Shown here: in pieces, positions 1-64,000 of the stretch
Position numbering within the stretch: position 1 is the stretch's first letter
Layout of the letters: every line of letters starts with the position of its first letter
Assembly (NCBI GenBank): GCA_015063985.1
Contig: SVTC01000001.1
Span: 108,311 to 172,310 of the forward strand
Direction of reading: 5' to 3'
Length of the DNA stretch: 64,000 nt
DNA from: Oscillospiraceae bacterium
GTDB lineage: Bacteria > Bacillota > Clostridia > Oscillospirales > SIG627
Notes under the pieces: generated by a model
Seen by the model: only the letters and a program-made list of their open reading frames with translations
What the model was told of the DNA's origin: nothing
Database searches by the model: none
Position numbers and translations under genes: made by a program

Positions 1-473
1 TCTATACTCTTATCGATGACGCGGTGGCGAGAGTTATCCGCAGTAAGGGTGGATTTATCTGGGCGCTTAAGAATTATGACGGCGACGTAATGAGCGATAT
101 GATCTCCACAGCCTTCGGTTCTCTGGCTATGATGACCTCTGTTCTTGTTTCTCCCGACGGAAATTACGAATACGAGGCTGCTCACGGAACAGTAACCAGA
201 CATTATTACAGATACCTTAAGGGTGAGGAGACCTCCACAAATCCCATGGCGACTATTTTTGCTTGGAGCGGTGCCTTGAAAAAGCGTGCCGAGCTTGACG
301 GTCTCGATGAGCTTTATGCCTTTGGTGAAAAGCTTGAAAAGGCGAGCCTTGCCACTCTTGAGGAGGGTATAATGACCAAGGATCTTGTAAATCTTTGCGA
401 GGGTGAGACACAGTGCGTCAACACTGCGGGCTTTATTGCCGCTATAAGAGAAAGGCTTGAAAGGCTTCTTTAA
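1..473 (+). CDS. icd: NADP-dependent isocitrate dehydrogenase, C-terminal part (5' truncated by window)
   Basis: Oxidative decarboxylation of isocitrate to 2-oxoglutarate, giving NADPH and the carbon skeleton for glutamate. The reading frame is open from base 3 and reads [11 protein letters not shown] before the first ATG, so the true start lies outside the window and the ATG at 24 is internal. The motifs [14 protein letters not shown] and [11 protein letters not shown], and [10 protein letters not shown] near the active site, are typical of the eukaryotic-like homodimeric IDH family rather than the E. coli type. About 157 residues are present, ending at a normal C-terminus. A strong terminator follows directly, so this is the last gene of its transcript. 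Confidence 0.93.
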
Positions 474-480
474 AGAATCA

Positions 481-515
481 AACGGTATGACCGATTTTCG
501 GTCATACCGTTTTTT
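481..515 (+). terminator. Intrinsic terminator of icd
   Basis: Perfect 12-bp stem AACGGTATGACC / GGTCATACCGTT with a short loop followed by a T6 run, directly after the icd stop codon. Confidence 0.9.
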
Positions 516-544
516 AACCCGGATGCGGGAAAATCTCTTCGTTT

Positions 545-570
545 AAAAAACGCCCCCAAATCCGGGGGCG
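545..570 (-). terminator. Intrinsic terminator of the 587-1639 gene
   Basis: GC-rich 7-bp stem CGCCCCC / GGGGGCG. Read on the minus strand it is followed by T6. It ends the minus-strand hypothetical gene, converging on the icd terminator. Confidence 0.85.
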
Positions 571-586
571 CGTCTTCTTAATGAGC

Positions 587-1639
587 TTAGTGTATTATTT
601 TTACAAAGGTGTGGGTATTATCCTTTTTGTTTATCAAAAACACCTGATCGGAGGCAAACTGGGCATCGGCTATTTCCTCGTCTATTACTGTTACACTGTT
701 TGTTTCGAACTTTACAACAGCCCATTTGATCGCAGAGCCGTTAGTGTAGCTGAAAATAGCATATTGTCCGCTTGTGGTTATGCTTTGAAGCTCGGCATTG
801 GGATAAAGAGCGGGATCAAGGCTTATTTTTTGCGTTGCGCCGCTGATCACGTTAAAGGCGCTGAGTTGGGTGTTGCCGTCCTTCTCGGAATTGGAAAACA
901 GCCATATTCTGCTTTTAAGCTCTCCCGAAAAGCCGTCGGGGATCTTTTCGCATTGGTTTATCTTTCCGCTTGAACAATCAAGGATAAAGTTCAGCTTAAC
1001 TCCGTCCTTTTCTCCCTCAAACCAAAGGTGTATGCCGTTTATAAACCTTACAAAACGAGGAGAGCTGATGCCGCTTAAGGGGTATTCCTTAACGTCCTCG
1101 GGGGAGAGAGAATCGGGCTTGAGCTTTATCACGGTGGCTGTGCCGTCGGAGATCTTGGCGCAATAGCTTCCGTTGCTGCTTATGCCCTGGATATCCTCGG
1201 CGAACTCATCGTAGAGGGAGCTGTTGGAGAAAAGGGGAACTGCGTTTTTTATGCTTATGTCGGCAAGGTATTTTTTGCCTTGGAAGAGTAAAATGAAGCG
1301 GTTATCGGTGTTGGCGGCGTAGAAAAGCTCGTAGCCCTCTCCGATGGGAAACACGGCATTGTTGTAAAGGTAGTAATCAACTTTTACCTCTTGAGAGTCG
1401 ATGGTTGTGCTAAAGCTTTTCTTGGGGGAATATAAGATACCACCTGCCGCGAGAGCGTATTTTCCGTCGCCTTCATTATCTATAGGTGTAAAAAAGAGCT
1501 CGCTCTGACTGTAATGACCCTTTCCTTGATCCAAATTGTAGAAGGTGGTGTTTTCGTAGCCTTGAATAAGTGACCACAGAAAACCGCTTACCACCAGCGC
1601 TACGACTATACACAGAGTGCCCAATAGTTTTCTTTTCAT
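587..1639 (-). CDS. Hypothetical membrane-anchored extracytoplasmic protein
   Basis: Function not recognised. The start MKRKLLGTLC at 1639 is chosen over the ORF-track start because a GGGAG site lies just upstream. Residues about 4-24 form one hydrophobic segment after a Lys/Arg cluster, with no lipobox cysteine, so it is an uncleaved anchor or signal peptide. The remaining roughly 325 residues are polar, aromatic and Gly-rich with repeated short beta-strand patterns (YALAAGG, YELFYAANTDNRF, HLWFEGEKDG), suggesting a beta-propeller-like outer domain; this is only an impression. It is monocistronic, with its own promoter and terminator. Length 350 residues. Confidence 0.75.
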   Translation of the reverse strand: MKRKLLGTLCIVVALVVSGFLWSLIQGYENTTFYNLDQGKGHYSQSELFFTPIDNEGDGKYALAAGGILYSPKKSFSTTIDSQEVKVDYYLYNNAVFPIGEGYELFYAANTDNRFILLFQGKKYLADISIKNAVPLFSNSSLYDEFAEDIQGISSNGSYCAKISDGTATVIKLKPDSLSPEDVKEYPLSGISSPRFVRFINGIHLWFEGEKDGVKLNFILDCSSGKINQCEKIPDGFSGELKSRIWLFSNSEKDGNTQLSAFNVISGATQKISLDPALYPNAELQSITTSGQYAIFSYTNGSAIKWAVVKFETNSVTVIDEEIADAQFASDQVFLINKKDNTHTFVKIIH

Positions 1640-1672
1640 TGTTTTCTCCCGCAAAAAATGATATCGTCTATT

Positions 1673-1701
1673 ATTATACAATTATTTTCCGATATTGTAA
1701 A
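1673..1701 (-). promoter_or_regulatory. SigmaA promoter of the 587-1639 gene
   Basis: Minus strand TTTACA (1696-1701), 17-nt spacer, TATAAT (1673-1678), placed about 35 nt before the start codon. Confidence 0.75.
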
Positions 1702-1730
1702 GACAGGTCATAAAAAGTTTTCTTTTAAAG

Positions 1731-1759
1731 AAAAAACGGTACGCAGACCGTACCGTTTT
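1731..1759 (-). terminator. Intrinsic terminator of ferritin gene
   Basis: 11-bp perfect stem AAAACGGTACG / CGTACCGTTTT, loop CAGAC, followed on the minus strand by a T run. It starts 10 nt after the ferritin stop. Confidence 0.9.
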
Positions 1760-1769
1760 CGATATTGTA

Positions 1770-2279
1770 TTAAAGAACAAGAGAGGGAGCGTTATAGATC
1801 CTTGCGGCAAGCTCCTGGTTGAGCATATAGAGGCTCTTGGGATCGGAGCCGAAGAGCTCCATTTTGGTGATAAGATCGTTTGCATTGGTCTCTTCTTCGC
1901 CCTGCTCCTTTACAAACCAATCCAAAAACTGCATTGTGCGGAAATCCTTTTCCTCATAAGCGGCGGCGTATATGTCGTTGATAAGAGAGGTCACGTATTT
2001 CTCGTGCTCAAGACCTGCGTTGAGGACGTCCATATGGCAGTTTAATTCCTTATCGGGCTTCGGGATGGCTTCCAGGGTGACCTTCTGATTTTCATTCTGG
2101 AGATACTGATAGAAGAGCATTGCATGGTCGCGCTCCTCCTGAGCCTGGATCTTGTACCAGTTTGCAAAGCCGTCAAGACCTACATCCTCAAAATAGTTTG
2201 AAAAATCAAGGTAAAGGTAGGCGGAATAAAACTCTTTGTTGATCTGTTGGTTTAAAAGCTCGTGTACTTTTGCGTTCAT
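1770..2279 (-). CDS. ftnA: Non-heme ferritin
   Basis: Iron-storage protein that oxidises Fe(II) and stores the mineral in a 24-mer shell in the cytoplasm. At 169 residues it has the normal bacterial ferritin length. Ferroxidase-centre residues are visible in helix A (NKEFYSAYLYLDFSNYFE), helix B (QAQEERDHAMLFYQYL) and helix D (FVKEQGEEETNANDLI). The start is MNAKVHELL at 2279, preceded by AAGGAGAAAAG; the ORF-track extension upstream runs through the promoter and is rejected. Monocistronic, with its own consensus promoter and terminator. No Fur-like palindrome was recognised. Confidence 0.95.
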   Translation of the reverse strand: MNAKVHELLNQQINKEFYSAYLYLDFSNYFEDVGLDGFANWYKIQAQEERDHAMLFYQYLQNENQKVTLEAIPKPDKELNCHMDVLNAGLEHEKYVTSLINDIYAAAYEEKDFRTMQFLDWFVKEQGEEETNANDLITKMELFGSDPKSLYMLNQELAARIYNAPSLVL

Positions 2280-2307
2280 TTCTTTTCTCCTTTTTTCTTT
2301 TTCTTGT

Positions 2308-2336
2308 ATTATAGCATTTTCAAAGGAAAATTTCAA
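2308..2336 (-). promoter_or_regulatory. SigmaA promoter of ferritin
   Basis: Minus strand TTGAAA (2331-2336), 17-nt spacer, TATAAT (2308-2313), about 30 nt upstream of the ferritin start. Confidence 0.75.
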
Positions 2337-2364
2337 GAATAAACCGATCAAAAATGAAAAATTT

Positions 2365-4050
2365 TCAGTCTATAGAGGTATCTATCTTAAAGCGGATTAT
2401 CTTCCTTAAGGTGTTTTTGTAAAACTCTTCCTTTCTGATTTTTATCACGGTGATCTTTTTGTAGCTTGGGGCAGTCTTGTTGTACTCGTTTATAAAGGGG
2501 CGAAGGTAGCTTTGGAAGTCCTCGATGCCGTTGGTTGTGCAATAATCTCTGTCAGGGAATATTTCGGCGGTAATGGCGTTATGGGCAACACCTCTTTTGC
2601 TTATTCCCTCGTAGACTACTACCTCCAGAATGCCCGGGATAGCGCATAATGCGGTCTCTATCTCCTCGGGGTACACGTTTTTTCCGTTGGGGAGAATAAT
2701 AAGGTTTTTCTTTCTTCCGGTTATGTACAGAACTCCGTCACTGTCAAGTCTGCCGTAGTCACCGGTTTTAAAATATCCGTCGCGGTCAAAGGCCTGAAGT
2801 GTTGCTTCTTCGTCGTTTAAGTAGCCCAGCATCACGTTGTCGCCCTTTACAAGGATCTCGCCCTCTCCGTCGGCGTTGGGATCGGAGATCCTTACGTCAT
2901 TTACCTCAAGCACGTGCCCGACGCTGTTTTTTCTCGGATCGCGGGAGCGGTTTACCGATACTATGGGAGAGCATTCGGTTATACCGTAGCCGTTTAACAC
3001 TCTTATTCCTATAGCCTCGAAAAACTCCAGCATTTCTTCGTTTATTGGGGCGCCTCCGCAGACTATGGTCTTGATCTTGCCGCCAAAGGCCACACGGACT
3101 GAATTAAAGAGGGTTTTCCTCAGATTTATTCCCAGCTTCTTCGAGGCTTTGGAGAATTTCAGCATTTTTTCAAAAAGCTCTTCCTTGTTGCCGTCTTTTA
3201 TCTTTGAACGTATTCTGCGGTAGAAGGTCTCAAGGTAAAGGGGAACCAGAACTATGTGCTCGGGCTTTTGCTCGATCAACTCTCGGGTAATATATCTAAG
3301 TCCGGAGGAAATGTATACCTCCGCTCCGACCATCATATGCCCCACAAAGGTTACCGATGAGCCGTAGGTGTGGTGTGGAGGCAGTACCCCTAAGGTCTTT
3401 TCGCCGAAATCTATGTAGGGTACCACACATTCCAGATCTCTTAAAATTCCCTTTTGGCTGAGCATAACGCCTTTGCCCTTTCCTGTGGTGCCGCTGGTGA
3501 ATACCAGAAGACTCATTCTGTCAACGTCGGGCTCGTGATCATAGTAAGCCTCGCTCATTGCGGAAAACTTAAGTCCGCCCTCTGCGATCAGTGAGGGAAT
3601 GGACATAGGCTCGGAGCCGTCTGTCGTAATGAGAGGGACGGATAATTTGGAGGATATGAATTCCCCCTTTTGCTTTATATCGCTGTCGCAGATCACGGCA
3701 GCGCAGCCTGCGGTGCCGACGGTGTGGCAAAGCTCCTCCTGATTCCATTCTCTGTCCAGAGGTACTAATACAACGTTTACGCTTAATGCGGCAAAATAGC
3801 TGACTGCCCAGTAGTAGCTGAGCCTTCCGATTATAGCAACGGGCTTATATTTATACTTTTTTTCAATGAGCATTCCCGCAAGATCTCTTATATCCTCGCC
3901 AAGCTTTGCAAAGCTTGTTTTTACAGTTTGCTTTGTCAGGGGATCCTTAAAGGAATAGGCAGTCCGTTCGGCATATTGGACTGAAGCATATTCCACCAAA
4001 GCTTTTATGCTCGGAAAATGAGGCTTATCTCTTAAAATCGTTTTTTTCAT
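2365..4050 (-). CDS. AMP-forming acyl-CoA synthetase (long-chain fatty acid--CoA ligase type)
   Basis: Adenylate-forming enzyme that activates a carboxylic acid with ATP and transfers it to CoA. The P-loop LLVFTSGTTGKGKGV, the adenylation motif GYGITECSP, the TGD block YFKTGDYGRLDSDGVLYITGRKKN and the C-terminal catalytic lysine region are all present in order. Length 561 residues is normal for the family. FadD-like ligases prefer long-chain acids, but the exact substrate cannot be read from sequence. Monocistronic, behind a consensus promoter whose start point lies in a perfect palindrome, so repression by a fatty-acid-type regulator is plausible (inference). Confidence 0.88.
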   Translation of the reverse strand: MKKTILRDKPHFPSIKALVEYASVQYAERTAYSFKDPLTKQTVKTSFAKLGEDIRDLAGMLIEKKYKYKPVAIIGRLSYYWAVSYFAALSVNVVLVPLDREWNQEELCHTVGTAGCAAVICDSDIKQKGEFISSKLSVPLITTDGSEPMSIPSLIAEGGLKFSAMSEAYYDHEPDVDRMSLLVFTSGTTGKGKGVMLSQKGILRDLECVVPYIDFGEKTLGVLPPHHTYGSSVTFVGHMMVGAEVYISSGLRYITRELIEQKPEHIVLVPLYLETFYRRIRSKIKDGNKEELFEKMLKFSKASKKLGINLRKTLFNSVRVAFGGKIKTIVCGGAPINEEMLEFFEAIGIRVLNGYGITECSPIVSVNRSRDPRKNSVGHVLEVNDVRISDPNADGEGEILVKGDNVMLGYLNDEEATLQAFDRDGYFKTGDYGRLDSDGVLYITGRKKNLIILPNGKNVYPEEIETALCAIPGILEVVVYEGISKRGVAHNAITAEIFPDRDYCTTNGIEDFQSYLRPFINEYNKTAPSYKKITVIKIRKEEFYKNTLRKIIRFKIDTSID

Positions 4051-4071
4051 TATAGCTCCTTAAATAATCTT

Positions 4072-4086
4072 AGCACACTGTGTGCT
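4072..4086 (-). promoter_or_regulatory. Perfect 15-bp palindromic operator at the transcription start of the acyl-CoA ligase gene
   Basis: AGCACAC-T-GTGTGCT sits immediately downstream of the -10 box, covering the expected +1. A dimeric repressor bound here would block initiation. The regulator is unknown. Confidence 0.6.
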
Positions 4087-4089
4087 GAA

Positions 4090-4118
4090 ATTATAACACA
4101 AAAACCCCTTTCTGTCAA
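4090..4118 (-). promoter_or_regulatory. Consensus sigmaA promoter of the acyl-CoA ligase gene
   Basis: Minus strand TTGACA (4113-4118), 17-nt spacer, TATAAT (4090-4095): a perfect match. The -35 hexamer contains the TGA stop codon (4115-4117) of the upstream exonuclease gene and lies in the loop of that gene's terminator. Confidence 0.85.
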
Positions 4119-4123
4119 GGGGT
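4100..4123 (-). terminator. Intrinsic terminator overlapping the end of the exonuclease gene
   Basis: Stem ACCCCTT / AAGGGGT with a 6-nt loop, then T5 on the minus strand. The 5' arm is inside the last codons of the exonuclease gene, and the loop carries the next promoter's -35. Confidence 0.75.
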
Positions 4124-5002
4124 CGTGTTTGGGGTAAGTGATCTATACTGTTCAAGAAGCTTTTGATTAAGCAGGTGTACCGTCAGTGAGGCGCTGAAGG
4201 CTTCTTCTCTTCGGCAAAACTTCAGACACACAAAGTAATCGGTTCCTTTTTCGTCCTTTGCAAGGGAAAAATGCTTAAAACGGGAGGCGGCACGGTATTC
4301 ACCGCATCTTATCATACCGTCTGCAATGGGATGCTCGATAAGGGAAGCGTCAGTGTCTGCAAGGGCTTGCTTTTGGGATCTGTACGTTTTTTTCAGCTCC
4401 TTTACAAAGAGGCTGGGAGGCGTAACCCTGCCGAAAAGCTCGGGGTAGTCGGTCAGACCTTTTTTCATATCCAAATGCTTTAAGAGCTTTGCCGTACCCA
4501 TAGCATCACCCAAGGCATCGTGGGCATCCTCCAGGCTTTCGCCTACCTTTTCCAGGGCGAAGCTCAATGAAAATTGACGGTTCTCCCTTGTGATCTGGTC
4601 GTCAAATATCAGCTGAAGGTTGAAGCAGGTCTTCAAAAGCTCCTTTGGCATTTTGTTAACTATAAGATTATCTCTGAACATCCCTTCGTCATCGGGACCC
4701 CAGGTGAAGATCATGTGATCGCTTCCGCACCACTTGATAAAATCCGCGGCGACCTTATCAAAGCCCTCGCTTTTTGAAAGATCCGAGGAGCTGATCCCCG
4801 TGAGTCTTTTGACGTGGCTATGCATTTTTTTGTAAAATCTGGGACGTATATAGCTTTTAAAGCTCTCTGTAACCCTGAAGCATTCATCGAGCTTTACCGC
4901 ACCGATCTGGACTATCTCTCCCTTCAGCTTTAATGGCTTTTGGAGAGTGAGGGAGGCGGTGGGTGCTTGATTCCACTCAAGATCCATTACTATGTAATTC
5001 AT
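4115..5002 (-). CDS. DEDDh-type 3'-5' exonuclease
   Basis: Two-metal-ion exonuclease of the RNase T/DnaQ/ERI-1 superfamily. Exo I is VMDLEWNQ (Asp7, Glu9), Exo II lies in the IFTWGPDDEGMFRDN region, and Exo III is HDALGDAMGT, giving the histidine form. The exonuclease fold covers about residues 1-175. The remaining roughly 120 residues are a basic tail with no recognised domain. The family resembles KapD-like sporulation-inhibitor exonucleases and ERI-1; the substrate (RNA or DNA) is not decidable here. Length 295. The stop codon is shared with the next promoter. Confidence 0.85.
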   Translation of the reverse strand: MNYIVMDLEWNQAPTASLTLQKPLKLKGEIVQIGAVKLDECFRVTESFKSYIRPRFYKKMHSHVKRLTGISSSDLSKSEGFDKVAADFIKWCGSDHMIFTWGPDDEGMFRDNLIVNKMPKELLKTCFNLQLIFDDQITRENRQFSLSFALEKVGESLEDAHDALGDAMGTAKLLKHLDMKKGLTDYPELFGRVTPPSLFVKELKKTYRSQKQALADTDASLIEHPIADGMIRCGEYRAASRFKHFSLAKDEKGTDYFVCLKFCRREEAFSASLTVHLLNQKLLEQYRSLTPNTTP

Positions 5003-5035
5003 TTTGGCTCCGAATATTGAAATGATAACCCAATA

Positions 5036-5064
5036 ATTATATCAAAATATGTGATTTTTGTAAA
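5036..5064 (-). promoter_or_regulatory. SigmaA promoter of the exonuclease gene
   Basis: Minus strand TTTACA (5059-5064), 17-nt spacer, TATAAT (5036-5041), about 34 nt upstream of the ATG at 5002. Confidence 0.75.
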
Positions 5065-5075
5065 TAGCTACGCAG

Positions 5076-5124
5076 AAAAAAGGGGAGCCCCGCTCTGTTT
5101 TTTCGAGGCCTTTCGCGGAGCTCC
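5076..5124 (-). terminator. Intrinsic terminator of the small membrane protein gene
   Basis: Stem GGAGCCCCGC / GCGGAGCTCC with one mismatch, flanked by A6 and T7 runs, so it could act in both directions. It lies 8 nt after the stop of the 5133-5402 gene. Confidence 0.8.
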
Positions 5125-5132
5125 TTTTTTTG

Positions 5133-5402
5133 TTATTCCCCGCAGCAGTTGTCTTTTTCGGGGATCGCTTTGGGCTTTGAGAAAAAGCACTTTAAGGACA
5201 TTGCCGTTGCGGCGGCGGTGAGAAGCATTGCTGTCATCACTGCCATTGCCCCAAGAAGATTAAAGGAAAAATTGATCTGACAGTTTTTGCAAATATCTTT
5301 ATCCTTATTCTTTATACAGGTCTCGGAAATGAGTTTTTGACTCACTACGATGTTCTTCATATCCTTAATGCAGTTCATTGCATCTTTTATTGAAAATTTC
5401 AT
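5133..5402 (-). CDS. Small Cys-rich single-pass membrane protein, unknown function
   Basis: Not recognised. 89 residues: an amphipathic N-terminal half with the cysteine motif CIKNKDKDICKNC, one hydrophobic segment (about residues 47-68, LLGAMAVMTAMLLTAAATA) and a short tail ending CCGE. The start is the second ATG of the track ORF, because AGGAGG abuts the first ATG directly but lies 6 nt before the second. It is divergent from spoIIE and shares its intergenic region, but nothing ties it to sporulation beyond position. Confidence 0.65.
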   Translation of the reverse strand: MKFSIKDAMNCIKDMKNIVVSQKLISETCIKNKDKDICKNCQINFSFNLLGAMAVMTAMLLTAAATAMSLKCFFSKPKAIPEKDNCCGE

Positions 5403-5465
5403 AACCATCCTCCTTTTTTGTTATTATTACCTGAAAGTAAAAAGTAAACCGCGTTTAAAAGATTT

Positions 5466-5526
5466 TGTTAAATATTTTTTTTGCTTCTATGATTTGACAA
5501 AATCCTTTTTTAAGTGGTGGTACAAT
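5466..5526 (+). promoter_or_regulatory. Spo0A-type spoIIE promoter with 21-bp spacer and 0A-like boxes
   Basis: TTGACA (5494-5499) and TACAAT (5521-5526) are separated by 21 nt. This is too long for ordinary sigmaA use but is the arrangement known for Spo0A~P-activated spoIIE and spoIIG promoters. TTTGACA over the -35 is the complement of TGTCAAA, 6 of 7 to the 0A box TGTCGAA. A second, weaker box TGTTAAA lies at 5466-5472. Confidence 0.7.
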
Positions 5527-5556
5527 GGCGTCACATCACTTTTAAGGAGAAGCAAA

Positions 5557-7989
5557 ATGAAGGACGAAAAACATACTTCACCCATCGTTACCGATTACCC
5601 GACGAGATTTAAGGTAAAAAGAAGAGTAAAAATTGAAAAAACCAGGTCTGTAAAGCCGCTTTTCGAAAGAATAATGGAGTCGCTTTTCGGCAAGGAGAGC
5701 ATCAGCGAGCGGCTGGAAAAACAAGATCCACTCACTTCAAGAGAAAGGATCATTCGTGCATTGGCTCTTGTCGGATTGTTTTTTGTATTTTTTTCCGTCA
5801 GCCTGTGCCATCTGAGCTTTTCCAGCTATCCGGTGGGCTTTGGCTTGATATGCGCTATAGGAATTTCAAAGAGCAGATTTAATGCGGAGCCGAGCCTTTT
5901 GTGTGCAGTTGGTATACTTGCGGTATTGTGCTCTTGTATTTTTGTTGATGGGTATCCTCTTTTGCATTTTGCCCTTTGCTGTGCGGCCTTTCTTATCAGG
6001 CTTATCATAACCAAGGGGGAGCTTAATGAAAACGTCACCTCTCGATGCGTGATGGCTACCTTTTGTGCCGCAGTGTGCGGCTTTGCCGTATGTGTTATGA
6101 ACGGCTTTGAGCTTACGGCAGTGTTTATGATGGTCACGGTGGCAGTTCTTTCGCCGGTGGTCTGCTATTTGCTTTGCGGCTTTTTCCCTCGGGAGGAGGC
6201 GGTGGAGGATAAGCTTCACAAAGAGTGCGCTCTGCTTTGTCTTGCGGCACTGAGCGTATATTCATTAAAGGAAATCGAGTTTGCGGGGTTAAGCTTATAT
6301 TTTATAATCAGTCTTTACCTTGTTTTTGCGGTGGCCAAAACCAAAGGACCTCTCTACGGTGCGGTTACGGGTATGGCCTTGGGGCTTTTTTGCAACGGCA
6401 GCATACACGGTGCCATCTTGGGGCTTTCGGGGTTTTTCTCGGGGCTTTTCTTTTCGGGCTTTCAGCTCCCCGCCATGCTTATGGGCTTTGCTGTCAGCGG
6501 AGGATACTGCATTTTTTCTGCCGGCTTCGGGGAATTTGCGGCGATAAGCGAGGATTATCTTATATGCATAGTCGCGTTTTATTTTACCAAGGGGCTGTTT
6601 TCCGATTCCGAGATCAAGGGCGAGCTTTATCCTATGGATACGGTGCGCAGGCAAGAGCTTTGCGAATGTGCAAACCTCCATATAAAGAAGCTTTCTGAGG
6701 CGTTTAAAAGCATTTCCGAGGTTTTTTACACAGTATCCGAGGCAAAAAACGTACCCGATATCACCTCTGCCACGGAGGTCGTCAGTACCCAGTGCAGTAG
6801 GATCTGCTCCAAGTGTAAGCTGTCGGCGGATTGCTGGGGAAAAAGATACTCCGAGACTCGCGATATGACCCTGAAGCTCTCCAGGTTGCTTTTGGATAAG
6901 GGGGTATTGAGCGATGAGGATATGCCGTCCTATTTCACCTCAAAATGCACGGCGACCAACGAGCTTATGGAGGCGATAAACTTAAGCTACCGAAAGCTCT
7001 GCTCAAAATGCTTTGATGAAAACAGAACAAGGCTCCTTGCAGGGGAATACTGCACCGTTTCAAAGCTTTTGGGGAGCTCTGCTACCGAGCTTGCCGGAGA
7101 AATGGGGCTTTGCCCCGATCTTGAACAAAGAGCAAAAAAGCTTCTTCGCCGTTTGGGGATAGAGTATTCGGCGGTGTGCGTGTTCGGAAGAAGATCAATG
7201 CGCATTGACGTTTACGGAGTAAGACCCTCGGCAATAAAGCTGGGCGCGACGGATATAAAAGCTGCCTTTGAAAATGAGTTTTCTTGCTCCTTTGACGAGC
7301 CCGAATACATCCTTCCCGGTCAAAGAGCGGTCTTAAGGATGCGCAGAAAGCGCAAGATTGTGTTGGAATGTGCCAAGGCGTGCAGAGCAAAAAGCTCGGA
7401 AAGCATCAGCGGAGATACAACGGGCTTCTTTGAGGCGGAGGGAGACAGATTCTATTCAATGCTCTGCGACGGTATGGGAAGCGGTCCCGATGCGGCGGCG
7501 ACCTCCCGTTTGGCACAGATCTTTATTGAAAAGATACTTCGCCAGGCATTACCCGAAACAGAGACTCTGCAAATGCTCAACGGCTTTTTATTGAGTCAGA
7601 CCAAGGAAAGCTTTACAACTGTAGATCTTCTTGAGGTGGATATGATCACGGGAGGCGGAAGCTTTGTTAAGGCGGGGGCGGCACCCAGTTTTGTGGTCAG
7701 GGGAGATAACGTATTTAAGATCGCGTCAAGAACGCCGCCCGCAGGTATTTTATCAGGCATCAGCGCAGAAAAGACCTGCCTTGATCTAAGGGAAAATGAT
7801 TACGTTATTATGCTCAGTGACGGCGTATGCTTCGATAGTGAGAGTGAGGCTCGTATCTGCTCTGTAGCCGCTGCAGCAAAAGGTGACAATCCCTCAAAGC
7901 TTGCCTGCGAGATCCTTCAAAGAGTGGCGGGGGAGGAAAAGGCGGCGGACGATATGACGGTTTTCGTGATCCTTGTAAAGGCTGCATGA
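5557..7989 (+). CDS. spoIIE: Stage II sporulation protein E (PP2C-type phosphatase)
   Basis: Membrane phosphatase that dephosphorylates the anti-anti-sigma factor SpoIIAA, releasing sigmaF in the forespore, and also acts at the polar septum. 810 residues against 827 in B. subtilis. A hydrophobic N-terminal half gives about ten membrane segments (roughly residues 60-340). A cysteine cluster CSRICSKCKLSADCW lies near residue 415. The C-terminal PP2C domain has CDGMGSGPDAA near residue 637, TTVDLLEVD, and the terminal DDMTVFVILV. The start at 5557 has AAGGAG 8 nt upstream; the track ORF start at 5350 runs through the promoter and is rejected. Monocistronic. Confidence 0.96.
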   Translation: MKDEKHTSPIVTDYPTRFKVKRRVKIEKTRSVKPLFERIMESLFGKESISERLEKQDPLTSRERIIRALALVGLFFVFFSVSLCHLSFSSYPVGFGLICAIGISKSRFNAEPSLLCAVGILAVLCSCIFVDGYPLLHFALCCAAFLIRLIITKGELNENVTSRCVMATFCAAVCGFAVCVMNGFELTAVFMMVTVAVLSPVVCYLLCGFFPREEAVEDKLHKECALLCLAALSVYSLKEIEFAGLSLYFIISLYLVFAVAKTKGPLYGAVTGMALGLFCNGSIHGAILGLSGFFSGLFFSGFQLPAMLMGFAVSGGYCIFSAGFGEFAAISEDYLICIVAFYFTKGLFSDSEIKGELYPMDTVRRQELCECANLHIKKLSEAFKSISEVFYTVSEAKNVPDITSATEVVSTQCSRICSKCKLSADCWGKRYSETRDMTLKLSRLLLDKGVLSDEDMPSYFTSKCTATNELMEAINLSYRKLCSKCFDENRTRLLAGEYCTVSKLLGSSATELAGEMGLCPDLEQRAKKLLRRLGIEYSAVCVFGRRSMRIDVYGVRPSAIKLGATDIKAAFENEFSCSFDEPEYILPGQRAVLRMRRKRKIVLECAKACRAKSSESISGDTTGFFEAEGDRFYSMLCDGMGSGPDAAATSRLAQIFIEKILRQALPETETLQMLNGFLLSQTKESFTTVDLLEVDMITGGGSFVKAGAAPSFVVRGDNVFKIASRTPPAGILSGISAEKTCLDLRENDYVIMLSDGVCFDSESEARICSVAAAAKGDNPSKLACEILQRVAGEEKAADDMTVFVILVKAA

Positions 7990-8019
7990 AAAAGGGCGCT
8001 GTATTACACAGCCCCTTTT
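7990..8019 (+). terminator. Terminator between convergent spoIIE and beta-mannosidase genes
   Basis: Stem AAAAGGG(C)GCTGT / ACAGCCCCTTTT with one bulged C. A and T runs on both sides make it usable by both converging transcripts. Confidence 0.8.
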
Positions 8020-8030
8020 AACGTGGTCGG

Positions 8031-10355
8031 TCAAAAGCCTTCAAAGCTATCGAAGAAGCCCGCTTTTTTCATATTCTCAATATATTTTTCATAGCTGAGT
8101 CCCTGATATATTGCGGGGGTGTAGTGATTCTCGCCTGTTTCATCTCCCGTCCAGGTAATGTGGTAAAAGCCGTCCTTTACGTCGGGCAGGGAGGAAATGG
8201 TAAGATTTGAATTTGCTTTTACCGTGCATTGGGAGCTTAGTGTTTGGCCGCTGCTGAGCTCTGTTACGGTGTATTCGACCCGTACGTCGCTTTGAGTATC
8301 GTTCACGGCGACAAGCTTCAGCTTTTGATCTTGAGGCTCGTCGCACATAATACAGAAGGGCTTTTGAGAGCGCTTTACGTAGCTGTAGGCAAGCTTCTTT
8401 ATACCGTAGTAGTCAACTACGGCATCGGATATCTGAGGCCAACCGTCGATGAGATTCCACCAAAGAATGCCTGTTTTCTTCCATTTTGCAATACGGAATC
8501 TTTCAATAAAGAACTTTTTTGCCTCGGCTTGGGATATCTGGCTCTGCCTTGCAAAGCCGTCAATGTCATCGCAGGCGCTTCCGAAGAGCCTTTGCACCTG
8601 GCTGTACATCAAGGGAACTCTGTAAGCATAAGGGGAATCCGAGTTGGCTTCTGCAGATGCACTGTGGATGATCCACTGAGGATCAAGCTCATTTTTCTTT
8701 GCGGAAAAGCCGTTTATCTTATCCTTGTCAATGAATCGCTCAAGGGATCGGGGAGAATTACAGCCGTGGTAACCTGTTTCAGATGCAAAATGACACGGAG
8801 TCTTGGTGTAAAAATCACCCTTGAAGAAATCTCGCGGCCCCCAAAGGTGGTTTTCGGCGGGAGCAAGCTTGTTTTTTACAACTGTTTCGTCAAGATACGG
8901 AGAGCTTGGCAGATAGGGGCGTGTGAAATCCTCTTGCTTTAATACGTTGGGGATAGTATGCCTTGTTCCCGGATATCGGTTTGGATCGTTTTGATAGACT
9001 GTCCGTCCATTCAGCTTTATCTTTTGCTGTGAGAAGCAGTCGCATTCGTTATCCCCTGCCCAAATAACAAGACTGGGGTGATTCCTGAATCTCTTGACGA
9101 TTTGAATCGCCTCTTGCTCCAAGGCGGAAAGAAAGCTTTTGTCCTCGGGGTATTTTCCGCAGCCCATGGCAAAATCCTGCCATATCATAATGCCGTGGCT
9201 GTCGCAATAATCGTACACGGCTTTATCTGGATAGATGCCGCCGCCCCACATTCTCAGCATATTGCATCCCAGATCCTCTGCCATTTCCAATGCGCGAAGA
9301 TCATATGCCTTGTTTCGGCTGGGAAAGGCATCGGTGGGTACCCAATTGGTTCCCAAACAGAATATCTTTTGTCCGTTTACGGAAAAGACGAATTCTCCGT
9401 CGTCGCCGGCGTGGCTCGTCCGTAAAAGCTCTGTTATTCTTATGCCTACCTTGACAGTCTTTTCATCAAGGATCTTTTCCTTCAGCTTAAGAGTGACTGT
9501 GAGCTTATAGAGATTGGGTTCGCCGTAGTTTTTCGGCATCCAGAGCTTTGGGTCGTCAAGTCTGAGCTTTATGCGAGAGAAGACCGAAAAAAGCTGTTGG
9601 GAGGCGGTGACCCTTTGCTCGTCGTTTTCCAGGCTTACGCAAAGGGAGTAGTCCTGAAGAATATCTCCCGTTATATGAAGATCGGTTACTATCTGATTAA
9701 CGGCATAGGAGTCGTTTAGCTCGCAGGTGTAAAAGAAAATATCTTCAATGCGATCCTTGGGCAGATATGAAAGATACACATCTCTCCAAATTCCCGCCGA
9801 CACTATGCGCGGGAAAATGTCCCAGCCGTAAGAGTAGGCGGCTTTTCTTACTTTTATTGATTCGAAATTATATTTTAATGCACTGCAATCAGCTCCGAGT
9901 CGGAGCTGACGGGAATGTATCATGACAGGGATGACGTGAACCAAAAGACTGTGCCGTGCGGTTTTGTTTTCCAAAGGGATGCTATATTCCAGAAACATAT
10001 TATCGGTTTTTTTGCAAAGCTTGCCGTCTATATATATTTCGCTTACAGTGTCGATACCGTCAAAGTTTAGGAAAACGTCGCAGTTTTCTTGCTCTTGTAC
10101 TTCAAATTCGGTGCAGTACCAAAGATGGCGGTTTTCCAGCCTTTGGGTTTCTATGGAGTTTGTGCCGTAATACGGATCGTTTAAAAGTCCTGCTTTTTGC
10201 ATGTCAAGCTCAAGGTTTCCGGGGACTGTAGCGTCGAGCACTGTAAAATCGCCGCTTAATGCTTCCTCTGGGGTAGTGGGGGAGAAGCCCTTATCCTTTA
10301 CGGAATGATTGGGAGCAATGACTACCTTCCAATTCTTCACTTCGGTCCTGAACAT
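8031..10355 (-). CDS. Beta-mannosidase, glycoside hydrolase family 2
   Basis: Retaining exo-glycosidase releasing mannose from beta-1,4-mannooligosaccharides. 774 residues with the GH2 order: N-terminal jelly-roll (about 1-180, with GWDIFPRIVSAGIWRDV), immunoglobulin-like domain, then a TIM barrel. The acid/base glutamate is in WAGDNECD and the nucleophile glutamate in HFASETGYHG; MLRMWGGGIYP is typical of the mannosidase subgroup. No signal peptide, so it acts on imported oligosaccharides. The start is the ATG at 10355, 6 nt after GAGGTG; the track start is an upstream GTG within the ribosome site. An AraC regulator is divergent. Confidence 0.88.
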   Translation of the reverse strand: MFRTEVKNWKVVIAPNHSVKDKGFSPTTPEEALSGDFTVLDATVPGNLELDMQKAGLLNDPYYGTNSIETQRLENRHLWYCTEFEVQEQENCDVFLNFDGIDTVSEIYIDGKLCKKTDNMFLEYSIPLENKTARHSLLVHVIPVMIHSRQLRLGADCSALKYNFESIKVRKAAYSYGWDIFPRIVSAGIWRDVYLSYLPKDRIEDIFFYTCELNDSYAVNQIVTDLHITGDILQDYSLCVSLENDEQRVTASQQLFSVFSRIKLRLDDPKLWMPKNYGEPNLYKLTVTLKLKEKILDEKTVKVGIRITELLRTSHAGDDGEFVFSVNGQKIFCLGTNWVPTDAFPSRNKAYDLRALEMAEDLGCNMLRMWGGGIYPDKAVYDYCDSHGIMIWQDFAMGCGKYPEDKSFLSALEQEAIQIVKRFRNHPSLVIWAGDNECDCFSQQKIKLNGRTVYQNDPNRYPGTRHTIPNVLKQEDFTRPYLPSSPYLDETVVKNKLAPAENHLWGPRDFFKGDFYTKTPCHFASETGYHGCNSPRSLERFIDKDKINGFSAKKNELDPQWIIHSASAEANSDSPYAYRVPLMYSQVQRLFGSACDDIDGFARQSQISQAEAKKFFIERFRIAKWKKTGILWWNLIDGWPQISDAVVDYYGIKKLAYSYVKRSQKPFCIMCDEPQDQKLKLVAVNDTQSDVRVEYTVTELSSGQTLSSQCTVKANSNLTISSLPDVKDGFYHITWTGDETGENHYTPAIYQGLSYEKYIENMKKAGFFDSFEGF

Positions 10356-10487
10356 AATTATCACCTCAATATGATTATATCATCAAACTAAGCCCAAAGC
10401 ATTGCGTTTTTATTTTTAAATCATCAAAAAACAACGAAAACTATTGAAAAACACGGATTATTGTGTATAATTACTTTGGGTGATAAT
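10356..10487. promoter_or_regulatory. Divergent promoter region between beta-mannosidase and its likely AraC regulator
   Basis: Plus strand: TTGAAA (10444-10449), 16 nt, TATAAT (10466-10471) for the regulator. Minus strand: TATAAT at 10374-10379 without a recognisable -35, as expected for an activator-dependent promoter. The 9-mer ATCATCAAA occurs at 10379-10387 and 10420-10428, a possible pair of AraC half-sites (weak evidence). Confidence 0.55.
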
Positions 10488-11231
10488 ATGAACTTTGAGA
10501 AAAAAGAAATGATAGATCTTCAGTGCGGCTTTAGCTGTGATATGAGGACGGTAAAAAAATTTCCTTTGCACGGACACGATTATTATGAAATGGAGATTAC
10601 CGTAGAGGGCGAAAGCATGGCAACGGTGAACGGGCAGAGCGTTCCTCTTCGTAAGGGGACGCTTTGCTGTATGGCACCCGGTGATATCCATGCAATAACG
10701 GGCGAGGGTGAGATGGTTACCCTAAACCTCAGCTTTGACGGCAGGCTTTGGGATCCATTGGCAAATATTAAGCTTCCCTTTATATGCGAGCTCGGAGAGG
10801 AGAGTCTGTTTCTTGCAAAGGAACTATTCACCTTGCTTGAAGGGGTAACCGACGGCTTTTTGCGTCGAACTCTCGCAGAGGCGCTTTTGACACTTTGCAC
10901 AAGGGGCGCGGCTCAGTACAGCTTCGAGGATCCCGTGGGCAAGGCAAAGGCGTATCTGGTCAGACATTTCAGAGAAAATCCTTCTCTCAAGCTTTGCGCA
11001 CAGCAGGTCGGATTAAGCTCCAATTATCTTGCCCTTTGCTTTAAGAAAAAATACGGTTTGAGCTTCAAGGAATGTCTTACCGGATATAAGCTTCGTTGCG
11101 CAAAGACCTTTCTTGAAAACGGCGCAAGCGTTACTCAGGCTTGCTTTGACTCGGGCTTTGAATCGCTTTCCGCTTTTTACACCGCTTTTAAAAAGGAAAA
11201 CGGAGTGGCCCCTTCGAGATGGAAGGGATAA
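10488..11231 (+). CDS. AraC family transcriptional regulator with cupin sensor domain
   Basis: DNA-binding regulator, probably of the divergent beta-mannosidase gene (inference from position). The N-terminal half is a cupin fold (HGHDYYEMEITVEG, then RKGTLCCMAPGDIHAI). The C-terminal half has two helix-turn-helix motifs: LCAQQVGLSSNYLALCFKK and VTQACFDSGFESLSAFYTAFKK. The start at 10488 is chosen because GGGTG lies just upstream and the promoter ends at 10471. 247 residues, normal for the family. Its effector is unknown; a manno-oligosaccharide is a reasonable guess. Confidence 0.85.
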   Translation: MNFEKKEMIDLQCGFSCDMRTVKKFPLHGHDYYEMEITVEGESMATVNGQSVPLRKGTLCCMAPGDIHAITGEGEMVTLNLSFDGRLWDPLANIKLPFICELGEESLFLAKELFTLLEGVTDGFLRRTLAEALLTLCTRGAAQYSFEDPVGKAKAYLVRHFRENPSLKLCAQQVGLSSNYLALCFKKKYGLSFKECLTGYKLRCAKTFLENGASVTQACFDSGFESLSAFYTAFKKENGVAPSRWKG

Positions 11232-11327
11232 TAATGAAATGTTTTTTATATTGAACAAAAAATGCGGCTATGATTTGTTTGATATTTACAAAAAGTAAAA
11301 ATATGAAAATAAAAAACCTTAAAATTG

Positions 11328-11356
11328 TTTACAAAATATAAACTATAGTGTATAAT
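11328..11356 (+). promoter_or_regulatory. SigmaA promoter of the large surface protein gene
   Basis: TTTACA (11328-11333), 17-nt spacer, TATAAT (11351-11356). The 5' leader of about 50 nt has a small hairpin AGTCC / GGACT and then AAGGAG before the ATG. Confidence 0.8.
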
Positions 11357-11410
11357 ATTAACTACAAAAGTCCCTGAGTGGACTCAATATAACTAAAGGA
11401 GAAAAAAATC

Positions 11411-14400
11411 ATGAAGAAACTGTTAAGTGTAGTGCTGGCAGTGCTTATGGTAATGTCCCTTGCGACATACGCAGTTAGCGCAGCTATCACTCCCACCGAC
11501 GGTTGGTACAGGTCCTATGTTGGCGATGTGCTTGCAATAACCTCTGCGGAAGATTTTATTGCATTCCTTTCCACTGCTCAGGACTTTGCCGGCAAAACAG
11601 TAGTTCTCGCTAATGACATTACTCTGAATACGGGTGATGCCGCATCCTGGGAATCTGCTGCTCCCGAAAACTCTATTCCCGAAAAGGGCTCCTTCAGAGG
11701 TGTCTTTGACGGACAGGGTCACACCATCAGCGGTTTTTACGGCAACAATATCTTTGCTACCTTGGGCGGCACCGTTAAAAACCTCAAGGTCGTTAATTCC
11801 TACCTCAGCGGCGACGGTGCTGCTATTGTAGGTCAGGTCAACGCTCAGTCTACCATCAAGAATTGCTACTTTGACCTTGTGGTCAGAGGTACAAGCAGTA
11901 ACTGTGCCGGCATAGTCGGTCAGATGGTTGCAGATCTCACTATCGAGAACGTATGGCTCGATGGCGATGTCGTCAGCACAGGTGCTTACTCCAGCGGATT
12001 TGTAGGCAATCAGGAATCTAACGATCTGGTTATCACCGATAGCTACAACACCGCAAACGTTACCGCAAACGGTCAGCATACAGCAGGCTTCTCGGCAGCT
12101 GTTTATGCAGGTACTCTTACGATGACAAACTGCGTCAATGCAGGTACTATCATCAATAAGAGCGGCGACGTTACCACTCCTGCAGGTGCTCTTACCTTCA
12201 CAGTAGGTTCCAGCTCTGCTCCCGGAACTCTCACTACAACAAAGTGCTACGTTCTTAAGGGCAGCGCACTTCCCGACACTCTCTTTACCAGAAGTGCTTC
12301 CGTTGTTAACGGCGGAACAACCGGTAACGATACCGGCGTTGTTGCAAACGTTGCAAGCGTATACGAGGCTGCAGACCTTGGTACCGTAGCTGCAGATCTT
12401 GGCAGCAAGTGGTCTGTAAGTGATGGCAAGCTTGTTCTTGATATCCCCGCTGACAGCGATGTTATCATTATAAAAGATTGGGCAGGCCTCACCGCATGGG
12501 CAGCAGACACTTCCGACAATGCAGGAAAGACAGTAGTTCTTGCTGCGGATATCACCGCTCCCGCAGATGCAACCTGGACCGCAAAGTCTACCTTTGCAGG
12601 TACATTTGAAGGCAACGGCAAGACCATCAGCGGTCTTAATGGCGCTCAGGGTCTCATCGCTAAGATGACCGCAGGCGAGATCAAGAATCTCTCTATTGAT
12701 GCAACCATCAGCTCCACCGCAGGCGCTGTCGCTATTTTCGTTGGCAAGATGGAAGGCGACATTAAGCTTACCAACTGCTATGCAGGCGGTAGCGTTACCA
12801 GCACAACCAACAACGTTGCTGCATTCATCGGCGACGGTACCAAGCAGTACACTGCGACCATTACCGGATGCTGGAACGATGCTGACGTAAACACAGGTGC
12901 AAGATATGCTTCCGGTTTCGTTGGAAACCAGGAATCCTGCACAGTTGTTATCACTGATTCTCTTAACACCGGTTCCGTAAACGGCGATGCAACTAACGGT
13001 AACCAGGCAGGCTTCTCCGAGTCCGTTTACAACGGCAAGCTCACCATTACCAACGCTCTTAACCTTGGAACTATCACCTATGACAAGGCTGCTCCCAAAA
13101 CAGGCTTTGCATTCACCAGAACTCTCCGTAGGGGCTCTGTAACAGTTCTCACCAACTGCTTCAACCTCACCGGAGCTGCCGATTCCAATACCTATGAGCT
13201 TCAGGCAGCCGATGCTACTAACGCTAACGCTACACTCAACGGTAAGGATCTCAATGCAACCGCAGATGAGCTTGCAGCTATCGTAACCGATATCACCGAT
13301 GCAGATTATGCAGCTACTCTCACCGCTCTCGGTGCAAACTGGGATAAGTATTGGCTCGATCACGAGAAATTTATTCCCGTTCCCGCAGAATTTGCAAACG
13401 ATAATCCCGGCAACCCCAACGAGATCCAGATCTCTTCTTGGGCAGAGCTCGTAGCATGGGCATCCTCCACCGATGACAACTACGGCAAGACTGTCGTTCT
13501 TACAAAAGACATCGTTGCTGAAGCAGATTGGGCTCCCAAGGCCGTTTTCTGTGGCGACTTTGACGGTAAGGGATACTCTATCAGCGGTCTTAAGGGCACT
13601 GCATTCATCAATAAGATGAACGGCGGCTCCATTAAGAACCTCAGCCTTCTTAACGGCGAATTTACCACTGCATCCTTCGTATGCGAAGTAAGAGAAACCA
13701 CTTCATTTGAAAATCTTTACTCCAACTGTACAATTAAGTTCAGTGGAGCTTCCAGAGGCGGTCTTATTGCTATGATCAGTGATACCACCAGTGTTTCCAC
13801 CATCAACAACTGCTGGTACGACGGTGAGATCATTCACACCGTAGCAGCACCCGAAGGAAACGACGGCAGATACGTAGGCGGTATCATCGGTAACTGCAAT
13901 GCCGCTCCCAAGATCACCGTTACCAACTGTCTCAACACTGCAGACATTACCTCCAATTCTACTAACGACAATCCTTACGTCGGCGGTATAGTAGCTTCCA
14001 ACTACAACGGTGCAACCGCTATCTCTAACTGCGTAAACCTCGGAAAGGTAACTGTTGCAAGCAAGGGGCACGCTATTTTCCGTAACGCTCACAAGCTCAA
14101 CGAGGGCTGCAGCGTAGAGGTTAAGAACTGCTTCTATCTTGAAGGCAGCGCAGTGATCGGCGCAAGCGCAGAGCATGCCGAGAACACTGCTGTTACCTAT
14201 AAGGCAGAGGCAACAGCTATCAAGGCAACTGATTACGAAACAACTCTCACCGCTCTCGGTGCGGATTGGGGCAAGTATTGGGTAGACTTTGAGAGCTACA
14301 TCCCCGTTCCTGCTGTATTTGCAAACGTACAGCCCACCGATCCCAACGCATATATGATCAGCACTAAGGCAGAGCTCCTCGAGTGGGCAGCTAACCCCAA

Positions 14401-15610
14401 CGCTGACAAGTATGCAGGAAAGACCATTACTCTCGGTGCTGATATCGTTCTTAACGACGGTAAGGCTTCCGAGTGGTTTGAGGGTGAAGTTCCCGCTGAA
14501 AAGTGGAGCTCTGTTGAAGGCTTCTCCGGCAAGTTCAACGGAAACGGCTTCTCTATCAGCGGTATCTACGATGACGTGGCTCCCGCAGGCTTCTTCGGAA
14601 AGGTTCTCAGCGGCGCAGAGATTAAGAATCTCAGCATTCTCAACTCCTACTTCAAGGGTACTTCTCACGTAGGTTCTCTTGCAGCTGATCTTGAAAACGT
14701 TACAGTTGAAAACGTTTATAGCGATGCTTACGTTGTTACCGAAAACAGCGCAGGCGGTATCATAGGCGGACTTGCAGCTGATAAGAATGGCAAGGTTACC
14801 GCAACGATCACCTCTTGTTGGTTCGACGGTACCGTATCCGCAAGCGGTCTCTATGCTTCCGGTATCCTCGGCAACCAGGAATCCAACCATGCAGTTCTTA
14901 CCGACTGTCTTAACACCGGTTCTGTCAGTGCTAACAGCAATACCGCAGGTATCTCCACCGCAGTATACGAGGGCTCCATCGTCGCAACCCGTTGCGTAAA
15001 CCTCGGATCTGTTAAGCAGGGAGACAAGCTGGGTCAGGCTATTGCATTTACCATTGGTTCTTCTGCTAACCCCGCATCCAAGGAATGTGTATTCACCGAT
15101 TGCTTCGGCTTGAAGGGCGCATCCGATCTTAATCCTGCTGACGTTAGAAATGACTCTGTAGTAAAGGGCACCGTTAAGGGCCTTGAAGCAACCAACGATC
15201 TCGAGAAGCTTGTTCCTCTCAGCGGTTACTGGAAGATGGAGGGAGAGATCCCCGTTCCCGTATACTTCGCAGGTGACAATGCTACCGATATCCCTGCTGA
15301 GGCTCCTTCCTCCAGCAGCTCCTCTGTAGCAGCATCTTCCTCCAGCGCAGCAGCATCCAGCTCCTCTTCTGTAGCAGCTTCCTCCTCCAGTGTGGCAGCA
15401 TCCAGCAGCAGTGTAGCTCCTTCTGTAAGCGCATCCGCAAGTGCAAGTGCAAGCGCATCTGCAAGTGCAAGTGCATCCGCTTCCACTGCAGCACCCACCT
15501 CCACTGCAGTAATCACCGCTGACAGCGCGTTCACCGTGCTCATGGTCGTTGCGGTTATCCTCAGTGCAGGCGCATTCGCAGTAATTTCTAAGGCTCGCTC
15601 CAGAGCTTAA
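11411..15610 (+). CDS. Large secreted repeat protein with four beta-helix (GLUG-like) modules, Ser/Ala stalk and C-terminal membrane anchor
   Basis: Probable cell-surface adhesin or S-layer-like protein; precise role unknown. 1399 residues: signal peptide about 1-25 (MKKLLSVVLAVLMVMS...VSA), four homologous modules of about 310 residues, a low-complexity stalk of Ser/Ala/Val ending in repeated SA, and a final hydrophobic helix followed by SKARSRA. Each module opens with a WAxLxxWA-type helix and GKTVVLxxDI, carries FxGNGxxISG, and closes with IPVPxxFA. Codon choice is unlike the neighbours (heavy AAC, CTC, TTC), as in very highly expressed genes. Its promoter and terminator are strong. Related to the 53189-54685 product. 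Confidence 0.8.
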   Translation: MKKLLSVVLAVLMVMSLATYAVSAAITPTDGWYRSYVGDVLAITSAEDFIAFLSTAQDFAGKTVVLANDITLNTGDAASWESAAPENSIPEKGSFRGVFDGQGHTISGFYGNNIFATLGGTVKNLKVVNSYLSGDGAAIVGQVNAQSTIKNCYFDLVVRGTSSNCAGIVGQMVADLTIENVWLDGDVVSTGAYSSGFVGNQESNDLVITDSYNTANVTANGQHTAGFSAAVYAGTLTMTNCVNAGTIINKSGDVTTPAGALTFTVGSSSAPGTLTTTKCYVLKGSALPDTLFTRSASVVNGGTTGNDTGVVANVASVYEAADLGTVAADLGSKWSVSDGKLVLDIPADSDVIIIKDWAGLTAWAADTSDNAGKTVVLAADITAPADATWTAKSTFAGTFEGNGKTISGLNGAQGLIAKMTAGEIKNLSIDATISSTAGAVAIFVGKMEGDIKLTNCYAGGSVTSTTNNVAAFIGDGTKQYTATITGCWNDADVNTGARYASGFVGNQESCTVVITDSLNTGSVNGDATNGNQAGFSESVYNGKLTITNALNLGTITYDKAAPKTGFAFTRTLRRGSVTVLTNCFNLTGAADSNTYELQAADATNANATLNGKDLNATADELAAIVTDITDADYAATLTALGANWDKYWLDHEKFIPVPAEFANDNPGNPNEIQISSWAELVAWASSTDDNYGKTVVLTKDIVAEADWAPKAVFCGDFDGKGYSISGLKGTAFINKMNGGSIKNLSLLNGEFTTASFVCEVRETTSFENLYSNCTIKFSGASRGGLIAMISDTTSVSTINNCWYDGEIIHTVAAPEGNDGRYVGGIIGNCNAAPKITVTNCLNTADITSNSTNDNPYVGGIVASNYNGATAISNCVNLGKVTVASKGHAIFRNAHKLNEGCSVEVKNCFYLEGSAVIGASAEHAENTAVTYKAEATAIKATDYETTLTALGADWGKYWVDFESYIPVPAVFANVQPTDPNAYMISTKAELLEWAANPNADKYAGKTITLGADIVLNDGKASEWFEGEVPAEKWSSVEGFSGKFNGNGFSISGIYDDVAPAGFFGKVLSGAEIKNLSILNSYFKGTSHVGSLAADLENVTVENVYSDAYVVTENSAGGIIGGLAADKNGKVTATITSCWFDGTVSASGLYASGILGNQESNHAVLTDCLNTGSVSANSNTAGISTAVYEGSIVATRCVNLGSVKQGDKLGQAIAFTIGSSANPASKECVFTDCFGLKGASDLNPADVRNDSVVKGTVKGLEATNDLEKLVPLSGYWKMEGEIPVPVYFAGDNATDIPAEAPSSSSSSVAASSSSAAASSSSSVAASSSSVAASSSSVAPSVSASASASASASASASASASTAAPTSTAVITADSAFTVLMVVAVILSAGAFAVISKARSRA
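11534..15283 (+). repeat. Four tandem in-frame modules in the large surface protein
   Basis: Module boundaries estimated from the recurring opening and closing motifs: about 11534-12460, 12461-13420, 13424-14350 and 14351-15283. The modules are homologous but well diverged at DNA level. Confidence 0.7.
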
Positions 15611-15626
15611 GACTTAACAGTTTCAA

Positions 15627-15661
15627 AAGAGCGCACCCCTCGGGGTGCGCTCTTACTTTTT
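15627..15661 (+). terminator. Intrinsic terminator of the large surface protein gene
   Basis: 13-bp stem AAGAGCGCACCCC / GGGGTGCGCTCTT followed by ACTTTTTT, 16 nt after the stop codon. Confidence 0.93.
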
Positions 15662-15722
15662 TGAAAAAAGGTGGAACCACTTACTTTTTTGAAAAAAAGT
15701 AAGCAAAAAACTTTTAATTTCG
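15651..15722 (-). repeat. Dispersed intergenic A/T-rich repeat, copy 1
   Basis: The complement contains AAAAGTTTTTTGCTTAC followed by TTTTTTTCAAAAA, shared with two copies at 56028-56070 and 56124-56166. A partial tandem duplicate of the CTTACTTTTTTGAAAAAA part begins 28 nt earlier, inside the terminator tail. No coding potential. Confidence 0.7.
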
Positions 15723-15865
15723 ATAGAGTCTCTACAAACAAAGCGGTCGATGCTTTACTATGTGTAAATTTACCTGTAGTTTTGAAAAATGTGGTGCTAA
15801 ATGCTTTTATTATCGATTAAAATCAATATAAATAAGTCGTTTTCTCGGATAACGCAACACTTCTA

Positions 15866-15894
15866 TTGACTCATTCGGAAACTTGTGTTATACT
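15866..15894 (+). promoter_or_regulatory. Orphan consensus promoter upstream of the candidate ncRNA
   Basis: TTGACT (15866-15871), 17-nt spacer, TATACT (15889-15894), with no credible coding sequence downstream before the convergent fhs gene. Confidence 0.7.
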
Positions 15895-15898
15895 ATCC

Positions 15899-16047
15899 GA
15901 GCCGAGTATTTCAGCGGCGGCGGTAGATGACATCTTTTTATGTGTACTACCAACGCTTCTCTGCTTGACAGAGTGCCGAGTTAAAGGCAAGCCGCCGATT
16001 GCTCGGTTCTTTATACATAAAAAAGCCTTCCTATTTCAGGAAGGCTT
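15899..16047 (+). ncRNA. Candidate structured non-coding RNA, family not recognised
   Basis: The predicted transcript begins 5 nt after a strong -10 box, exactly at the 5' arm of a closing stem: GAGCCGAG (15899-15906) pairs fully with CTCGGTTC (16002-16009). Inside, CGGCGGC pairs with GCCGCCG. The interior holds three hairpins: GGTAG/CTACC, CTCTG/CAGAG and TGCC/GGCA. A strong hairpin (16023-16047) shared with the fhs terminator may end it. The overlapping ORF-track entry has no ribosome site and starts within the promoter. It does not match the THF, TPP, purine, SAM, FMN, 4.5S or RNase P consensus elements I know; 6S RNA is not excluded. The rest of 15723-16065 holds nothing else I can support. 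Confidence 0.55.
16019..16047 (-). terminator. Terminator of the pyr-pur-fhs transcript
   Basis: 10-bp perfect stem AAGCCTTCCT / AGGAAGGCTT with A6 on the plus strand, giving T6 on the minus strand, 19 nt after the fhs stop. Confidence 0.9.
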
Positions 16048-16065
16048 AATTTATTATTCTGAGGA

Positions 16066-17742
16066 TTAAAACAGACCTGTTATCTTTCCGTTTTCGTCCA
16101 CGTCGATTCTCTCAGCGGCGGGAGATTTGGGAAGACCCGGCATGGTCATTATATCACCGGTAAGCACTACTACAAATCCGGCACCTGCGCTTACCCTTAC
16201 CGATTTCACGGTGACAGTGAAATCCTCGGGAGCACCAAGCTTTGTGGGATCGTCAGAGAAGGAATATTGAGTCTTTGCAACGCATATAGGAAGCTTATCA
16301 AAGCCCAGAGCCTTAAGCTCGTTTATCTGCTTTTGTGCGGCGGGAAGAATAGAAACTGCCTTACCGCCGTAGATCTTTTGAGTCAAAGCAAGTATCTTAT
16401 CCTCAATGGACTGATCCAGCTCATAGCTAAAGGTGAAGTCGCCCTTTTCCTCTTCGCAAAGACGAACTACCTCTCTTGCGAGAGCTTCGCCGCCCTTGGA
16501 GCCTTCTGCCCACACGGTGCTGAGAACGGTATTGACGCCCAACTCACGGCATTTCTCAATAATGAAGCTGATCTCATTATCGGTGTCGGTGGGGAAGCGG
16601 TTGACCGCGACCACGCAAGGAAGCTTATAAACTGTGGTAATGTTCTTGACGTGTCTGAGAAGGTTGGGAATACCTTTCTCAAGGGCATTAAGATCCTCTG
16701 TACCCAACTCTGTCTTTGCAAGACCTCCGTGCATCTTAAGGGCTCTGACGGTTGCCACTACCACAACTGCATCGGGAACAAGTCCCGCCATTCTGCATTT
16801 GATATCCAGGAACTTTTCTGCACCCAGATCTGCACCGAAGCCTGCCTCGGTAACGGTGTAATCGCCCATCTTAAGAGCGAGCTTTGTAGCCATTACGGAG
16901 TTACATCCGTGGGCTATATTTGCAAAGGGGCCGCCGTGTACAAAGGCGGGAGTGCCTTCAAGAGTCTGCACCAGATTAGGCTTGATAGCATCCTTCAAAA
17001 GCGCTGTCATTGCTCCCTGTGCCTTAAGCTGTGCGCAGGTGATGGGCTCGCCACTGTAGCTATATGCCACTATGATCCTGCCCAAACGTTCCTTAAGATC
17101 TGTTATAGAGCTTGCAAGGCACAAAACTGCCATGATCTCGCTGGCAACGGTAATATCAAAACCGTCCTCGCGAGGCATACCGTTGGCTTTTCCGCCCAAT
17201 CCGTCGATAACAAATCTTAACTGACGGTCGTTCATATCAACGCATCTTTTCCAGGTGATCCTTCTGGGATCTACGTTGAGAAGATTGCCCTGCTGGATAT
17301 GATTGTCCAGCATTGCGGCAAGAAGATTGTTTGCCGCGCCTATAGCGTGAAAATCTCCCGTGAAGTGAAGGTTGATATCCTCCATGGGAACTACCTGAGC
17401 ATATCCGCCGCCGGCAGCACCGCCCTTTACTCCGAACACAGGACCCAGGCTGGGCTCTCTGAGAGCCACTGTAACCTTCTTGCCTATCCTCTTCAAGCCG
17501 TCAGCCAGACCGATGGTGGTCGTGGTCTTGCCCTCACCCGCAGGGGTGGGGGTAATGGCAGTGACCAGGATAAGCTTTCCGTTTTCGTTTTTTGAGCTAT
17601 CGATCAATGCTGGATCGATCTTAGCCTTGTATTTTCCGTACTGTTCAACGTATTTCTCCTCAACTCCCGCAAGGCTCGCTATCTCTGTGATAGGCTTCAT
17701 TTTGCAAGCTTGAGCAATTTCGATATCAGACAAATAAGCCAT
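16066..17742 (-). CDS. fhs: Formate--tetrahydrofolate ligase (10-formyl-THF synthetase)
   Basis: ATP-dependent formation of 10-formyl-THF from formate and THF. The P-loop is [15 protein letters not shown], followed by [37 protein letters not shown] in which conserved family residues are intact. 558 residues, normal for the family. It is the last gene of the pyr-pur run, 11 nt after purL with AAGGAG upstream. The position fits its job: 10-formyl-THF is the formyl donor for PurN and PurH encoded in the same transcript. It could also serve one-carbon or acetogenic metabolism, but the local context points to purine synthesis. Confidence 0.97.
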
Positions 17743-17753
17743 AATATCTCTCC

Positions 17754-20700
17754 TTATTTAAAATACTTTACAGCCGCCTCGAACATTCTTATGTCATAGC
17801 AGCCGTTGACGTTTTTGTAAAGACCCTTTCCGATCCTTTCACTATGTCCCATCTTTCCGAAGACTCTTCCGTCGGGAGAGGTGATTCCTTCGATGGCAAA
17901 CATGCTTCCGTTGGGGTTGAACTGAATCTCGTTGGAGGCATTGTTGTCAAAGTCAACGTATTGTGTAGCGATCTGACCGTTGGCGGCAAGCTCTCTGATA
18001 AGCTTCTCATCAGCAATGAAACGGCCTTCTCCGTGGGAAATGGGAACGTTAACAACGTCGCCGACGTTCATCAGGCTGAGCCAGGGGCTCTTGTTGGAGG
18101 CGATCCTGGTTCTGACTATCTTGGACTGATGGCGGCTGATGGTGTTAAAGGTGAGGGTGGGACAGCTTTCATCGGTGTCGATGATCTTTCCGTAGGGAAC
18201 AAGACCAAGCTTTATGAGTGCCTGGAAGCCGTTGCAAATACCGCACATCAAGCCGTCGCGCTTATCCAGAAGCTCGCTTACGCCCTGCTTAACTGCCTCG
18301 TTACGGAAGAATGCGGTGATAAACTTTCCGCTTCCGTCGGGCTCGTCACCGCCGGAAAAGCCTCCGGGGATAAATACCATCTGAGCATTTTTCAGTGCAG
18401 AGGCGAAATCCTCAACACTCTTTGCGATTCCTGCGGCGGTAAGGTTGTTTATAACCATTATCTTTGCCTCGGCACCTGCATCGCACACTGCCTTTGCAGA
18501 GTCGTATTCACAGTTTGTACCGGGAAATGCAGGGATAAGGACCAGAGGCTTTGCATTCTTTACTGCGGGAGCGGGATAGCTTTCTGCCTTATAGGAGAAG
18601 TTCTCCAGGGGAGTGGTGGCATCGGCTATATTGCAGGAATAAACGCTTTCCAGCTTATCCTCGTAGATCTTTGCTATCTTTTCTGCGGAGATCTCTTCGC
18701 CGCCCATAGTAAACTTCAGCTCATTGGTGACCTTACCGAGCTTCTTCACTCCGCAGAGTCTGCCGGTAGCTTCAACTACAAAGCTTCCGTAGCTGTATCC
18801 GAAGAGCTCGTCGAGATCAAGCTTTTCAAAGCTGAATCCGAAGCCGTTTCCGAGACACATCTTCAATACTGCTTCCGCAACACCTCCGATGCCGGGGGTA
18901 TAGCAGGAGATTATCTTGCCCTGTCTCTGCAGGTCGGTGATCTTTTTGAAGTTCTTCAAAAGGCTTTCCGTCTTGGGAAGGTGGTTCTCATCATATTCGG
19001 TGGTGATGAGATAAACGTTACTGTTGGCATTTTTGAACTCGGGGCTCATTGCGTCGTCGCACTTGCCGGTGGTAACCGCAAAGCTTACAAGAGTGGGGGG
19101 GACGTCCAGCTTTTCAAAGCTTCCGCTCATGGAGTCTTTTCCACCTATAGAGCCGATCTTGAGGTCCTTCTGTGCCTTAAATGCACCGAGAAGAGCCGCA
19201 AGGGGCTTGCCCCAGCGCTTGGGATCCTTACCGGGACGCTCGAAATATTCCTGGAAGGTAAGGTACACGTCGTTAAAGTCCGCGCCGGATGCAATAAGCT
19301 TACAAACGGATTCAACAACTGCCAGATATGCACCGTGGTAGGGGCTCTTTTCCGTGATGAAGGGGTTGTATCCCCAAGACATAAAGGAGCAATCGTCGGT
19401 GTGTTGCTTTTCTACGCTGATCTTGTTTACCATTGCCTGAATGGGAGTAAGCTGGTGCTTTCCTCCGAAGGGCATAAGAACGGTTCCTGCGCCGATGGTA
19501 GAGTCGAACCTCTCGCTCAGACCTCTCTTGGAGCAAACGTTCAGATCGTCGGAGAGCTTTTCCATATTCTCGGTAAAGCTTCCGCTTATCTCCTTCTTGT
19601 AGCATTGTGCCTTGGCTACGCTGATATCGATGTGCTTGTCGGCACCGTTGGAGTTGAGAAAGTCTCTCTTGATATCAACGATCTTCTTGCCGTTCCAGAG
19701 CATAGTAAGTCTGGGATCCTCGGTAACGGTTGCCACCTGGGTAGCCCTGAGGTTTTCCTCCTCGGCAAGTTTGAGGAAAGCGTCAACGTTTTCCTTCTCT
19801 ATAACAACTGCCATTCTTTCCTGGCTTTCGCTGATGGCAAGCTCGGTGCCGTCAAGGCCCTCATATTTTTTGGGAACGGCATTAAGGTCTATCAAAAGTC
19901 CGTCCGCAAGCTCGCCAATGGCAACGCTTACTCCGCCTGCGCCGAAATCGTTACAGCGCTTGATCATAGATGTAGCGGCGGGATTTCTGAAAAGTCTCTG
20001 GAGCTTTCTCTCCTCGGGGGCGTTACCCTTTTGAACCTCAGCACCGCAGGTTTCAAGGCTTTGAGCGGTGTGGCTCTTGGAGGATCCGGTTGCGCCGCCA
20101 CATCCGTCTCTGCCTGTTGCGCCGCCCAAAAGGATAACAACGTCGCCTGCCTCGGGGCGCTCTCTTCTTACGTTGGCAGCGGGAGCTGCGGCGATCACCG
20201 CACCGATCTCCATTCTCTTTGCGGCATAGCCGGGATGGTATATCTCATCAACAATGCCCGTTGCCAGACCGATCTGGTTACCGTAGGAGGAATAACCTGC
20301 GGCGGCAGTGGTGACGATCTTTCTCTGAGGAAGCTTGCCCTTGATGGTCTGGCTGACGGGGAGCAGGGGATCTGCGGCGCCCGTTACACGCATTGCGGCG
20401 TAAACGTAGCTTCTGCCGCTGAGAGGATCGCGGATAGCGCCTCCGATGCAGGTCGCAGCACCGCCAAAGGGCTCGATCTCGGTGGGATGGTTGTGAGTTT
20501 CATTCTTGAAGAGGAGCAGCCAAGGCTCCTTCTTGCCGTCTACTTCTATCTCGATTTTCACGGTGCAGGCATTGATCTCTTCGGATTCATCAAGCTTTTT
20601 CAGAAGTCCGATGCTCTTAAGATGCTTTACCGCAACCGTTGCAAGATCCATCAGGCAGATGCTCTTGTGAGATCTTCCCAGTGCTTCTCTTGTTGCAAGG

Positions 20701-21443
20701 TAATCCTCATAGGTCTTCTGCAGAAGCTCATCCTCAAAGCTTGCACTGTCGATCTTGGTAAGGAAGGTGGTATGACGGCAGTGGTCCGACCAATAGGTGT
20801 CGATCATTCTAATCTCGGTAATGGTGGGATCTCTGTCCTCGGAGATAAAGTATTTCTGGCAGAAGGCGATATCGTCCTTATCCATTGCCAGAGAGTATTC
20901 CTTTACAAAAGCCTCAAGACCTGCTTCGTCCAGCTTGATAAAGCCGTCGAGAGTCTTTACCTCTGTGGGGATGGTGTACTTGGTTTCAAGGGTGTCGGGC
21001 ATTTCCAAAGCCGCCTCGCGCGCTTCGACGGGGTTGATCACGTATTTTTTGATCTCGTTAAGCTCATCGTTGGTGATGTCGCCGTAGAGCGCGTAGATCT
21101 TGGCGGTCTTGATAAGGGGTCTCTCGCCCTGAGAAATTATCTGAATACACTGGGCGGCACTGTCCGCTCTCTGATCAAACTGACCGGGGAGATACTCTAC
21201 CGCAAATATTTTTGCATTGCAATCGGAGAAGCTCTCGGAAACCACGTCAAGCTGGGGCTCGCTGAAAACAGTCTTTATAGCGTAGTCGAAAAGCTCCTTT
21301 GTGATGTTCTCGGCATCGTATCTGTTGAGCAATCTTACGTCCTTAAGGCTTTCGATCCCAAGAAGGTTGCGAATATCGCCCAAAAGTGCGTTTGCTTCGT
21401 GAGCAAGATGCTTTTTCTTTTCCACAAATACTCTGTATACCAT
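17754..21443 (-). CDS. purL: Phosphoribosylformylglycinamidine synthase, single-chain PurL
   Basis: Converts FGAR, glutamine and ATP to FGAM, step 4 of IMP synthesis. 1229 residues: N-terminal PurS-like part, two AIRS-like halves ([24 protein letters not shown] and [20 protein letters not shown] regions) and a C-terminal class I amidotransferase with nucleophile cysteine in [11 protein letters not shown] and the His/Glu pair in ISHGEGRF. This fused form replaces the PurS/PurL/PurQ set of Bacillus. 2 nt separate it from purD. A 1216-residue antisense open frame across this gene is a codon-usage shadow. Confidence 0.96.
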
Positions 21444-21445
21444 TC

Positions 21446-22714
21446 TTATTTCTCCTTTGCTCTCAAAGCCGCTTTGCCGATATCGCGGCGGTAATATGCG
21501 TTTTCAAAGGAAACCCTTTCGACCTTGCCGTAGGCTTGGGCGATGGCATCCTCAAGTGTGTCGCTGACTGCGGTAACTCCCAGAACTCTTCCTCCGTCGG
21601 TTACTGTTTTGCCGTCCTTTATGGCAGCGCCCGCAACGTATACACTGTCCGCAACCGAGTCGCAAATGCTTATCTCAAAGCCTTTTTTATAGCTTTCGGG
21701 ATAGCCGTCGGATGCCATTATGACACAGCAGGCATTTTTGTCGGAAAACTTCACCTTTGATGCATCCAGGGTCTCGTTGGTGACGCTTTCCATTATTTCA
21801 AGAAGGTCGCTTTCCAATAAGGGGAGAACTACCTGGGTTTCGGGATCGCCGAAACGGCAGTTGTATTCTATTACCTTGGGCCCCTTGGGAGTAAGCATCA
21901 GGCCGAAATACAGACATCCCTTAAAGGGTCTGCCCTCGGCATTCATTGCCTTTATTGTGGGAAGGAATATCTTTTCCATACATTCCTTTGCCACTTCGTC
22001 GGTATAGTAGGGGTTGGGAGCAACGGTTCCCATTCCGCCGGTGTTAAGACCGGTATCATTATCTCTTGCTCTCTTATGATCCATCGATGAGATCATGGGA
22101 ACAACGGTCTTGGAATCTGTAAAGGAGAGCACACTGACCTCGGGACCGGTTAAAAATTCCTCAATGACGATCTTGTCTCCGCTTTTGCCGAATTTTTTGT
22201 TTTCCATTATTTCCTTGACCGCATCCTCGGCTTCGTTTCTTGTGGTTGCGATTATAACACCCTTACCAAGAGCAAGTCCGTCTGCCTTTATAACGGTGGG
22301 GATGGGAGCGGTCTTTAAATATTCCAACGCCTTTGCGGCATCGTCAAAGACCTCGTATTCAGCGGTGGGGATGCCGTATTTTTTCATAAGATCCTTGCTG
22401 AATACCTTACTGCCTTCGATTATTGCGGCATTCTTTCTGGGACCGAAGCAGGGAATACCGACCTCTTCCAGAGCATCCACCGCGCCGAGGACCAGGGGAT
22501 CGTCCGGGGCAACAACTGCATAGTCGATAGCGTTGTTCTTTGCAAATTCAACTATTTTTTCAATATCCTTTGCTCCTATATCAACGCAGGTCGCGTCCTT
22601 TGCAATGCCTCCGTTTCCGGGAAGCGCAAAGATCTGAGAGACCTTACTGCTCATACGGAGCTTTTTGATTATTGCGTGTTCGCGGCCACCGCCGCCAACT
22701 ACCATTATCTTCAT
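21446..22714 (-). CDS. purD: Phosphoribosylamine--glycine ligase
   Basis: ATP-grasp ligase joining phosphoribosylamine and glycine to GAR, step 2 of IMP synthesis. 422 residues, the full family length. GGGGREHAI begins the N-domain; PTVIKADGLALGKGV and GPEVSVLSFTD belong to the ATP-grasp domain; NTGGMGTVAPNPYY and FGDPETQVVLPLL are signature blocks. Located between purH and purL in the same transcript (22-nt and 2-nt gaps). Confidence 0.97.
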   Translation of the reverse strand: MKIMVVGGGGREHAIIKKLRMSSKVSQIFALPGNGGIAKDATCVDIGAKDIEKIVEFAKNNAIDYAVVAPDDPLVLGAVDALEEVGIPCFGPRKNAAIIEGSKVFSKDLMKKYGIPTAEYEVFDDAAKALEYLKTAPIPTVIKADGLALGKGVIIATTRNEAEDAVKEIMENKKFGKSGDKIVIEEFLTGPEVSVLSFTDSKTVVPMISSMDHKRARDNDTGLNTGGMGTVAPNPYYTDEVAKECMEKIFLPTIKAMNAEGRPFKGCLYFGLMLTPKGPKVIEYNCRFGDPETQVVLPLLESDLLEIMESVTNETLDASKVKFSDKNACCVIMASDGYPESYKKGFEISICDSVADSVYVAGAAIKDGKTVTDGGRVLGVTAVSDTLEDAIAQAYGKVERVSFENAYYRRDIGKAALRAKEK

Positions 22715-22736
22715 TTTTTGTCAATCCTCCGAAAGA

Positions 22737-23921
22737 TCAATGATGGAACAAGCGCATACCGGTGAATGCCATAACCATTCCGTACTTGTTACAGCAGTCG
22801 ATAACGGCGTCATCGCGGATGGAGCCGCCGGGTTGAGCAATGTATTTTACACCGCTCTTATATGCTCGCTGGATGTTGTCGAAGAAGGGGAAGAATGCAT
22901 CGGAGCCGAGAGCGACGTCCTGCTGAGCATCCAAAAATGCCTTCTGTTCCTCATCGGTAAATGCCTCGGGCTGAGATGAGAAATATTTCTGCCATACGCC
23001 GTCAGCGCAAACGTCTTCCTCATTGCGGTTGATATAACCGTCGATAACGTTATCTCTGTCTGCTCTGCCCAGGGTGGGAAGGAAGGGGAGGTTAAGCACC
23101 TTTTCGTGCTGTCTCAAGAACCAGGTGTCGGCCTTGGTGCCTGCAAGTCTGGTGCAGTGGATCCTTGACTGCTGACCTGCGCCTACACCTATAGCCTGAC
23201 CGTCTACAGCGTAGCAAACGGAGTTGGATTGGGTGTACTTTAAGGTTATCAAGGCAACGATAAGGTCTCTTGCGGCACTTTCGGGAAGGTCTTTGTTTTC
23301 CGTAACGATGTTTTGGAGAAGAGAAGAATCGATCTTGAAGTTGTTTCTGCCCTGCTCGAAGGTGATACCGAAAACGTCCTTGTGCTCGATCTCTTCGGGA
23401 ACGTAGTCAGGATCTATCTTGACTATGTTGTATGCGCCCTTTCTCTTGGATTTGAGTATCTCAAGAGCCTCGGGCTCGTAGCCGGGAGCGATAACTCCGT
23501 CGGATACCTCTCTTTTGATAAGAAGTGCTGTGGTGACGTCACAAACGTCGCTGAGAGCTACCCAGTCACCGAAGGAGCACATTCTGTCGGTTCCTCTTGC
23601 TCTTGCGTAAGCACAAGCCAGAGGAGACGCATCGAGTCCCTCGATATCGTCAACGAAGCAAGCCTTCTTAAGAGTATCGGAAAGAGGAATTCCTACTGCC
23701 GCGGAGGTGGGGCTTACGTGCTTGAAGCTGGTTACTGAGGGCAATCCGGTTGCTTCCTTGAGCTCCTTAACAAGCTGCCAGGAGTTGAAGGCATCCAAAA
23801 AGTTGATGTATCCGGGTCTTCCGCAAAGGATCTCCACGGGAAGCTCGGCTGAGTTCTTCATAAATATTCTTGCAGGCTTTTGGTTGGGATTGCAACCGTA
23901 TTTAAGCTGAAATTCGTTCAT
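22737..23921 (-). CDS. purH: AICAR formyltransferase, stand-alone domain (no IMP cyclohydrolase)
   Basis: Formylates AICAR to FAICAR with 10-formyl-THF, step 9. At 394 residues it matches only the C-terminal domain of classical PurH: it opens with QLKYGCNPNQKPARIF and has the catalytic Lys-His in SFKHVSPTSAAVG and the end block QPGGSIRDDAVI. The N-terminal MGS-like cyclohydrolase domain is absent; that step is supplied by the adjacent purO-type gene. The start is ATG 23921, 6 nt after AAGGAG; the track start upstream is not supported by a ribosome site. Confidence 0.94.
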   Translation of the reverse strand: MNEFQLKYGCNPNQKPARIFMKNSAELPVEILCGRPGYINFLDAFNSWQLVKELKEATGLPSVTSFKHVSPTSAAVGIPLSDTLKKACFVDDIEGLDASPLACAYARARGTDRMCSFGDWVALSDVCDVTTALLIKREVSDGVIAPGYEPEALEILKSKRKGAYNIVKIDPDYVPEEIEHKDVFGITFEQGRNNFKIDSSLLQNIVTENKDLPESAARDLIVALITLKYTQSNSVCYAVDGQAIGVGAGQQSRIHCTRLAGTKADTWFLRQHEKVLNLPFLPTLGRADRDNVIDGYINRNEEDVCADGVWQKYFSSQPEAFTDEEQKAFLDAQQDVALGSDAFFPFFDNIQRAYKSGVKYIAQPGGSIRDDAVIDCCNKYGMVMAFTGMRLFHH

Positions 23922-23940
23922 TTTAATCTCCTTAATCAAA

Positions 23941-24657
23941 TCAGACGTTTTTATTTACGATCCTGGTCTCGGTCTCGCCGGATGCAATGTCGATATAGCG
24001 GACAAAGAGTGAGACCTTGTTGTCGTTGTTCAGATTGCTCCAGATCAGATCGGTGAGCTCGTCAATGCCGCAATCGGGAAGCTCGAGGGTCTTGGGCTCG
24101 CCTTCAAAGGAGGGCAGGGGATCTCCGTCACTGTTGTATGTGTGAATGAACTTTGCCCTTCCGCAAACGGGATCGGAGTACGCATAGGTAAAGCGCTCGC
24201 AGGAGCTGTCGTCTCCGTCGGCACTCTTGAGAATGGACATAGCAAAATTCATCTTGTCCCCTTCGCGTCTGATGATTCCGGAAATACGGGGAGTGAAGTT
24301 GGGCTTGTCATCCTCGAACTCTCTGGTACGCAGGGCCTGCTCGAAGGTCATTTGTTTATCCATAAGGTTGTAGATGGTATCTGTTTGGTCGCCGTTGGTA
24401 ACGATGGTCTTGTTACCCAGTACTCTTACGGGATAGTAGATTATCAGATGAGGATCCACCATCTTTGATTCGTCAAATGCCTTTGTGCGCATTGCATCGC
24501 CTTCCAAAACGAAAACACGGTTGCGGCTGTTGACGCTTCTTCCCATAATGAAATATGCGGTTATCGCCTTTTTGCCGTCGACGGATCTTCCTATAATAAT
24601 ACCTCTGCCGTGATAAGCCAGAGAGTTAAGCTCTTTTTCAATGCTTTGGATCTTCAT
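23941..24657 (-). CDS. purO: IMP cyclohydrolase, archaeal PurO-like
   Basis: Ring closure of FAICAR to IMP, step 10. The N-terminal part GRGIIIGRSVDGKKAITAY and MGRSVNSRNRVF resembles the PurO/IMP_cyclohyd family first known from methanogens and found in some anaerobic bacteria. 238 residues; PurO of archaea is about 200. It sits directly next to a PurH that lacks the cyclohydrolase domain, so the assignment is supported by both sequence and pathway logic. Gaps to neighbours are 2 nt (purN) and 19 nt (purH). Confidence 0.85.
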   Translation of the reverse strand: MKIQSIEKELNSLAYHGRGIIIGRSVDGKKAITAYFIMGRSVNSRNRVFVLEGDAMRTKAFDESKMVDPHLIIYYPVRVLGNKTIVTNGDQTDTIYNLMDKQMTFEQALRTREFEDDKPNFTPRISGIIRREGDKMNFAMSILKSADGDDSSCERFTYAYSDPVCGRAKFIHTYNSDGDPLPSFEGEPKTLELPDCGIDELTDLIWSNLNNDNKVSLFVRYIDIASGETETRIVNKNV

Positions 24658-24659
24658 CT

Positions 24660-25301
24660 TTATTCTCCTTTTATATATACTTTGTTGTTTTCCACCGTCA
24701 GCCTTCCTTCACAGAAGAGTCTGACCGCTTGCGGAAGTATTTTCCACTCTGCCTCTTCCATTATGCGCTTTTGCAGGCTTTCGGGGCTGTCATCCTGAAG
24801 CACCTCTACGGCTTTTTGTAAAACGATGGGGCCTGCATCGCATTCGGGTGTTACTATATGAACGGTAGCACCGGAGACCTTCACGCCCTTGGCAAGAGCT
24901 GCCTCGTGGACGTGGAGACCGTAATATCCCTTTCCGCAAAAAGAAGGGATCAACGCGGGATGAACGTTTAGTATGCGGTTGGGGAAGGCCTTGTATACCT
25001 GTTCGTCGAAGATGGTCAAAAATCCTGCAAGGACAACAAGGTCTGTCTTTGCTTTGATAAGAGCCTCGGTCAGTGCTTTAGAGTATTCTTCAATACTGCC
25101 GTAGTCTTTTCTGGGAAGCACAATGCTCGGTATGTCGTTTGACCTTGCTCTCTCCAGAGCATAAACCTCGCTTTTTGAGGAAATAACCGTCGTTATTCTT
25201 CCGGGCCCCAGCAAGCCGTTGTGCTGAGCATCTATAAGGGCCTGGAGGTTTGTTCCTCCGCCGGATACCAGTACGGATATATTAACCTGCTTTTGAATCA
25301 T
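24660..25301 (-). CDS. purN: Phosphoribosylglycinamide formyltransferase
   Basis: Transfers formyl from 10-formyl-THF to GAR, step 3. The N-terminal nucleotide loop is VLVSGGGTNLQALID; the catalytic residues are in ILNVHPALIPSF (Asn, His) and in PECDAGPIVLQ (Asp). 213 residues, normal. It depends on the fhs product encoded at the end of the same transcript. Confidence 0.96.
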   Translation of the reverse strand: MIQKQVNISVLVSGGGTNLQALIDAQHNGLLGPGRITTVISSKSEVYALERARSNDIPSIVLPRKDYGSIEEYSKALTEALIKAKTDLVVLAGFLTIFDEQVYKAFPNRILNVHPALIPSFCGKGYYGLHVHEAALAKGVKVSGATVHIVTPECDAGPIVLQKAVEVLQDDSPESLQKRIMEEAEWKILPQAVRLFCEGRLTVENNKVYIKGE

Positions 25302-25319
25302 TGCATTATCCTTTCCCCT

Positions 25320-26375
25320 TCAGACTATACGTATCTTTTCGCCGTCTTCGCCTGCTTTTTCGATCTCACCGATCACGTATGCGTCCTCGCCGTGAGCCTT
25401 CAATATCTCAAGCGCTGTATCCAGTTGGCTTGCGGGAACGGTTATGCTCATACCAACGCCCATATTATAGGTGTTGAACATATCTCTTTCGGGGATATTT
25501 CCGGTCTTTGCGATGAGTTTGAAAATGGGGAGGATCTTTATTGCGCTTTTGTTTATCTTAGCGCAGAGTCCGTCGGGAATGCTTCTGGGAATATTCTCAT
25601 AGAAGCCGCCGCCGGTGATGTGGCTGATTCCCTTGATGTCTACCTTTTCCAAAAGAGCAAGAACGGATTTAACGTAGATCTTCGTGGGAGTAAGAAGAGT
25701 CTCGCCAATGCTCTTTCCGCCCAGCTCGTCGCAGGGAGTGTAAAGAGAGGGGGGATTGTTGTCTATATCAAAAACCTTTCTGCAAAGGGAGAAGCCGTTG
25801 GAGTGAACTCCTGTGGAGGCGAGTCCTATGACCACGTCGCCGACTTGAGTGCGGGTATTGTCAAGCACCTTTTTCTTGTCGACTATACCGACAGAAAAGC
25901 CTGCAAGGTCATAATCCTCAACGGGCATCATACCGGGATGCTCAGCGGTCTCGCCTCCGATAAGAGCCGCACCGGACTGAACACAGCCCTCTGCGACACC
26001 TGCAACAATGGAGGCGATCTTTTCGGGGACGTTCTTTCCGCAGGCAATGTAATCCAAAAAGAACAGAGGCTTTGCACCTACGCAGATTATGTCGTTAACG
26101 CACATTGCGACCGCATCTATGCCGATGGTGTCGTGCTTGTCCATAAGTATTGCCATTTTTACCTTTGTTCCGCAACCGTCGGTGCCGGAAACCAAAACGG
26201 GCTCTTCCATTCCGATCAGATTCAGACCAAAGCAGCCTCCGAATCCGCCGACGTCATCCAGACAGCCCTCGTTACGGGTACGGGCAACGTGCTTTTTCAT
26301 AAGCTCGACGGCCTTGTAGCCTGCTGTAATATCAACGCCTGCAGCGGCGTAGCTTTCAGATCTTGAATTTTTCAT
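25320..26375 (-). CDS. purM: Phosphoribosylformylglycinamidine cyclo-ligase (AIR synthetase)
   Basis: Closes the imidazole ring, FGAM to AIR, step 5. 351 residues; SYAAAGVDITAGYKAVELMK, VSGTDGCGTKVKMA, GAALIGGETAEHPGMM and HITGGGFYENIPR are family signatures in order. 5 nt from purF, 18 nt from purN. Confidence 0.96.
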   Translation of the reverse strand: MKNSRSESYAAAGVDITAGYKAVELMKKHVARTRNEGCLDDVGGFGGCFGLNLIGMEEPVLVSGTDGCGTKVKMAILMDKHDTIGIDAVAMCVNDIICVGAKPLFFLDYIACGKNVPEKIASIVAGVAEGCVQSGAALIGGETAEHPGMMPVEDYDLAGFSVGIVDKKKVLDNTRTQVGDVVIGLASTGVHSNGFSLCRKVFDIDNNPPSLYTPCDELGGKSIGETLLTPTKIYVKSVLALLEKVDIKGISHITGGGFYENIPRSIPDGLCAKINKSAIKILPIFKLIAKTGNIPERDMFNTYNMGVGMSITVPASQLDTALEILKAHGEDAYVIGEIEKAGEDGEKIRIV

Positions 26376-26380
26376 TTAGA

Positions 26381-27805
26381 TTATTCCTTTCCGTTCCAAC
26401 AATATGTGCAAAGCTTTGATGGGTCAATGCCGATAGCATCTATTATTCCGCTCAGTGACTGAAAATCCAGGGAAGCAAAGTTGAATTTTTCGCAAATTGC
26501 ATTTCGCAGATTCTTTCCTCTTTCGGTGCTTGAGTCGGAATACTCTTCTGCGTGGTTAAAGCCCTCCTCGCCTTCAAGCTCCATAATGATCCTTCTGGCA
26601 ATGAGCTCCATTTCATTTCTGGAGCTGGAGAAGTTCAGATATTTGCAGTTAAACATGACCGGAGGACAAGCCGAGCGCATATGGACTGACTTTGCGCCGT
26701 TTTCGTAGAGAAAATCGACCGTTTCCTTAAGCTGTGTTCCTCTGACTATACTGTCGTCCACGAAAAGCAGATCCTTATCCTGGATAAGCTCGTGAACGGG
26801 GATAAGCTTCATTTTTGCCACCTTTTGGCGGTCTGTCTGTGTTGGGGGCATAAAGCTTCTCGGCCACGTGGGGGTGTATTTAATAAACGGTCTTGCGAAG
26901 GGTAGATGAGTTTCGTTGGCGTATCCGATGGCGTGGGGTGTTCCGGAATCGGGAACTCCGCAAACGTAGTCGATGTTTTGTTCCTTTGTGAGCTTATCGT
27001 TTTTTGCCATTATTCTGCCGTTTTTGTAGCGCATCATCTCTACGTTTACTCCCTCGTAGCTGCTGGTGGGGTAACCGTAGTAAGCCCAAAGAAACGCACA
27101 TATCTTCATCTGATCGTTGCCGGTGCTGAGAACTGTCAGCTTATCTGTTGTCAGCTTTACTATCTGACCGGGGCCGAGATTACACAGCTCTTCGTATCCT
27201 AATTTAATAATGGGATAAGATTCGAAGCTTACACAGTGTCCCTCGTTGTTTCTACCTATGGCAATGGGAGTCCTTCCCAGCTTGTCTCTTGCCGCAATGA
27301 TGGAGCCGTCGTCGCAAAGTATCAAAAGGCTTAAACTGCCCTTGATAACGCTTTGACAGAAGCTGATTCCGTCAACAAAGTTTGATTTTGTGTCAATTAA
27401 TGCGGCGGCAAGCTCGGTGGAGTTTACCTTTCCGCCTGTCATGGCGTCGAAGTGACCACCTCTTGAGTTTGAAAGATAAAGGTCTATAAGCTCATCGCTG
27501 TTTTTAATAACGCCGACGGTGCAAATTGCATAGGTTCCCAAGGCCGATCTGATAAGAAGGGGCTGGGGATCGGTATCGCTGATACAGCCGATGGCAGAGG
27601 TTCCGCTCATTTCCTCGAAAATATGCTCGAATTTTGTTCTGAACGGAGAGTTTTCAATATTATGGATCTTTCTCTGAAGTCCGATCTCATTATCATAAGC
27701 GGCAAGTCCGCCGCGACGTGTTCCCAGGTGGGAGTGATAATCCACACCGAAAAATACGTCAGCAAGACAGTCTCTCTTTGAGACTGCGCCGAAAAATCCT
27801 CCCAT
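26381..27805 (-). CDS. purF: Amidophosphoribosyltransferase-like protein lacking the N-terminal catalytic cysteine
   Basis: Should make phosphoribosylamine from PRPP, the first purine step. The C-terminal phosphoribosyltransferase domain is intact (PRPP loop LLFVDDSIVRGTQ). Cysteines corresponding to the [4Fe-4S] ligands of the Bacillus enzyme are present (KICAFLW, FNCKYL, CTYC). The protein begins MGGFFG where glutamine-using PurF has M-C-G-x-F-G, so the glutaminase nucleophile is replaced by glycine; the usual QHRGQE block reads GTRRGG. The start is firm (AAAGGA 7 nt upstream, purE stop 15 nt upstream). It may use free ammonia or a partner glutaminase, or a second PurF may exist elsewhere. 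474 residues. Confidence 0.88.
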   Translation of the reverse strand: MGGFFGAVSKRDCLADVFFGVDYHSHLGTRRGGLAAYDNEIGLQRKIHNIENSPFRTKFEHIFEEMSGTSAIGCISDTDPQPLLIRSALGTYAICTVGVIKNSDELIDLYLSNSRGGHFDAMTGGKVNSTELAAALIDTKSNFVDGISFCQSVIKGSLSLLILCDDGSIIAARDKLGRTPIAIGRNNEGHCVSFESYPIIKLGYEELCNLGPGQIVKLTTDKLTVLSTGNDQMKICAFLWAYYGYPTSSYEGVNVEMMRYKNGRIMAKNDKLTKEQNIDYVCGVPDSGTPHAIGYANETHLPFARPFIKYTPTWPRSFMPPTQTDRQKVAKMKLIPVHELIQDKDLLFVDDSIVRGTQLKETVDFLYENGAKSVHMRSACPPVMFNCKYLNFSSSRNEMELIARRIIMELEGEEGFNHAEEYSDSSTERGKNLRNAICEKFNFASLDFQSLSGIIDAIGIDPSKLCTYCWNGKE

Positions 27806-27820
27806 ATACAGATCCTTTCT

Positions 27821-28318
27821 TTATGCTTCGAGAAGCTTTTTTGCAAGCTCTGCATCCTTTTGAAGGACTTTTTTGCTGTCTGCTTTTCTCTTTTCGTCAA
27901 GCTTTTTTGCAAGCTCGGCATCGGTTACGGCGATGATCTGTGCCGCAAGAAGCGCTGCGTTGACCGCTCCGTTTACCGCCACGGTCGCCACGGGAATGCC
28001 CGAAGGCATCTGGACGGTGCTCAGAAGTGCATCCAGACCGTCAAGCCTTGCACCGTCGCAGGGGATACCTATGACGGGAAGGGTGGTGTTTGCGGCAATG
28101 GCACCTGCAAGATGAGCAGCCATTCCTGCGGCGGCAATTATTGCCGCAAAGCCGTTCTCCCTTGCATTAAGTGCAAAATCTCTTGCCTCAATGGGGGTGC
28201 GGTGAGCGGAATATATGTGCGCTTCGTAGGGTATATCGAGGCCTTCCAGAGTATCTATAGCTTTCTTTACAATGGGCAGATCGCTGTCACTGCCCATTAC
28301 GATTCCGACTTTTTTCAT
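27821..28318 (-). CDS. purE: N5-carboxyaminoimidazole ribonucleotide mutase
   Basis: Moves the carboxyl group in the conversion of AIR toward CAIR, step 6. [19 protein letters not shown] and [11 protein letters not shown] are the diagnostic motifs. The catalytic domain ends near residue 135; the remaining tail is Lys/Glu-rich with a duplicated DAELAKKL. 165 residues. No purK is nearby. If this is a class II PurE it would use CO2 directly, but the class cannot be decided by eye. Confidence 0.95.
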
Positions 28319-28343
28319 TGTAACTCTTTTCTCCGTGTATAAT

Positions 28344-29849
28344 TTATTTTATGCTGATGCTCTTTTCCTTCTGGATAACGTCGTGAGCGCCGCCTTCAAC
28401 GATACTTGTAGCACTGACCAAAGTCAGCTTTGCCTTGTCCTGAAGCTCGGGAATGCTCAGAGCACCGCAGTTGCACATTGTGGACTTGACCTTGCTTAAG
28501 GAAAGCGCAACGTTGTCCTTAAGGCTTCCCGCATAGGGAACGTAGCTGTCAACGCCTTCCTCGAAGGAAAGCTTCTTGTCTCCGCCGAGATCGTAGCGCA
28601 TCCAGTTACGTGCACGGTTGGAGCCTTCGCCCCAATATTCCTTGTAGTAGGTTCCGCCGATGTTGACCTTATTTGTGGGGCTTTCGTCAAATCTTGCGAA
28701 ATAACGTCCGAGCATAACAAAGTCCGCGCCCATTGCCAGAGCAAGGGTAATGTGGTGATCGTAAACGATACCGCCGTCACTGCAGATGGGAACGTAGATT
28801 CCCGTTTCCTTGAAATATTCGTCTCTTGCCTTTGCCACCTCGATAAGAGCGGTCGCCTGACCTCTTCCGATGCCCTTGGTTTCTCTTGTTATACAGATGC
28901 TTCCGCCGCCGATGCCTACCTTAATGAAGTCCGCACCGCACTCTGCAAGGAATCTGAAGCCATCTGCGTCTACAACGTTTCCTGCGCCGACCTTTACACT
29001 GTCGCCGTATTTTGCTCTGATCCATTCTATGGTAAGCTTCTGCCACTCGCTGAAGCCCTCGGAGCTGTCGATACAAAGCACGTCTGCTCCGGCTTCAACC
29101 AATGCGGGTACACGCTCGGCATAGTCTCTGGTATTGATTCCTGCGCCTACAACGTATCTCTTGGAAGCGTCCAGGAGCTCATTGGGGTTTTGCTTGTGGG
29201 TGTCGTAGTCTTTCCTGAATACAAAATACAAAAGCTTGTTGTCGTTATCAATAATAGGAAGAGAATTGAGCTTGTTGTCCCAGATGATATCATTGGCTTC
29301 CTTGAGAGTGGTGCCTTCCTTGGCACAGATGAGCTTGTCGAAGGGAGTCATAAACTCGCTGACCTTTGTATCGAGGCTCATTCTGCTGACTCTGTAGTCA
29401 CGGCCGGTAACGATACCCAAAAGAGTACCGTCGCTTGTACCGTCGCTTGTTACCGCAACAGTGGAGTGGCCTGTCTTTTCCTTAAGTGCAACCACCTCTG
29501 CAAGGGTGGAATCGGGGCTTACGTTGGAATCGCTCTTGACAAAGCCTGCCTTGTAGCTTTTTGCTCTTGCTACCATAGCGGCTTCATCTTCGATGGTCTG
29601 TGAACCGTATATAAAGCTTACGCCGCCCTCGGTTGCCAAAGCAACCGCAAGTCTGTCGCCGGAGACGGATTGCATGATGGCACTTACCATTGGAATGTTC
29701 ATTTCAATTGCGGACTTTTCGCCCTTTTTGAATTTTACCAATGGCGTCTTAAGGCTTACGTTGGCAGGAATACAGCTGCTTGAGGAATAACCCGGGATAA
29801 GCAGATATTCGTTAAATGTATGGGAAGGTTCATTGATAAAGGTTGCCAT
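28344..29849 (-). CDS. guaB: IMP dehydrogenase
   Basis: NAD-dependent oxidation of IMP to XMP, the committed step to GMP. 501 residues: split TIM barrel with two CBS domains inserted at about residues 100-210, catalytic cysteine loop [12 protein letters not shown], and flap [11 protein letters not shown] region. The start is ATG 29849, with AAAAAGGAGG located inside the last codons of pyrB; the track extension is rejected. It is the junction gene between the pyrimidine and purine blocks, 1 nt after the pyrB stop. Confidence 0.95.
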
Positions 29850-29850
29850 T

Positions 29851-30945
29851 TTATTTTTCCTCCTTTTTAGTGGCTTTGTGGTCACAGTAAATACAGCGGT
29901 ATACCGCTTTGTCGTCTGAAAGCTTGAATTTTTGGGGCAGCTCCTGCTCGGTGGTGCTTATACATCTGGGATTTGCACAGTAAAGATCCTCGACCGTCTC
30001 ACCTTCGCAGCAGGTGTCGGCAGAATCGGATCGGTTTTCGGTGAGAAGCTTGAGCATAAGAGCCATTCTCATAAGCTTTCCGTTCATTACCTGCTTGAAG
30101 TAGCAGGCTCTGGGATCCTTGTCTACTGCCACGGAGATCTCGTTGACTCTGGGGAGAGGATGGAGTATGCAAAGATCGCTCTTTGCAAGCTCGAGCTTTT
30201 TGGTATCCAGCACGTAGCTATCCTTTAATCTTAAATATTCTTCGTAATCGGCAAATCTTTCCTGCTGTATACGGGTCATATAGAGTATGTCAAGATCGTT
30301 AAGTGAATCCTCAAGAGAATCGGTCTGTACAAAGTCCATATTCTTTGCCTCAAGCACCTCTCTTCTCACGTAACCGGGAAGCTTGAGCTCCTCGGGGGAG
30401 ATGAGCACTATGCTGATATTCTCGTATCTTGAAAGTGCGCTGAGAAGGGAATGGACCGTTCTGCCGTACTTAAGATCTCCGCAGAAGCCTACCTTAAGGT
30501 TGGAAAGTCTGCCCTTCTCGCGGTAGATGGTAAGAAGATCCGCAAGAGTCTGGGTGGGGTGGCAGTGTCCGCCGTCGCCCGCATTGATAACGGGGATCGA
30601 TGCGTTGATGCTTGCCACGTAGGGAGCACCCTCCTTGGGGTGGCGTATGGCGGCGATGTCGGCATAGCAGCTGATGACCTTTGCCGTGTCTGCCATACTT
30701 TCGCCCTTGGAGGCGGAGGAGCTGTCGGCGCTGGAAAAGCCGATAACGCTGCCGCCAAGTTCAAGCATTGCCGCCTCAAAGCTCAGTCTTGTTCTTGTGC
30801 TGGGCTCGAAGAAAAGGGTGGCAAGCTTTTTGTTTTTCAGTTTGTTCTGGTATTTTTCGGGATTTTCGGAAATGTCGCAGGCAGTTTTAAGAAGCTGATC
30901 TATCTCCTCCACCGAAAGCTCGGGTATATCTATAAGGCTTCTCAT
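29851..30945 (-). CDS. pyrB: Aspartate carbamoyltransferase with fused PyrI-type zinc domain
   Basis: Condenses carbamoyl phosphate and aspartate to carbamoyl aspartate. The catalytic part is complete: [38 protein letters not shown]. After residue about 310 there is a roughly 50-residue extension, [11 protein letters not shown] then about 23 residues and CIYCDHK, matching the zinc-binding C-terminal domain of the PyrI regulatory chain (C-x4-C...C-x2-C). The nucleotide-binding allosteric domain of PyrI is absent. 364 residues against 311 for E. coli PyrB. Its stop is 1 nt before guaB and it overlaps pyrE by 4 nt. Confidence 0.93.
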
Positions 30946-31598
30946 TGCTTTGCTCCATTTACTTCAAGATATTTCTTGATCCTGTCTACGTTTTCCTTGT
31001 TGGCTTCGTCCTCGGAGAGGTATTCGATAATATCGTAAACGTCTACAACGGAGTATACGGGGAAGCCGTACTCGTCTTCAAGCTCTGCCATAGCACTCTT
31101 TTCGGTTTTGCCTTTTTCTTTTCTGTCTACCATTACGAACACTGCGGCGATCCTTGTGCCTTCAAGATGCTTTAGGTTTGCCATGCTTTCTCTTATGGCA
31201 GTGCCAGCGGTGATAACGTCTTCAACAATGACTATCTCTTCACCTTCCTTGGGTACGTATCCGACGAATACGCCGCCCTCGCCGTGATCCTTTTCTTCCT
31301 TTCTGTTGAAGAAGAAGGGAACGTCAAGCCCGTTGGAGGAAAGAGCGATGGATGCGGCTACGGCTATCGGGATGCCCTTGTATGCGGGGCCGTAGAGCAC
31401 GGAGCGCTTGTTGCCTACCTTTTCAAGGTAGCTCTTTGCATAGAACTGTCCCAGCTTTGCAATGTTGTCGCCGGTCTTGATCTCACCTGCATTGATGAAA
31501 TAGGGGATCTTTCTTCCGCTTTTTGCGGTGAAATCACCAAACTTCAATACTCCTGCCGATTGCAGGAATTGGATAAATTCTCTCTTGTAGCTTACCAT
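30942..31598 (-). CDS. pyrE: Orotate phosphoribosyltransferase
   Basis: Joins orotate and PRPP to give OMP. The PRPP-binding signature is [27 protein letters not shown] holds the catalytic lysine loop. 218 residues. The start at MVSYKREF (31598) has AAAGGAG 8 nt upstream, between it and the pyrF stop. It overlaps pyrB by 4 nt (ATGA), so the two are translationally coupled. Confidence 0.95.
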
Positions 31599-31611
31599 TG
31601 GTATTCTCCTT

Positions 31612-32310
31612 TCAGTCAACGAATTCTTTTACACATCTGTCATAAGCCGCAACGGGATCCTCGGCGGCGGTAATGGGTCTTCCGACAACGATGTAGTCGG
31701 AGCCGATCTTCTTGGCGTCTGCGGGAGTCATTACTCTCTTCTGGTCGCCGACGTCTCCGTCTGCAAAGCGTACTCCGGGGGTAACTGTAATAAAGCTGTT
31801 TCCGCAGGCTTCGTGGACCTTTCCTGCCTCAAGGGGAGAGCAAACGACACCGTCAAGTCCGGCCTTGGCTGCGTTCTTTGCATAGTGGAGAACTACCTTG
31901 TCGATGGGCTCCTTAATGAGAAGGTCCTGCTCCATGCTTTCCTGATCTGTGCTTGTGAGCTGGGTCACCGCTATGAGAAGGGGTCTTGTTCCGTCGGGAC
32001 GGGTCAGACCTTCAATAGCAGCTTCCATCATTCTTACCGTGCCCGAAGCGTGGAGGTTTGTAATATCAACACCCATTTCGGAAAGCACCTTCATGGATTT
32101 CTTTACAGTGTTGGGGATGTCGTGGAGCTTAAGATCGAGAAAGATCTTGTGTCCGCGTTCCTTAAGCTTTTTTACTATCTCGGGACCCGCACTGTAGAAA
32201 AGCTCCATTCCTATCTTTACAAAGGGTCTTTTTTCTCCGAAGCGATCAAGAAATTCAAAAACCTTGTCAGCGCCTGAAAAATCACAAGCGATAATCACAT
32301 CTTTTCCCAT
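31612..32310 (-). CDS. pyrF: Orotidine 5'-phosphate decarboxylase
   Basis: Decarboxylates OMP to UMP, the last pyrimidine step. The active-site motif [14 protein letters not shown] and N-terminal VIIACDFS are those of the short bacterial class. 232 residues. Its start lies 16 nt inside the 3' end of pyrD. Confidence 0.95.
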
Positions 32311-33221
32311 AGTTGTGCTCCTTTTATTATTTCTTCAAGTGTATTGATACCCAAGCGATCCATTGTCTCGGGAAGATCTTCTATTATTTTTTTGCAAATA
32401 AAGGGGTCTATCAGATTGGCGGCGCCGATCTGCACTGCGCTTGCGCCTGCCATCATCATTTCGATAACGTCCTCTGCCGAGGATACGCCTCCCATTCCGA
32501 CGACGGGGATATTAACCGCGTGGGCTACCTGCCATACCATCCTAACCGCTACGGGGAAGATGGCACTGCCGGAGAAGCCGCCCATATTGTTTGCGATCAC
32601 GGGACGTCTTTTCCTTAGGTCTATTCTCATGCCCAGCATTGTGTTTATAAGGCTGATGCCGTCCGCACCTGCCTCTTCGCAGGCCTTGGCAATGGAAATG
32701 ATATCAGTGACGTTGGGGCTGAGTTTTATGATCACGGGCTTGGTGGTGACCTTCTTTACCGCTCTTGTGACCTCTGCCGCCGCCTCGGGAGAGGTGCCGA
32801 AGCTCATTCCTCCTCCGTGGACGTTGGGACAGCTTACGTTTACCTCGAGCCAACCGACTTGAGGGCAGGAATCAAGCCTTTGGCAGGTGTAGGCATAGTC
32901 CTCAACGGAAAAGCCTGAGACGTTTGCCATAACGGGCTTTGAGAATATTTTCGCAAGGTTGGGAAGCTCCTCCTCGATCACCTTTTCCACACCGGGATTC
33001 TGCAGTCCCACTGCATTTATCATACCCGAGCTGCACTCGGCTATTCTCGGTGTGGGATTGCCGTATCTGGGATCCTTGGTGGTTCCCTTGAAGGAGAAGG
33101 TTCCCAGGATGTTTATATCGTAAAGCTCTGCAAATTCTCTGCCGTATCCAAAGGTTCCGCTGGCGGGAATGACGGGATTGGAGAGGGAGATCCCACACAG
33201 ACTTGTCTTTAAGCGTTCCAT
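32295..33221 (-). CDS. pyrD: Dihydroorotate dehydrogenase, class 1B catalytic subunit
   Basis: FMN enzyme oxidising dihydroorotate to orotate, passing electrons to NAD through Pyr[29 protein letters not shown] (catalytic cysteine) and [21 protein letters not shown] are class 1 signatures. 308 residues. The start at MERLKTS (33221) follows AAGGAGGAG; the longer track ORF overlaps pyrK heavily and is rejected. It overlaps pyrK by 13 nt. Confidence 0.95.
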
Positions 33222-33937
33222 AAGATCTCCTCCTTTTTCAATACGGGACCGTCCTTGCAGATCCTCTTGTAGCCGGTAACGGTCTTGCAGGTGCATCCCA
33301 TACAAGCTCCGAAGCCGCATCCCATTCTTTCCTCGAAGCTGAACTGACCGTCCTTGCAGTGAGAAAACACGGCCTTGAGCATAGGCTCGGGACCGCAGGA
33401 GAAAACGTAGTCCGCATTTTCGGGCATAGCATCGGTGACGAAGCCCTTCACTCCGTAGGAGCCGTCCACGGTGGTGACTGCGACGTCAACTCCTAACTTT
33501 TTGAAATCATCCTCGCAGAAGATCTCGCTCTTTTGGTTAAAGCCCAGTATTACCCGAGGGCTTTTGCCTTCCTTTATAAGGGTCTTCGCCAAAAGATACA
33601 GGGGAGGTACTCCCACGCCTCCGCCAACAAGGCAGGGACTCTGCCCGGAGAGGGAGGTGTCGTATCCGTTGCCCAGACCGGTCAGAACGTCCAGCACACC
33701 GGAGCTTGTTTTGGAAAGCTGAGCGGTGCCCTTTCCGACTACCTTATATATGACCGTAACCGAGTTAAGGTCGGCGTCGTATACGGAGATGGGGCGTCTG
33801 AGAAAGAGTCCGTCGAGCTTTATATTGATAAACTGTCCCGGCGCGGTGATGTGAGAGCAATCGCCCGTAAGCTTCATTTTCCACACACTGTCTGTTATTC
33901 GATGATTTTCTTTAATCTGAAGATATACCTGTTCCAT
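33209..33937 (-). CDS. pyrK: Dihydroorotate dehydrogenase electron-transfer subunit
   Basis: FAD and [2Fe-2S] protein that lets PyrD use NAD. Flavin-binding motif RRPISVYD, NAD-site GGGVGVPPLYLLAK, and a C-terminal cluster motif CGFGACMGCTCKTVTGYKRIC with the four ligands. 242 residues. Adjacent to pyrD, its obligate partner. Confidence 0.96.
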   Translation of the reverse strand: MEQVYLQIKENHRITDSVWKMKLTGDCSHITAPGQFINIKLDGLFLRRPISVYDADLNSVTVIYKVVGKGTAQLSKTSSGVLDVLTGLGNGYDTSLSGQSPCLVGGGVGVPPLYLLAKTLIKEGKSPRVILGFNQKSEIFCEDDFKKLGVDVAVTTVDGSYGVKGFVTDAMPENADYVFSCGPEPMLKAVFSHCKDGQFSFEERMGCGFGACMGCTCKTVTGYKRICKDGPVLKKEEILWNA

Positions 33938-33948
33938 TAGTAAGCACC

Positions 33949-36900
33949 TTAAGAGTCTATAGTGGAAATCGTCAAAGTGGTCTCTTCAAGAACGTCAAGA
34001 AGGACCTTTACCGTATCAAGGGCTGTGAAGATGGTAACGTTGTTATCGGTGGCACAGCGGCGTATCTCGTAGCCGTCGCTGGTGTGACCTGCGCTTGCAT
34101 AGGTTCCGGTGTTGATAACGTAGGCGATGTGACCCTGGCGGAGAGCCTCGGGGATCTCGTCGCTTCCGTCGCCGATCTTTTGCAGAACGTGGGTACGGAT
34201 ACCGTTCTCCTTAAGAAATCTTGCGGTTCCTTCGGTTGCCTGAATATTGAATCCCAGATTGTAGAAGCGACGGATAAGGGGAAGTGCTTCGTTCTTGTCC
34301 TTGTCTGCGATGGTGGCGAGAACCGTTCCGTAGTTCTGCAGGTGCATTCCCGATGCCTGCAGAGCCTTGTAAAGCGCACGGTTAAGCTTGTCGTCATATC
34401 CGATGGCTTCGCCGGTGGACTTCATTTCGGGAGAGAGGTAAGCGTCAAGTCCGCTGATCTTGTTGAAGCTGAACACGGGAACCTTGACGTACCAACGGTC
34501 CTTTTCGTCCGGGTAAATGTCGAAGATGCCCTGCTCCTTAAGAGATTTTCCGAGAATTACCTCTGTGGCTATATCCGCAAGGGAATAACCCGTAGCCTTG
34601 GAAAGGAAGGGGACTGTTCTGGAGGATCTGGGGTTTACCTCGATAATGAATACGTTTTCGTCGCTGTCCACGATGAACTGGATGTTGTAAAGTCCGATTA
34701 TTCCGATTCCGAGTCCCAGCTTCTTTGCATACTGAAGTATGGTGCCCTTGACCTTGTCGGATATGCTGAAGGTGGGGTATACGCTTATGGAGTCGCCGCT
34801 GTGTATACCGGTACGCTCGACCAGCTCCATTATGCCGGGAACGAATACGTTTCTTCCGTCGCAAATAGCGTCGACCTCTACCTCTTTACCCTGAATGTAT
34901 TTGTCAACGAGCACGGGCTTGTCCTCGTCGATCTCAACGGCGGTCTTGAGATAGTGTCTGAGCTGTTCCTCGTTGAATACTATCTGCATTGCTCTTCCGC
35001 CCAGAACGAAGCTGGGTCTGACAAGAACGGGGTAGCCGATCTCTGTAGCGGTCCTTATACCGTCCTCGATTTTGGTTACAGCCTTTCCGCGGGGCTGAGG
35101 AATGTTGAGCTGCTGGAGCATTTTTTCAAAGATGTCACGGTTTTCCGCTCTCTCTATTGCCGCACAGTCGGTTCCGATTATCTTGACTCCTCTGTCCATA
35201 AGAGGCTGAGCCAGATTGATGGCGGTCTGTCCGCCCAAGGATGCCACAACTCCGTCGGGCTTCTCAAAGTGGATTATGTTCATAACGTCTTCGGGAGTCA
35301 AGGGCTCAAAATAGAGCTTGTCTGCAGTGGTATAATCCGTGGAGACGGTTTCGGGGTTGTTGTTTATGATTATAGCCTCGTAACCGGAGTTTTTAATGGT
35401 GGTCACGGCGTGTACGGTGGAGTAGTCGAATTCTACACCCTGACCTATTCTGATGGGACCTGCGCCGAGAACGACTATCTTCTTTTTGTCGGTGAGGACA
35501 GATGCATTCTCATCGCTGTAGGAGCTGTAGAAGTAGGGGATGTAGGCGTTGGTATGGCAGGTATCCACCATTTTGTAAACGGGGAAAATATCTTCCTTGA
35601 CACGGAGATTGAATATATCTATCTCGCTCTTGCCCCAAAGAAGTGCTATCTCACTGTCTGAGAAGCCCATCTTCTTGGCGGATCTGAGAAGGCTGAGGTC
35701 GCCGGGATTTGCTCGCAATATCTCCTCGGTGGCGATTATCTTCTTAATAGATTCCAAAAAGTAGGGGGTGATCTTGGTCAGATCGTAAAGCTCGCTGATG
35801 GTGGCGCCCTTTCTCATAAGAGCGGCAACTGCGAATATTCCGTCGTGTCTGAACTGAGCAAGGTAGGATTTAAGCTCGTCCGCACTCATTGCCTCAAACT
35901 TTGAAAGACGGAAGTGGTTTGCGCCGATCTCAAGGGAGCGTACTGACTTGAGCAGACATTCCTCAAGGTTGGAGCCTATGCCCATAACCTCGCCCGTTGC
36001 CTTCATCTGTGTTCCCAGAGTGTTGGGAGCGGTATCGAATTTATCAAAGGGGAAGCGGGGGAGCTTGGCAACTATATAATCAAGCCTGGGCTCGAATGCC
36101 GCGTTGGTGTTGGCGATGGCGATCTCCTCCAGAGTCATACCCACCGCTATCTTTGCGGTGACTCGTGCTATGGGATATCCGCTGGCCTTGGATGCCAATG
36201 CGGAGCTTCTGCTGACTCGGGGATTTACCTCAATGAGGTAATACTCGCTTGTCTGGGGGTGAAGTGCGAACTGAACGTTACAGCCGCCCTCTATCTTAAG
36301 CTCCTTGATGAGCTTTATGGCGCTGTCGTTGAGCATCTTCAGATCGTGATCGTTAAGGGTGAGTATGGGAGCGACCACCAGTGAGTCGCCGGTGTGTACG
36401 CCGACGGGGTCGATGTTTTCCATTCCGCAGATGGTGATGGCGTGATCGTTGCCGTCTCGCATGACCTCAAATTCGATCTCCTTGTAGCCCTTTACGCTTT
36501 TTTCTATAAGCACCTGATGAACGGGGGAGAGCTTGAAGGCGTTGAGACCTATGGAGATGAGCTCCTCCTCGTTGTTTGCGAATCCGCCGCCGGTTCCGCC
36601 GAGGGTAAATGCCGGTCTGAGAACGACGGGATATCCGATCCTTGCCGCGGCCGCCTTTGCCTCTTCCAGATTATATGTGATCTCGGAGGGAATGGTGGGC
36701 TCTCCTATGGACTGACACAGCTCTTTGAAGAGCTCTCTGTCCTCGGCTCTTTCAATGCTTTCGCTCTTTGTGCCCAGAAGCTCTACGTTGCATTCCTTGA
36801 GGATGCCCTTTTTCTCAAGCTGCATTACCAGGTTCAGACCGGTCTGTCCGCCGATTCCGGGAAGAATGGCGTCGGGACGCTCGTACCTGAGGATCTTTGC

Positions 36901-37122
36901 GATGTATTCCAATGTAAGGGGCTCCATATATACCTTGTCGGCAATGGTGGTGTCCGTCATGATGGTTGCGGGGTTGGAGTTGCAAAGCACTACCTCGTAG
37001 CCCTCTTCTCTCAATGCAAGGCAGGCCTGGGTTCCCGCATAGTCGAATTCTGCCGCTTGGCCGATTATGATGGGACCGGAGCCAATGATTAGGATTTTTT
37101 TGATGTCTGTTCTTTTTGCCAT
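33949..37122 (-). CDS. carB: Carbamoyl-phosphate synthase large subunit
   Basis: Makes carbamoyl phosphate from bicarbonate, ammonia and two ATP. 1057 residues: two homologous ATP-grasp halves (KKILIIGSGPIIIGQAAEFDYAG and KIVVLGAGPIRIGQGVEFDYS) and a C-terminal MGS-like regulatory domain. The glutaminase subunit carA is not in this operon or anywhere in the window. 41 nt after pyrC, 11 nt before pyrK. Confidence 0.96.
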   Translation of the reverse strand: MAKRTDIKKILIIGSGPIIIGQAAEFDYAGTQACLALREEGYEVVLCNSNPATIMTDTTIADKVYMEPLTLEYIAKILRYERPDAILPGIGGQTGLNLVMQLEKKGILKECNVELLGTKSESIERAEDRELFKELCQSIGEPTIPSEITYNLEEAKAAAARIGYPVVLRPAFTLGGTGGGFANNEEELISIGLNAFKLSPVHQVLIEKSVKGYKEIEFEVMRDGNDHAITICGMENIDPVGVHTGDSLVVAPILTLNDHDLKMLNDSAIKLIKELKIEGGCNVQFALHPQTSEYYLIEVNPRVSRSSALASKASGYPIARVTAKIAVGMTLEEIAIANTNAAFEPRLDYIVAKLPRFPFDKFDTAPNTLGTQMKATGEVMGIGSNLEECLLKSVRSLEIGANHFRLSKFEAMSADELKSYLAQFRHDGIFAVAALMRKGATISELYDLTKITPYFLESIKKIIATEEILRANPGDLSLLRSAKKMGFSDSEIALLWGKSEIDIFNLRVKEDIFPVYKMVDTCHTNAYIPYFYSSYSDENASVLTDKKKIVVLGAGPIRIGQGVEFDYSTVHAVTTIKNSGYEAIIINNNPETVSTDYTTADKLYFEPLTPEDVMNIIHFEKPDGVVASLGGQTAINLAQPLMDRGVKIIGTDCAAIERAENRDIFEKMLQQLNIPQPRGKAVTKIEDGIRTATEIGYPVLVRPSFVLGGRAMQIVFNEEQLRHYLKTAVEIDEDKPVLVDKYIQGKEVEVDAICDGRNVFVPGIMELVERTGIHSGDSISVYPTFSISDKVKGTILQYAKKLGLGIGIIGLYNIQFIVDSDENVFIIEVNPRSSRTVPFLSKATGYSLADIATEVILGKSLKEQGIFDIYPDEKDRWYVKVPVFSFNKISGLDAYLSPEMKSTGEAIGYDDKLNRALYKALQASGMHLQNYGTVLATIADKDKNEALPLIRRFYNLGFNIQATEGTARFLKENGIRTHVLQKIGDGSDEIPEALRQGHIAYVINTGTYASAGHTSDGYEIRRCATDNNVTIFTALDTVKVLLDVLEETTLTISTIDS

Positions 37123-37163
37123 AGAAATCGCCTCCTGAACGATCGTTTATCTTAAATCTTTTT

Positions 37164-38372
37164 TTACGCTTTGTGAACGGTTCTTCCGCCGCAGAGGGTG
37201 AGTATTGCTTTTCCGTAAAGCCTTTCGCCCTCGAAGGGGGTCGCCCTTCCCATGCTTTGGAATTTCTGCGGGTCTACCTTGATCTGTGCATTAAGATCCC
37301 ACACGCAAAGATCCTCTTTGGAAAGAGGGATACCGAATCTCTTTCGGGGATTTATCGCCATAAGCTCTACAAGCTTTTCCGTGGTGATAATGCCGGTCTT
37401 TACAAAATGTGTGTACATAAGGGGAAAGCAGGTCTCGAGCCCGACTATTCCGAACACGCTCTTTTCAAGCCCGCGGGATTTTTCCTCCGCGCTGTGGGGG
37501 GCGTGGTCGGTGGCTATCATATCCACCGTTCCGTCGCAGATCCCCTTGATCAGCTCGTCTCTGTCCTCGGCGGATCTTAAAGGCGGGTTCATTTTGAATC
37601 TTCCGTCCTCCTTGAGATCCTCGTCGGTGAGGATGAGGTAATGGGGTGCGGTCTCGCAGGTGATGTCCAGACCCTCTTTTTTTGCTTCTCTGATGGCGCG
37701 TATGCTTTCTGCCGCCGAAACGTGACATACGTGGTATTTAACGCCCGTTTCTCTTAAGAGCTCTATGTCTCTTTTTATTTGGGCGTATTCGCTTTCGCTG
37801 CTGATGCCGCGATGTCCGTGGCGCTGACAGTAGCTGCCCTTGTGGATGTAGCCGCCCTCAAGAAGACTCTCGTCCTCGCAATGGGCAACTATCATTTTCC
37901 CCAGCGCCTTTGCCTTTTTCATTGCACTTAGCATCATTTCAGTGCTCTGTATGCCTTTGCCGTCGTCGCTGAATGCTATGCAGTGGGGAGCGAGAGCTTC
38001 CATATCTGAAAGCTTTTCTCCCTTTTGAGCCACCGTGATGGAGGCGTATGGGTATGTGTTTATAACAGAATCAAGATCTATTATCTGCTGCTGGAGCTTT
38101 ATGTTTTCCTCCGAATCGGGCACCGGATTTAAGTTGGGCATAGAGCAGATGGCGGTAAAGCCGCCTGCTGCCGCAGCCCTTGTGCCGGTGTAAACGGTTT
38201 CTTTATAAGAAAAACCCGGCTGACGCAAATGCACGTGTACATCGCAAAAGCCGGGTAAAACTGCATATTCCGTGCCTTCTGAGGGGCAGAGAGAAGAAAG
38301 ACGGGTCAATACTCCGTCGGAAAGCTCTACAGATACGGGATGAAACTGTGTTTTCAACTTTGTTGCACTCAT
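37164..38372 (-). CDS. pyrC: Dihydroorotase
   Basis: Zinc amidohydrolase cyclising carbamoyl aspartate to dihydroorotate. The metal motif is DVHVHLRQPG, with ATDHAPHS near the C-terminal third. 402 residues, class I type. The start at MSATKLK (38372) has AAAGGA upstream; the longer track ORF would begin inside the leader terminator hairpin. First gene of the 17-gene run. Confidence 0.94.
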   Translation of the reverse strand: MSATKLKTQFHPVSVELSDGVLTRLSSLCPSEGTEYAVLPGFCDVHVHLRQPGFSYKETVYTGTRAAAAGGFTAICSMPNLNPVPDSEENIKLQQQIIDLDSVINTYPYASITVAQKGEKLSDMEALAPHCIAFSDDGKGIQSTEMMLSAMKKAKALGKMIVAHCEDESLLEGGYIHKGSYCQRHGHRGISSESEYAQIKRDIELLRETGVKYHVCHVSAAESIRAIREAKKEGLDITCETAPHYLILTDEDLKEDGRFKMNPPLRSAEDRDELIKGICDGTVDMIATDHAPHSAEEKSRGLEKSVFGIVGLETCFPLMYTHFVKTGIITTEKLVELMAINPRKRFGIPLSKEDLCVWDLNAQIKVDPQKFQSMGRATPFEGERLYGKAILTLCGGRTVHKA

Positions 38373-38401
38373 ACTCTTTTCCTTTCCACGGTTTTGATAA
38401 C

Positions 38402-38428
38402 AAAAAATCTTGCCGAAGTATGGCAAGA
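38402..38428 (-). terminator. Leader terminator (attenuator) of the pyr-pur operon
   Basis: Minus strand TCTTGCC-ATACTTC-GGCAAGA followed by T6, located between the promoter and pyrC. A second copy of GGCAAGA lies upstream (38488-38494) and can pair with the same TCTTGCC, giving a mutually exclusive antiterminator. Confidence 0.8.
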
Positions 38429-38494
38429 CAGCACGAAAAACCGGATACGAGTCTTGTCGTACCGAAGTGTTTTTTTCTATTACTTAATCTTGCC

Positions 38495-38508
38495 GATATC
38501 TCTGTACC
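38495..38508 (-). promoter_or_regulatory. Possible PyrR-type binding hairpin in the pyr leader
   Basis: Minus strand GGTA-CAGAGA-TATC, extendable by one C-G pair, forms a small hairpin with a CAGAGA hexaloop. This loop resembles the conserved core of PyrR binding loops. It abuts the antiterminator strand GGCAAGA. The match is short, so the regulator identity is tentative. Confidence 0.4.
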
Positions 38509-38532
38509 GTTCCTTAAAGATCAACATAGTTA

Positions 38533-38561
38533 AGTATATCACAAAAGCCCTTGTTTGTCAA
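38533..38561 (-). promoter_or_regulatory. Promoter of the pyr-pur operon
   Basis: Minus strand TTGACA (38556-38561), 17-nt spacer, TATACT (38533-38538). It is the only strong promoter recognised for the 22-kb run. Confidence 0.85.
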
Positions 38562-38697
38562 CCGAAAATGCGTCAAAAACCTTCCTTATTTTATTATTTT
38601 TATATAATATTCGACTTGTGTTTTTCTTTTGGATGTGGTACAATATCTCCCGTGGCATTTTGTTTTGCCCTGTAATCTTATTCGTGAAGGTGTCTTA

Positions 38698-39420
38698 ATG
38701 AATCGTTCCCAAAAAACAAGAGAGTACGTTTCGGGATTAAAAAATGCCTCCTTTGTGGGAGTGGGATATTTTGCCGTGAGCTTCGGCTTCGGCGCTCTTG
38801 CCGCTTCCAAGGGGGTGAGTGTGTGGGGAGCCACCTTGATATCCCTTGTAAATCTAACAAGCGCAGGGCAGTTTGCCGGTCTTACCGTTATTGTGGCTCT
38901 GGGAAGCCTGTGGGAGCTTATCCTCACTCAGCTTGTTATCAACAGCCGCTATATGCTTATGAGCCTTGCTCTTACCCAAAGGCTGGATAAAAGCTTTACC
39001 GCTCCAAAGAGGATGGTCATGGCGTTTTTCAATACCGATGAGATCTTTGCTCTTTCAATGCAAAGGCAGTCGCCGCTGACCTTCCCTTATATGCTGGGGC
39101 TCGGTACCTTGCCGATAATCGGTTGGAGTGCGGGTACCTTGTGCGGCGCTCTTGCGGGTACTCTTTTGCCCGCCTTTGTCAGGGATTCTCTGTCGGTGAG
39201 CCTGTATGCCATGTTCGTTGCTATCGTACTGCCCGATGCAAGAAGCCATAGGGGAGTGCTGATTTGCGTTTTGATATCCGCTCTTTTGTCCTGCGGATTT
39301 GAATTTTTGCCCTTGCTTTCGTCCGTGTCCGACGGAGTTGCCATAGTATTGTGTACCGTTATTGCCGCCGCGGTATGCGCGGCGCTTTTCCCGGTAAAGC
39401 AAGAAAGGGAGGACGACTGA
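38698..39420 (+). CDS. azlC: AzlC family branched-chain amino acid exporter, large subunit
   Basis: Membrane subunit of the AzlCD-type exporter, by homology exporting branched-chain amino acids or analogues. 240 residues with about six to eight membrane segments; SFGFGALAASKGVS and INSRYMLMSLAL are characteristic. The start at MNRSQKT (38698) has GAAGGTG 7 nt upstream. TACAAT at 38639-38644 with a weak TTGTGT -35 may be its promoter. It overlaps azlD by 1 nt (TGATG). Confidence 0.88.
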   Translation: MNRSQKTREYVSGLKNASFVGVGYFAVSFGFGALAASKGVSVWGATLISLVNLTSAGQFAGLTVIVALGSLWELILTQLVINSRYMLMSLALTQRLDKSFTAPKRMVMAFFNTDEIFALSMQRQSPLTFPYMLGLGTLPIIGWSAGTLCGALAGTLLPAFVRDSLSVSLYAMFVAIVLPDARSHRGVLICVLISALLSCGFEFLPLLSSVSDGVAIVLCTVIAAAVCAALFPVKQEREDD

Positions 39421-39734
39421 TGTATTTTTATATTTGCGTTGCCGTAATGGCTGTGACCACCTATCTTATCCGTATGCTCCCCCTTACCCTTTTCAGAAAA
39501 AAGATCACAAATCCCTTTGTAAATTCCTTTCTTTACTACGTCCCCTGCGCCTGCCTTACGGCAATGACCGTTCCCGCCATCTTCTTTGCGACGGGGCATA
39601 TTGTAAGCGGCGCGGTGGGTCTTGTGTGCGCGGTAATATTGGCATTTTGCGGCTTGAAGCTTCCCGCTGTTGCGGCCGTAAGCTGTACTGCGGTCCTGAT
39701 ATGCGAGCTTTGCTTTTTGGGAGTGGGAATATAG
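39420..39734 (+). CDS. azlD: AzlD family branched-chain amino acid exporter, small subunit
   Basis: 104-residue partner of AzlC with four hydrophobic segments and the YLIRMLPLTLFRK block typical of AzlD. The ATG overlaps the azlC stop codon, so translation is coupled. No convincing terminator follows before the aro promoter. Confidence 0.88.
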   Translation: MYFYICVAVMAVTTYLIRMLPLTLFRKKITNPFVNSFLYYVPCACLTAMTVPAIFFATGHIVSGAVGLVCAVILAFCGLKLPAVAAVSCTAVLICELCFLGVGI

Positions 39735-39797
39735 GCTTTTAGAGAAAGTTTTTGCTTTGTGGCGAGAAAAAAGAATAACAATACCGAAAAAAACATA

Positions 39798-39826
39798 TTG
39801 ACTTTATCAATTTACTGTGATATAAT
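39798..39826 (+). promoter_or_regulatory. Promoter of the aro operon
   Basis: TTGACT (39798-39803), 17-nt spacer, TATAAT (39821-39826), 33 nt before the leader peptide start. Confidence 0.87.
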
Positions 39827-39859
39827 GTCAACATCAAAAAATCACGGGAGGCAGCAATA

Positions 39860-39937
39860 ATGAAGAATAACAAGTTTTATTATTTCTTTTATTACTTTAA
39901 AAAGGGCTGCCCGTTATCTGTGATCTCCAAGGCTTAA
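39860..39937 (+). CDS. Phe/Tyr-rich leader peptide of the aro operon
   Basis: A 25-codon ORF, too short for the ORF track, with GGGAGG 9 nt upstream of its ATG. Codons 6-13 read FYYFFYYF: eight aromatic residues in a row, then KKGCP and a stop at 39935-39937. It precedes a DAHP-synthase-led operon for Phe and Tyr and is followed by competing hairpins and an intrinsic terminator. This is the architecture of proteobacterial pheA-type attenuation: ribosome stalling at Phe/Tyr codons should favour read-through. Confidence 0.85.
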   Translation: MKNNKFYYFFYYFKKGCPLSVISKA

Positions 39938-40008
39938 GTGCCTTGGCATAAATAGAACGGACAGTCCGCATTGGTCGTGGTTTTAAAAACCCGAAATGCG
40001 GACTTTTT
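39904..40008 (+). promoter_or_regulatory. Transcription attenuator of the aro operon
   Basis: Antiterminator: GGGCTGCCCGTT (39904-39915) pairs with AACGGACAGTCC (39956-39967), one mismatch and one G-U. An inner hairpin CCAAGGC/GCCTTGG is nested inside. Terminator: AGTCCGCATT (39963-39972) pairs perfectly with AATGCGGACT (39995-40004), then T5. The two compete for AGTCC. A ribosome reaching the leader stop would cover the 5' antiterminator arm, allowing termination. Confidence 0.85.
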
Positions 40009-40049
40009 GTTTTCTTGATACTTATTTTCCATGCAAGAAGGTGCAAAAA

Positions 40050-41078
40050 ATGGCAATGAATTTCCACAGAAAGCTTCCTATCCCTCAGGAGGTAAAAAAA
40101 GAATACCCCTTGACCGAGAAAATGGAAAAGGTCAAGGCAGAGCGAGATGAAAGCATAAAGGCAGTCTTCGACGGAAGCTCTGACAAGTTTATTTTGATAA
40201 TCGGCCCCTGCTCCGCAGATCACAGAGAGCCCGTGCTGGAGTATATTTCCCGTCTGCGCAGGGTCCAGGAGCAGGTTGCGGACAAAATAATAATGATCCC
40301 CCGTATCTATACCAATAAGCCCAGAACCACGGGTCACGGCTATAAGGGGATGCTCCACCAGCCCGACCCGGAGGCAAAGCCCGATATGTACAAGGGCATA
40401 GTTGCCATCCGCGAGCTTCATATGAGCGCCTTGAGAGATTATGATTTTTCCTGCGCCGATGAAATGCTCTACCCCGAGAACCACCGTTATCTGTCAGATC
40501 TGCTTTCCTACGTTGCCATCGGAGCGCGCTCGGTGGAGAATCAGCAGCACAGACTTGTTGCCAGCGGTATTGAAAGCCCCGTCGGAATGAAAAATCCCAC
40601 CGGCGGTGACCTTAGTGTTATGATGAACTCCATCGTGGCGGCGCAGTCCGGTCACACCTTTCTTTACAGAGGCTGGGAGGTGACCAGCGACGGCAATCCC
40701 TACGTTCACTCGATTTTACGCGGTTATCTTGATTACTCGGGCAGAAGCGTTTCCAACTACCACTACGAGGATCTTTTAAGAGTAGAGGAGCTTTACGAGG
40801 CTTCAAATCTTACCAATCCATCCATAATCGTGGATACAAATCACAACAACTCGGGCAAAAAATATCTTGAACAGATACGCATTGCAAAGGATATAGTTCA
40901 CAGCCGCAATCAGAACGGAGATATCAAGCGCCTTGTAAAGGGGCTTATGATAGAAAGCTATCTTGAGGACGGAGCACAGTCCGCCGGAGAGCACGTCTTC
41001 GGAAAATCCATCACAGATCCGTGTCTCGGCTGGGAAAAGACCGAAAAACTCATATTCGATATCGCGGATAAGCTTTAA
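40050..41078 (+). CDS. aroF: 3-deoxy-7-phosphoheptulonate (DAHP) synthase, class I
   Basis: Condenses PEP and erythrose 4-phosphate, the entry step of the shikimate pathway. It belongs to the AroF/G/H class (LIIGPCSADHREPVLEY, RIYTNKPRTTGHGYKG, GIESPVGMKNPTGG, IVDTNHNNSGK). 342 residues without an extra ACT or chorismate mutase domain. The start at 40050 has AGAAGGTG upstream; the track ORF start lies in the attenuator. Which of aroF/G/H it corresponds to cannot be told by eye. Confidence 0.94.
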   Translation: MAMNFHRKLPIPQEVKKEYPLTEKMEKVKAERDESIKAVFDGSSDKFILIIGPCSADHREPVLEYISRLRRVQEQVADKIIMIPRIYTNKPRTTGHGYKGMLHQPDPEAKPDMYKGIVAIRELHMSALRDYDFSCADEMLYPENHRYLSDLLSYVAIGARSVENQQHRLVASGIESPVGMKNPTGGDLSVMMNSIVAAQSGHTFLYRGWEVTSDGNPYVHSILRGYLDYSGRSVSNYHYEDLLRVEELYEASNLTNPSIIVDTNHNNSGKKYLEQIRIAKDIVHSRNQNGDIKRLVKGLMIESYLEDGAQSAGEHVFGKSITDPCLGWEKTEKLIFDIADKL

Positions 41079-41099
41079 ATAAGGCAAGGGTGAAAAAAG

Positions 41100-42188
41100 A
41101 TGGCTAATAAGTTGGAAGAAGCAAGAAAGATAATCAACGAGGTAGACAGCAAAATGGCTGAGCTTTTCGTACAGAGAATGAGAGCCGCCGAAATGGTCTA
41201 CGAGCACAAAAAGGAATTCGGACTGCCTATTCTGGATCAAAAAAGAGAGGACGCGGTCATTGAGAAGAATTCCGCTTTGATCGAAGACGAGGTAATAAGG
41301 GGATATTACATTGATTATCTCAAGCATCTTATGAGTGTATCACGTGCCTATCAGTACCGTATGCAAAGCGGCCTGAAGGTCGCCTACAGCGGAGTGGAGG
41401 GTGCCTTTGCTCACATTGCCGCAAAAAGGATCTTTCCCGAGGCAAATTGCATATCCTGCAGTGATTTTAATGCGGCGTACAAGGCAGTGGCGAACGGTGA
41501 TTGCGACCTCGCGGTGCTCCCCATCGAAAACAGCTATGCGGGAGAGGTGGGGCAGACTATGGATCTGGTTTTCTCCGGCAGCCTTCACATCAACGGAATC
41601 TATGAATTGGAGATCCATCAGAACCTTCTCGGGCTTCCCGAGGCAAGGGTTGAGGACATAAAAAGGGTAACGAGCCATTCACAGGCGCTGAGTCAGTGCC
41701 ACGATTATTTAGAGCTGCGCGGCTTTAAAACCGAGGAAGCCACGAACACCGCACTTGCGGCAAAGGCAGTGGCGGAATTGGGGGATATATCCTACGGTGC
41801 CATAGCCAGTGCCGAGACCGCAGAGCTTTACGGCTTGAAGATCATTGAAGCCAACATTAATAAAAGCGGTGAGAACACCACGCGTTTTGCGGTGCTCTCC
41901 AAGGTGGGTGCTGATTCTCCCGCGCTTTCCAGCACGGTCCTCATGCTTACCGTAAAGCACGAGGCAGGCTCTCTTGCCAATGCGATAAGCATAATCGCTC
42001 AGCACGGCTATAATATGACCGCACTGAGGAGCAGACCTATGAAAAAGCATTCCTGGCAATATTATTTCTACATAGAAATAGACGGAACGGTAAAAAGCGA
42101 TAAGGGACAAAAAATGATAGCCGAATTAGGCAAGGTATGCGACACTCTTAAGGTTGCTGGAAGCTTTGCCCCTCACACGGAGATATAA
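41100..42188 (+). CDS. pheA: Bifunctional chorismate mutase/prephenate dehydratase (P-protein)
   Basis: Chorismate to prephenate to phenylpyruvate. Residues about 1-85 are an AroQ-type mutase helix bundle (VDSKMAELFVQRMRAAEMV). About 92-275 are prephenate dehydratase (VAYSGVEGAFAHIAAKRIF, VLPIENSYAGEV, NTTRFAVLS). About 280-355 are an ACT domain for Phe feedback (HEAGSLANAISIIAQHGYNMTALRSRP). 362 residues, 21 nt after the DAHP synthase gene. Confidence 0.95.
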   Translation: MANKLEEARKIINEVDSKMAELFVQRMRAAEMVYEHKKEFGLPILDQKREDAVIEKNSALIEDEVIRGYYIDYLKHLMSVSRAYQYRMQSGLKVAYSGVEGAFAHIAAKRIFPEANCISCSDFNAAYKAVANGDCDLAVLPIENSYAGEVGQTMDLVFSGSLHINGIYELEIHQNLLGLPEARVEDIKRVTSHSQALSQCHDYLELRGFKTEEATNTALAAKAVAELGDISYGAIASAETAELYGLKIIEANINKSGENTTRFAVLSKVGADSPALSSTVLMLTVKHEAGSLANAISIIAQHGYNMTALRSRPMKKHSWQYYFYIEIDGTVKSDKGQKMIAELGKVCDTLKVAGSFAPHTEI

Positions 42189-42198
42189 GGAAAAAGTT

Positions 42199-43212
42199 AT
42201 GAAGATACATTTGAATTTAGGCGAGGCAAGCTACGATATAGTTGTTGAAAGAGGTGTCCTTGCAAGAGCCGGCGAGGAGCTCGATCTTTCCCGACGTGTC
42301 CTTGTGGTGACGGATAGCGGCGTGCCCGTCCAATATGCGAGAACAGTTGCCGATCAGTGCAAAAAGGCGATCATATGCACGGTGGAGCAGGGAGAGGGCT
42401 CAAAAAGCCTCGAGGGCTTCGGCAAGCTTCTTGAGGTGATGCTGCAAAACGGCTTTTCCAGAAGGGATTGCGTTGTAGCGGTAGGCGGAGGAGTTGTAGG
42501 CGATCTTTCGGGCTTTGCCGCCTCGGTATATATGCGGGGAATAGATTTTTACAATATCCCCACCACTCTTCTTTCCCAGATAGATTCCTCCATCGGAGGC
42601 AAGACCGCCATAAATCTCGGCGGAGTAAAAAACATCGTAGGTGCCTTTTATCAGCCGAAAAAGGTGCTTATAGATCCCGAGCTTTTATCATCTCTTCCTG
42701 CAAGACAGATCTCCAACGGTCTTGCCGAGGCGGTGAAGATGTCACTTACCTCCGACAGTGAGCTTTTTGATATCTTCGAAAACGAGGATATTGAAAGCAA
42801 TCTGGACCGTATCATAATACGCTCTCTGAACATAAAGAAAAACGTGGTGGAGCAGGACGAAAAGGAGGCGGGGCTGAGACGGATACTCAACTTCGGCCAC
42901 ACCGTCGGTCACGGCATTGAAAGCAGTGAGGGCAACAGCCGTCTGTATCACGGCGAATGCGTTGCCTTGGGTATGATCCCAATGTGCGGCGAGGATATCA
43001 GACCAAGGCTTATAGAGGTCTTGAAAAAATGCGGACTTTACAGAGAAATAGAATACGATTGGGACAAGATAACCAAAGCCGCCTTCCACGATAAAAAGGC
43101 AGACGGTGATATGGTTACCGTGACAACTGTAAAAAAAATAGGCAGCTTTGAGATGAAAAAGGTAAAATGTCTTGAAGTAATAGAAATGTCAAGGGCTTGC
43201 CTGAAAGGTTGA
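42199..43212 (+). CDS. aroB: 3-dehydroquinate synthase
   Basis: NAD- and metal-dependent cyclisation of DAHP, step 2 of the shikimate pathway. VVAVGGGVVGDLSGFAASVYMRGI, PTTLLSQIDSSIGGKTAIN and the metal histidines in LNFGHTVGHGIE and LYHGECVALGM are intact. 337 residues. The start at 42199 follows AAGGA; the longer track ORF overlaps pheA. Confidence 0.95.
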   Translation: MKIHLNLGEASYDIVVERGVLARAGEELDLSRRVLVVTDSGVPVQYARTVADQCKKAIICTVEQGEGSKSLEGFGKLLEVMLQNGFSRRDCVVAVGGGVVGDLSGFAASVYMRGIDFYNIPTTLLSQIDSSIGGKTAINLGGVKNIVGAFYQPKKVLIDPELLSSLPARQISNGLAEAVKMSLTSDSELFDIFENEDIESNLDRIIIRSLNIKKNVVEQDEKEAGLRRILNFGHTVGHGIESSEGNSRLYHGECVALGMIPMCGEDIRPRLIEVLKKCGLYREIEYDWDKITKAAFHDKKADGDMVTVTTVKKIGSFEMKKVKCLEVIEMSRACLKG

Positions 43213-43216
43213 AGAA

Positions 43217-44305
43217 ATGAAAAACACCTTCGGAAACAGCGTGGCGGTTACAATATTCGGAGAAAGCCACGGAGAATATATCGGCGCCGTTATCGACGGA
43301 CTTGCACCGGGAATAAAGGTTGACAGAGAATATATCGCTCATATGCTCACTCTGCGCCGTCCCGACGGAAAAATATCCACACCCCGAAAGGAAAAGGATG
43401 AATTCAAAATAATAAGCGGAGTGGTGGAGGATACCACCACGGGAACTCCCGTGACTCTGCTTATCCCCAATGAAAACGTAAAGAGCGGTGATTACTCCGA
43501 AATGAGGACCGTTGCACGCCCTTCTCACGCCGACTACACCGCAGAGTGTAAGTATCACGGCTATCAGGACTCCAGGGGGGGCGGACATTTCAGCGGACGC
43601 ATCACCGCGGCTCTGGTTGCCGCAGGAGCGATATGTAAATTCGCTCTGGAGCAAAAGGGCATCCGTATAGGCAGCCACGTGAAAAAATGTGCGGGAGTAG
43701 AGGATCGGGACTTTCAGGATCTTCTTTGGGATATAGAAACTCTTAACCAAAAGACCTTTGCGGTGCTTAACGAGGAGAAGGGCGAAAAAATGCGAAAGGC
43801 CATTCTTGAAGCGGCATCGGAGGGGGACAGTGTCGGCGGAGTAGTCGAGACCGCCGTTGTGGGTATGCCCCAAGGCGTTGGAGAGCCCTGGTTTGATTCG
43901 TTGGAGAGCGTGCTTTCCCATATGCTTTTCTCCATTCCCGCGGTCAAGGGAGTTGAATTCGGCGCAGGCTTTAAGATCAGCGATATGCGCGGAAGTCAGG
44001 CGAACGATCCGATGGGAATAGCGGGAGACAGAGTATACACCGTTACAAATAACAACGGAGGAATAAACGGTGGTATTACCAACGGTATGCCAATTGTATT
44101 CCGCACTGCAATAAAGCCCACGCCAACCATATTCAAGCCTCAGAGCACGGTGGATTTCAAAACAATGACCGAGAGGGTTCTTGAGCCCAAGGGAAGACAC
44201 GATCCCGCAATAGTACACCGCGCAAGAGTGGTGCAGGATGCGGCGACGGCTATAGCTTTGTGCGATGCTTTGGCAATGCGCTTCGGTACGGATTGGCTAA
44301 AATAA
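43217..44305 (+). CDS. aroC: Chorismate synthase
   Basis: Reduced-FMN-dependent removal of phosphate from EPSP, giving chorismate (step 7). FGESHGEYIGAVIDG, the RPSHADYTAECKYHGYQDSRGGGHFSGR block and GDRVYTVTNNNGGINGGITNG are family signatures. 362 residues. 4 nt after the aroB stop. Confidence 0.96.
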   Translation: MKNTFGNSVAVTIFGESHGEYIGAVIDGLAPGIKVDREYIAHMLTLRRPDGKISTPRKEKDEFKIISGVVEDTTTGTPVTLLIPNENVKSGDYSEMRTVARPSHADYTAECKYHGYQDSRGGGHFSGRITAALVAAGAICKFALEQKGIRIGSHVKKCAGVEDRDFQDLLWDIETLNQKTFAVLNEEKGEKMRKAILEAASEGDSVGGVVETAVVGMPQGVGEPWFDSLESVLSHMLFSIPAVKGVEFGAGFKISDMRGSQANDPMGIAGDRVYTVTNNNGGINGGITNGMPIVFRTAIKPTPTIFKPQSTVDFKTMTERVLEPKGRHDPAIVHRARVVQDAATAIALCDALAMRFGTDWLK

Positions 44306-44324
44306 GTTTTACAGGTAACAGCAA

Positions 44325-45572
44325 ATGAAACACTACGGTTGTATAGGAAAAAAGCTTACCCATAGCTTCTCAAAGGAGATCCATAAGGAGCTTGCGGATT
44401 ACGAATATAAGCTCATTGAGCTTGGAGAGGATGAGATCGGGCCTTTTTTTGAGAAAAGGGATTTTGAAGCCATCAACGTTACCATACCCTATAAGCAAAG
44501 GGTGATCCCGTATCTTGATAAGGTTAGCGATATAGCAAGGCGCATAGGAGCGGTAAACACCATAGTCAATAAAAAGGGCTCTCTTTACGGCTATAATACG
44601 GACTATTACGGAATGAAGGCTCTTATAGAAAGGGTCGGTCTGGTGCTCGAGGGAAAAAAGGTGCTGGTGCTCGGTACGGGCGGAACGAGCAAGACTGCCC
44701 GTGTGGTAGCCGCTGATATGGGAGCCGAAAGCGTACTTACCGTCAGCAGAAAAAAGACCGATGAATATATCAGCTATGACGATGCTCGGGCTATCCACAA
44801 CGACGCCGAGATAATAATCAACACCACTCCGTCGGGAATGTATCCCGACGTTGATTCCAAGCCCATTGATATTGCTCCCTTTTTTAAGCTTGAGGGTGTG
44901 ATAGATGCAGTATACAACCCGCTCTGCACAAATCTTGTGCTGGATGCAAGAAAGAGAGGCATTAAGGCCGAGGGCGGTCTTTATATGCTGGTAATGCAGG
45001 CAGTGGTTGCGGTTGAAAGGTTTTTGGATATCAAGATAGAAAAAAGCAGAGCCGACAGTGTATTTGCATCTGTTTTTGCCTCAAAGGAAAACCTGGTATT
45101 AACGGGAATGCCCGGAAGCGGAAAAAGCACGGTGGGAGCTCTGATCAATATAGAGGGATTTGAGCTTATTGATACTGACAGAGAAATCGAAAAGCGTTGC
45201 GGATGCAGTATAAAGGAGCTTATAGCCGCAAAGGGCGAGGTGTGTTTTCGCGATCTTGAAACGGAGGTCATCAGGGACGTATCCTCGAAAACGGGAAGGA
45301 TAATCTCCACCGGCGGCGGTGCCATACTAAGGGAGGAAAACGTAAGAAGCCTCAAGCAAAACGGAAAGCTTTTTTTTATAGATGCCGAGCTTTCAAGGCT
45401 TAAGGCAAGTGATGACAGACCTCTTTCCGATACGGCGGATAAGCTGACAAGGCTTTACAACGAAAGAATAGATATATACAAAGCCACCTCCGACGTAAGG
45501 GTCCCCGATCTTGCCACTGCTGCTAAAGAGGCGGAATACATTTTACAAAAGCGAATGGAGCTGATACCGTGA
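44325..45572 (+). CDS. aroEK: Fused shikimate dehydrogenase/shikimate kinase
   Basis: Two consecutive shikimate steps in one chain. Residues about 1-245 are AroE (GKKLTHSFSKEIHKEL substrate loop, NVTIPYKQ with the catalytic lysine, LGTGGTSKTA NADP loop). About 255-410 are AroK (P-loop LTGMPGSGKSTVG, DTDREIEKRCG, STGGGAILREEN, DDRPLS lid). 415 residues with no gap or frameshift between the parts. The last codons overlap the aroQ start by 4 nt. Confidence 0.93.
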   Translation: MKHYGCIGKKLTHSFSKEIHKELADYEYKLIELGEDEIGPFFEKRDFEAINVTIPYKQRVIPYLDKVSDIARRIGAVNTIVNKKGSLYGYNTDYYGMKALIERVGLVLEGKKVLVLGTGGTSKTARVVAADMGAESVLTVSRKKTDEYISYDDARAIHNDAEIIINTTPSGMYPDVDSKPIDIAPFFKLEGVIDAVYNPLCTNLVLDARKRGIKAEGGLYMLVMQAVVAVERFLDIKIEKSRADSVFASVFASKENLVLTGMPGSGKSTVGALINIEGFELIDTDREIEKRCGCSIKELIAAKGEVCFRDLETEVIRDVSSKTGRIISTGGGAILREENVRSLKQNGKLFFIDAELSRLKASDDRPLSDTADKLTRLYNERIDIYKATSDVRVPDLATAAKEAEYILQKRMELIP

Positions 45573-45997
45573 AAATATTTGTTATCAACGGGCCCAATCT
45601 GAATATGCTGGGCATAAGAGAGCCCGATCACTACGGGAAAGAGACCTACAGCGATCTTGTGGAAATGATAAAGGAGCATTGCCGCCAAAAGGGTATCGAG
45701 GCGGAGATTTATCAGTCCAATCACGAGGGCGATCTTGTGGACAAGATACAAGCCGCTTACAATAATGCCGACGGCATAGTTATAAATCCGGGCGCCTATA
45801 CCCATACCAGTATCGCTATTTTGGATGCGGTGAAATCCGTTAATATTCCGACCGTAGAGGTGCATATCTCAAGGGTGGAGGAGCGTGAGGATTTCCGTCA
45901 GATAAGCTATATAAGGCTTGCTTGCGTAAAGACCATAACCGGTCACGGATTGAAGGGATATCTTGAGGCAATTGATTTTCTGGCCGAGGATAAATAA
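45569..45997 (+). CDS. aroQ: 3-dehydroquinate dehydratase, type II
   Basis: Dehydration of 3-dehydroquinate (step 3). The small type II enzyme: NGPNLNMLGIREPDHYG with the catalytic Tyr/Arg loop, IYQSNHEGDLVDKI, NPGAYTHTSIAI, EVHISRVEEREDFR. 142 residues. It starts with GTG in a GTGA overlap with aroEK, so translation is coupled. Confidence 0.95.
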   Translation: MKIFVINGPNLNMLGIREPDHYGKETYSDLVEMIKEHCRQKGIEAEIYQSNHEGDLVDKIQAAYNNADGIVINPGAYTHTSIAILDAVKSVNIPTVEVHISRVEEREDFRQISYIRLACVKTITGHGLKGYLEAIDFLAEDK

Positions 45998-47200
45998 ATG
46001 ATAGCAAACATCTCACCTTTTAAGCTTAAGGGCTCGGTGGATGCCCCGCCCTCGAAAAGCATGGCGCACAGATACCTTATCGGTGCGGCGCTCTCGGGGC
46101 AAAAATGCACCCTTTCCGGAATTGATTACAGCGAGGATTTTCTTGCAACGGCAGACTGTCTTGCCGCGCTTGGCGTTAAAATAACAAAGAACGAGGACTC
46201 GGTTGAGATAGATCCCAAGGGCTTTATGAAGGTAAAAGCCCCGATCCTGGAGTGCAGAGAAAGCGGCAGCACCTTCAGATTCTTTATTCCTTTGGCGCTT
46301 TGCCTGGGTGAAAGAGTGGTGCTGCACGGCAGTGAAAGGCTTCTTGCAAGACCCCTTGACGTTTATGAAAGGATCTGCCTTGACGAGGGCTTTTACTTTA
46401 AAAAAGGTAGTAATACCTTTACTGTTTGCGGATATCTTAAGCATACCGACTTCAAGGTTCGGGGAGATATAAGCAGCCAGTTTATAACGGGACTGATCTT
46501 TGCCTTGGTCTATCTTGGCAAGGGAGGTGCGGTGGAGATAATCCCTCCCTTCGAGAGCAGATCTTATATCGACCTTACCATATCGGCACTTGCCTCCTTC
46601 GGTGCCAATGTGAAATTTACAGATCCATACAGAATAGAGATCACCCCGTCAAGGCTTGGAGCTTTCTCGGGCAGGATCGAGGGTGATTGCTCAAATGCGG
46701 CGTTTTTGGAAGCCTTCAATCATCTTGGCTCTGAGGTGAAAATAGGTAACTTAAAGCCGGACACCCTTCAGGGCGACAGGGTTTACTCCGAAAATTTTAA
46801 GCTTATCTCAGAGGGGATGCCCACCGTCGACGTGTCTGACTGTCCCGACCTTGCCCCCGTTATGTTTGCCCTTGCCGCAATGAAAAACGGTGCGGTCTTT
46901 ACGGGAACCGATCGCTTGAAGTCAAAGGAGAGCGACCGCGGAGCCGCAATGCACGAGGAGCTTAAAAGACTTGGCGGCGGACTTGTTTTCGGAGATAATT
47001 CAATAACAGTGCCAAAGCAGACTCTGTCCTATAAGGGAGAGCCCATCGACGGACACAACGATCACCGTATCGTAATGGCTATGTCGGTCATACTTTCTCA
47101 AACGGGCGGTGTGATAAACGGGGCGGAGGCTATAAAAAAGAGCTACCCCGGATTTTTTAGTGATATAATCGCTCTCGGAGCAAAGGTGGAATTAAAATGA
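45998..47200 (+). CDS. aroA: 3-phosphoshikimate 1-carboxyvinyltransferase (EPSP synthase)
   Basis: Adds the enolpyruvyl group of PEP to shikimate 3-phosphate (step 6). The PPSKSMAHRYLIGAAL block, ECRESGSTFRFFIPLA, SSQFITGLIFAL, and KESDRGAAMHEEL with DGHNDHRIVMAMSV are present. 400 residues, slightly short against the usual roughly 430. Directly abuts aroQ; tyrA overlaps its end by 4 nt. Confidence 0.95.
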   Translation: MIANISPFKLKGSVDAPPSKSMAHRYLIGAALSGQKCTLSGIDYSEDFLATADCLAALGVKITKNEDSVEIDPKGFMKVKAPILECRESGSTFRFFIPLALCLGERVVLHGSERLLARPLDVYERICLDEGFYFKKGSNTFTVCGYLKHTDFKVRGDISSQFITGLIFALVYLGKGGAVEIIPPFESRSYIDLTISALASFGANVKFTDPYRIEITPSRLGAFSGRIEGDCSNAAFLEAFNHLGSEVKIGNLKPDTLQGDRVYSENFKLISEGMPTVDVSDCPDLAPVMFALAAMKNGAVFTGTDRLKSKESDRGAAMHEELKRLGGGLVFGDNSITVPKQTLSYKGEPIDGHNDHRIVMAMSVILSQTGGVINGAEAIKKSYPGFFSDIIALGAKVELK

Positions 47201-48054
47201 TTGTAGACGTTAGTAAAAAAATTCTTATAGTCGGCCTGGGACTTTTGGGCGGAAGCTATGCCAAGGTGTTAAAGCGCTTTGGATTCCATATAAGCGCCAT
47301 TACTCTGGAGCAAAGCTCTATAGACTATGCCTTGAGGGAGGGCCTTATAGACGAAGGCTCTGTAAGTATTGACGAAAGGCTTGTAAAAGAGGCGGATCTT
47401 GTTATTTTCGCTCTCTACCCCCACGTTTTCGTGGAATGGATAGAAAAGAATCAGCATCTTTTTAAAAGCGGTGCACTTATAACCGATGTGACCGGTGTTA
47501 AGGGCAGCATAGTATATAAGATCCAGGAAATGCTTCGCGAGGACGTGGAGTTTATTGCAGCCCATCCTATGGCGGGAAGGGAGGTCTCGGGCGTGGAAAA
47601 CAGCACCGATAAAATGTTTGTCGGCGCAAACTACATAGTGACCCCCACCGAGAAAAACACTCCCGAGGCTGTAAGCACCTGTATGGAGCTGGGGAGACTG
47701 TTGGGCTTTTCCAACGTTACCACCCTTTCTCCCGAGGAGCACGATGAAATGATCGGCTTTCTCTCTCAGCTTACGCATTGCATCGCCATTACTCTGATGA
47801 CCTGCAACGATAAGGAGAATATGGAAAGATTCACCGGTGACTCCTTCAGGGATCTTACCAGGATCGCAAGGATCAACGATCTTATGTGGAGCGAGCTTTT
47901 CGTTGCAAATAAGCCTGCTCTTGTTGAACAGATGGATCTTTTCATAAATAAGTTCAACGATCTTAAAAGAATGCTGGAGCAAGAGGATATAGAGGGTATG
48001 AGGCAGATGATGCGCCATTCTACCCAAAGACGTGCTCTTTTCGATAAGAAGTAA
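47197..48054 (+). CDS. tyrA: Prephenate dehydrogenase
   Basis: NAD(P)-dependent oxidation of prephenate to 4-hydroxyphenylpyruvate on the Tyr branch. NAD loop ILIVGLGLLGGSYAKVL; catalytic-region motifs AAHPMAGREVSGVENS and QLTHCIAITL. 285 residues with no C-terminal ACT domain, so Tyr feedback may be absent or through the core domain. ATGA overlap with aroA. Confidence 0.93.
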   Translation: MIVDVSKKILIVGLGLLGGSYAKVLKRFGFHISAITLEQSSIDYALREGLIDEGSVSIDERLVKEADLVIFALYPHVFVEWIEKNQHLFKSGALITDVTGVKGSIVYKIQEMLREDVEFIAAHPMAGREVSGVENSTDKMFVGANYIVTPTEKNTPEAVSTCMELGRLLGFSNVTTLSPEEHDEMIGFLSQLTHCIAITLMTCNDKENMERFTGDSFRDLTRIARINDLMWSELFVANKPALVEQMDLFINKFNDLKRMLEQEDIEGMRQMMRHSTQRRALFDKK

Positions 48055-48067
48055 CGGAGGCCGAAAA

Positions 48068-48535
48068 ATGATAAGAATGGCACTGGAAAAGGATATACCA
48101 AAGCTTGGAGATCTTCTTGAGCAGGTGGATCTTGTCCATCACAGGGGCAGACCCGATATATTCAAGGTCGGCAGAAAATATTCCGATAGCGAGCTTTTTG
48201 AGCTTTTAAAGGACGGTAGCCGCCCCATACTTGTTTCCGTGGATGAAAATGATGTTGTTATGGGCTACTGCTTTTGCATTTATCAGCAGCATTTTAACAA
48301 CTCTGTTCTTACCGATATAAAGACCTTGTATATCGACGACCTTTGCGTTGATGAAAAAATGCGGGGAAGGCACGTCGGTAAGGAGCTTTACGAGGCGGCG
48401 GTGGAGCTTGCAAAAAAAAGCGGCTGCTATAACCTTACACTCAATGTTTGGAGCTGTAACCCCTCCGCTATGGGCTTCTATGAGGCACAAGGACTCCTGC
48501 CCCAGAAGGTGGGTATGGAGCTGATATTGAAATAA
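48068..48535 (+). CDS. GNAT family N-acetyltransferase, last gene of the aro operon
   Basis: Acetyl-CoA-dependent N-acetyltransferase of unknown substrate. The core motif A is DLCVDEKMRGRHVGKELYEAA and motif B lies around NLTLNVWSCNPSAMGFYEAQGL. 155 residues. The start at MIRMALE (48068) has GGAGG 8 nt upstream. It is 13 nt after tyrA with no promoter between, so it is co-transcribed with Phe/Tyr synthesis. A role on aromatic amines or amino acids is possible but not shown. Confidence 0.85.
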   Translation: MIRMALEKDIPKLGDLLEQVDLVHHRGRPDIFKVGRKYSDSELFELLKDGSRPILVSVDENDVVMGYCFCIYQQHFNNSVLTDIKTLYIDDLCVDEKMRGRHVGKELYEAAVELAKKSGCYNLTLNVWSCNPSAMGFYEAQGLLPQKVGMELILK

Positions 48536-48549
48536 AAAAAGCGCTCGAA

Positions 48550-48580
48550 GAGGCACACTCCGTAAAGAAGTGTGCCTCAG
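48550..48580 (+). terminator. Hairpin at the end of the aro operon
   Basis: Perfect stem GAGGCACACT / AGTGTGCCTC 14 nt after the GNAT stop. The following bases (AGTTATATT) make a poor U-tract and are already the first core of the palindrome array, so termination efficiency is uncertain. Confidence 0.55.
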
Positions 48581-48706
48581 TTATATTCGCCTATCGGCGA
48601 GTGATATTGCTTCGCAGTGGTATTTGGACTAAGTCCAAGTGATATTCGCTTCGCGAGTTTTATGGCGAATATAATATCACTGTGAGACCTGTCTCACAAT
48701 ATCACT
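48579..48706. repeat. Palindrome array A: six 9-mer cores separated by small unique palindromes
   Basis: Direct cores AGTTATATT, AGTGATATT, AGTGGTATT, AGTGATATT start at 48579, 48600, 48616 and 48638. Two inverted cores AATATCACT start at 48673 and 48698. Between cores lie small palindromes: CGCCTATCGGCG, GCTTCGC, TGGACTAAGTCCA, CGCTTCGCG and GTGAGACCTGTCTCAC. TATATTCGCC (48582) is also complementary to GGCGAATATA (48664). No coding potential. Same plan as the array at 63860-64000 with a different core. Confidence 0.8.
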
Positions 48707-48756
48707 TATTATTTTTATCTTTGAGATAGGTGTAATTTTAAAGTATGTAACCCACT

Positions 48757-48783
48757 ATGACACTTTCAAACCGAAAGTGTCAT
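48757..48783 (+). terminator. Strong intergenic hairpin between aro and fol operons
   Basis: 11-bp perfect stem ATGACACTTTC / GAAAGTGTCAT followed on the plus strand by ATTTTATAT. It may be the effective terminator of the aro operon, located beyond the array. Confidence 0.6.
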
Positions 48784-48794
48784 ATTTTATATAA

Positions 48795-48837
48795 AAAGAA
48801 AATTGGGAGAACACTTCTTTACGAAGCGTCTCCCAAG
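48795..48837 (-). terminator. Terminator of folT-folC
   Basis: Stem TTGGGAGA / TCTCCCAA with an inner CTTC/GAAG, followed on the minus strand by TTTTCTTTTT, 11 nt after the folC stop. Confidence 0.8.
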
Positions 48838-48847
48838 GGAGCTTTTT

Positions 48848-50119
48848 TCAGTGTTTTTTCAGTGAGTCTATTACCTCGGAATACATATACAGCGAGCCTA
48901 AGCAAAGCAGGGCTCGGTTTTCTTTTTTTGCCTCCGAAACGGCTTTTTTTACCGCCTCGTCCACGGTATCGAAGCCTTCGGCGCATATATCGTTTTCTCT
49001 GAAGACCTTTGCGTACTCCTCTGCCTTGAGGCTTCGGGGGTTGTCGGGAGTGATGCAGAACACCTTTGAGGCTATGCCGCTTATTTTTTTTGCCATGTAG
49101 CGATAGTCCTTGTCTGCCATAACGCCCGTTAAGACCAGGAGCTTTTCGTTTTTAAAGTAGAGCTTGGTGCTTTCCACGGCGGCATCTATTCCCTGGGGAT
49201 TGTGACCACCGTCACAGATCACGATTGGGGAGTCCTGCACCTTCTCGTATCTTGCGTGCCATACCGTTGAGGCTATTCCATCCTTTACGGCACTGTTGGA
49301 AATATCAAATCCTTTGACCTTGAGCAGCTTTATTGCGGCAAGGACGTTTTCAAGATTGTTCACCTGATAGCTTCCGAGAAGGGGGAGAGTTATTTCGCCA
49401 AGCTCCTCGGACCTTAAGGTGGTATGGCTGAGCTCAAAGGAGATAGGCGTAAGCTCGCTTCTGTTGGGAATATGCATCCTTGCATTTTCCGCTTTTGCCT
49501 TTTCTCTTATGACTCCTTCGGCTTCGGGGCTGTCTCCGCACCAGAGCAGATCACAGCCTTCTTTTATGATTCCCGCTTTTTCTGCGGCGATCTTTTCCTC
49601 GGTGTCGCCCAAAAAGGCAGCGTGATCTATGGCAATGCCCGTTATTACTCCGAGAAGGGGAGAGGGGATGACGTTGGTGGAGTCCAGCCTTCCGCCCATT
49701 CCGCACTCCAGCACCACTACGTCGCATTCCTCTTGGCTGAAATAGTCCATCGCAAGAGCGGTGATGAGCTCGAATTCCGTGGGATGGTCCTCCATCTTCT
49801 CGGCGAGAGGACGTATTTTTTCGGTGAGTGCGGCAAGGGTATCGTCGGGAATATCATTTCCGTTTATCTTCATTCTTTCGTTGAAGCGCAGAATATAGGG
49901 AGAGGTGTACGTGCCAACCTTGTACCCCGCTTTTGTGAGCACGGAGGAGAGCATAGAGCAAAAGGAGCCCTTTCCGTTTGTGCCCGCCACGTGTATGAAC
50001 CTCAGCTTGCTCTGAGGGTCACCCAAGGCCTTTAAAAGCTCACGGGTCCTGGAAAGCCCGGGCTTCGAGCCCTGCCAACAGTTTTTGTGGATGTACTCCA
50101 AGGCTTGTAGGTAGTTCAT
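48848..50119 (-). CDS. folC: Folylpolyglutamate synthase/dihydrofolate synthase
   Basis: Mur-ligase-fold enzyme adding glutamates to folates, retaining them in the cell. FIHVAGTNGKGSFCSML is the P-loop, YTSPYILRFNERMKING and ECGMGGRLDSTN follow, and VICDGGHNPQGIDAA marks the C-terminal domain. 423 residues. The start is MNYLQALEY (50119) with AAAGGAG upstream; the 110-residue track extension comes from the antisense side of folT and is rejected. It overlaps folT by 4 nt. No folP/folK lies nearby, consistent with a salvage unit. Confidence 0.94.
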   Translation of the reverse strand: MNYLQALEYIHKNCWQGSKPGLSRTRELLKALGDPQSKLRFIHVAGTNGKGSFCSMLSSVLTKAGYKVGTYTSPYILRFNERMKINGNDIPDDTLAALTEKIRPLAEKMEDHPTEFELITALAMDYFSQEECDVVVLECGMGGRLDSTNVIPSPLLGVITGIAIDHAAFLGDTEEKIAAEKAGIIKEGCDLLWCGDSPEAEGVIREKAKAENARMHIPNRSELTPISFELSHTTLRSEELGEITLPLLGSYQVNNLENVLAAIKLLKVKGFDISNSAVKDGIASTVWHARYEKVQDSPIVICDGGHNPQGIDAAVESTKLYFKNEKLLVLTGVMADKDYRYMAKKISGIASKVFCITPDNPRSLKAEEYAKVFRENDICAEGFDTVDEAVKKAVSEAKKENRALLCLGSLYMYSEVIDSLKKH

Positions 50120-50652
50120 TTTTTCTCCTTTGCGGTGATTTTTCCAAGCTCTTTTGTGAAGGCTTTGTTCTTGCCGAGAAAATATAACACTCCCGCCTCC
50201 GCAACGGCGGTGATAAGATATATTCCCGCTCTTAAAAGCAATGTGGCAAAAAAGGGCGAGCCGTAGAATATTACTATTCCCAGAGTCTTGAGCGCCACAG
50301 AGCCGATCAGGTGCCCTGCAAGGACTGCAAATACAGCCTTTGCCGCGGCGTGGTCCTTTGCACATTTTGCCGCTATTCCGCCGCAAAGCCCCACCGCTGC
50401 GGCTCCTAAGGTTATCAATGGGTTTATGGCATAGCCCACAAGAATGCATCCCACAAGGTCTGCCACGGTCGCTACCGCGGCGGCGGGGATGGGTCCTAAG
50501 TATATGGCGGCAATAAGTATCGGCAGATTCTCAAAGCTTATTCTGAAGCTTTGGGTTATGTTGATAGCCAGATACTTGCCCAGAATAATGCTCAGTGCCG
50601 CCAAAAGGGCACAAATGCTGATGTATATCAGCCCTTTTAAATTTTTGCTCAT
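50116..50652 (-). CDS. folT: Folate ECF transporter substrate-binding S component
   Basis: Integral membrane protein that captures folates and works with a shared energy-coupling module encoded elsewhere. 178 residues with about six hydrophobic helices; ENLPILIAAIYLGPIPAAAVATVADLVG is typical of FolT. The THF riboswitch directly upstream confirms the substrate class. The ribosome site AAAGGAGG lies 11 nt before ATG 50652 and can be sequestered by the leader. Confidence 0.92.
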   Translation of the reverse strand: MSKNLKGLIYISICALLAALSIILGKYLAINITQSFRISFENLPILIAAIYLGPIPAAAVATVADLVGCILVGYAINPLITLGAAAVGLCGGIAAKCAKDHAAAKAVFAVLAGHLIGSVALKTLGIVIFYGSPFFATLLLRAGIYLITAVAEAGVLYFLGKNKAFTKELGKITAKEKK

Positions 50653-50663
50653 AAATATAAAAA

Positions 50664-50698
50664 CCTCCTTTGCAGATGATCTACGGCCGCAAAAGAGG
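50664..50698 (-). promoter_or_regulatory. Shine-Dalgarno-sequestering hairpin of folT
   Basis: Minus strand CCTCTTTTGC (50689-50698) pairs over 10 bp, with one G-U, to GCAAAGGAGG (50664-50673), which contains the folT ribosome site. It lies between the riboswitch aptamer and the start codon, implying translational control. Confidence 0.75.
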
Positions 50699-50715
50699 AC
50701 AAAAGTTCCTTATGT

Positions 50716-50812
50716 GGCAGCGGGATGCGAAGCCTCGACCGCAAGAATACTTTTCGTCCGCCCGTCAACTCCCCGTACGAGGCGGCACTTAACGCCGATG
50801 CTTCTACTCTGC
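50716..50812 (-). ncRNA. Tetrahydrofolate (THF) riboswitch
   Basis: The minus-strand leader contains the conserved blocks AGAGTAGA, GCGTTAAGTGCC, GGGGAGTTG, GGACGAAAAG, TTGCGGT and CATCCCGCTGCC in the order of the known folT-associated THF aptamer. Paired ends GGCAGCGG / GCAGAGTAG-side helices close the pseudoknotted fold. It controls folT and folC. Confidence 0.93.
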
Positions 50813-50828
50813 TTATGAACGTATTCAT

Positions 50829-50857
50829 ATTTTACCACTGTTGTTGAAAAAAATCAA
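50829..50857 (-). promoter_or_regulatory. Promoter of the THF riboswitch-folT-folC transcript
   Basis: Minus strand TTGATT (50852-50857), 17-nt spacer, TAAAAT (50829-50834), placing the start just before the aptamer. Confidence 0.7.
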
Positions 50858-50876
50858 TAGCTTTGAAAAAAATCGG

Positions 50877-50905
50877 TTGATATATTCCTCAGCTTGTGGT
50901 AAAAT
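50877..50905 (+). promoter_or_regulatory. Promoter of the HAD phosphatase-MFS pair
   Basis: TTGATA (50877-50882), 17-nt spacer, TAAAAT (50900-50905), 30 nt upstream of the ATG at 50936. Confidence 0.7.
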
Positions 50906-50935
50906 GATCATATAAACCTTTCGGAGGACTAAAAT

Positions 50936-51736
50936 ATGAAAATTCAAAAGAGAGCACCCATAGGACTTTTCGAGAAAAAGGACGGCTTTATCTGTGATAT
51001 GGACGGTGTTATATATCACGGCGACAGACTTCTTGACGGCGTAAAGGAATTTGTGGACAGACTCAACAGCGAGAATAAAAAGTTTTTGTTTCTTACCAAT
51101 TCCAGCGAAAGATCTCCCCGTGAGCTTCAGCAGAAGCTGGATAGAATGGGGCTTCAGGTGGATGAGAGCCATTTTTATACCTCCGCTCTTGCCACTGCCG
51201 CTTTTCTGAAAAGCCAGAGCCCCGGATGCAGTGCTTACGTTATCGGTGAGCCCGGTCTTGTTTACGCTCTTTACGATGCCGGTATTACTATGAACGATTG
51301 CGATCCCGATTACGTGGTGGTGGGCGAGACCCGTACCTATAACTATGAAAAGGTTGAGCACGCGGTAAGACTTGTGCTTAAGGGCGCAAAGCTTATCGGA
51401 ACAAACTCCGACCTTACGGGCCCCACCAAAAGCGGTATAGCTCCCGCCTGCAGGGCTCTTACCGCTCCCATTGAGCTTGCCACGGGTAAGCAGGCGTATT
51501 TTATCGGTAAGCCCAATCCTCTCATAATGCGTCACGCAATGGAAAAGCTGGGCTGCTCCAGCTCCAATACGGTTATTGTGGGAGACAGAATGGATACCGA
51601 TATAGTCGCGGGCATTCAGACTCAGATCGATACGGTGCTTGTGCTTTCCGGCGTTACCGATATGAATAACATCCACGATTTTCCTTACGTTCCCAAATAT
51701 ATAGTTGACGGCGTTGGAGATATTGCCAAGAGCTGA
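50936..51736 (+). CDS. HAD-IIA family phosphatase (NagD/AraL-like)
   Basis: Sugar-phosphate or nucleotide phosphatase of the haloacid dehalogenase superfamily. Motif I is DMDGVIYHGD, motif II FLTNSSERSP, motif III with K in YFIGKPNPLIM, and motif IV VGDRMDTDI. The large C2-type cap characteristic of class IIA lies between motifs II and III. 266 residues. It overlaps the MFS gene by 1 nt, so the pair may dephosphorylate and move the same metabolite (inference). Substrate unknown. Confidence 0.87.
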   Translation: MKIQKRAPIGLFEKKDGFICDMDGVIYHGDRLLDGVKEFVDRLNSENKKFLFLTNSSERSPRELQQKLDRMGLQVDESHFYTSALATAAFLKSQSPGCSAYVIGEPGLVYALYDAGITMNDCDPDYVVVGETRTYNYEKVEHAVRLVLKGAKLIGTNSDLTGPTKSGIAPACRALTAPIELATGKQAYFIGKPNPLIMRHAMEKLGCSSSNTVIVGDRMDTDIVAGIQTQIDTVLVLSGVTDMNNIHDFPYVPKYIVDGVGDIAKS

Positions 51737-52884
51737 TGTATTCCGTTATTCTTTTCGTTATATACCTTTCCTTTATTGCATTGGGTCTGCCCGATTCGCT
51801 TCTGGGTAATTCCTGGCAGGTGATGTATCTTGATATAAACGCGCCCTTCGAGCTTGCGGGTGCGGTAAGCATGATCATCACCGCGGGTACTGTGATCTCG
51901 GCACTGTTTTCTCCAAAGCTCACCTTAAAGCTCGGTACGGGAAGGGTAAACCTCATAAGCATATTTATCAGCAGTCTTTCGCTGGCTTTGTTTTCCGTTG
52001 TGAGGGATCCCGTAAGTCTTTGCCTTGTTGCTGTTCCTTACGGTCTTGGTGCGGGCGCGGTGGATTCCGCTCTCAATAACTACGTTGCTACTCACTTCAG
52101 CTCACGGCATATGAATTGGCTCCATTGCTTCTGGGGCGTCGGCGCTTGCATCAGCCCTTATATTATGTTTATGGCTCTGGGGTACTTCGGCTCCTGGAGG
52201 CTTGGCTACGCCGTTGTGGCAGTGCTTACCCTTTTGGTTTGCGCGGCGGTGCTTTTTACACTGTCTAAATGGGATGACGGCGATCGGGCGCAGGTGAGCC
52301 CCGATTCCTCGGGCTCTCTTTTGAAGGCCTTGAGGATAAAGGGTATTTGGCTGAGCCTCGGCGTGTTCTTTTGCTATTGCGCCTTTGAGACCACTGCGGG
52401 ACTTTGGATAGCAAGCTATCTTGGCAGAGTCCACGGAATATCCGAGGACCTATGTAGCGCACTTGCGGGCTTTTTCTACGTGGGCATCACTCTTTCGCGC
52501 CTGGTCTGCGGCTTTGTTTCCGACAGACTTGGGGATAAAAGGATAACTCTTATAGGCTCGGGCGTTATGCTTTTAGGCTCCTTTATGTTCTTGTTCTCTC
52601 AGCCGTGGCTTTTCGTTACCGCTCTTGCCGTTACGGGCTTTGGCGGATCTCCCTTGTATCCCTGTCTGGTTCATTCAGCGGAGGAAAACTTCGGCTCATC
52701 CTGCTCTGCCGCGGTAACGGGCTTGCAAATGGCATTTGCTTACGTCGGCAGTACGCTCAGTCCTTTCCTCTTTAAGCTGCTTCTTCCGGTTGATGCTTTG
52801 GGCGTCTGGCTTTTTGTGCTGTGTGTCCTTTGCTTTGCCTGTACGGTGCTTTTGTGGAATAAAGAAAGGCTTCGCTTTACATAA
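51736..52884 (+). CDS. Major facilitator superfamily transporter
   Basis: 382 residues with about 12 hydrophobic segments. The pattern LGLPDSLLGNSW at the N-terminus, PYGLGAGAVDSALNNYVA, and RLVCGFVSDRLGDKRI between the halves resemble the FucP/YfkF-like sugar permease branch. Translationally coupled to the HAD phosphatase by a TGATG overlap. Transport direction and substrate are not readable. Confidence 0.82.
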   Translation: MYSVILFVIYLSFIALGLPDSLLGNSWQVMYLDINAPFELAGAVSMIITAGTVISALFSPKLTLKLGTGRVNLISIFISSLSLALFSVVRDPVSLCLVAVPYGLGAGAVDSALNNYVATHFSSRHMNWLHCFWGVGACISPYIMFMALGYFGSWRLGYAVVAVLTLLVCAAVLFTLSKWDDGDRAQVSPDSSGSLLKALRIKGIWLSLGVFFCYCAFETTAGLWIASYLGRVHGISEDLCSALAGFFYVGITLSRLVCGFVSDRLGDKRITLIGSGVMLLGSFMFLFSQPWLFVTALAVTGFGGSPLYPCLVHSAEENFGSSCSAAVTGLQMAFAYVGSTLSPFLFKLLLPVDALGVWLFVLCVLCFACTVLLWNKERLRFT

Positions 52885-53055
52885 CTCTTCGGAGCTTAAA
52901 GCTTTAGCTTGACGGTGGCTTGATTAAATTTATTCGCGTCAAATAATCCCCGTCGAAATACACAAAAAACACATCTTTTGTTTATTCAAGTCGCCGAAAA
53001 TTGTAATCTTGACCATTTTAGGAAGCATTTTTCAGAAAAAAATTGAAAAAAACTA

Positions 53056-53158
53056 TAGACAAAAAATAAAAAATGTGTTACGATATGTAAGCGGTCGGGA
53101 GGCACCCCGATTGCTCCGCATTTATGCGGCCCAAATTCGTATTAGTTTTTTAACTAAT
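53056..53158 (+). promoter_or_regulatory. Promoter and structured 5' leader of the second surface protein gene
   Basis: TAGACA (53056-53061), 17-nt spacer, TACGAT (53079-53084). The roughly 100-nt leader has a CGGG/CCCG hairpin, a perfect CCGCAT-TT-ATGCGG (53116-53129) and ATTAGTT-TTTT-AACTAAT (53141-53158), then AAGGAG. Stable leader hairpins fit a long-lived mRNA. Nothing else is seen in 52885-53055. Confidence 0.6.
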
Positions 53159-53188
53159 AAATAAAAAATTTTTAAGGAGAAAAACACA

Positions 53189-54685
53189 ATGAAGAAAATC
53201 TTAAGTGCACTTTTGGTTTTCACCATGGTGGTTGCAACCTTCGCTTTCACCACATCCGCTGCTTACTCCGGCACTCCCGCTGAGCAGTTCTGGACCAAGA
53301 AGCAGATGACGATCGAAGTTGACACCGCTGAAAAGCTTGTTGCTGTTTTCGCAGCAATGAGCGACAAGGCTGAGTTTGCTAAGAAGACTATCAAGCTCAC
53401 CGCAGACATCGTTCTTAACGATGCATCTCTTGACGACATGAAGGCTAACAAGGCCGGCCTCTTCAACTGGGCTGACGTAGTTAATTACGACTACAGCTTC
53501 GGTGGCATCTTCGACGGTAACGGTCACTCCATCTCCGGTCTCTACTATGAGAACCGCGGTAAGGGTCCCCACGGTAACATCGAGTTCGGCGACAATGCTA
53601 ACGATTACGTTAACACTGCACTCTTCCCCAAGCTTGAAGCTAACGCTGTTATCAAGAACCTCAGACTTACCAACTCCTACGTAGCAGGCGCATACAACAC
53701 TGCATTCCTCGTTGGTACTGCAGGCGGTAACAACACGTACGAGAACATCCAGATCGACAACTCCTACCTCCTCGGTACTTACAAGCAGACTGCTGATCCT
53801 TCTACAGACGTTCTCGAAAAAGCAGGTCTTTATGAGAAGCATTCTAACACCGGTGCTATCATGGGTAACTGCGCAAACGCTAACTACTACACCAAGAACG
53901 TTGTAGTTCAGGGTACCGTTGCAGGCGGCGGACGTTTCGTTGGCGGCTTCTACGGTAACATGCAGAAGGCTCACATCGAGACCTCCAACTCTGGCTTCAT
54001 CGGCGTTTACGAGTCCTTCTATGAGACCTTCTATCCCAACGGCGTTAACCTCCACAAGGAGAACTCCGGCGGAATTCTCGGACGTTGCTCCGACGGTCTC
54101 AATGCTGAAAAGGGTTGTATCTTCACCAACTGCTTCTTCATCGGCGACTTCAAGGCTAACGCTAAGTCCACCACCTCCGGTCTCGTTGCAGGTCGTGCAG
54201 ATATCATGACCATCGAGAACTTCTGGGCAAACGAGGATGCTTACACCTACTTCGGCGGTACCGACAAGACCAAGGATACCAACGATTACGCTAAGTGTAA
54301 CACCGAAAAGAAGTCCAAGCTCACCGGCAAGGAAGCTGCTGACATCATCGGTCTTGATTCCTCCGTATGGTACTCCATGGACGGCATCGGTCCCATGCTT
54401 GTTCTCTTCAAGCAGGCTGCAGCTGAGGAAGTAACCACCGCTGTTAAGACTGAGGTCCAGATCAAGCCCGAGCCTTCCAAGCCCGCTGACACCTCCAAGG
54501 TTGAGGATGACAAGCCCGCTGACACCTCCAAGGTTGAGGACAACAAGCCCGCTGACACCAGCTCCAAGAAGCCCACTTCTTCCAAGAAGCCTTCTACTAA
54601 CACCGGCGATATCACTGTTTACATGATCGCAGCCGTTGTTATCAGTGCAGCAGCAGCAGTTGTTATCTCTAAGACCAGAGCATAA
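53189..54685 (+). CDS. Secreted beta-helix surface protein with C-terminal membrane anchor
   Basis: Paralogue in plan of the 11411-15610 product, with one module. 498 residues: signal peptide about 1-24 (MKKILSALLVFTMVVATFAFTTSA), a beta-helix/GLUG-like region with GGIFDGNGHSISGLYYE and VIKNLRLTNSYV, and a linker with three KPADTSKVED-type repeats and Lys/Ser runs. It then has NTGD, a hydrophobic helix and a final SKTRA. Codon use is strongly biased to AAC, CTC, TTC and GGT, unlike neighbours, as in abundant proteins. Probably a major surface protein; its ligand is unknown. Confidence 0.8.
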   Translation: MKKILSALLVFTMVVATFAFTTSAAYSGTPAEQFWTKKQMTIEVDTAEKLVAVFAAMSDKAEFAKKTIKLTADIVLNDASLDDMKANKAGLFNWADVVNYDYSFGGIFDGNGHSISGLYYENRGKGPHGNIEFGDNANDYVNTALFPKLEANAVIKNLRLTNSYVAGAYNTAFLVGTAGGNNTYENIQIDNSYLLGTYKQTADPSTDVLEKAGLYEKHSNTGAIMGNCANANYYTKNVVVQGTVAGGGRFVGGFYGNMQKAHIETSNSGFIGVYESFYETFYPNGVNLHKENSGGILGRCSDGLNAEKGCIFTNCFFIGDFKANAKSTTSGLVAGRADIMTIENFWANEDAYTYFGGTDKTKDTNDYAKCNTEKKSKLTGKEAADIIGLDSSVWYSMDGIGPMLVLFKQAAAEEVTTAVKTEVQIKPEPSKPADTSKVEDDKPADTSKVEDNKPADTSSKKPTSSKKPSTNTGDITVYMIAAVVISAAAAVVISKTRA

Positions 54686-54701
54686 TTAACTTCTAACTAA
54701 C

Positions 54702-54734
54702 AAAAAGAGTCAACCGTAAGGTTGGCTCTTTTTT
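54702..54734 (+). terminator. Terminator of the second surface protein gene
   Basis: Stem AAAAGAGTCAACC / GGTTGGCTCTTTT with one G-T wobble and a T6 tail, 17 nt after the stop. Confidence 0.9.
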
Positions 54735-54824
54735 CTTGCTCTTTGAATTCAAATTGTGTTTTGGCTCTTATTTATACTATCTTGATTTTAGAAAGATACC
54801 CCATCGCGGTTTCGTGAAGTTATC

Positions 54825-55956
54825 ACAACCCCAAGGCTCCCACTTCGGGGGAGCTGTCAGCGAAGCTGACTGAGAGGGCGAAAAACTAAAGAAGTGCTCA
54901 AACTCGAAAATTGCAAAATAAACTAGCCCTCTCCGACGCCGATGGCGCCACCTCTCCCAAAGGGCGAGGCTAAAGATAGTAGTATATAATTATACCATTG
55001 TCAGCATAAAATTGCAAGATTGGTCTCTGTAAGCAATGTAAGTACAACTCCAAGGCTCCCACTTCGGGGGAGCTGTCAGCGAAGCTGACTGAGAGGGCAA
55101 AAAACTAAAGAAGTGCTCAAACTTCAAAACTGCAAAATAAAGCAGCCCCTCTCCGTCGCCGATGGCGCCACCTCTCCCAAAGGGCGAGGCTAAAGATAGT
55201 TATATAAAATTATACCATTGTCAGCATAAAATTGCAAGATTGATATAATACCTCTGTAAGCAATGTAAGCACAACTCCAAGGCTCCCACTTTGGGGGAGC
55301 TGTCAGCGAAGCTGACTGAGAGGGTTTTAGACAAGCTTTGATAATCTTTCTTTAATCTTTTTGTCGATAGAATCACATACTTCGTTAAAGTTGCTGTCAA
55401 TATCTCTATTTGAAAATCGAATAACTTCTAATTGGTATTGCTCAAGTGTTTTGGTTCTTATTTTGTCATACTCCATTCCTTTATCGGTATAGTGTTGAGA
55501 ACCATCAATTTCGATTACAAGTTTGGCTTTGTGGCAATAAAAATCAGAAATATAGTTATCAATTATTCTTTGTTTATATATCTTCATTGGATAATACCGT
55601 AGATAATCATACCATAGTCTTTTTTCTTGAGGTGTCATATTACGGCGTAATATTCTTGCGATATTTAATAGAGTATGGTTCTTTTTAATTCTTTCTTTAT
55701 TCATTTGGCCCTCTCCGTCGCCGATGGCGCCACCTCTCCCAAAGGGCGAGGCTAAAGATAGTTATATAAAAATTATACCATTGTCAGCAAAAAATTGCAA
55801 GATTGATATAGTACCTCTGTAAGCAATGTAAGTACAACTCCAAGGCTCCCACTTCGGGGGAGCTGTCAGCGAAGCTGACTGAGAGGGCAAAAAACTAAAG
55901 AAGTGCTTAAACTCCAAAATTGCAAAATAAACTAGCCCTCTCCGTCGCCGATGGCG
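54825..55956 (+). mobile_element. Tandem array of four related repeat units, one carrying a DUF559 gene
   Basis: Units begin with ACAACTCCAAGGCTCCC at about 54825, 55044, 55271 and 55834. Units 1 and 2 are 219 and 227 bp, unit 3 is 563 bp and contains the DUF559 gene, and unit 4 is cut off at 55956 after GCCGATGGCG. Each complete unit is a 5' end (two hairpins, incl. GTCAGCGAAGCTGAC), an interior, a 3' end (hairpins incl. CCTCTCCCAAAGGGCGAGG) and an A/T-rich spacer of about 75 bp. The two ends are imperfect inverted repeats of each other over about 44 bp, roughly two thirds identical, both finishing GAGAGGG. 54735-54824 holds nothing recognised. Confidence 0.8.
55327..55704 (-). CDS. DUF559 domain protein (Vsr/PD-(D/E)XK-like endonuclease)
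   Basis: 125 residues matching the DUF559 family: LRRNMTPQEKRLWYDYLR, YKQRIIDNYISDFYCHKAKLVIEIDGSQHY (catalytic-type D-(x)n-ExD core) and VIRFSNRDI. The family is related to very-short-patch-repair nucleases, but its role is unproven. The gene fills the space between the two terminal repeats of unit 3: 2 nt remain on each side. Its ribosome site GGAGAGG lies within the 3' terminal repeat, 5 nt before the ATG. Base composition is far more A/T-rich than the surrounding genes, a sign of transfer. Confidence 0.85.
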   Translation of the reverse strand: MNKERIKKNHTLLNIARILRRNMTPQEKRLWYDYLRYYPMKIYKQRIIDNYISDFYCHKAKLVIEIDGSQHYTDKGMEYDKIRTKTLEQYQLEVIRFSNRDIDSNFNEVCDSIDKKIKERLSKLV

Positions 55957-55968
55957 TCTCATCGATTA

Positions 55969-56006
55969 TCAAAAAACGATGGGCTTAGTGAAAGAAACCC
56001 ATCGTT
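55969..56006 (-). terminator. Hairpin with minus-strand U-tract downstream of the gamma-lyase-like gene
   Basis: 10-bp perfect stem AAACGATGGG / CCCATCGTTT; read on the minus strand it ends in T6. It lies about 170 nt past the stop of the 56174-57418 gene, beyond two dispersed repeat copies. Confidence 0.6.
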
Positions 56007-56027
56007 TACTGTGTGTTGCAAAATCTA

Positions 56028-56070
56028 TCGACATTAAAAGTATTTTGCCTTCTTTTTTTCAAAAAGGTAC
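56028..56070 (+). repeat. Dispersed intergenic repeat, copy 2
   Basis: GACATTAAAAGTATTTTGCC followed by TTCTTTTTTTCAAAAAGG; close to copy 3 and to the complement of the 15680-15722 copy. Confidence 0.75.
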
Positions 56071-56123
56071 AGATATAACAACGCAAAGTAACCCATCGAC
56101 CGATATGTTCGCTCTAACCGTCA

Positions 56124-56166
56124 CCGACATTAAAAGTTTTTTGCCTACTTTTTTTCAAAAAGGTGG
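56124..56166 (+). repeat. Dispersed intergenic repeat, copy 3
   Basis: GACATTAAAAGTTTTTTGCC followed by TACTTTTTTTCAAAAAGGTGG, 96 bp after copy 2 in the same orientation and ending 7 nt before the stop codon of the gamma-lyase-like gene. Confidence 0.75.
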
Positions 56167-56173
56167 AAAAAAA

Positions 56174-57418
56174 TCAAGCTAAAACCCGTTCAAGAGCCGT
56201 CATAACTCCGATCTTGCCGCTTTCGTAGGTAAGACCGCCCTGCATAAATACAACGTAAGGCTCTCTTGCGGGTGCATCTGCACTTAGCTCAATGCTTGCG
56301 CCGCTTACGAAGGTGCCTGCAGCCATAATAACCTGATCGTCGTAGCCGGGCATATCCCAGAACTCGGGTGTTACAAAGCTGTCGATGGGACTTCCCGCCT
56401 GGATCCCTTGGCAGAACCTTTCTATTGCTTCCTTGCTTCCAAGGTCGAATGCCTGGATTATATCAAGCCTTGTTTCACTGTAATGGGGCAGTGGCTTAAA
56501 GCCTGCCTTTTCAAAGAGGGCGGCGGCGAACACCGCGGTCTTTAGTGCCTGGCTGACAACGTGGGGGGCAAAGAATAAGCCCTTGTACATATTCTCGTTT
56601 TGTCCCAAGGTGGCACCGCATTCAAGGCCCGTTCCTGGGCAGGTAAATCTGTAGGAGCAAAGCTCTATGGCTTTTTTTGAGCCTGCGAGGTATCCTCCGC
56701 TTTGAGCTATACCGCCGCCTGCATTTTTTATAAGAGAGCCCACACAGAGGTCTGCACCGTAATAGCAGGGCTCGTGCTCCTCGCAAAATTCGCCGTAGCA
56801 GTTGTCGACGAATACAAAAACGTCATTCTTAACGCTTTTTGCCGCCTTTACAAGCTCGCCTATCTCTGCGTTTGTGATGGTTCTTCTTGAGGAATAACCT
56901 CTGCTCTTCTGGACGTAAACTACCTTTGTGGCGGAATTTATAGCATTCTTTACTGCTTCAAGGTCTATAGTCTCTTCCTTTGTCAGATCAACCTGGCGGT
57001 ATTTTACACCGAAATCACTAAGGCTGCCGTCGCCTGTGGTCTTGGATATTCCTATTACCTTGTCAAGGGTGTCGTAGGGCTTTCCTGCCACACTGAGAAG
57101 CTCGTCTCCGGGGCGCAAAAGTCCGAATAGACCTATGGTCAGTGCGTGGGTGCCGCTGACAATATTGTGCCTTGCAAATGCCGCTTCGGCTTCGAATACC
57201 TGAGCGTATACAAGATCCAAAATCTCCCTGCCTCTGTCGTTGTAGCCGTAGCCGGTGCTTGAGCCGAGACATTCGGCACTGACACGGTTGTCGCTGAATG
57301 CCTTGAGGACCTTGTATTGGTTTTTAAAGGCTACGTCCTCAATATATTTAAATTGTTCCTTTATTTCTTCCTCTGCTATTTTTGCAAGCTCGAGAGTTCT
57401 TTGTGAGAAGTTTGTCAT
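56174..57418 (-). CDS. PLP-dependent methionine gamma-lyase family protein (aluminium-resistance/YnbB type)
   Basis: Fold type I PLP enzyme of the Met_gamma_lyase family, annotated in Bacillus as YnbB. SGTHALTIGLFGLLRPGDELLSVAGKPYDTL is the cofactor-phosphate region. VFVDNCYGEFCEEHEP holds the ring-stacking Asp block, and GSLIKNAGGGIAQSGGY holds the Schiff-base lysine. 414 residues, full length. Substrate unproven; the aluminium link comes only from family annotation. GAGGA lies before ATG 57418. Confidence 0.85.
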   Translation of the reverse strand: MTNFSQRTLELAKIAEEEIKEQFKYIEDVAFKNQYKVLKAFSDNRVSAECLGSSTGYGYNDRGREILDLVYAQVFEAEAAFARHNIVSGTHALTIGLFGLLRPGDELLSVAGKPYDTLDKVIGISKTTGDGSLSDFGVKYRQVDLTKEETIDLEAVKNAINSATKVVYVQKSRGYSSRRTITNAEIGELVKAAKSVKNDVFVFVDNCYGEFCEEHEPCYYGADLCVGSLIKNAGGGIAQSGGYLAGSKKAIELCSYRFTCPGTGLECGATLGQNENMYKGLFFAPHVVSQALKTAVFAAALFEKAGFKPLPHYSETRLDIIQAFDLGSKEAIERFCQGIQAGSPIDSFVTPEFWDMPGYDDQVIMAAGTFVSGASIELSADAPAREPYVVFMQGGLTYESGKIGVMTALERVLA

Positions 57419-57443
57419 AGATAGTCCTCTTAAAAACAGAAAT

Positions 57444-57470
57444 AATTATAGCCGCCGTAATACGACGGCT
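57444..57470. other. Inverted repeat between two minus-strand genes
   Basis: AGCCGCCG-TAATA-CGACGGCT, one wobble, with T6 only on the plus strand. On the minus strand it is followed by a TATAAT-like box (57445-57450), so it may be a weak terminator followed by a promoter for the gamma-lyase-like gene. Confidence 0.4.
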
Positions 57471-57476
57471 TTTTTA

Positions 57477-58160
57477 TCAGCTCAGTGAGCTTATGATGCT
57501 CATTATCTTTCTGAGGATGGGGGAGAGCTCTGCACCGAAGGCGTATGCCAGAAGTGCGATTATTGCTCCGATAAGGGCAATGCAGACAAGCCAAAGAAAG
57601 TATGCTCTTGCAAAGCGCCTGCGGTTAAGGTTTTTGCATCCGCCCAATGCCCAGAATAAGAACAGAGCCAGGACTGCGGCACCGGGAATTGCAATAATTG
57701 ATACACTGAACACCGTGCCGCCCAAAGCGATCCATAAAAAGCAGGCAATGGCGGAAATCACGGGAACCATTCCAAGAAGAAGCTCGGTAAGCTGCCTCCA
57801 GATGCTTTCGGGCCCCAAAAGCTCAAAGGCTTCATCGTCGCTGAGCTGATCGGAAAGTCTCTTTTTGCGGGACTTTTCTGCTTTCAGCTCGCCGCTTTCT
57901 TCTTTGGGATTTTTATCTGCGGGAACGGGGCTTGTTTCAACGGGGAGCACAGAGGTTTCTTCGGGAGTAACAATATCACTTTCGGAAGTCTCGGTGTCTT
58001 TGTCTTCTTCGGGGATCACCAATGGCTTTATCCCCTTTGTGGCTTCATCCTCGGTGGGGATAGGCTCGCCCGGCTTTTCGGACTTAGTTTCCTCGGTATT
58101 TACTTTAGTTTCTTCGTTTTTTGTATTTATTTTTGCTTTGTTCTTTTTTGATTTCTTCAT
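57477..58160 (-). CDS. Hypothetical membrane protein with long acidic disordered N-terminus
   Basis: Not recognised. 227 residues: a Lys-rich start (MKKSKKNKAK), then about 80 residues rich in Glu, Thr, Pro, Asp and Ser without hydrophobic stretches. A basic patch KSRKKRLSDQLSDDEAFELL follows, then three or four hydrophobic helices (about 128-215). The N-terminal region is probably cytoplasmic and flexible. GGAGG precedes ATG 58160. Function unknown; the neighbours give no clue. Confidence 0.7.
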   Translation of the reverse strand: MKKSKKNKAKINTKNEETKVNTEETKSEKPGEPIPTEDEATKGIKPLVIPEEDKDTETSESDIVTPEETSVLPVETSPVPADKNPKEESGELKAEKSRKKRLSDQLSDDEAFELLGPESIWRQLTELLLGMVPVISAIACFLWIALGGTVFSVSIIAIPGAAVLALFLFWALGGCKNLNRRRFARAYFLWLVCIALIGAIIALLAYAFGAELSPILRKIMSIISSLS

Positions 58161-58191
58161 CAGTTTCCTCCGAGTTGGAAATTCAAATTAT

Positions 58192-58220
58192 ATTATACCC
58201 TTTTTTTGTAAATCAGTCAA
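58192..58220 (-). promoter_or_regulatory. Promoter of the acidic membrane protein gene
   Basis: Minus strand TTGACT (58215-58220), 17-nt spacer, TATAAT (58192-58197). Confidence 0.78.
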
Positions 58221-58241
58221 GGGCTAAATTGAAAAAGGGCT

Positions 58242-59051
58242 TTAATGACTGCGGTCTGTGCTGGGGATGTGGCCGAAAATGCTTTTGTAGGTCTTGCTGA
58301 AATATGAAAATGAGCTGAAGCCGGAAAGCTCGGCCGCCTCGCTGACGGTGTATTTTCCGGAGATGAGAAGCTTTTTGGCGTGGTTGCATCTTAAGATCTT
58401 TAAGTATCCAACGATGCTTTCTCCCGTTGAGGCGGAAAAGCAGTGACAAAGATAGTATTTGTTGAAGCCTAAGCTTTTTGCAAGCTCATCTATGGAAAAG
58501 TTGCGGTCGAGGTTTTTGTTAAGATAGTTTATTACCATTGTAACTATCTGATTATTACCCGCTGACAGCTCCTTTTTGTCTATGCCTATGTGCCTTCGGA
58601 ATATTTTTGCGACTATGTCAGTGATGTGAGCCTTTGCCACGGACTTCCAGCAGATCTCCCGTTCTTTAAATTCATTATACAGAGAATCCAACAGATTACA
58701 AATGTCCTCATCGCGGAAGGTGATGCATCCCGATCTGAAATCTGCGGGGAGTCCCATAGAGCGAATGTGCTGCTTTCCTACAATGAGGCAGTAATACCGC
58801 CCGACGGTCTGGGTTCTGCTTACCATATGAAGACAAAAAGGATCAATAATAATAGTGTCGCCTTTTTTTATGTTGTGAGTGGTGCCGTTTATTATCACGT
58901 TGCAATCGTTTTCTATACAGGTCAGTATCTCCACGTTTTCCTGCCAGTGATAATAATCCTCTTTTCTGATGGGAGGAGCGGTGTCGAGGTGAAAAAAGAA
59001 TGGAAAATCAGCATCCTCGTAAAAATGCTCTTCGTATCTGAAGTCTTTCAT
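58242..59051 (-). CDS. AraC family transcriptional regulator
   Basis: Regulator divergent from a sugar isomerase/oxidoreductase pair and probably controlling it (inference). The N-terminal cupin-like sensor (about 1-140; ENDCNVIINGTTHNIKKGDTIIIDPFCLHMV) is followed by two helix-turn-helix motifs: SIDELAKSLGFNKYYLCHCFSA and VSEAAELSGFSSFSYFSKTYKS. 269 residues. AAGG precedes ATG 59051. Confidence 0.86.
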   Translation of the reverse strand: MKDFRYEEHFYEDADFPFFFHLDTAPPIRKEDYYHWQENVEILTCIENDCNVIINGTTHNIKKGDTIIIDPFCLHMVSRTQTVGRYYCLIVGKQHIRSMGLPADFRSGCITFRDEDICNLLDSLYNEFKEREICWKSVAKAHITDIVAKIFRRHIGIDKKELSAGNNQIVTMVINYLNKNLDRNFSIDELAKSLGFNKYYLCHCFSASTGESIVGYLKILRCNHAKKLLISGKYTVSEAAELSGFSSFSYFSKTYKSIFGHIPSTDRSH

Positions 59052-59069
59052 GCTTGCCTTCTAAAAAAG

Positions 59070-59160
59070 CAATATTGTTATAAAATCAAACAATATTGTG
59101 TATTTGATTTTTCTTTGTTTTAGTATACAATACTATTGTAACAATGTCAATATTGTTATA
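59070..59160. promoter_or_regulatory. Operator cluster in the AraC-isomerase divergent region
   Basis: CAATATTG occurs at 59070, 59091 and 59148. The first two are 21 bp apart (two helical turns); the first and third extend to an identical 13-mer CAATATTGTTATA. A perfect palindrome TACAATA-C-TATTGTA (59126-59140) covers the -10 (TACAAT 59126-59131) of the plus-strand promoter, whose -35 is TTGATT (59104-59109). Confidence 0.6.
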
Positions 59161-59184
59161 GTATTTTTATTAGAGGAGCTAAAT

Positions 59185-59976
59185 ATGTATCCATTTTCAA
59201 TAGGTGTTATGCTCAACAGCTTCAAGCTGGAGACCGATCTTGCCCTTGATAAGGCGGTGGAGGTTGGAGCCTCGGGCTTGCAGGTCTATGCGACCAAGGG
59301 GGATTTTGCTCCCGAGAATATGACGGCAGATAACAGAAGGGCGTTTTTGACCAAGTGTAAGGATCGCGGCCTTGTTATCAGTGCTCTTTGCGGTGATCTG
59401 GGAAAGGGCTTTACAAATCCCGAGCTTAATCCCGAGCTTATTGAAAAATCCAAGAGGATAGTTGATCTTGCTCTTGATCTGGAAACCAATATCGTTACTA
59501 CTCATATCGGTAGAGTTCCCAACGACAAGAATGACCCCGTTTATTCAATAATGCAAAAGGCTTGCTTTGAGCTTGCCGCTTATGCAGACAGTGTGGGAGC
59601 TCACTTTGCGGTGGAGACGGGTCCCGAGCCCGCCGCGCTTTTGAAGGAGTTTCTGGATTCTCTGGGCTCTAAGGGTGTTTCCGTTAACTATGACCCCGCT
59701 AATCTTACGATGTGCGTGGATGACGATGCAGTCAAGGGTGTTGAGATACTTAAGGATTACATTGTACATACTCATGCAAAGGACGGTCTGAGAGGCAATT
59801 GTGCTCCCTACAGAGAGGTAGCTCTCGGTACCGGAGACGTGGATTTTAAGAATTACCTTGCCGCTCTTGATAAGATCGGCTACAAGGGCTTTTTGACCAT
59901 TGAAAGAGAATGCGGAGAGGATCCCGCAAAGGATATCAAGACTGCCGCAGATTATCTCAGAGAGCTTATAAAATAA
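59185..59976 (+). CDS. Sugar phosphate isomerase/epimerase (xylose isomerase-like TIM barrel)
   Basis: Metal-dependent TIM-barrel enzyme of the AP-endonuclease-2/xylose-isomerase-like family, acting on a sugar or inositol derivative. Metal ligand positions are recognisable in [27 protein letters not shown] and LTIERECG. 263 residues. The start is ATG 59185 with GAGGAG 6 nt upstream; the track ORF begins in the operator region. Co-transcribed with the oxidoreductase 16 nt downstream, a common pairing in sugar or inositol catabolism. Confidence 0.87.
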
Positions 59977-59992
59977 TAAAGGAGAGAGAAAA

Positions 59993-61063
59993 ATGGAAAA
60001 GAAGATCAAGGTCGGCATTATTGGCGTCGGAGGTATTTCCTCGGTGCATATCAAGGGCTATCTTGCACTTGATAACGTTGAGCTCTACGCATTTTGTGAT
60101 ATCGATGAGGAAAAGCTCAAAAGAAAGGGCGAAAGATTTGGAGTAGAGAGGCTTTATACCGATTATAATAAAATGCTCAGTGAGCTTCCCGAGCTGGATG
60201 CGGTCAGCGTTTGCACCTGGAATGCCGCTCACGCACCCTGCACCATTGCCGCACTTAACGCAGGCAAGCACGTTATCTGCGAAAAGCCTATGGCAATGAA
60301 CGTTGAAGAGGCAATGGCAATGAAGGAGGCTGCCGAGAGAAACGGAAAGCTTCTCATGATAGGCTTTGTAAGACGTTTCGGCAACGATTGCACTGTTCTT
60401 AAGGACTTTGTAGATAACGGTGAGCTTGGCGATATCTATTACGCAAAGGCAAGCTATCTGAGAAGAAACGGTGCTCCCGGCGGATGGTTCGGCGACAAGG
60501 AGCGCTCCGGCGGCGGACCTATGATCGACCTTGGCGTTCACGTTATCGACCTTGTGCGCTATCTTATGGGCAGACCCAAGCCTGTCAGCGTATACGGTGC
60601 TACCTTTGATAAGCTGGGAGACTTCTCTCAGATCAAGGGTAAGAACGGCGCGTGGAAGTCCGAGACCAAAGGCGAGGAGATCTTCAACGTTGAGGATCTT
60701 GCCTGCGCGATGATCCGTTTTGATAACGGCGCTGTTTTGAATATTGATGCAAGCTTTACCCTTCATACCCAGAAGGGTGAGGATGGAATCTCACTCTTCG
60801 GTACCAAGGGCGGTGCAAAGCTGGATCCCGAATTGAAGATAGCAAAGGAGATCAACGGCTACCTTGTAAACGTTGGTCTTGATATCAAGACGGGTCTTGA
60901 TTTCGGCGGTCTTTTCGAGAACGAGATCAAGCATTTCGTTGACTGTATCACCAAGGGCGTTCCCTGCAGAGCACCTGCTGAGGACGGCGTTGAGCTTATG
61001 AAGATCCTCTGTGCGGTTTATGAGTCTGCAAGAATCGGTAAAGCAGTGGAGATCAATCAATAA
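59993..61063 (+). CDS. Gfo/Idh/MocA family oxidoreductase
   Basis: NAD(P)-dependent sugar or inositol dehydrogenase. The Rossmann motif is VGIIGVGGISSVHIKGY, the conserved catalytic motif is HVICEKPMAMN, and the C-terminal half has RSGGGPMIDLGVHVIDLVRYLMG. 356 residues. It follows the isomerase by 16 nt with AAAGGAGAG upstream. Oxidation and isomerisation of the same sugar is the likely joint role; the substrate is unknown. Confidence 0.9.
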   Translation: MEKKIKVGIIGVGGISSVHIKGYLALDNVELYAFCDIDEEKLKRKGERFGVERLYTDYNKMLSELPELDAVSVCTWNAAHAPCTIAALNAGKHVICEKPMAMNVEEAMAMKEAAERNGKLLMIGFVRRFGNDCTVLKDFVDNGELGDIYYAKASYLRRNGAPGGWFGDKERSGGGPMIDLGVHVIDLVRYLMGRPKPVSVYGATFDKLGDFSQIKGKNGAWKSETKGEEIFNVEDLACAMIRFDNGAVLNIDASFTLHTQKGEDGISLFGTKGGAKLDPELKIAKEINGYLVNVGLDIKTGLDFGGLFENEIKHFVDCITKGVPCRAPAEDGVELMKILCAVYESARIGKAVEINQ

Positions 61064-61069
61064 AATACA

Positions 61070-61103
61070 TAAGGCGCTCCAAAGGGAGCGCCTTAGCTTT
61101 ATT
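61070..61103 (+). terminator. Terminator between the oxidoreductase and metallophosphoesterase genes
   Basis: 10-bp stem AAGGCGCTCC / GGGAGCGCCTT, loop AAA, followed by AGCTTTATTTT on the plus strand. Convergent genes may share it. Confidence 0.8.
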
Positions 61104-62205
61104 TTATCTTACCTTTTTCAAGAACGTTTTTGTCACTGTCGGTAAATTCGAAGCTGATTGAATCGGAGGTGAATTTGAGAGCAGTGCCGTGATAATCATT
61201 GTGGCTTGCCATTGTGCCGCCGATAATAATGGGAAAATCCATTTTACCAAAGCCCGTATCCTTTCCGTCGGGATGGTAGAGGGTCTGGTGATCGTGGCCG
61301 CAGAGCATAAGATCGAGTCCCATTGCATTGAGCTCATCCAGCCATTGTGCATATATATCCTTTGCAAAAAGATTCCAGGAGCTGTATAGGGGGATGTGGC
61401 AAATGGCTATGCGGTGATCTATTCCCGGGGCAAGATATGGCTTTGTTTCATTGAGCTTTTTTAAAAACTCCGTTTGTTTTTTTCTGTAGGGCTCAAAGCA
61501 GATCATACCGCCGTACTCCACGTTGGAGTCGGGCTTGTCCTCGCCGCAGTCCAGAATTACTGCCCAAACGTTTGAGAAGCGCACTGTGTAGAAGAAGTCG
61601 CCGTCCTTGTTGGGGGTGTAGTCGATAAAATCAAGTGCCGCTTCGCCTCGGGTGTCGTGATTGCCTCTGCTGAAAACAATGGGAATACTGCCGTGTGCGG
61701 TCTTTTCGCAAAGCTCGTGGATCTTAGTGAGCATTTCAACGGAGCCGCTGTGATTGGGAATATCTCCGTTCATAATTATAAGATCCAGCTCATCACCGAA
61801 ATACTCGCAGGCGCGTGCAGGGGGAGTTATGCGGGTGTGGGTGTCGCAGAGATGGTATACGTTCAGATCCTTCTTTCCCGCGGGGCTTTTGAAGGAAAAG
61901 GTCTTGGACTGTATGGGAGAGGTTTTGGGAAAATAAGGAAGTCTTGCCGCCACTGCCGCAAAGCAGACGGTGTATTTTTGGCTTTTGTCCAGAACCTCGT
62001 GGGGCACAAGGATCTTGTGAACAAGCTTCTCGCTCTGAATAAGGCCTCCTACAGTCTTTTCCAGATATTCTTCTCCGTCGATCTCTACCCAGCCGATGCC
62101 CTTTTGCGGAGTAACAAAAATGATGTAATATCCTTCCTCGTATACGAATACGGCAGGATCAAAGGAAAAATCCGTGTTGTTATTGATTATAAAGCTGTCT
62201 TTCAT
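61099..62205 (-). CDS. Calcineurin-like metallophosphoesterase
   Basis: Dinuclear-metal phosphoesterase. Motifs in order: CDTHTR (D-x-H), IIMNGDIPN (G-D), FSRGNHDTRGE (G-N-H-D/E), IAICHIPLYS (H) and LCGHDHQTLY (G-H-x-H). About 110 residues precede the catalytic domain and look like a beta-rich N-terminal domain, as in purple-acid-phosphatase-like proteins. No signal peptide. The start is MKDSFIINN (62205) with GGAGG 7 nt upstream. 368 residues; substrate unknown. Confidence 0.85.
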   Translation of the reverse strand: MKDSFIINNNTDFSFDPAVFVYEEGYYIIFVTPQKGIGWVEIDGEEYLEKTVGGLIQSEKLVHKILVPHEVLDKSQKYTVCFAAVAARLPYFPKTSPIQSKTFSFKSPAGKKDLNVYHLCDTHTRITPPARACEYFGDELDLIIMNGDIPNHSGSVEMLTKIHELCEKTAHGSIPIVFSRGNHDTRGEAALDFIDYTPNKDGDFFYTVRFSNVWAVILDCGEDKPDSNVEYGGMICFEPYRKKQTEFLKKLNETKPYLAPGIDHRIAICHIPLYSSWNLFAKDIYAQWLDELNAMGLDLMLCGHDHQTLYHPDGKDTGFGKMDFPIIIGGTMASHNDYHGTALKFTSDSISFEFTDSDKNVLEKGKIK

Positions 62206-62228
62206 GCCAATACCTCCGTTTTTTCTTG

Positions 62229-62257
62229 ATTTTACCATAATGGCATATAAAAGTCAA
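62229..62257 (-). promoter_or_regulatory. Promoter of the metallophosphoesterase gene
   Basis: Minus strand TTGACT (62252-62257), 17-nt spacer, TAAAAT (62229-62234). Confidence 0.72.
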
Positions 62258-62316
62258 CGAAAAAATAAACAAAAAAAAGCCCTATTATTCACTCAGTATG
62301 TTGAAACATACAAATA

Positions 62317-62332
62317 ATGAAAAAAATGCATT
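62317..62332 (+). promoter_or_regulatory. Candidate ArgR/AhrC box upstream of argG
   Basis: ATGAAAAAAATGCATT closely matches the Gram-positive ARG box ATGAATAAAAATKCA; it lies just upstream of the -35. A perfect 12-bp palindrome TTTATGCATAAA (62408-62419) downstream of the start point may be a second site. Confidence 0.5.
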
Positions 62333-62350
62333 TAACTGCGCATAAACCTA

Positions 62351-62378
62351 TTGACAAATTCTGTAATGGGTGTATAAT
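62351..62378 (+). promoter_or_regulatory. Promoter of argG
   Basis: TTGACA (62351-62356), 16-nt spacer, TATAAT (62373-62378). Confidence 0.82.
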
Positions 62379-62417
62379 ATACGCATAAACGATGTATATA
62401 AATAATATTTATGCATA

Positions 62418-62453
62418 AAGGAGGGGCGATGCGAGAGCGTCGCTGACAGAAAA
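62418..62453 (+). promoter_or_regulatory. Arg-rich mini-ORF or hairpin between ribosome site and argG start
   Basis: The only strong ribosome site, AAGGAGG (62418-62424), lies 29 nt before the argG ATG. Five bases after it, ATG CGA GAG CGT CGC TGA (62429-62446) encodes M-R-E-R-R. The same bases form a 7-bp hairpin GCGATGC-GAGA-GCGTCGC (62426-62443) with a GNRA tetraloop and one wobble. Looping it out would bring the ribosome site to about 11 nt from the argG start. Confidence 0.65.
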
Positions 62454-63680
62454 ATGACAAAGAATGATATTAAAAAGGTAGTACTTGCATATTCCGGAGG
62501 CCTGGATACGTCTATTATTATTCCGTGGCTCAAGGAAAATTACAATAACTGTGAGGTTATCGCCGTCAGCGGTAACGTCGGTCAGGCAGACGAGCTTGAG
62601 GGTCTGGAGGAAAAGGCTATAAAGACCGGTGCAAGCAAGTGCTATATCGAGGATCTTACAGACGAGTTTGTGGATGAATACGTTATCCCCACCGTTAAGG
62701 CCGGAGCTCTTTACGAGGAGTATATGCTGGGTACCAGCTTTGCACGTCCCTGCATAGCAAAGAGAATAGTAGAGATCGCAAAGGCTGAGGGTGCTGATGC
62801 CATCTGCCACGGTTGCACGGGAAAGGGCAACGATCAGGTTCGTTTCGAGCTTACCATCAAGGCCTTTGCTCCCGATATGCACATAATCGCTCCCTGGCGT
62901 GAGTGGGATATCAAGAGCCGTGAGGAAGAGATAGACTATGCTGAAAAGCATAACGTTCCCCTTAAGATAAACCGCGAGACCAACTATTCCAAGGATAAGA
63001 ATCTGTGGCATCTCTCTCACGAGGGCTTGGATCTTGAGGATACCGGCAACGAGCCTCTCTACGAAAAGAAGGGCTTTTTGGAAATGGGTGTCAGCCCCAT
63101 CGATGCTCCCGACGTTCCCACCTACATCACACTTGACTTCGTTAAGGGCGTTCCCACTGCCTTCAACGGAACCGAGATGAGCGCAAAGGAGATCATCCTC
63201 GAGCTTAACAAGGTTGGCGGAGCAAACGGTATCGGTCTTCTTGACATTGTTGAAAACCGCCTTGTCGGTATGAAGTGCCGCGGTGTATACGAGACTCCCG
63301 GCGGAGCTATTCTCTATGCGGCTCACAACTATCTTGAGACTCTTTGCCTTGATAAGATGACCGCTCACAAGAAGCAGGAGCTTTCCGTATGCTTTGCAGA
63401 GCTTGTGTACAACGGTCAGTGGTTCACTCCTCTCAGGGAAGCACTCAGCGCCTTTGTTGACAAGACCCAGGAGAACGTTACCGGCAAGGTCAAGCTCAAG
63501 CTTTACAAGGGTAATATCATCAAAGCAGGTGCGTGGAGCGATTACTCACTCTACTCTGAGGAGATCGCAACCTTCGGCGAGGATCACGTTTACGATCAGA
63601 CCGATGCGACAGGATTTATTAACCTCTTCGGTCTTCCCATTAAGGTTCAGGCTCAGGTTAACGAAAAGAACGGAAAATAA
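62454..63680 (+). CDS. argG: Argininosuccinate synthase
   Basis: Joins citrulline and aspartate with ATP, the penultimate step of arginine synthesis. The N-type ATP loop is [33 protein letters not shown] and [17 protein letters not shown] follow. 408 residues, complete. The start MTKNDIKK has no close ribosome site of its own (see the leader entry). No argH follows in the remaining 320 nt. Confidence 0.97.
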
Positions 63681-63790
63681 AGAATATCGCCTCCCTAAGG
63701 GGTGATGTTCTTAGCGGAGATTTTATGCTTTGAGCAAAGTGCAAGCATCGCATTTGACTAGTCAAACGTAAATATGGGCTAAGCCCAAAC
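63681..63790. repeat. Intergenic stretch with consecutive small palindromes after argG
   Basis: A wobble-rich hairpin (63682-63710) is followed by CTTTGAGCAAAG, TTTGACTAGTCAAA and TGGGCTAAGCCCA within 70 nt. TGGGCTAAGCCCA resembles TGGACTAAGTCCA of array A, so this may be a degenerate relative of the palindrome arrays. No gene seen. Confidence 0.45.
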
Positions 63791-63802
63791 CCTTATAACG
63801 AC

Positions 63803-63851
63803 AGAAAGAGATAACAAATCGGTTCGTAGCCGAAATGTTATCTCTTTTTCT
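63803..63851 (+). terminator. Long bidirectional terminator hairpin after argG
   Basis: Stem AGAAAGAGATAACA / TGTTATCTCTTTTTCT with an inner TCGG/CCGA hairpin; T5 on the plus strand. It is immediately followed by palindrome array B. Confidence 0.75.
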
Positions 63852-63859
63852 GTTGGTTT

Positions 63860-64000
63860 AATGAAATCGTTGCGCGGCAACGATGAAATCTTCACTTCGT
63901 TCAGATGAAATCCAAGGACAAGTCCTCGGATGAAATCAAATCCGTCTAAATACAACCCTGCGAAGCGGGATTTCATCGCAAACGCGATTTCATCCACCGG
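63860..64000. repeat. Palindrome array B (runs off the window)
   Basis: Direct cores AATGAAATC, GATGAAATC, GATGAAATC, GATGAAATC start at 63860, 63882, 63904 and 63929; inverted cores GATTTCATC start at 63969 and 63986. Separators include palindromes GTTGCGCGGCAAC, AGGACAAGTCCT and TCGCAAACGCGA. Same plan as array A (four direct, a middle segment, two inverted) but a different 9-mer. No coding potential. Confidence 0.8.

Follow-up and report, generated by a model that had tools for sequence, protein, structure and literature searches.

What is encoded in the 455 bp that separate the gene for a large GLUG-repeat-like surface protein from fhs? This gap lies within the 64-kb stretch of DNA that was analysed as a whole (the window), with the GLUG-type gene as its left neighbour (11411-15610, + strand) and fhs as its right neighbour (16066-17742, − strand), and purL- and purD-like genes are found upstream of fhs on the same (−) strand, all three names being given by inspection. 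Each flanking gene has its own terminator, located at 15627-15654 for the GLUG-type gene and at 16047-16023 for fhs. The GLUG-type protein is 1399 aa long with a Ser-rich tail, and several diverged paralogues occur in its own genome and the sole congener, with almost none in the other relatives searched. The terminator of this gene is followed at 15652-15703 by nested palindromes rich in AT (CTTACTTTTTTGAAAAAAGGT / ACTTTTTTGAAAAAAAGTAAG). Our analysis suggests that the gap, in the genome of an uncultured gut bacterium, probably specifies a short RNA with a very stable fold and a start signal of its own. The evidence supports a promoter-headed, structured, non-coding element of no recognised family on the + strand; reading it as an orphan structured RNA headed by a promoter of its own is plausible and has partial support.

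The preliminary description of this DNA had proposed a TTGACT-N17-TATACT promoter leading into an 8-bp closing stem, with a 7-bp GC stem and three hairpins inside it. Both hexamers are present, at 15866-15871 (−35) and 15889-15894 (−10), separated by the 17-nt spacer and accompanied by an extended TG, making a predicted sigma-A-type promoter at 15866-15894 (+ strand) that matches 10 of 12 consensus positions. Transcription is predicted to start at about 15900-15901, where the closing stem begins. Promoter-like sites with at least 10 of 12 matches occur 31 times in 128 kb of strand, and so by our own arithmetic the chance of such a promoter being in register with the first base of the stem is roughly 0.002. 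Shuffled sequences also yield one promoter-like site in an 800-bp region; the significance lies not in the promoter alone but in its alignment with the first paired base. An imperfect inverted repeat of doubtful significance flanks the promoter, with a left arm at 15844-15860 (CTCGGATA-N4-AACAC, + strand) and a right arm at 15885-15901 (GTGTT-N4-TATCCGAG, + strand) that overlaps the −10 and the start. Its 13 fixed bases have two exact copies in the genome, both at this promoter, and each arm consists of two blocks one helical turn apart, an arrangement that would suit a DNA-binding regulator but is marginal against shuffles. We rejected the repeat as an operator or invertible promoter, as at least 13 of 17 matches were reached in 16 of 100 shuffles, and an ordinary inverton would need a spacer longer than the 24 bases present here.

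The structured core (15899-16009, + strand) consists of two stems, P1 and P2, and three hairpins, with a minimum energy of −49.9 kcal/mol, a z-score of −5.6 and most pair probabilities above 0.8. The 5′ strand of P1 (15899-15908) is flush with the predicted start and pairs with 16000-16009, giving 10 bp with two G-U pairs at minimum energy and, in a transcript from about 15900, the 8 bp originally described, with pair probabilities of 0.91-1.0. Starting at 15900 gives the same helices, almost all with probabilities above 0.8. A 6/2 internal loop separates P1 from P2, the 7-bp GC stem in which CGGCGGC (15915-15921) pairs with GCCGCCG (15991-15997). Above it are the three hairpins: H1 (15922-15951; GGTAG/CTACC with an inner ACAT/ATGT), H2 (15959-15973; CTCTG-CTTGA-CAGAG) and H3 (15974-15989; TGCC-GAGTTAAA-GGCA), all on the + strand. 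Predicted to be unpaired, and free to make contacts, are the segments UUUCAG and AACGCUU together with the loops CUUUUU, CUUGA and GAGUUAAA.

None of 200 dinucleotide shuffles was as stable as the core, and its energy is lower than that of all 1278 sampled 117-nt segments from both strands of the window (lowest −49.8 kcal/mol). Its z-score is near the extreme percentile, with about 1% of those segments having a z below −5, and most of the other low-z segments inspected resemble terminators, palindromic repeats or coding stretches. The + strand folds at −48.5 kcal/mol versus −42.4 kcal/mol for the − strand, a gap of about 6 kcal/mol due to the G-U pairs. The candidate has a GC content of 52% and its flanks have 30% and 29%; a GC-rich island between AT-rich flanks is the profile of structured RNA genes exploited by the GC-IGR approach (PMC11109978). 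Strong folds with similar z-scores also occur at several other places in the 64-kb window, including terminators and repeats. At 48501-48840 (− strand; z about −6), several palindromes are clustered between convergent genes and resemble a repeat array with terminators, and at 63801-63917 (− strand), palindromes of the GATTTCATCGTTGCCGCGCAACGATTTCAT type resemble a short palindromic repeat array and are followed by a strong hairpin.

Downstream of the core, a bidirectional terminator hairpin (16023-16047) has a strong U-tract for fhs and a weak one for the RNA: its − strand tail (TTTTTTATG) is good and its + strand tail (AATTTATTATT) is poor. On the candidate's own strand the hairpin is present and the U-tract is weak; it is plausible that the predicted RNA would terminate at 16023-16047, in a hairpin that chiefly serves fhs. 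Between P1 and this hairpin is a linker (16012-16023, TATACATAAAAA) that is complementary to the H1 loop segment at 15935-15946 (TTTTTATGTGTA), both on the + strand. The repeat search showed that the 12-nt H1 sequence UUUUUAUGUGUA could pair completely with the linker sequence UAUACAUAAAAA, with one G-U. The best duplex between core and linker has an energy of −10.6 kcal/mol, and shuffled linkers, in which the A-tract part needed by fhs for its own terminator was held fixed, had a mean of −5.1 kcal/mol with none of 500 as good. Such pairing would displace the inner H1 stem to form a pseudoknot, which we noticed post hoc and regard as possible.

Two further points of the preliminary description, that there is no credible open reading frame and that the family was not recognised, held up as well. 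The only frames are a TTG-started one of 67 codons that begins inside the promoter and others of 8-16 codons. One of the latter has 13 codons (MTSFYVYYQRFSA, 15927-15968), lies within H1 and H2, and has Phe or Tyr at 5 of its 13 codons; its ATG has no good Shine-Dalgarno sequence before it. No Rfam 15 family matches the locus at the gathering threshold, and the covariance search, 6S RNA included, gave no credible match even at E-values up to 10, only chance-level ones. The sole broad match over the RNA at that level was Phe_leader (15926-16053, + strand; E-value 1.5; 18.5 bits against a threshold of 55), and ARAGORN found no tRNA or tmRNA at the locus. The candidate resembles 6S RNA (RF00013) in being free-standing, structured and paired at both ends, but no 6S match was obtained here up to an E-value of 10. 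Furthermore, 6S RNA is a long bulged rod with a large central bubble and a model of 187 positions, whereas the candidate is a branched junction with three hairpins and about 110 nt. The probable 6S RNA of this genome lies elsewhere (contig C17, 21832-22024) and scores 32 bits against a cut-off of 46.4, which suggests that 6S RNA in the source lineage may be under-detected by the Rfam cut-off.

To look for relatives, we used a DNA search of 58 related genomes, in which the window itself was the only match, and a covariance model (R1) built from the candidate's single sequence, with a self-score of 150.7 bits. R1 gave no credible match in any of four overlapping sets: 196 relatives, the family (22 genomes, searched with laxer filters), the order (394 genomes) and the class (391 genomes). 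In its own genome the candidate is single copy. The best stray matches scored about 20 bits, and we judged the weak matches to be due to chance because every one inspected was placed in coding DNA or terminators. One of these (20.6 bits) had shared loop sequences and apparent compensatory changes, but is antisense within a homoserine dehydrogenase gene; nine others were inside long open frames or terminators, or straddled them. In phage and plasmid collections the matches were terminator-like or absent, and viral contig patterns gave no credible match. No positional counterpart was found beside fhs in 30 relatives or in 80 named genomes of uncultured Clostridia, Oscillospiraceae and Ruminococcaceae, mostly from the guts of ruminants and other herbivores, and the region next to fhs is not conserved among the relatives inspected.

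As a positive control, the same procedure was applied to a single-sequence model of the THF riboswitch in the window (50716-50813, − strand; 80.8 bits). This ordinary riboswitch lies upstream of two genes, one for a small membrane protein (50116-50652; by inspection, FolT-like) and one that is folylpolyglutamate-synthase-like. The control model matched 113 of the 196 genomes, compared with 135 of 196 for the full Rfam THF model. Because this matched control succeeded, the absence of the candidate from its relatives is informative, and the candidate is therefore not a widespread, conserved class; homologues with compensatory changes in related genomes, the mark of such a class, were not found while the control was positive. 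Two points temper this conclusion: THF aptamers are better conserved than most small RNAs, and coverage of the genus consists of one other genome, which is fragmented and also has no THF riboswitch match. The searches indicate that the candidate would be restricted to its own lineage, or evolving beyond recognition.

This restriction to one genome, with no conservation among the relatives searched, is also what would be expected if the gap were a chance stretch rich in inverted repeats, or a decayed mobile element, giving no stable transcript. The similar z-scores of several other stretches of the window point the same way. On the other hand, the multi-helix fold is single copy and unlike a simple hairpin repeat, its closing stem is in register with the promoter, the G-U pairs favour that same strand, and no transposase gene adjoins the candidate. 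We consider a non-functional origin unlikely, while still giving it some weight.

It is also possible that the locus is an orphaned leader or attenuator, in which the promoter, structured leader and terminator belonged to a + strand gene that was lost or moved by rearrangement, with the aromatic-rich 13-codon frame perhaps surviving from an amino-acid leader peptide. The order of elements, from promoter through folded leader to terminator, would fit, as would the five Phe/Tyr codons and a Phe_leader match on the + strand, albeit a chance-level one scoring far under its threshold. However, the ATG lacks a good Shine-Dalgarno sequence, fhs would need the terminator hairpin anyway, and no homologous leader was found in the relatives searched. 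There is also no + strand gene downstream, as the next genes, fhs and purL, lie on the − strand. The same-strand controlled gene expected downstream of a riboswitch or attenuator is thus not found, which makes a cis-regulatory role unlikely, and we hold the orphaned leader to be improbable. Least probable of all is a convergent cis-acting role, in which the 3′ end of the pyr-pur-fhs transcript would be tuned by transcription running into the common terminator or by antisense read-through into fhs. The head-to-head arrangement on one hairpin and the weak + strand U-tract would permit this, but a promoter alone would suffice without such an elaborate fold, and the relatives inspected do not share this layout downstream of fhs.

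With no known family and no related genome giving a match, the likeliest identity of the candidate is a small RNA specific to its lineage. We put the probability at about 0.55 that a structured small RNA of about 110-150 nt is made from a free-standing, lineage-restricted gene at this locus, acts in trans and ends at the hairpin shared with fhs. Counted against this small RNA gene are the lack of any relative with its sequence or structure, the weak + strand tail, the promoter-like match expected by chance per 800 bp and the strong folds elsewhere in the window. From what was computed (the fold and its stability, the promoter register, the preference for the + strand, and the failure to find the RNA among known families or in the relatives searched), we infer that the RNA would be expressed from the sigma-A-type promoter, starting at about 15900, and that its 5′ end would thereby be locked at once into P1 and protected there. 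P1 and P2 would hold a four-way junction bearing the three hairpins, the H1 loop may form a pseudoknot by docking on the 3′ linker, and transcription would stop at the hairpin common to the opposing, head-to-head fhs transcript. The RNA may then act in trans, either by its loops pairing with mRNAs or by protein binding. A more specific version, in which this is a new, taxonomically narrow type of compact four-way-junction RNA, with a 5′-terminal closing stem and an H1-linker pseudoknot, serving as an mRNA-independent sensor or protein-binding scaffold, is a long shot.

The candidate shares with free-standing bacterial small RNA genes a promoter, a non-coding unit of about 150 nt, a terminator hairpin and an intergenic site whose flanking genes each have their own terminator. 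The defining own promoter and folded non-coding body are both found here computationally. It differs from such genes in having no detected relatives and in being predicted from sequence only, and it is folded more elaborately than most mRNA-pairing small RNAs. It is also similar to the orphan motifs from GC-rich intergenic regions (PMC11109978) in being a folded GC-rich island in an AT-rich gap with no known family, although each named motif of that study has several aligned representatives and the candidate has one. Screens of this kind yield many unnamed candidates (PMC11109978), and the interest of this one is therefore modest; by itself it opens no long-standing question. If expressed, it would be one more lineage-restricted structured RNA among the orphan small RNAs that uncultured gut Clostridia carry, and a complex fold of which no relative can be detected would suit it to testing how RNAs of this kind originate or come to diverge past recognition.

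Follow-up and report, generated by a model that had tools for sequence, protein, structure and literature searches.

Within the 64,000-nucleotide stretch of DNA analysed here (the window), a plus-strand operon of nine genes begins with a DAHP synthase of the AroFGH type (aroF, 40050-41078), of which no second copy was found in the genome. It continues with chorismate mutase/prephenate dehydratase (CM-PDT, pheA, 41100-42188), 3-dehydroquinate synthase (aroB, 42154-43212, whose true start may lie downstream of 42154), chorismate synthase (aroC, 43217-44305), a fused shikimate dehydrogenase/shikimate kinase (aroE-aroK, 44325-45572), type II 3-dehydroquinate dehydratase (aroQ, 45569-45997), EPSP synthase (aroA, 45998-47200), prephenate dehydrogenase (tyrA, 47197-48054) and a GNAT-like acetyltransferase that overlaps tyrA and is possibly the last gene (48032-48535). 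All seven shikimate steps are encoded together with the Phe branch and the Tyr branch, and there is no aminotransferase among the nine genes. The preliminary description had named this a complete shikimate operon of a Firmicute with DAHP synthase first, as the identities of the downstream genes confirm; the host belongs to the Bacillota, and its relatives carry the names Oscillospiraceae, Lachnospiraceae or Clostridia.

A leader ORF and competing helices precede the operon

Upstream of aroF lies a leader peptide ORF of 25 codons plus TAA (39860-39937, plus strand, ATG at 39860; MKNNKFYYFFYYFKKGCPLSVISKA), preceded at a distance of 8 nt by the Shine-Dalgarno (SD) sequence GGGAGG (39846-39851). 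Its codons 6-13 (39875-39898) read Phe-Tyr-Tyr-Phe-Phe-Tyr-Tyr-Phe (FYYFFYYF), exactly as first described. When the leader region was shuffled with dinucleotides preserved, a run of at least eight Phe/Tyr codons in an ORF arose in none of 20,000 shuffles, and a run of at least six in two. The element had been placed at 39860-40008, and these coordinates are right for the part that they cover, but the feature reaches further upstream, to a sigma-70 promoter (TTGACT-17-TATAAT, 39798-39826, plus strand) that matches the consensus at 11 of 12 positions.

Four segments of the plus strand can pair in alternative ways. Segment 1 (39841-39855) overlaps the leader SD, and its ATCAC and GGCAGC can pair with GCTGCC and GTGAT of segment 2 (39906-39924 within 39904-39925) to form helix 1:2, which is predicted to sequester the leader's own SD. 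Segment 2, beginning GGGCTGCCCGTT, is also the 5' strand of the antiterminator, in which 39904-39915 pairs with 39956-39967 (GGGCTGCCCGTT:AACGGACAGTCC). Segment 3 (39956-39972; AACGGACAGTCCGCATT) provides both the 3' strand of the antiterminator and the 5' strand of an intrinsic terminator (39963-40008), in which 39963-39972 pairs with 39995-40004 (AGTCCGCATT:AATGCGGACT) in a perfect 10-bp helix followed by a T-run (40004-40008). Since AGTCC (39963-39967) is common to both, antiterminator and terminator are mutually exclusive. A 12-bp antiterminator and a perfect 10-bp terminator sharing AGTCC had been proposed, and all of this stands except that the antiterminator forms only 11 of 12 pairs, with one C-A mismatch and one G-U pair. 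Inside the antiterminator, a central 7-bp hairpin (CCAAGGC/GCCTTGG, 39927-39946) overlaps the leader stop codon; this hairpin, the upstream promoter and the third helix, in which the SD region pairs with the antiterminator strand, had all been overlooked. The fold of 39850-40015 has a z-score of -6.0, and none of 200 shuffles was equally stable. At Rfam gathering scores the window holds neither an amino acid leader (Phe_leader and kin) nor a T-box (RF00230); only a THF riboswitch was found (50716-50813, minus strand), upstream of a minus-strand folC-like gene.

The element is conserved upstream of related DAHP synthase genes

We took 80 related DAHP synthase loci, 79 of which include the upstream side. 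An element lies close upstream of the DAHP synthase gene in 28 of the 79, 27 with an obvious aromatic leader and one (L020) with a degenerate leader (MMNHQFTFIFPQGC...) that is yet a clear covariance match (58.5 bits); at a further locus (L043) it lies about 2 kb further upstream. A scan of the 80 loci (1.05 Mb of strand sequence) recovered these leaders and no other short ORF with an SD and at least six Phe/Tyr codons in eight. Of the 416 codons in the best eight-codon windows of 52 leaders, 171 specify Phe and 173 Tyr (344 together). Third bases are T (269), C (108), A (22) and G (17), and a Trp codon occurs once, outside the aromatic run. The alignment of leaders upstream of aroF, which had been suggested as a check, therefore finds both the aromatic run and the hairpins kept in many relatives, with Phe and Tyr codons about equal in number.

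Both competing helices covary. Over 30 aligned elements, 82.7% of antiterminator cells and 92% of terminator cells are paired, with both sides changed in 7 of 12 and 9 of 10 pairs, respectively, and none of the 500 column shuffles or slid controls equals either helix in paired cells or covariation score. This is strong evidence for the two helices, to which, the sequences being related, no formal probability is attached. Because the central hairpin and segment 1 were poorly registered in the first alignment, we set per-sequence duplex energies beside the column counts. Mean energies over the 30 leaders were -19.4 kcal/mol for duplex 1:2 (-9.3 in shuffled sequences) and -8.3 kcal/mol for the central hairpin (-3.7 shuffled), whose sequence varies while its pairing is often kept; the per-sequence mean for duplex 2:3 was -16.0 kcal/mol (-7.1 shuffled). 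Helix 1:2 is strong in the window and in 27 of the 30 elements, and is missing from L028 and from the second of two copies at L013 and L017. At these last two loci, two complete elements stand in series before one DAHP synthase gene (L013:2572-2950 and L017:678-1035). Promoters are absent before the second copies (scores 8 and 6), which should thus depend on readthrough of the first.

 A sigma-70 site matching at least 10 of 12 positions lies at a similar place upstream of the leader in 43 of 50 elements, the window included, and downstream of the terminator in only 1 of 50; mean scores are 10.5 upstream, 7.7 in shuffled sequence and 6.9 downstream. Transcription starting downstream of 40008 is contradicted by this distribution.

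Two loci of genus g3, in the window's family (L087, L092), carry an aromatic leader of the FASFYFYFSAVFFYCAHFGMQKLPV type about 180 nt upstream of aroF with a terminator of its own; this leader falls outside the covariance model and is apparently a second attenuator design. At another locus (L036) a Phe-rich leader without Tyr (MNNKLNFNNNFAFSFSFFGFTAEGVNLLCKNV) lies about 190 nt upstream of aroF and is followed by a strong terminator.

Distribution across the order, class and phylum

A first covariance model (R1) matched 27 of 394 genomes of the order at an E-value of 0.01; of these, 21 proved on inspection to have aromatic leaders and belong to families f1, f15, f16, f18, f19 and f23. Six matched loci (L114, L118, L121-L124; E 8e-5 to 8e-3) were discarded since they have no aromatic leader, and weak minus-strand matches (E 0.01-0.04) were ignored, as they overlap plus-strand elements and represent their near-palindromic complement. 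A second model (R2), trained on the order matches of R1, recovers the same 21 genomes at E 0.001, and a run over family f19 matched 15 of its 63 genomes. In the class it adds three families (f34, f40, f99), where only L131, L133 and L134 are new and L132 repeats the sequence of L029. Across 398 genomes sampled over the phylum, R2 found nothing besides the window's own genome. Aromatic leaders accompany all confident matches, which span six families within the order and three others within the class. Within the order the element occurs patchily, in 21 of 394 genomes, and the only other genome of the window's genus, with a DAHP synthase 67% identical, lacks it. Nearly all sequences compared are draft or metagenome-assembled genomes.

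The element heads operons that start with DAHP synthase, CM/prephenate dehydratase or a class I aminotransferase (NF005305). The last arrangement was seen at six loci (L107, L108, L110, L112, L115, L117), with NF005305 assigned by family scan at L107 and L112, and its presence under the attenuator suggests that this aminotransferase is a Phe/Tyr transaminase. Several genomes without a leader near DAHP synthase have an element 7-9 kb upstream on the same contig (in G009, contig C68, at 37553 as against 45917), apparently at the operon start.

T-boxes occupy the same place in close relatives

In nine close relatives (loci L005, L011, L015, L018, L024, L025, L030, L033 and L041) a T-box above the Rfam gathering score lies upstream of DAHP synthase or of the gene just before it. 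Read by eye, the codon that follows GAA, where the specifier is expected, is UUC (Phe), and these replacing T-boxes are apparently Phe-specific. The preliminary expectation that Firmicutes use T-boxes here thus holds for these relatives, but the rarity of attenuation that it implied was overstated. T-box and leader loci are interspersed in the DAHP synthase tree with low supports, and the well-supported branches force one or two changes only; a count of exchanges from this tree was dropped because the supports are too weak. Genome G042 has two DAHP synthase genes (the L022/L025 loci), one under a leader and the other under a T-box (L025). The window's own genome contains six T-box matches, two above the cut-off. 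One of those below it precedes a TrpB-like gene (L129, G000:C28:5548-5790; below Rfam's gathering score, 85 bits); given its position, the Trp branch in this genome is probably run by a T-box.

A model for attenuation by Phe and Tyr

Very probably, the element attenuates transcription in the classical ribosome-mediated way, in response to charged tRNA-Phe and tRNA-Tyr. It combines a short SD-bearing ORF rich in codons for the end products, an antiterminator and an intrinsic terminator that exclude each other and both covary, and a protector helix 1:2, with a promoter upstream of the leader and cognate pathway genes downstream. From this observed anatomy, conservation, covariation, promoter position and gene context we infer ribosome stalling, the tRNA specificity, and actual termination and readthrough. 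RNA polymerase would start about 30 nt upstream of the leader, and a ribosome would begin to translate it. A shortage of Phe or Tyr would stall the ribosome within codons 6-13, freeing segment 2 (39904-39915) to pair with segment 3 (39956-39967); helix 2:3 would block the terminator, and the whole shikimate/Phe/Tyr operon would be transcribed. When both amino acids are plentiful, the ribosome would pass over segment 2 to the stop codon, so that segment 2 would first be covered and then re-pair with segment 1 in the SD region, helix 3:4 would form, and transcription would stop before aroF. The default without translation would be 1:2 together with 3:4.

Constraint folding, in which the ribosome was modelled as a 29-nt footprint (with codon positions one base off frame, which we judge immaterial), is consistent with this scheme. 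With polymerase just past segment 3, helices 1:2 and 2:3 are even in the absence of a ribosome, and 2:3 has a probability of 0.80-0.87 once a ribosome occupies codons 6-11. With the ribosome at codons 16-20 this probability is 0, and near the stop codon 1:2 reaches 0.64-0.99. In the complete transcript 3:4 prevails at equilibrium (0.96), and a ribosome at codons 6-12 does not alter this outcome; the switch must therefore be kinetic, as in other attenuators. Judged by the simple footprint, a ribosome at codons 6-11 falls slightly short of covering segment 1, whose position is directly behind a ribosome stalled at codon 6. Thus, helix 1:2 must be blocked sterically or by SD-antiSD pairing, and we infer that contact between SD and antiSD, together with crowding, keeps segment 1 away from segment 2; the model is weakest at this step.

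It is possible, although improbable, that the attenuator senses Phe only and that the Tyr codons are present merely as similar U/A-rich codons. Such a reading would agree with the apparent Phe specificity (UUC) of the replacing T-boxes and with the Phe-rich leader without Tyr at L036. However, Tyr and Phe codons occur at equal frequency in the leaders (173 and 171), and the operon holds tyrA besides pheA, both of which argue for joint sensing.

There is very little likelihood that the peptide itself arrests the ribosome, as in TnaC and the erm leaders, with the KGCPS tail as arrest motif in place of slow decoding of Phe and Tyr. While a GCPS(F/L)V tail is kept in many leaders, the codons of this tail are also the antiterminator strand. 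At L031, L046 and L101 the conserved GCTGCCCG is translated in a different frame, these loci carrying GGCTGCCCG, and the same RNA encodes (R/K)AAR, indicating that selection acts on the RNA and not on the peptide tail. At L040, where much of the antiterminator sequence has changed, GGTCGTTTAT replaces GGGCTGCCCG with AACGACC opposite, so that the tail reads GRLS and the helices still form, and the leaders of L008, L022 and L037 end a few codons past segment 2. The most natural reading of the conserved KGCPS tail is that it comes as a by-product of the RNA. Least probable of all is control of the terminator by a ligand-binding riboswitch or a TRAP-like protein-bound leader with an incidental ORF: the RNA structure is extensively conserved, but nothing at the locus matches Rfam at gathering thresholds, homologues retain the SD and an ORF rich in Phe/Tyr codons, whose third bases are mostly T or C, and the conserved part outside the ORF hardly exceeds the competing helices.

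Relation to known attenuators

No description of an aromatic leader peptide in Clostridia was found in the open-access literature. It is plausible, with about equal weight on either side, that the elements form an undescribed class in Clostridia that senses Phe and Tyr jointly, uses its own SD as protector helix, can be stacked in tandem and is swapped with Phe T-boxes. If true, a protector helix formed by the SD would imply that one pioneer ribosome reads each transcript. With this element, a well-supported aromatic leader-peptide attenuator is added to gut Clostridia, in which one would expect T-boxes. Among close relatives one gene is controlled by one sensor or the other, so that regulator replacement can be tested, and within the window's genome a T-box apparently serves the Trp branch and ribosome attenuation the Phe/Tyr branch. 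A covariance model of the family could serve to annotate aromatic operons.

The pheL, trpL and hisL leaders of enterobacteria consist of a leader ORF with control codons, competing 1:2, 2:3 and 3:4 helices and a U-tract terminator before the cognate operon. The window element resembles them in its control-codon ORF, in segments 1-4 and in the terminator before a cognate operon. It differs in its mixed Phe/Tyr run, in heading a whole shikimate, Phe and Tyr operon, in its occurrence in Clostridia, in the overlap of segment 1 with the SD and in having no Rfam match. T-box leaders (RF00230), which in close relatives govern the same genes, respond to uncharged tRNA, but they bind it directly and have no leader peptide. 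Leader-peptide attenuation is also shown or predicted in Actinobacteria (PMC1262725). Upstream of aroF in Acholeplasma, uORFC-13-1 is a predicted uORF with one or more Phe codons beside a terminator, reported in 24 examples from Acholeplasma and environmental sequences only (PMC8632094); the text on it mentions no amino acid but Phe, along with a further paired substructure, and we liken it to the window element by description only. Within the Bacillota, His leader peptides predicted upstream of hisS/hisZ in bacilli (PMC2965389) are alike in substituting for a T-box, but concern histidine and tRNA synthetase paralogues. The ilv-leu leaders of Listeria (Rli60; PMC5864092) and S. aureus (PMC5794164), where ribosome-mediated attenuation has mutational support, are by description of the same mechanism type and differ in responding to branched-chain amino acids and in belonging to Bacilli. 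Given these his and ilv-leu precedents in the Bacillota, what is new here is a member of the family and not the kind of mechanism.
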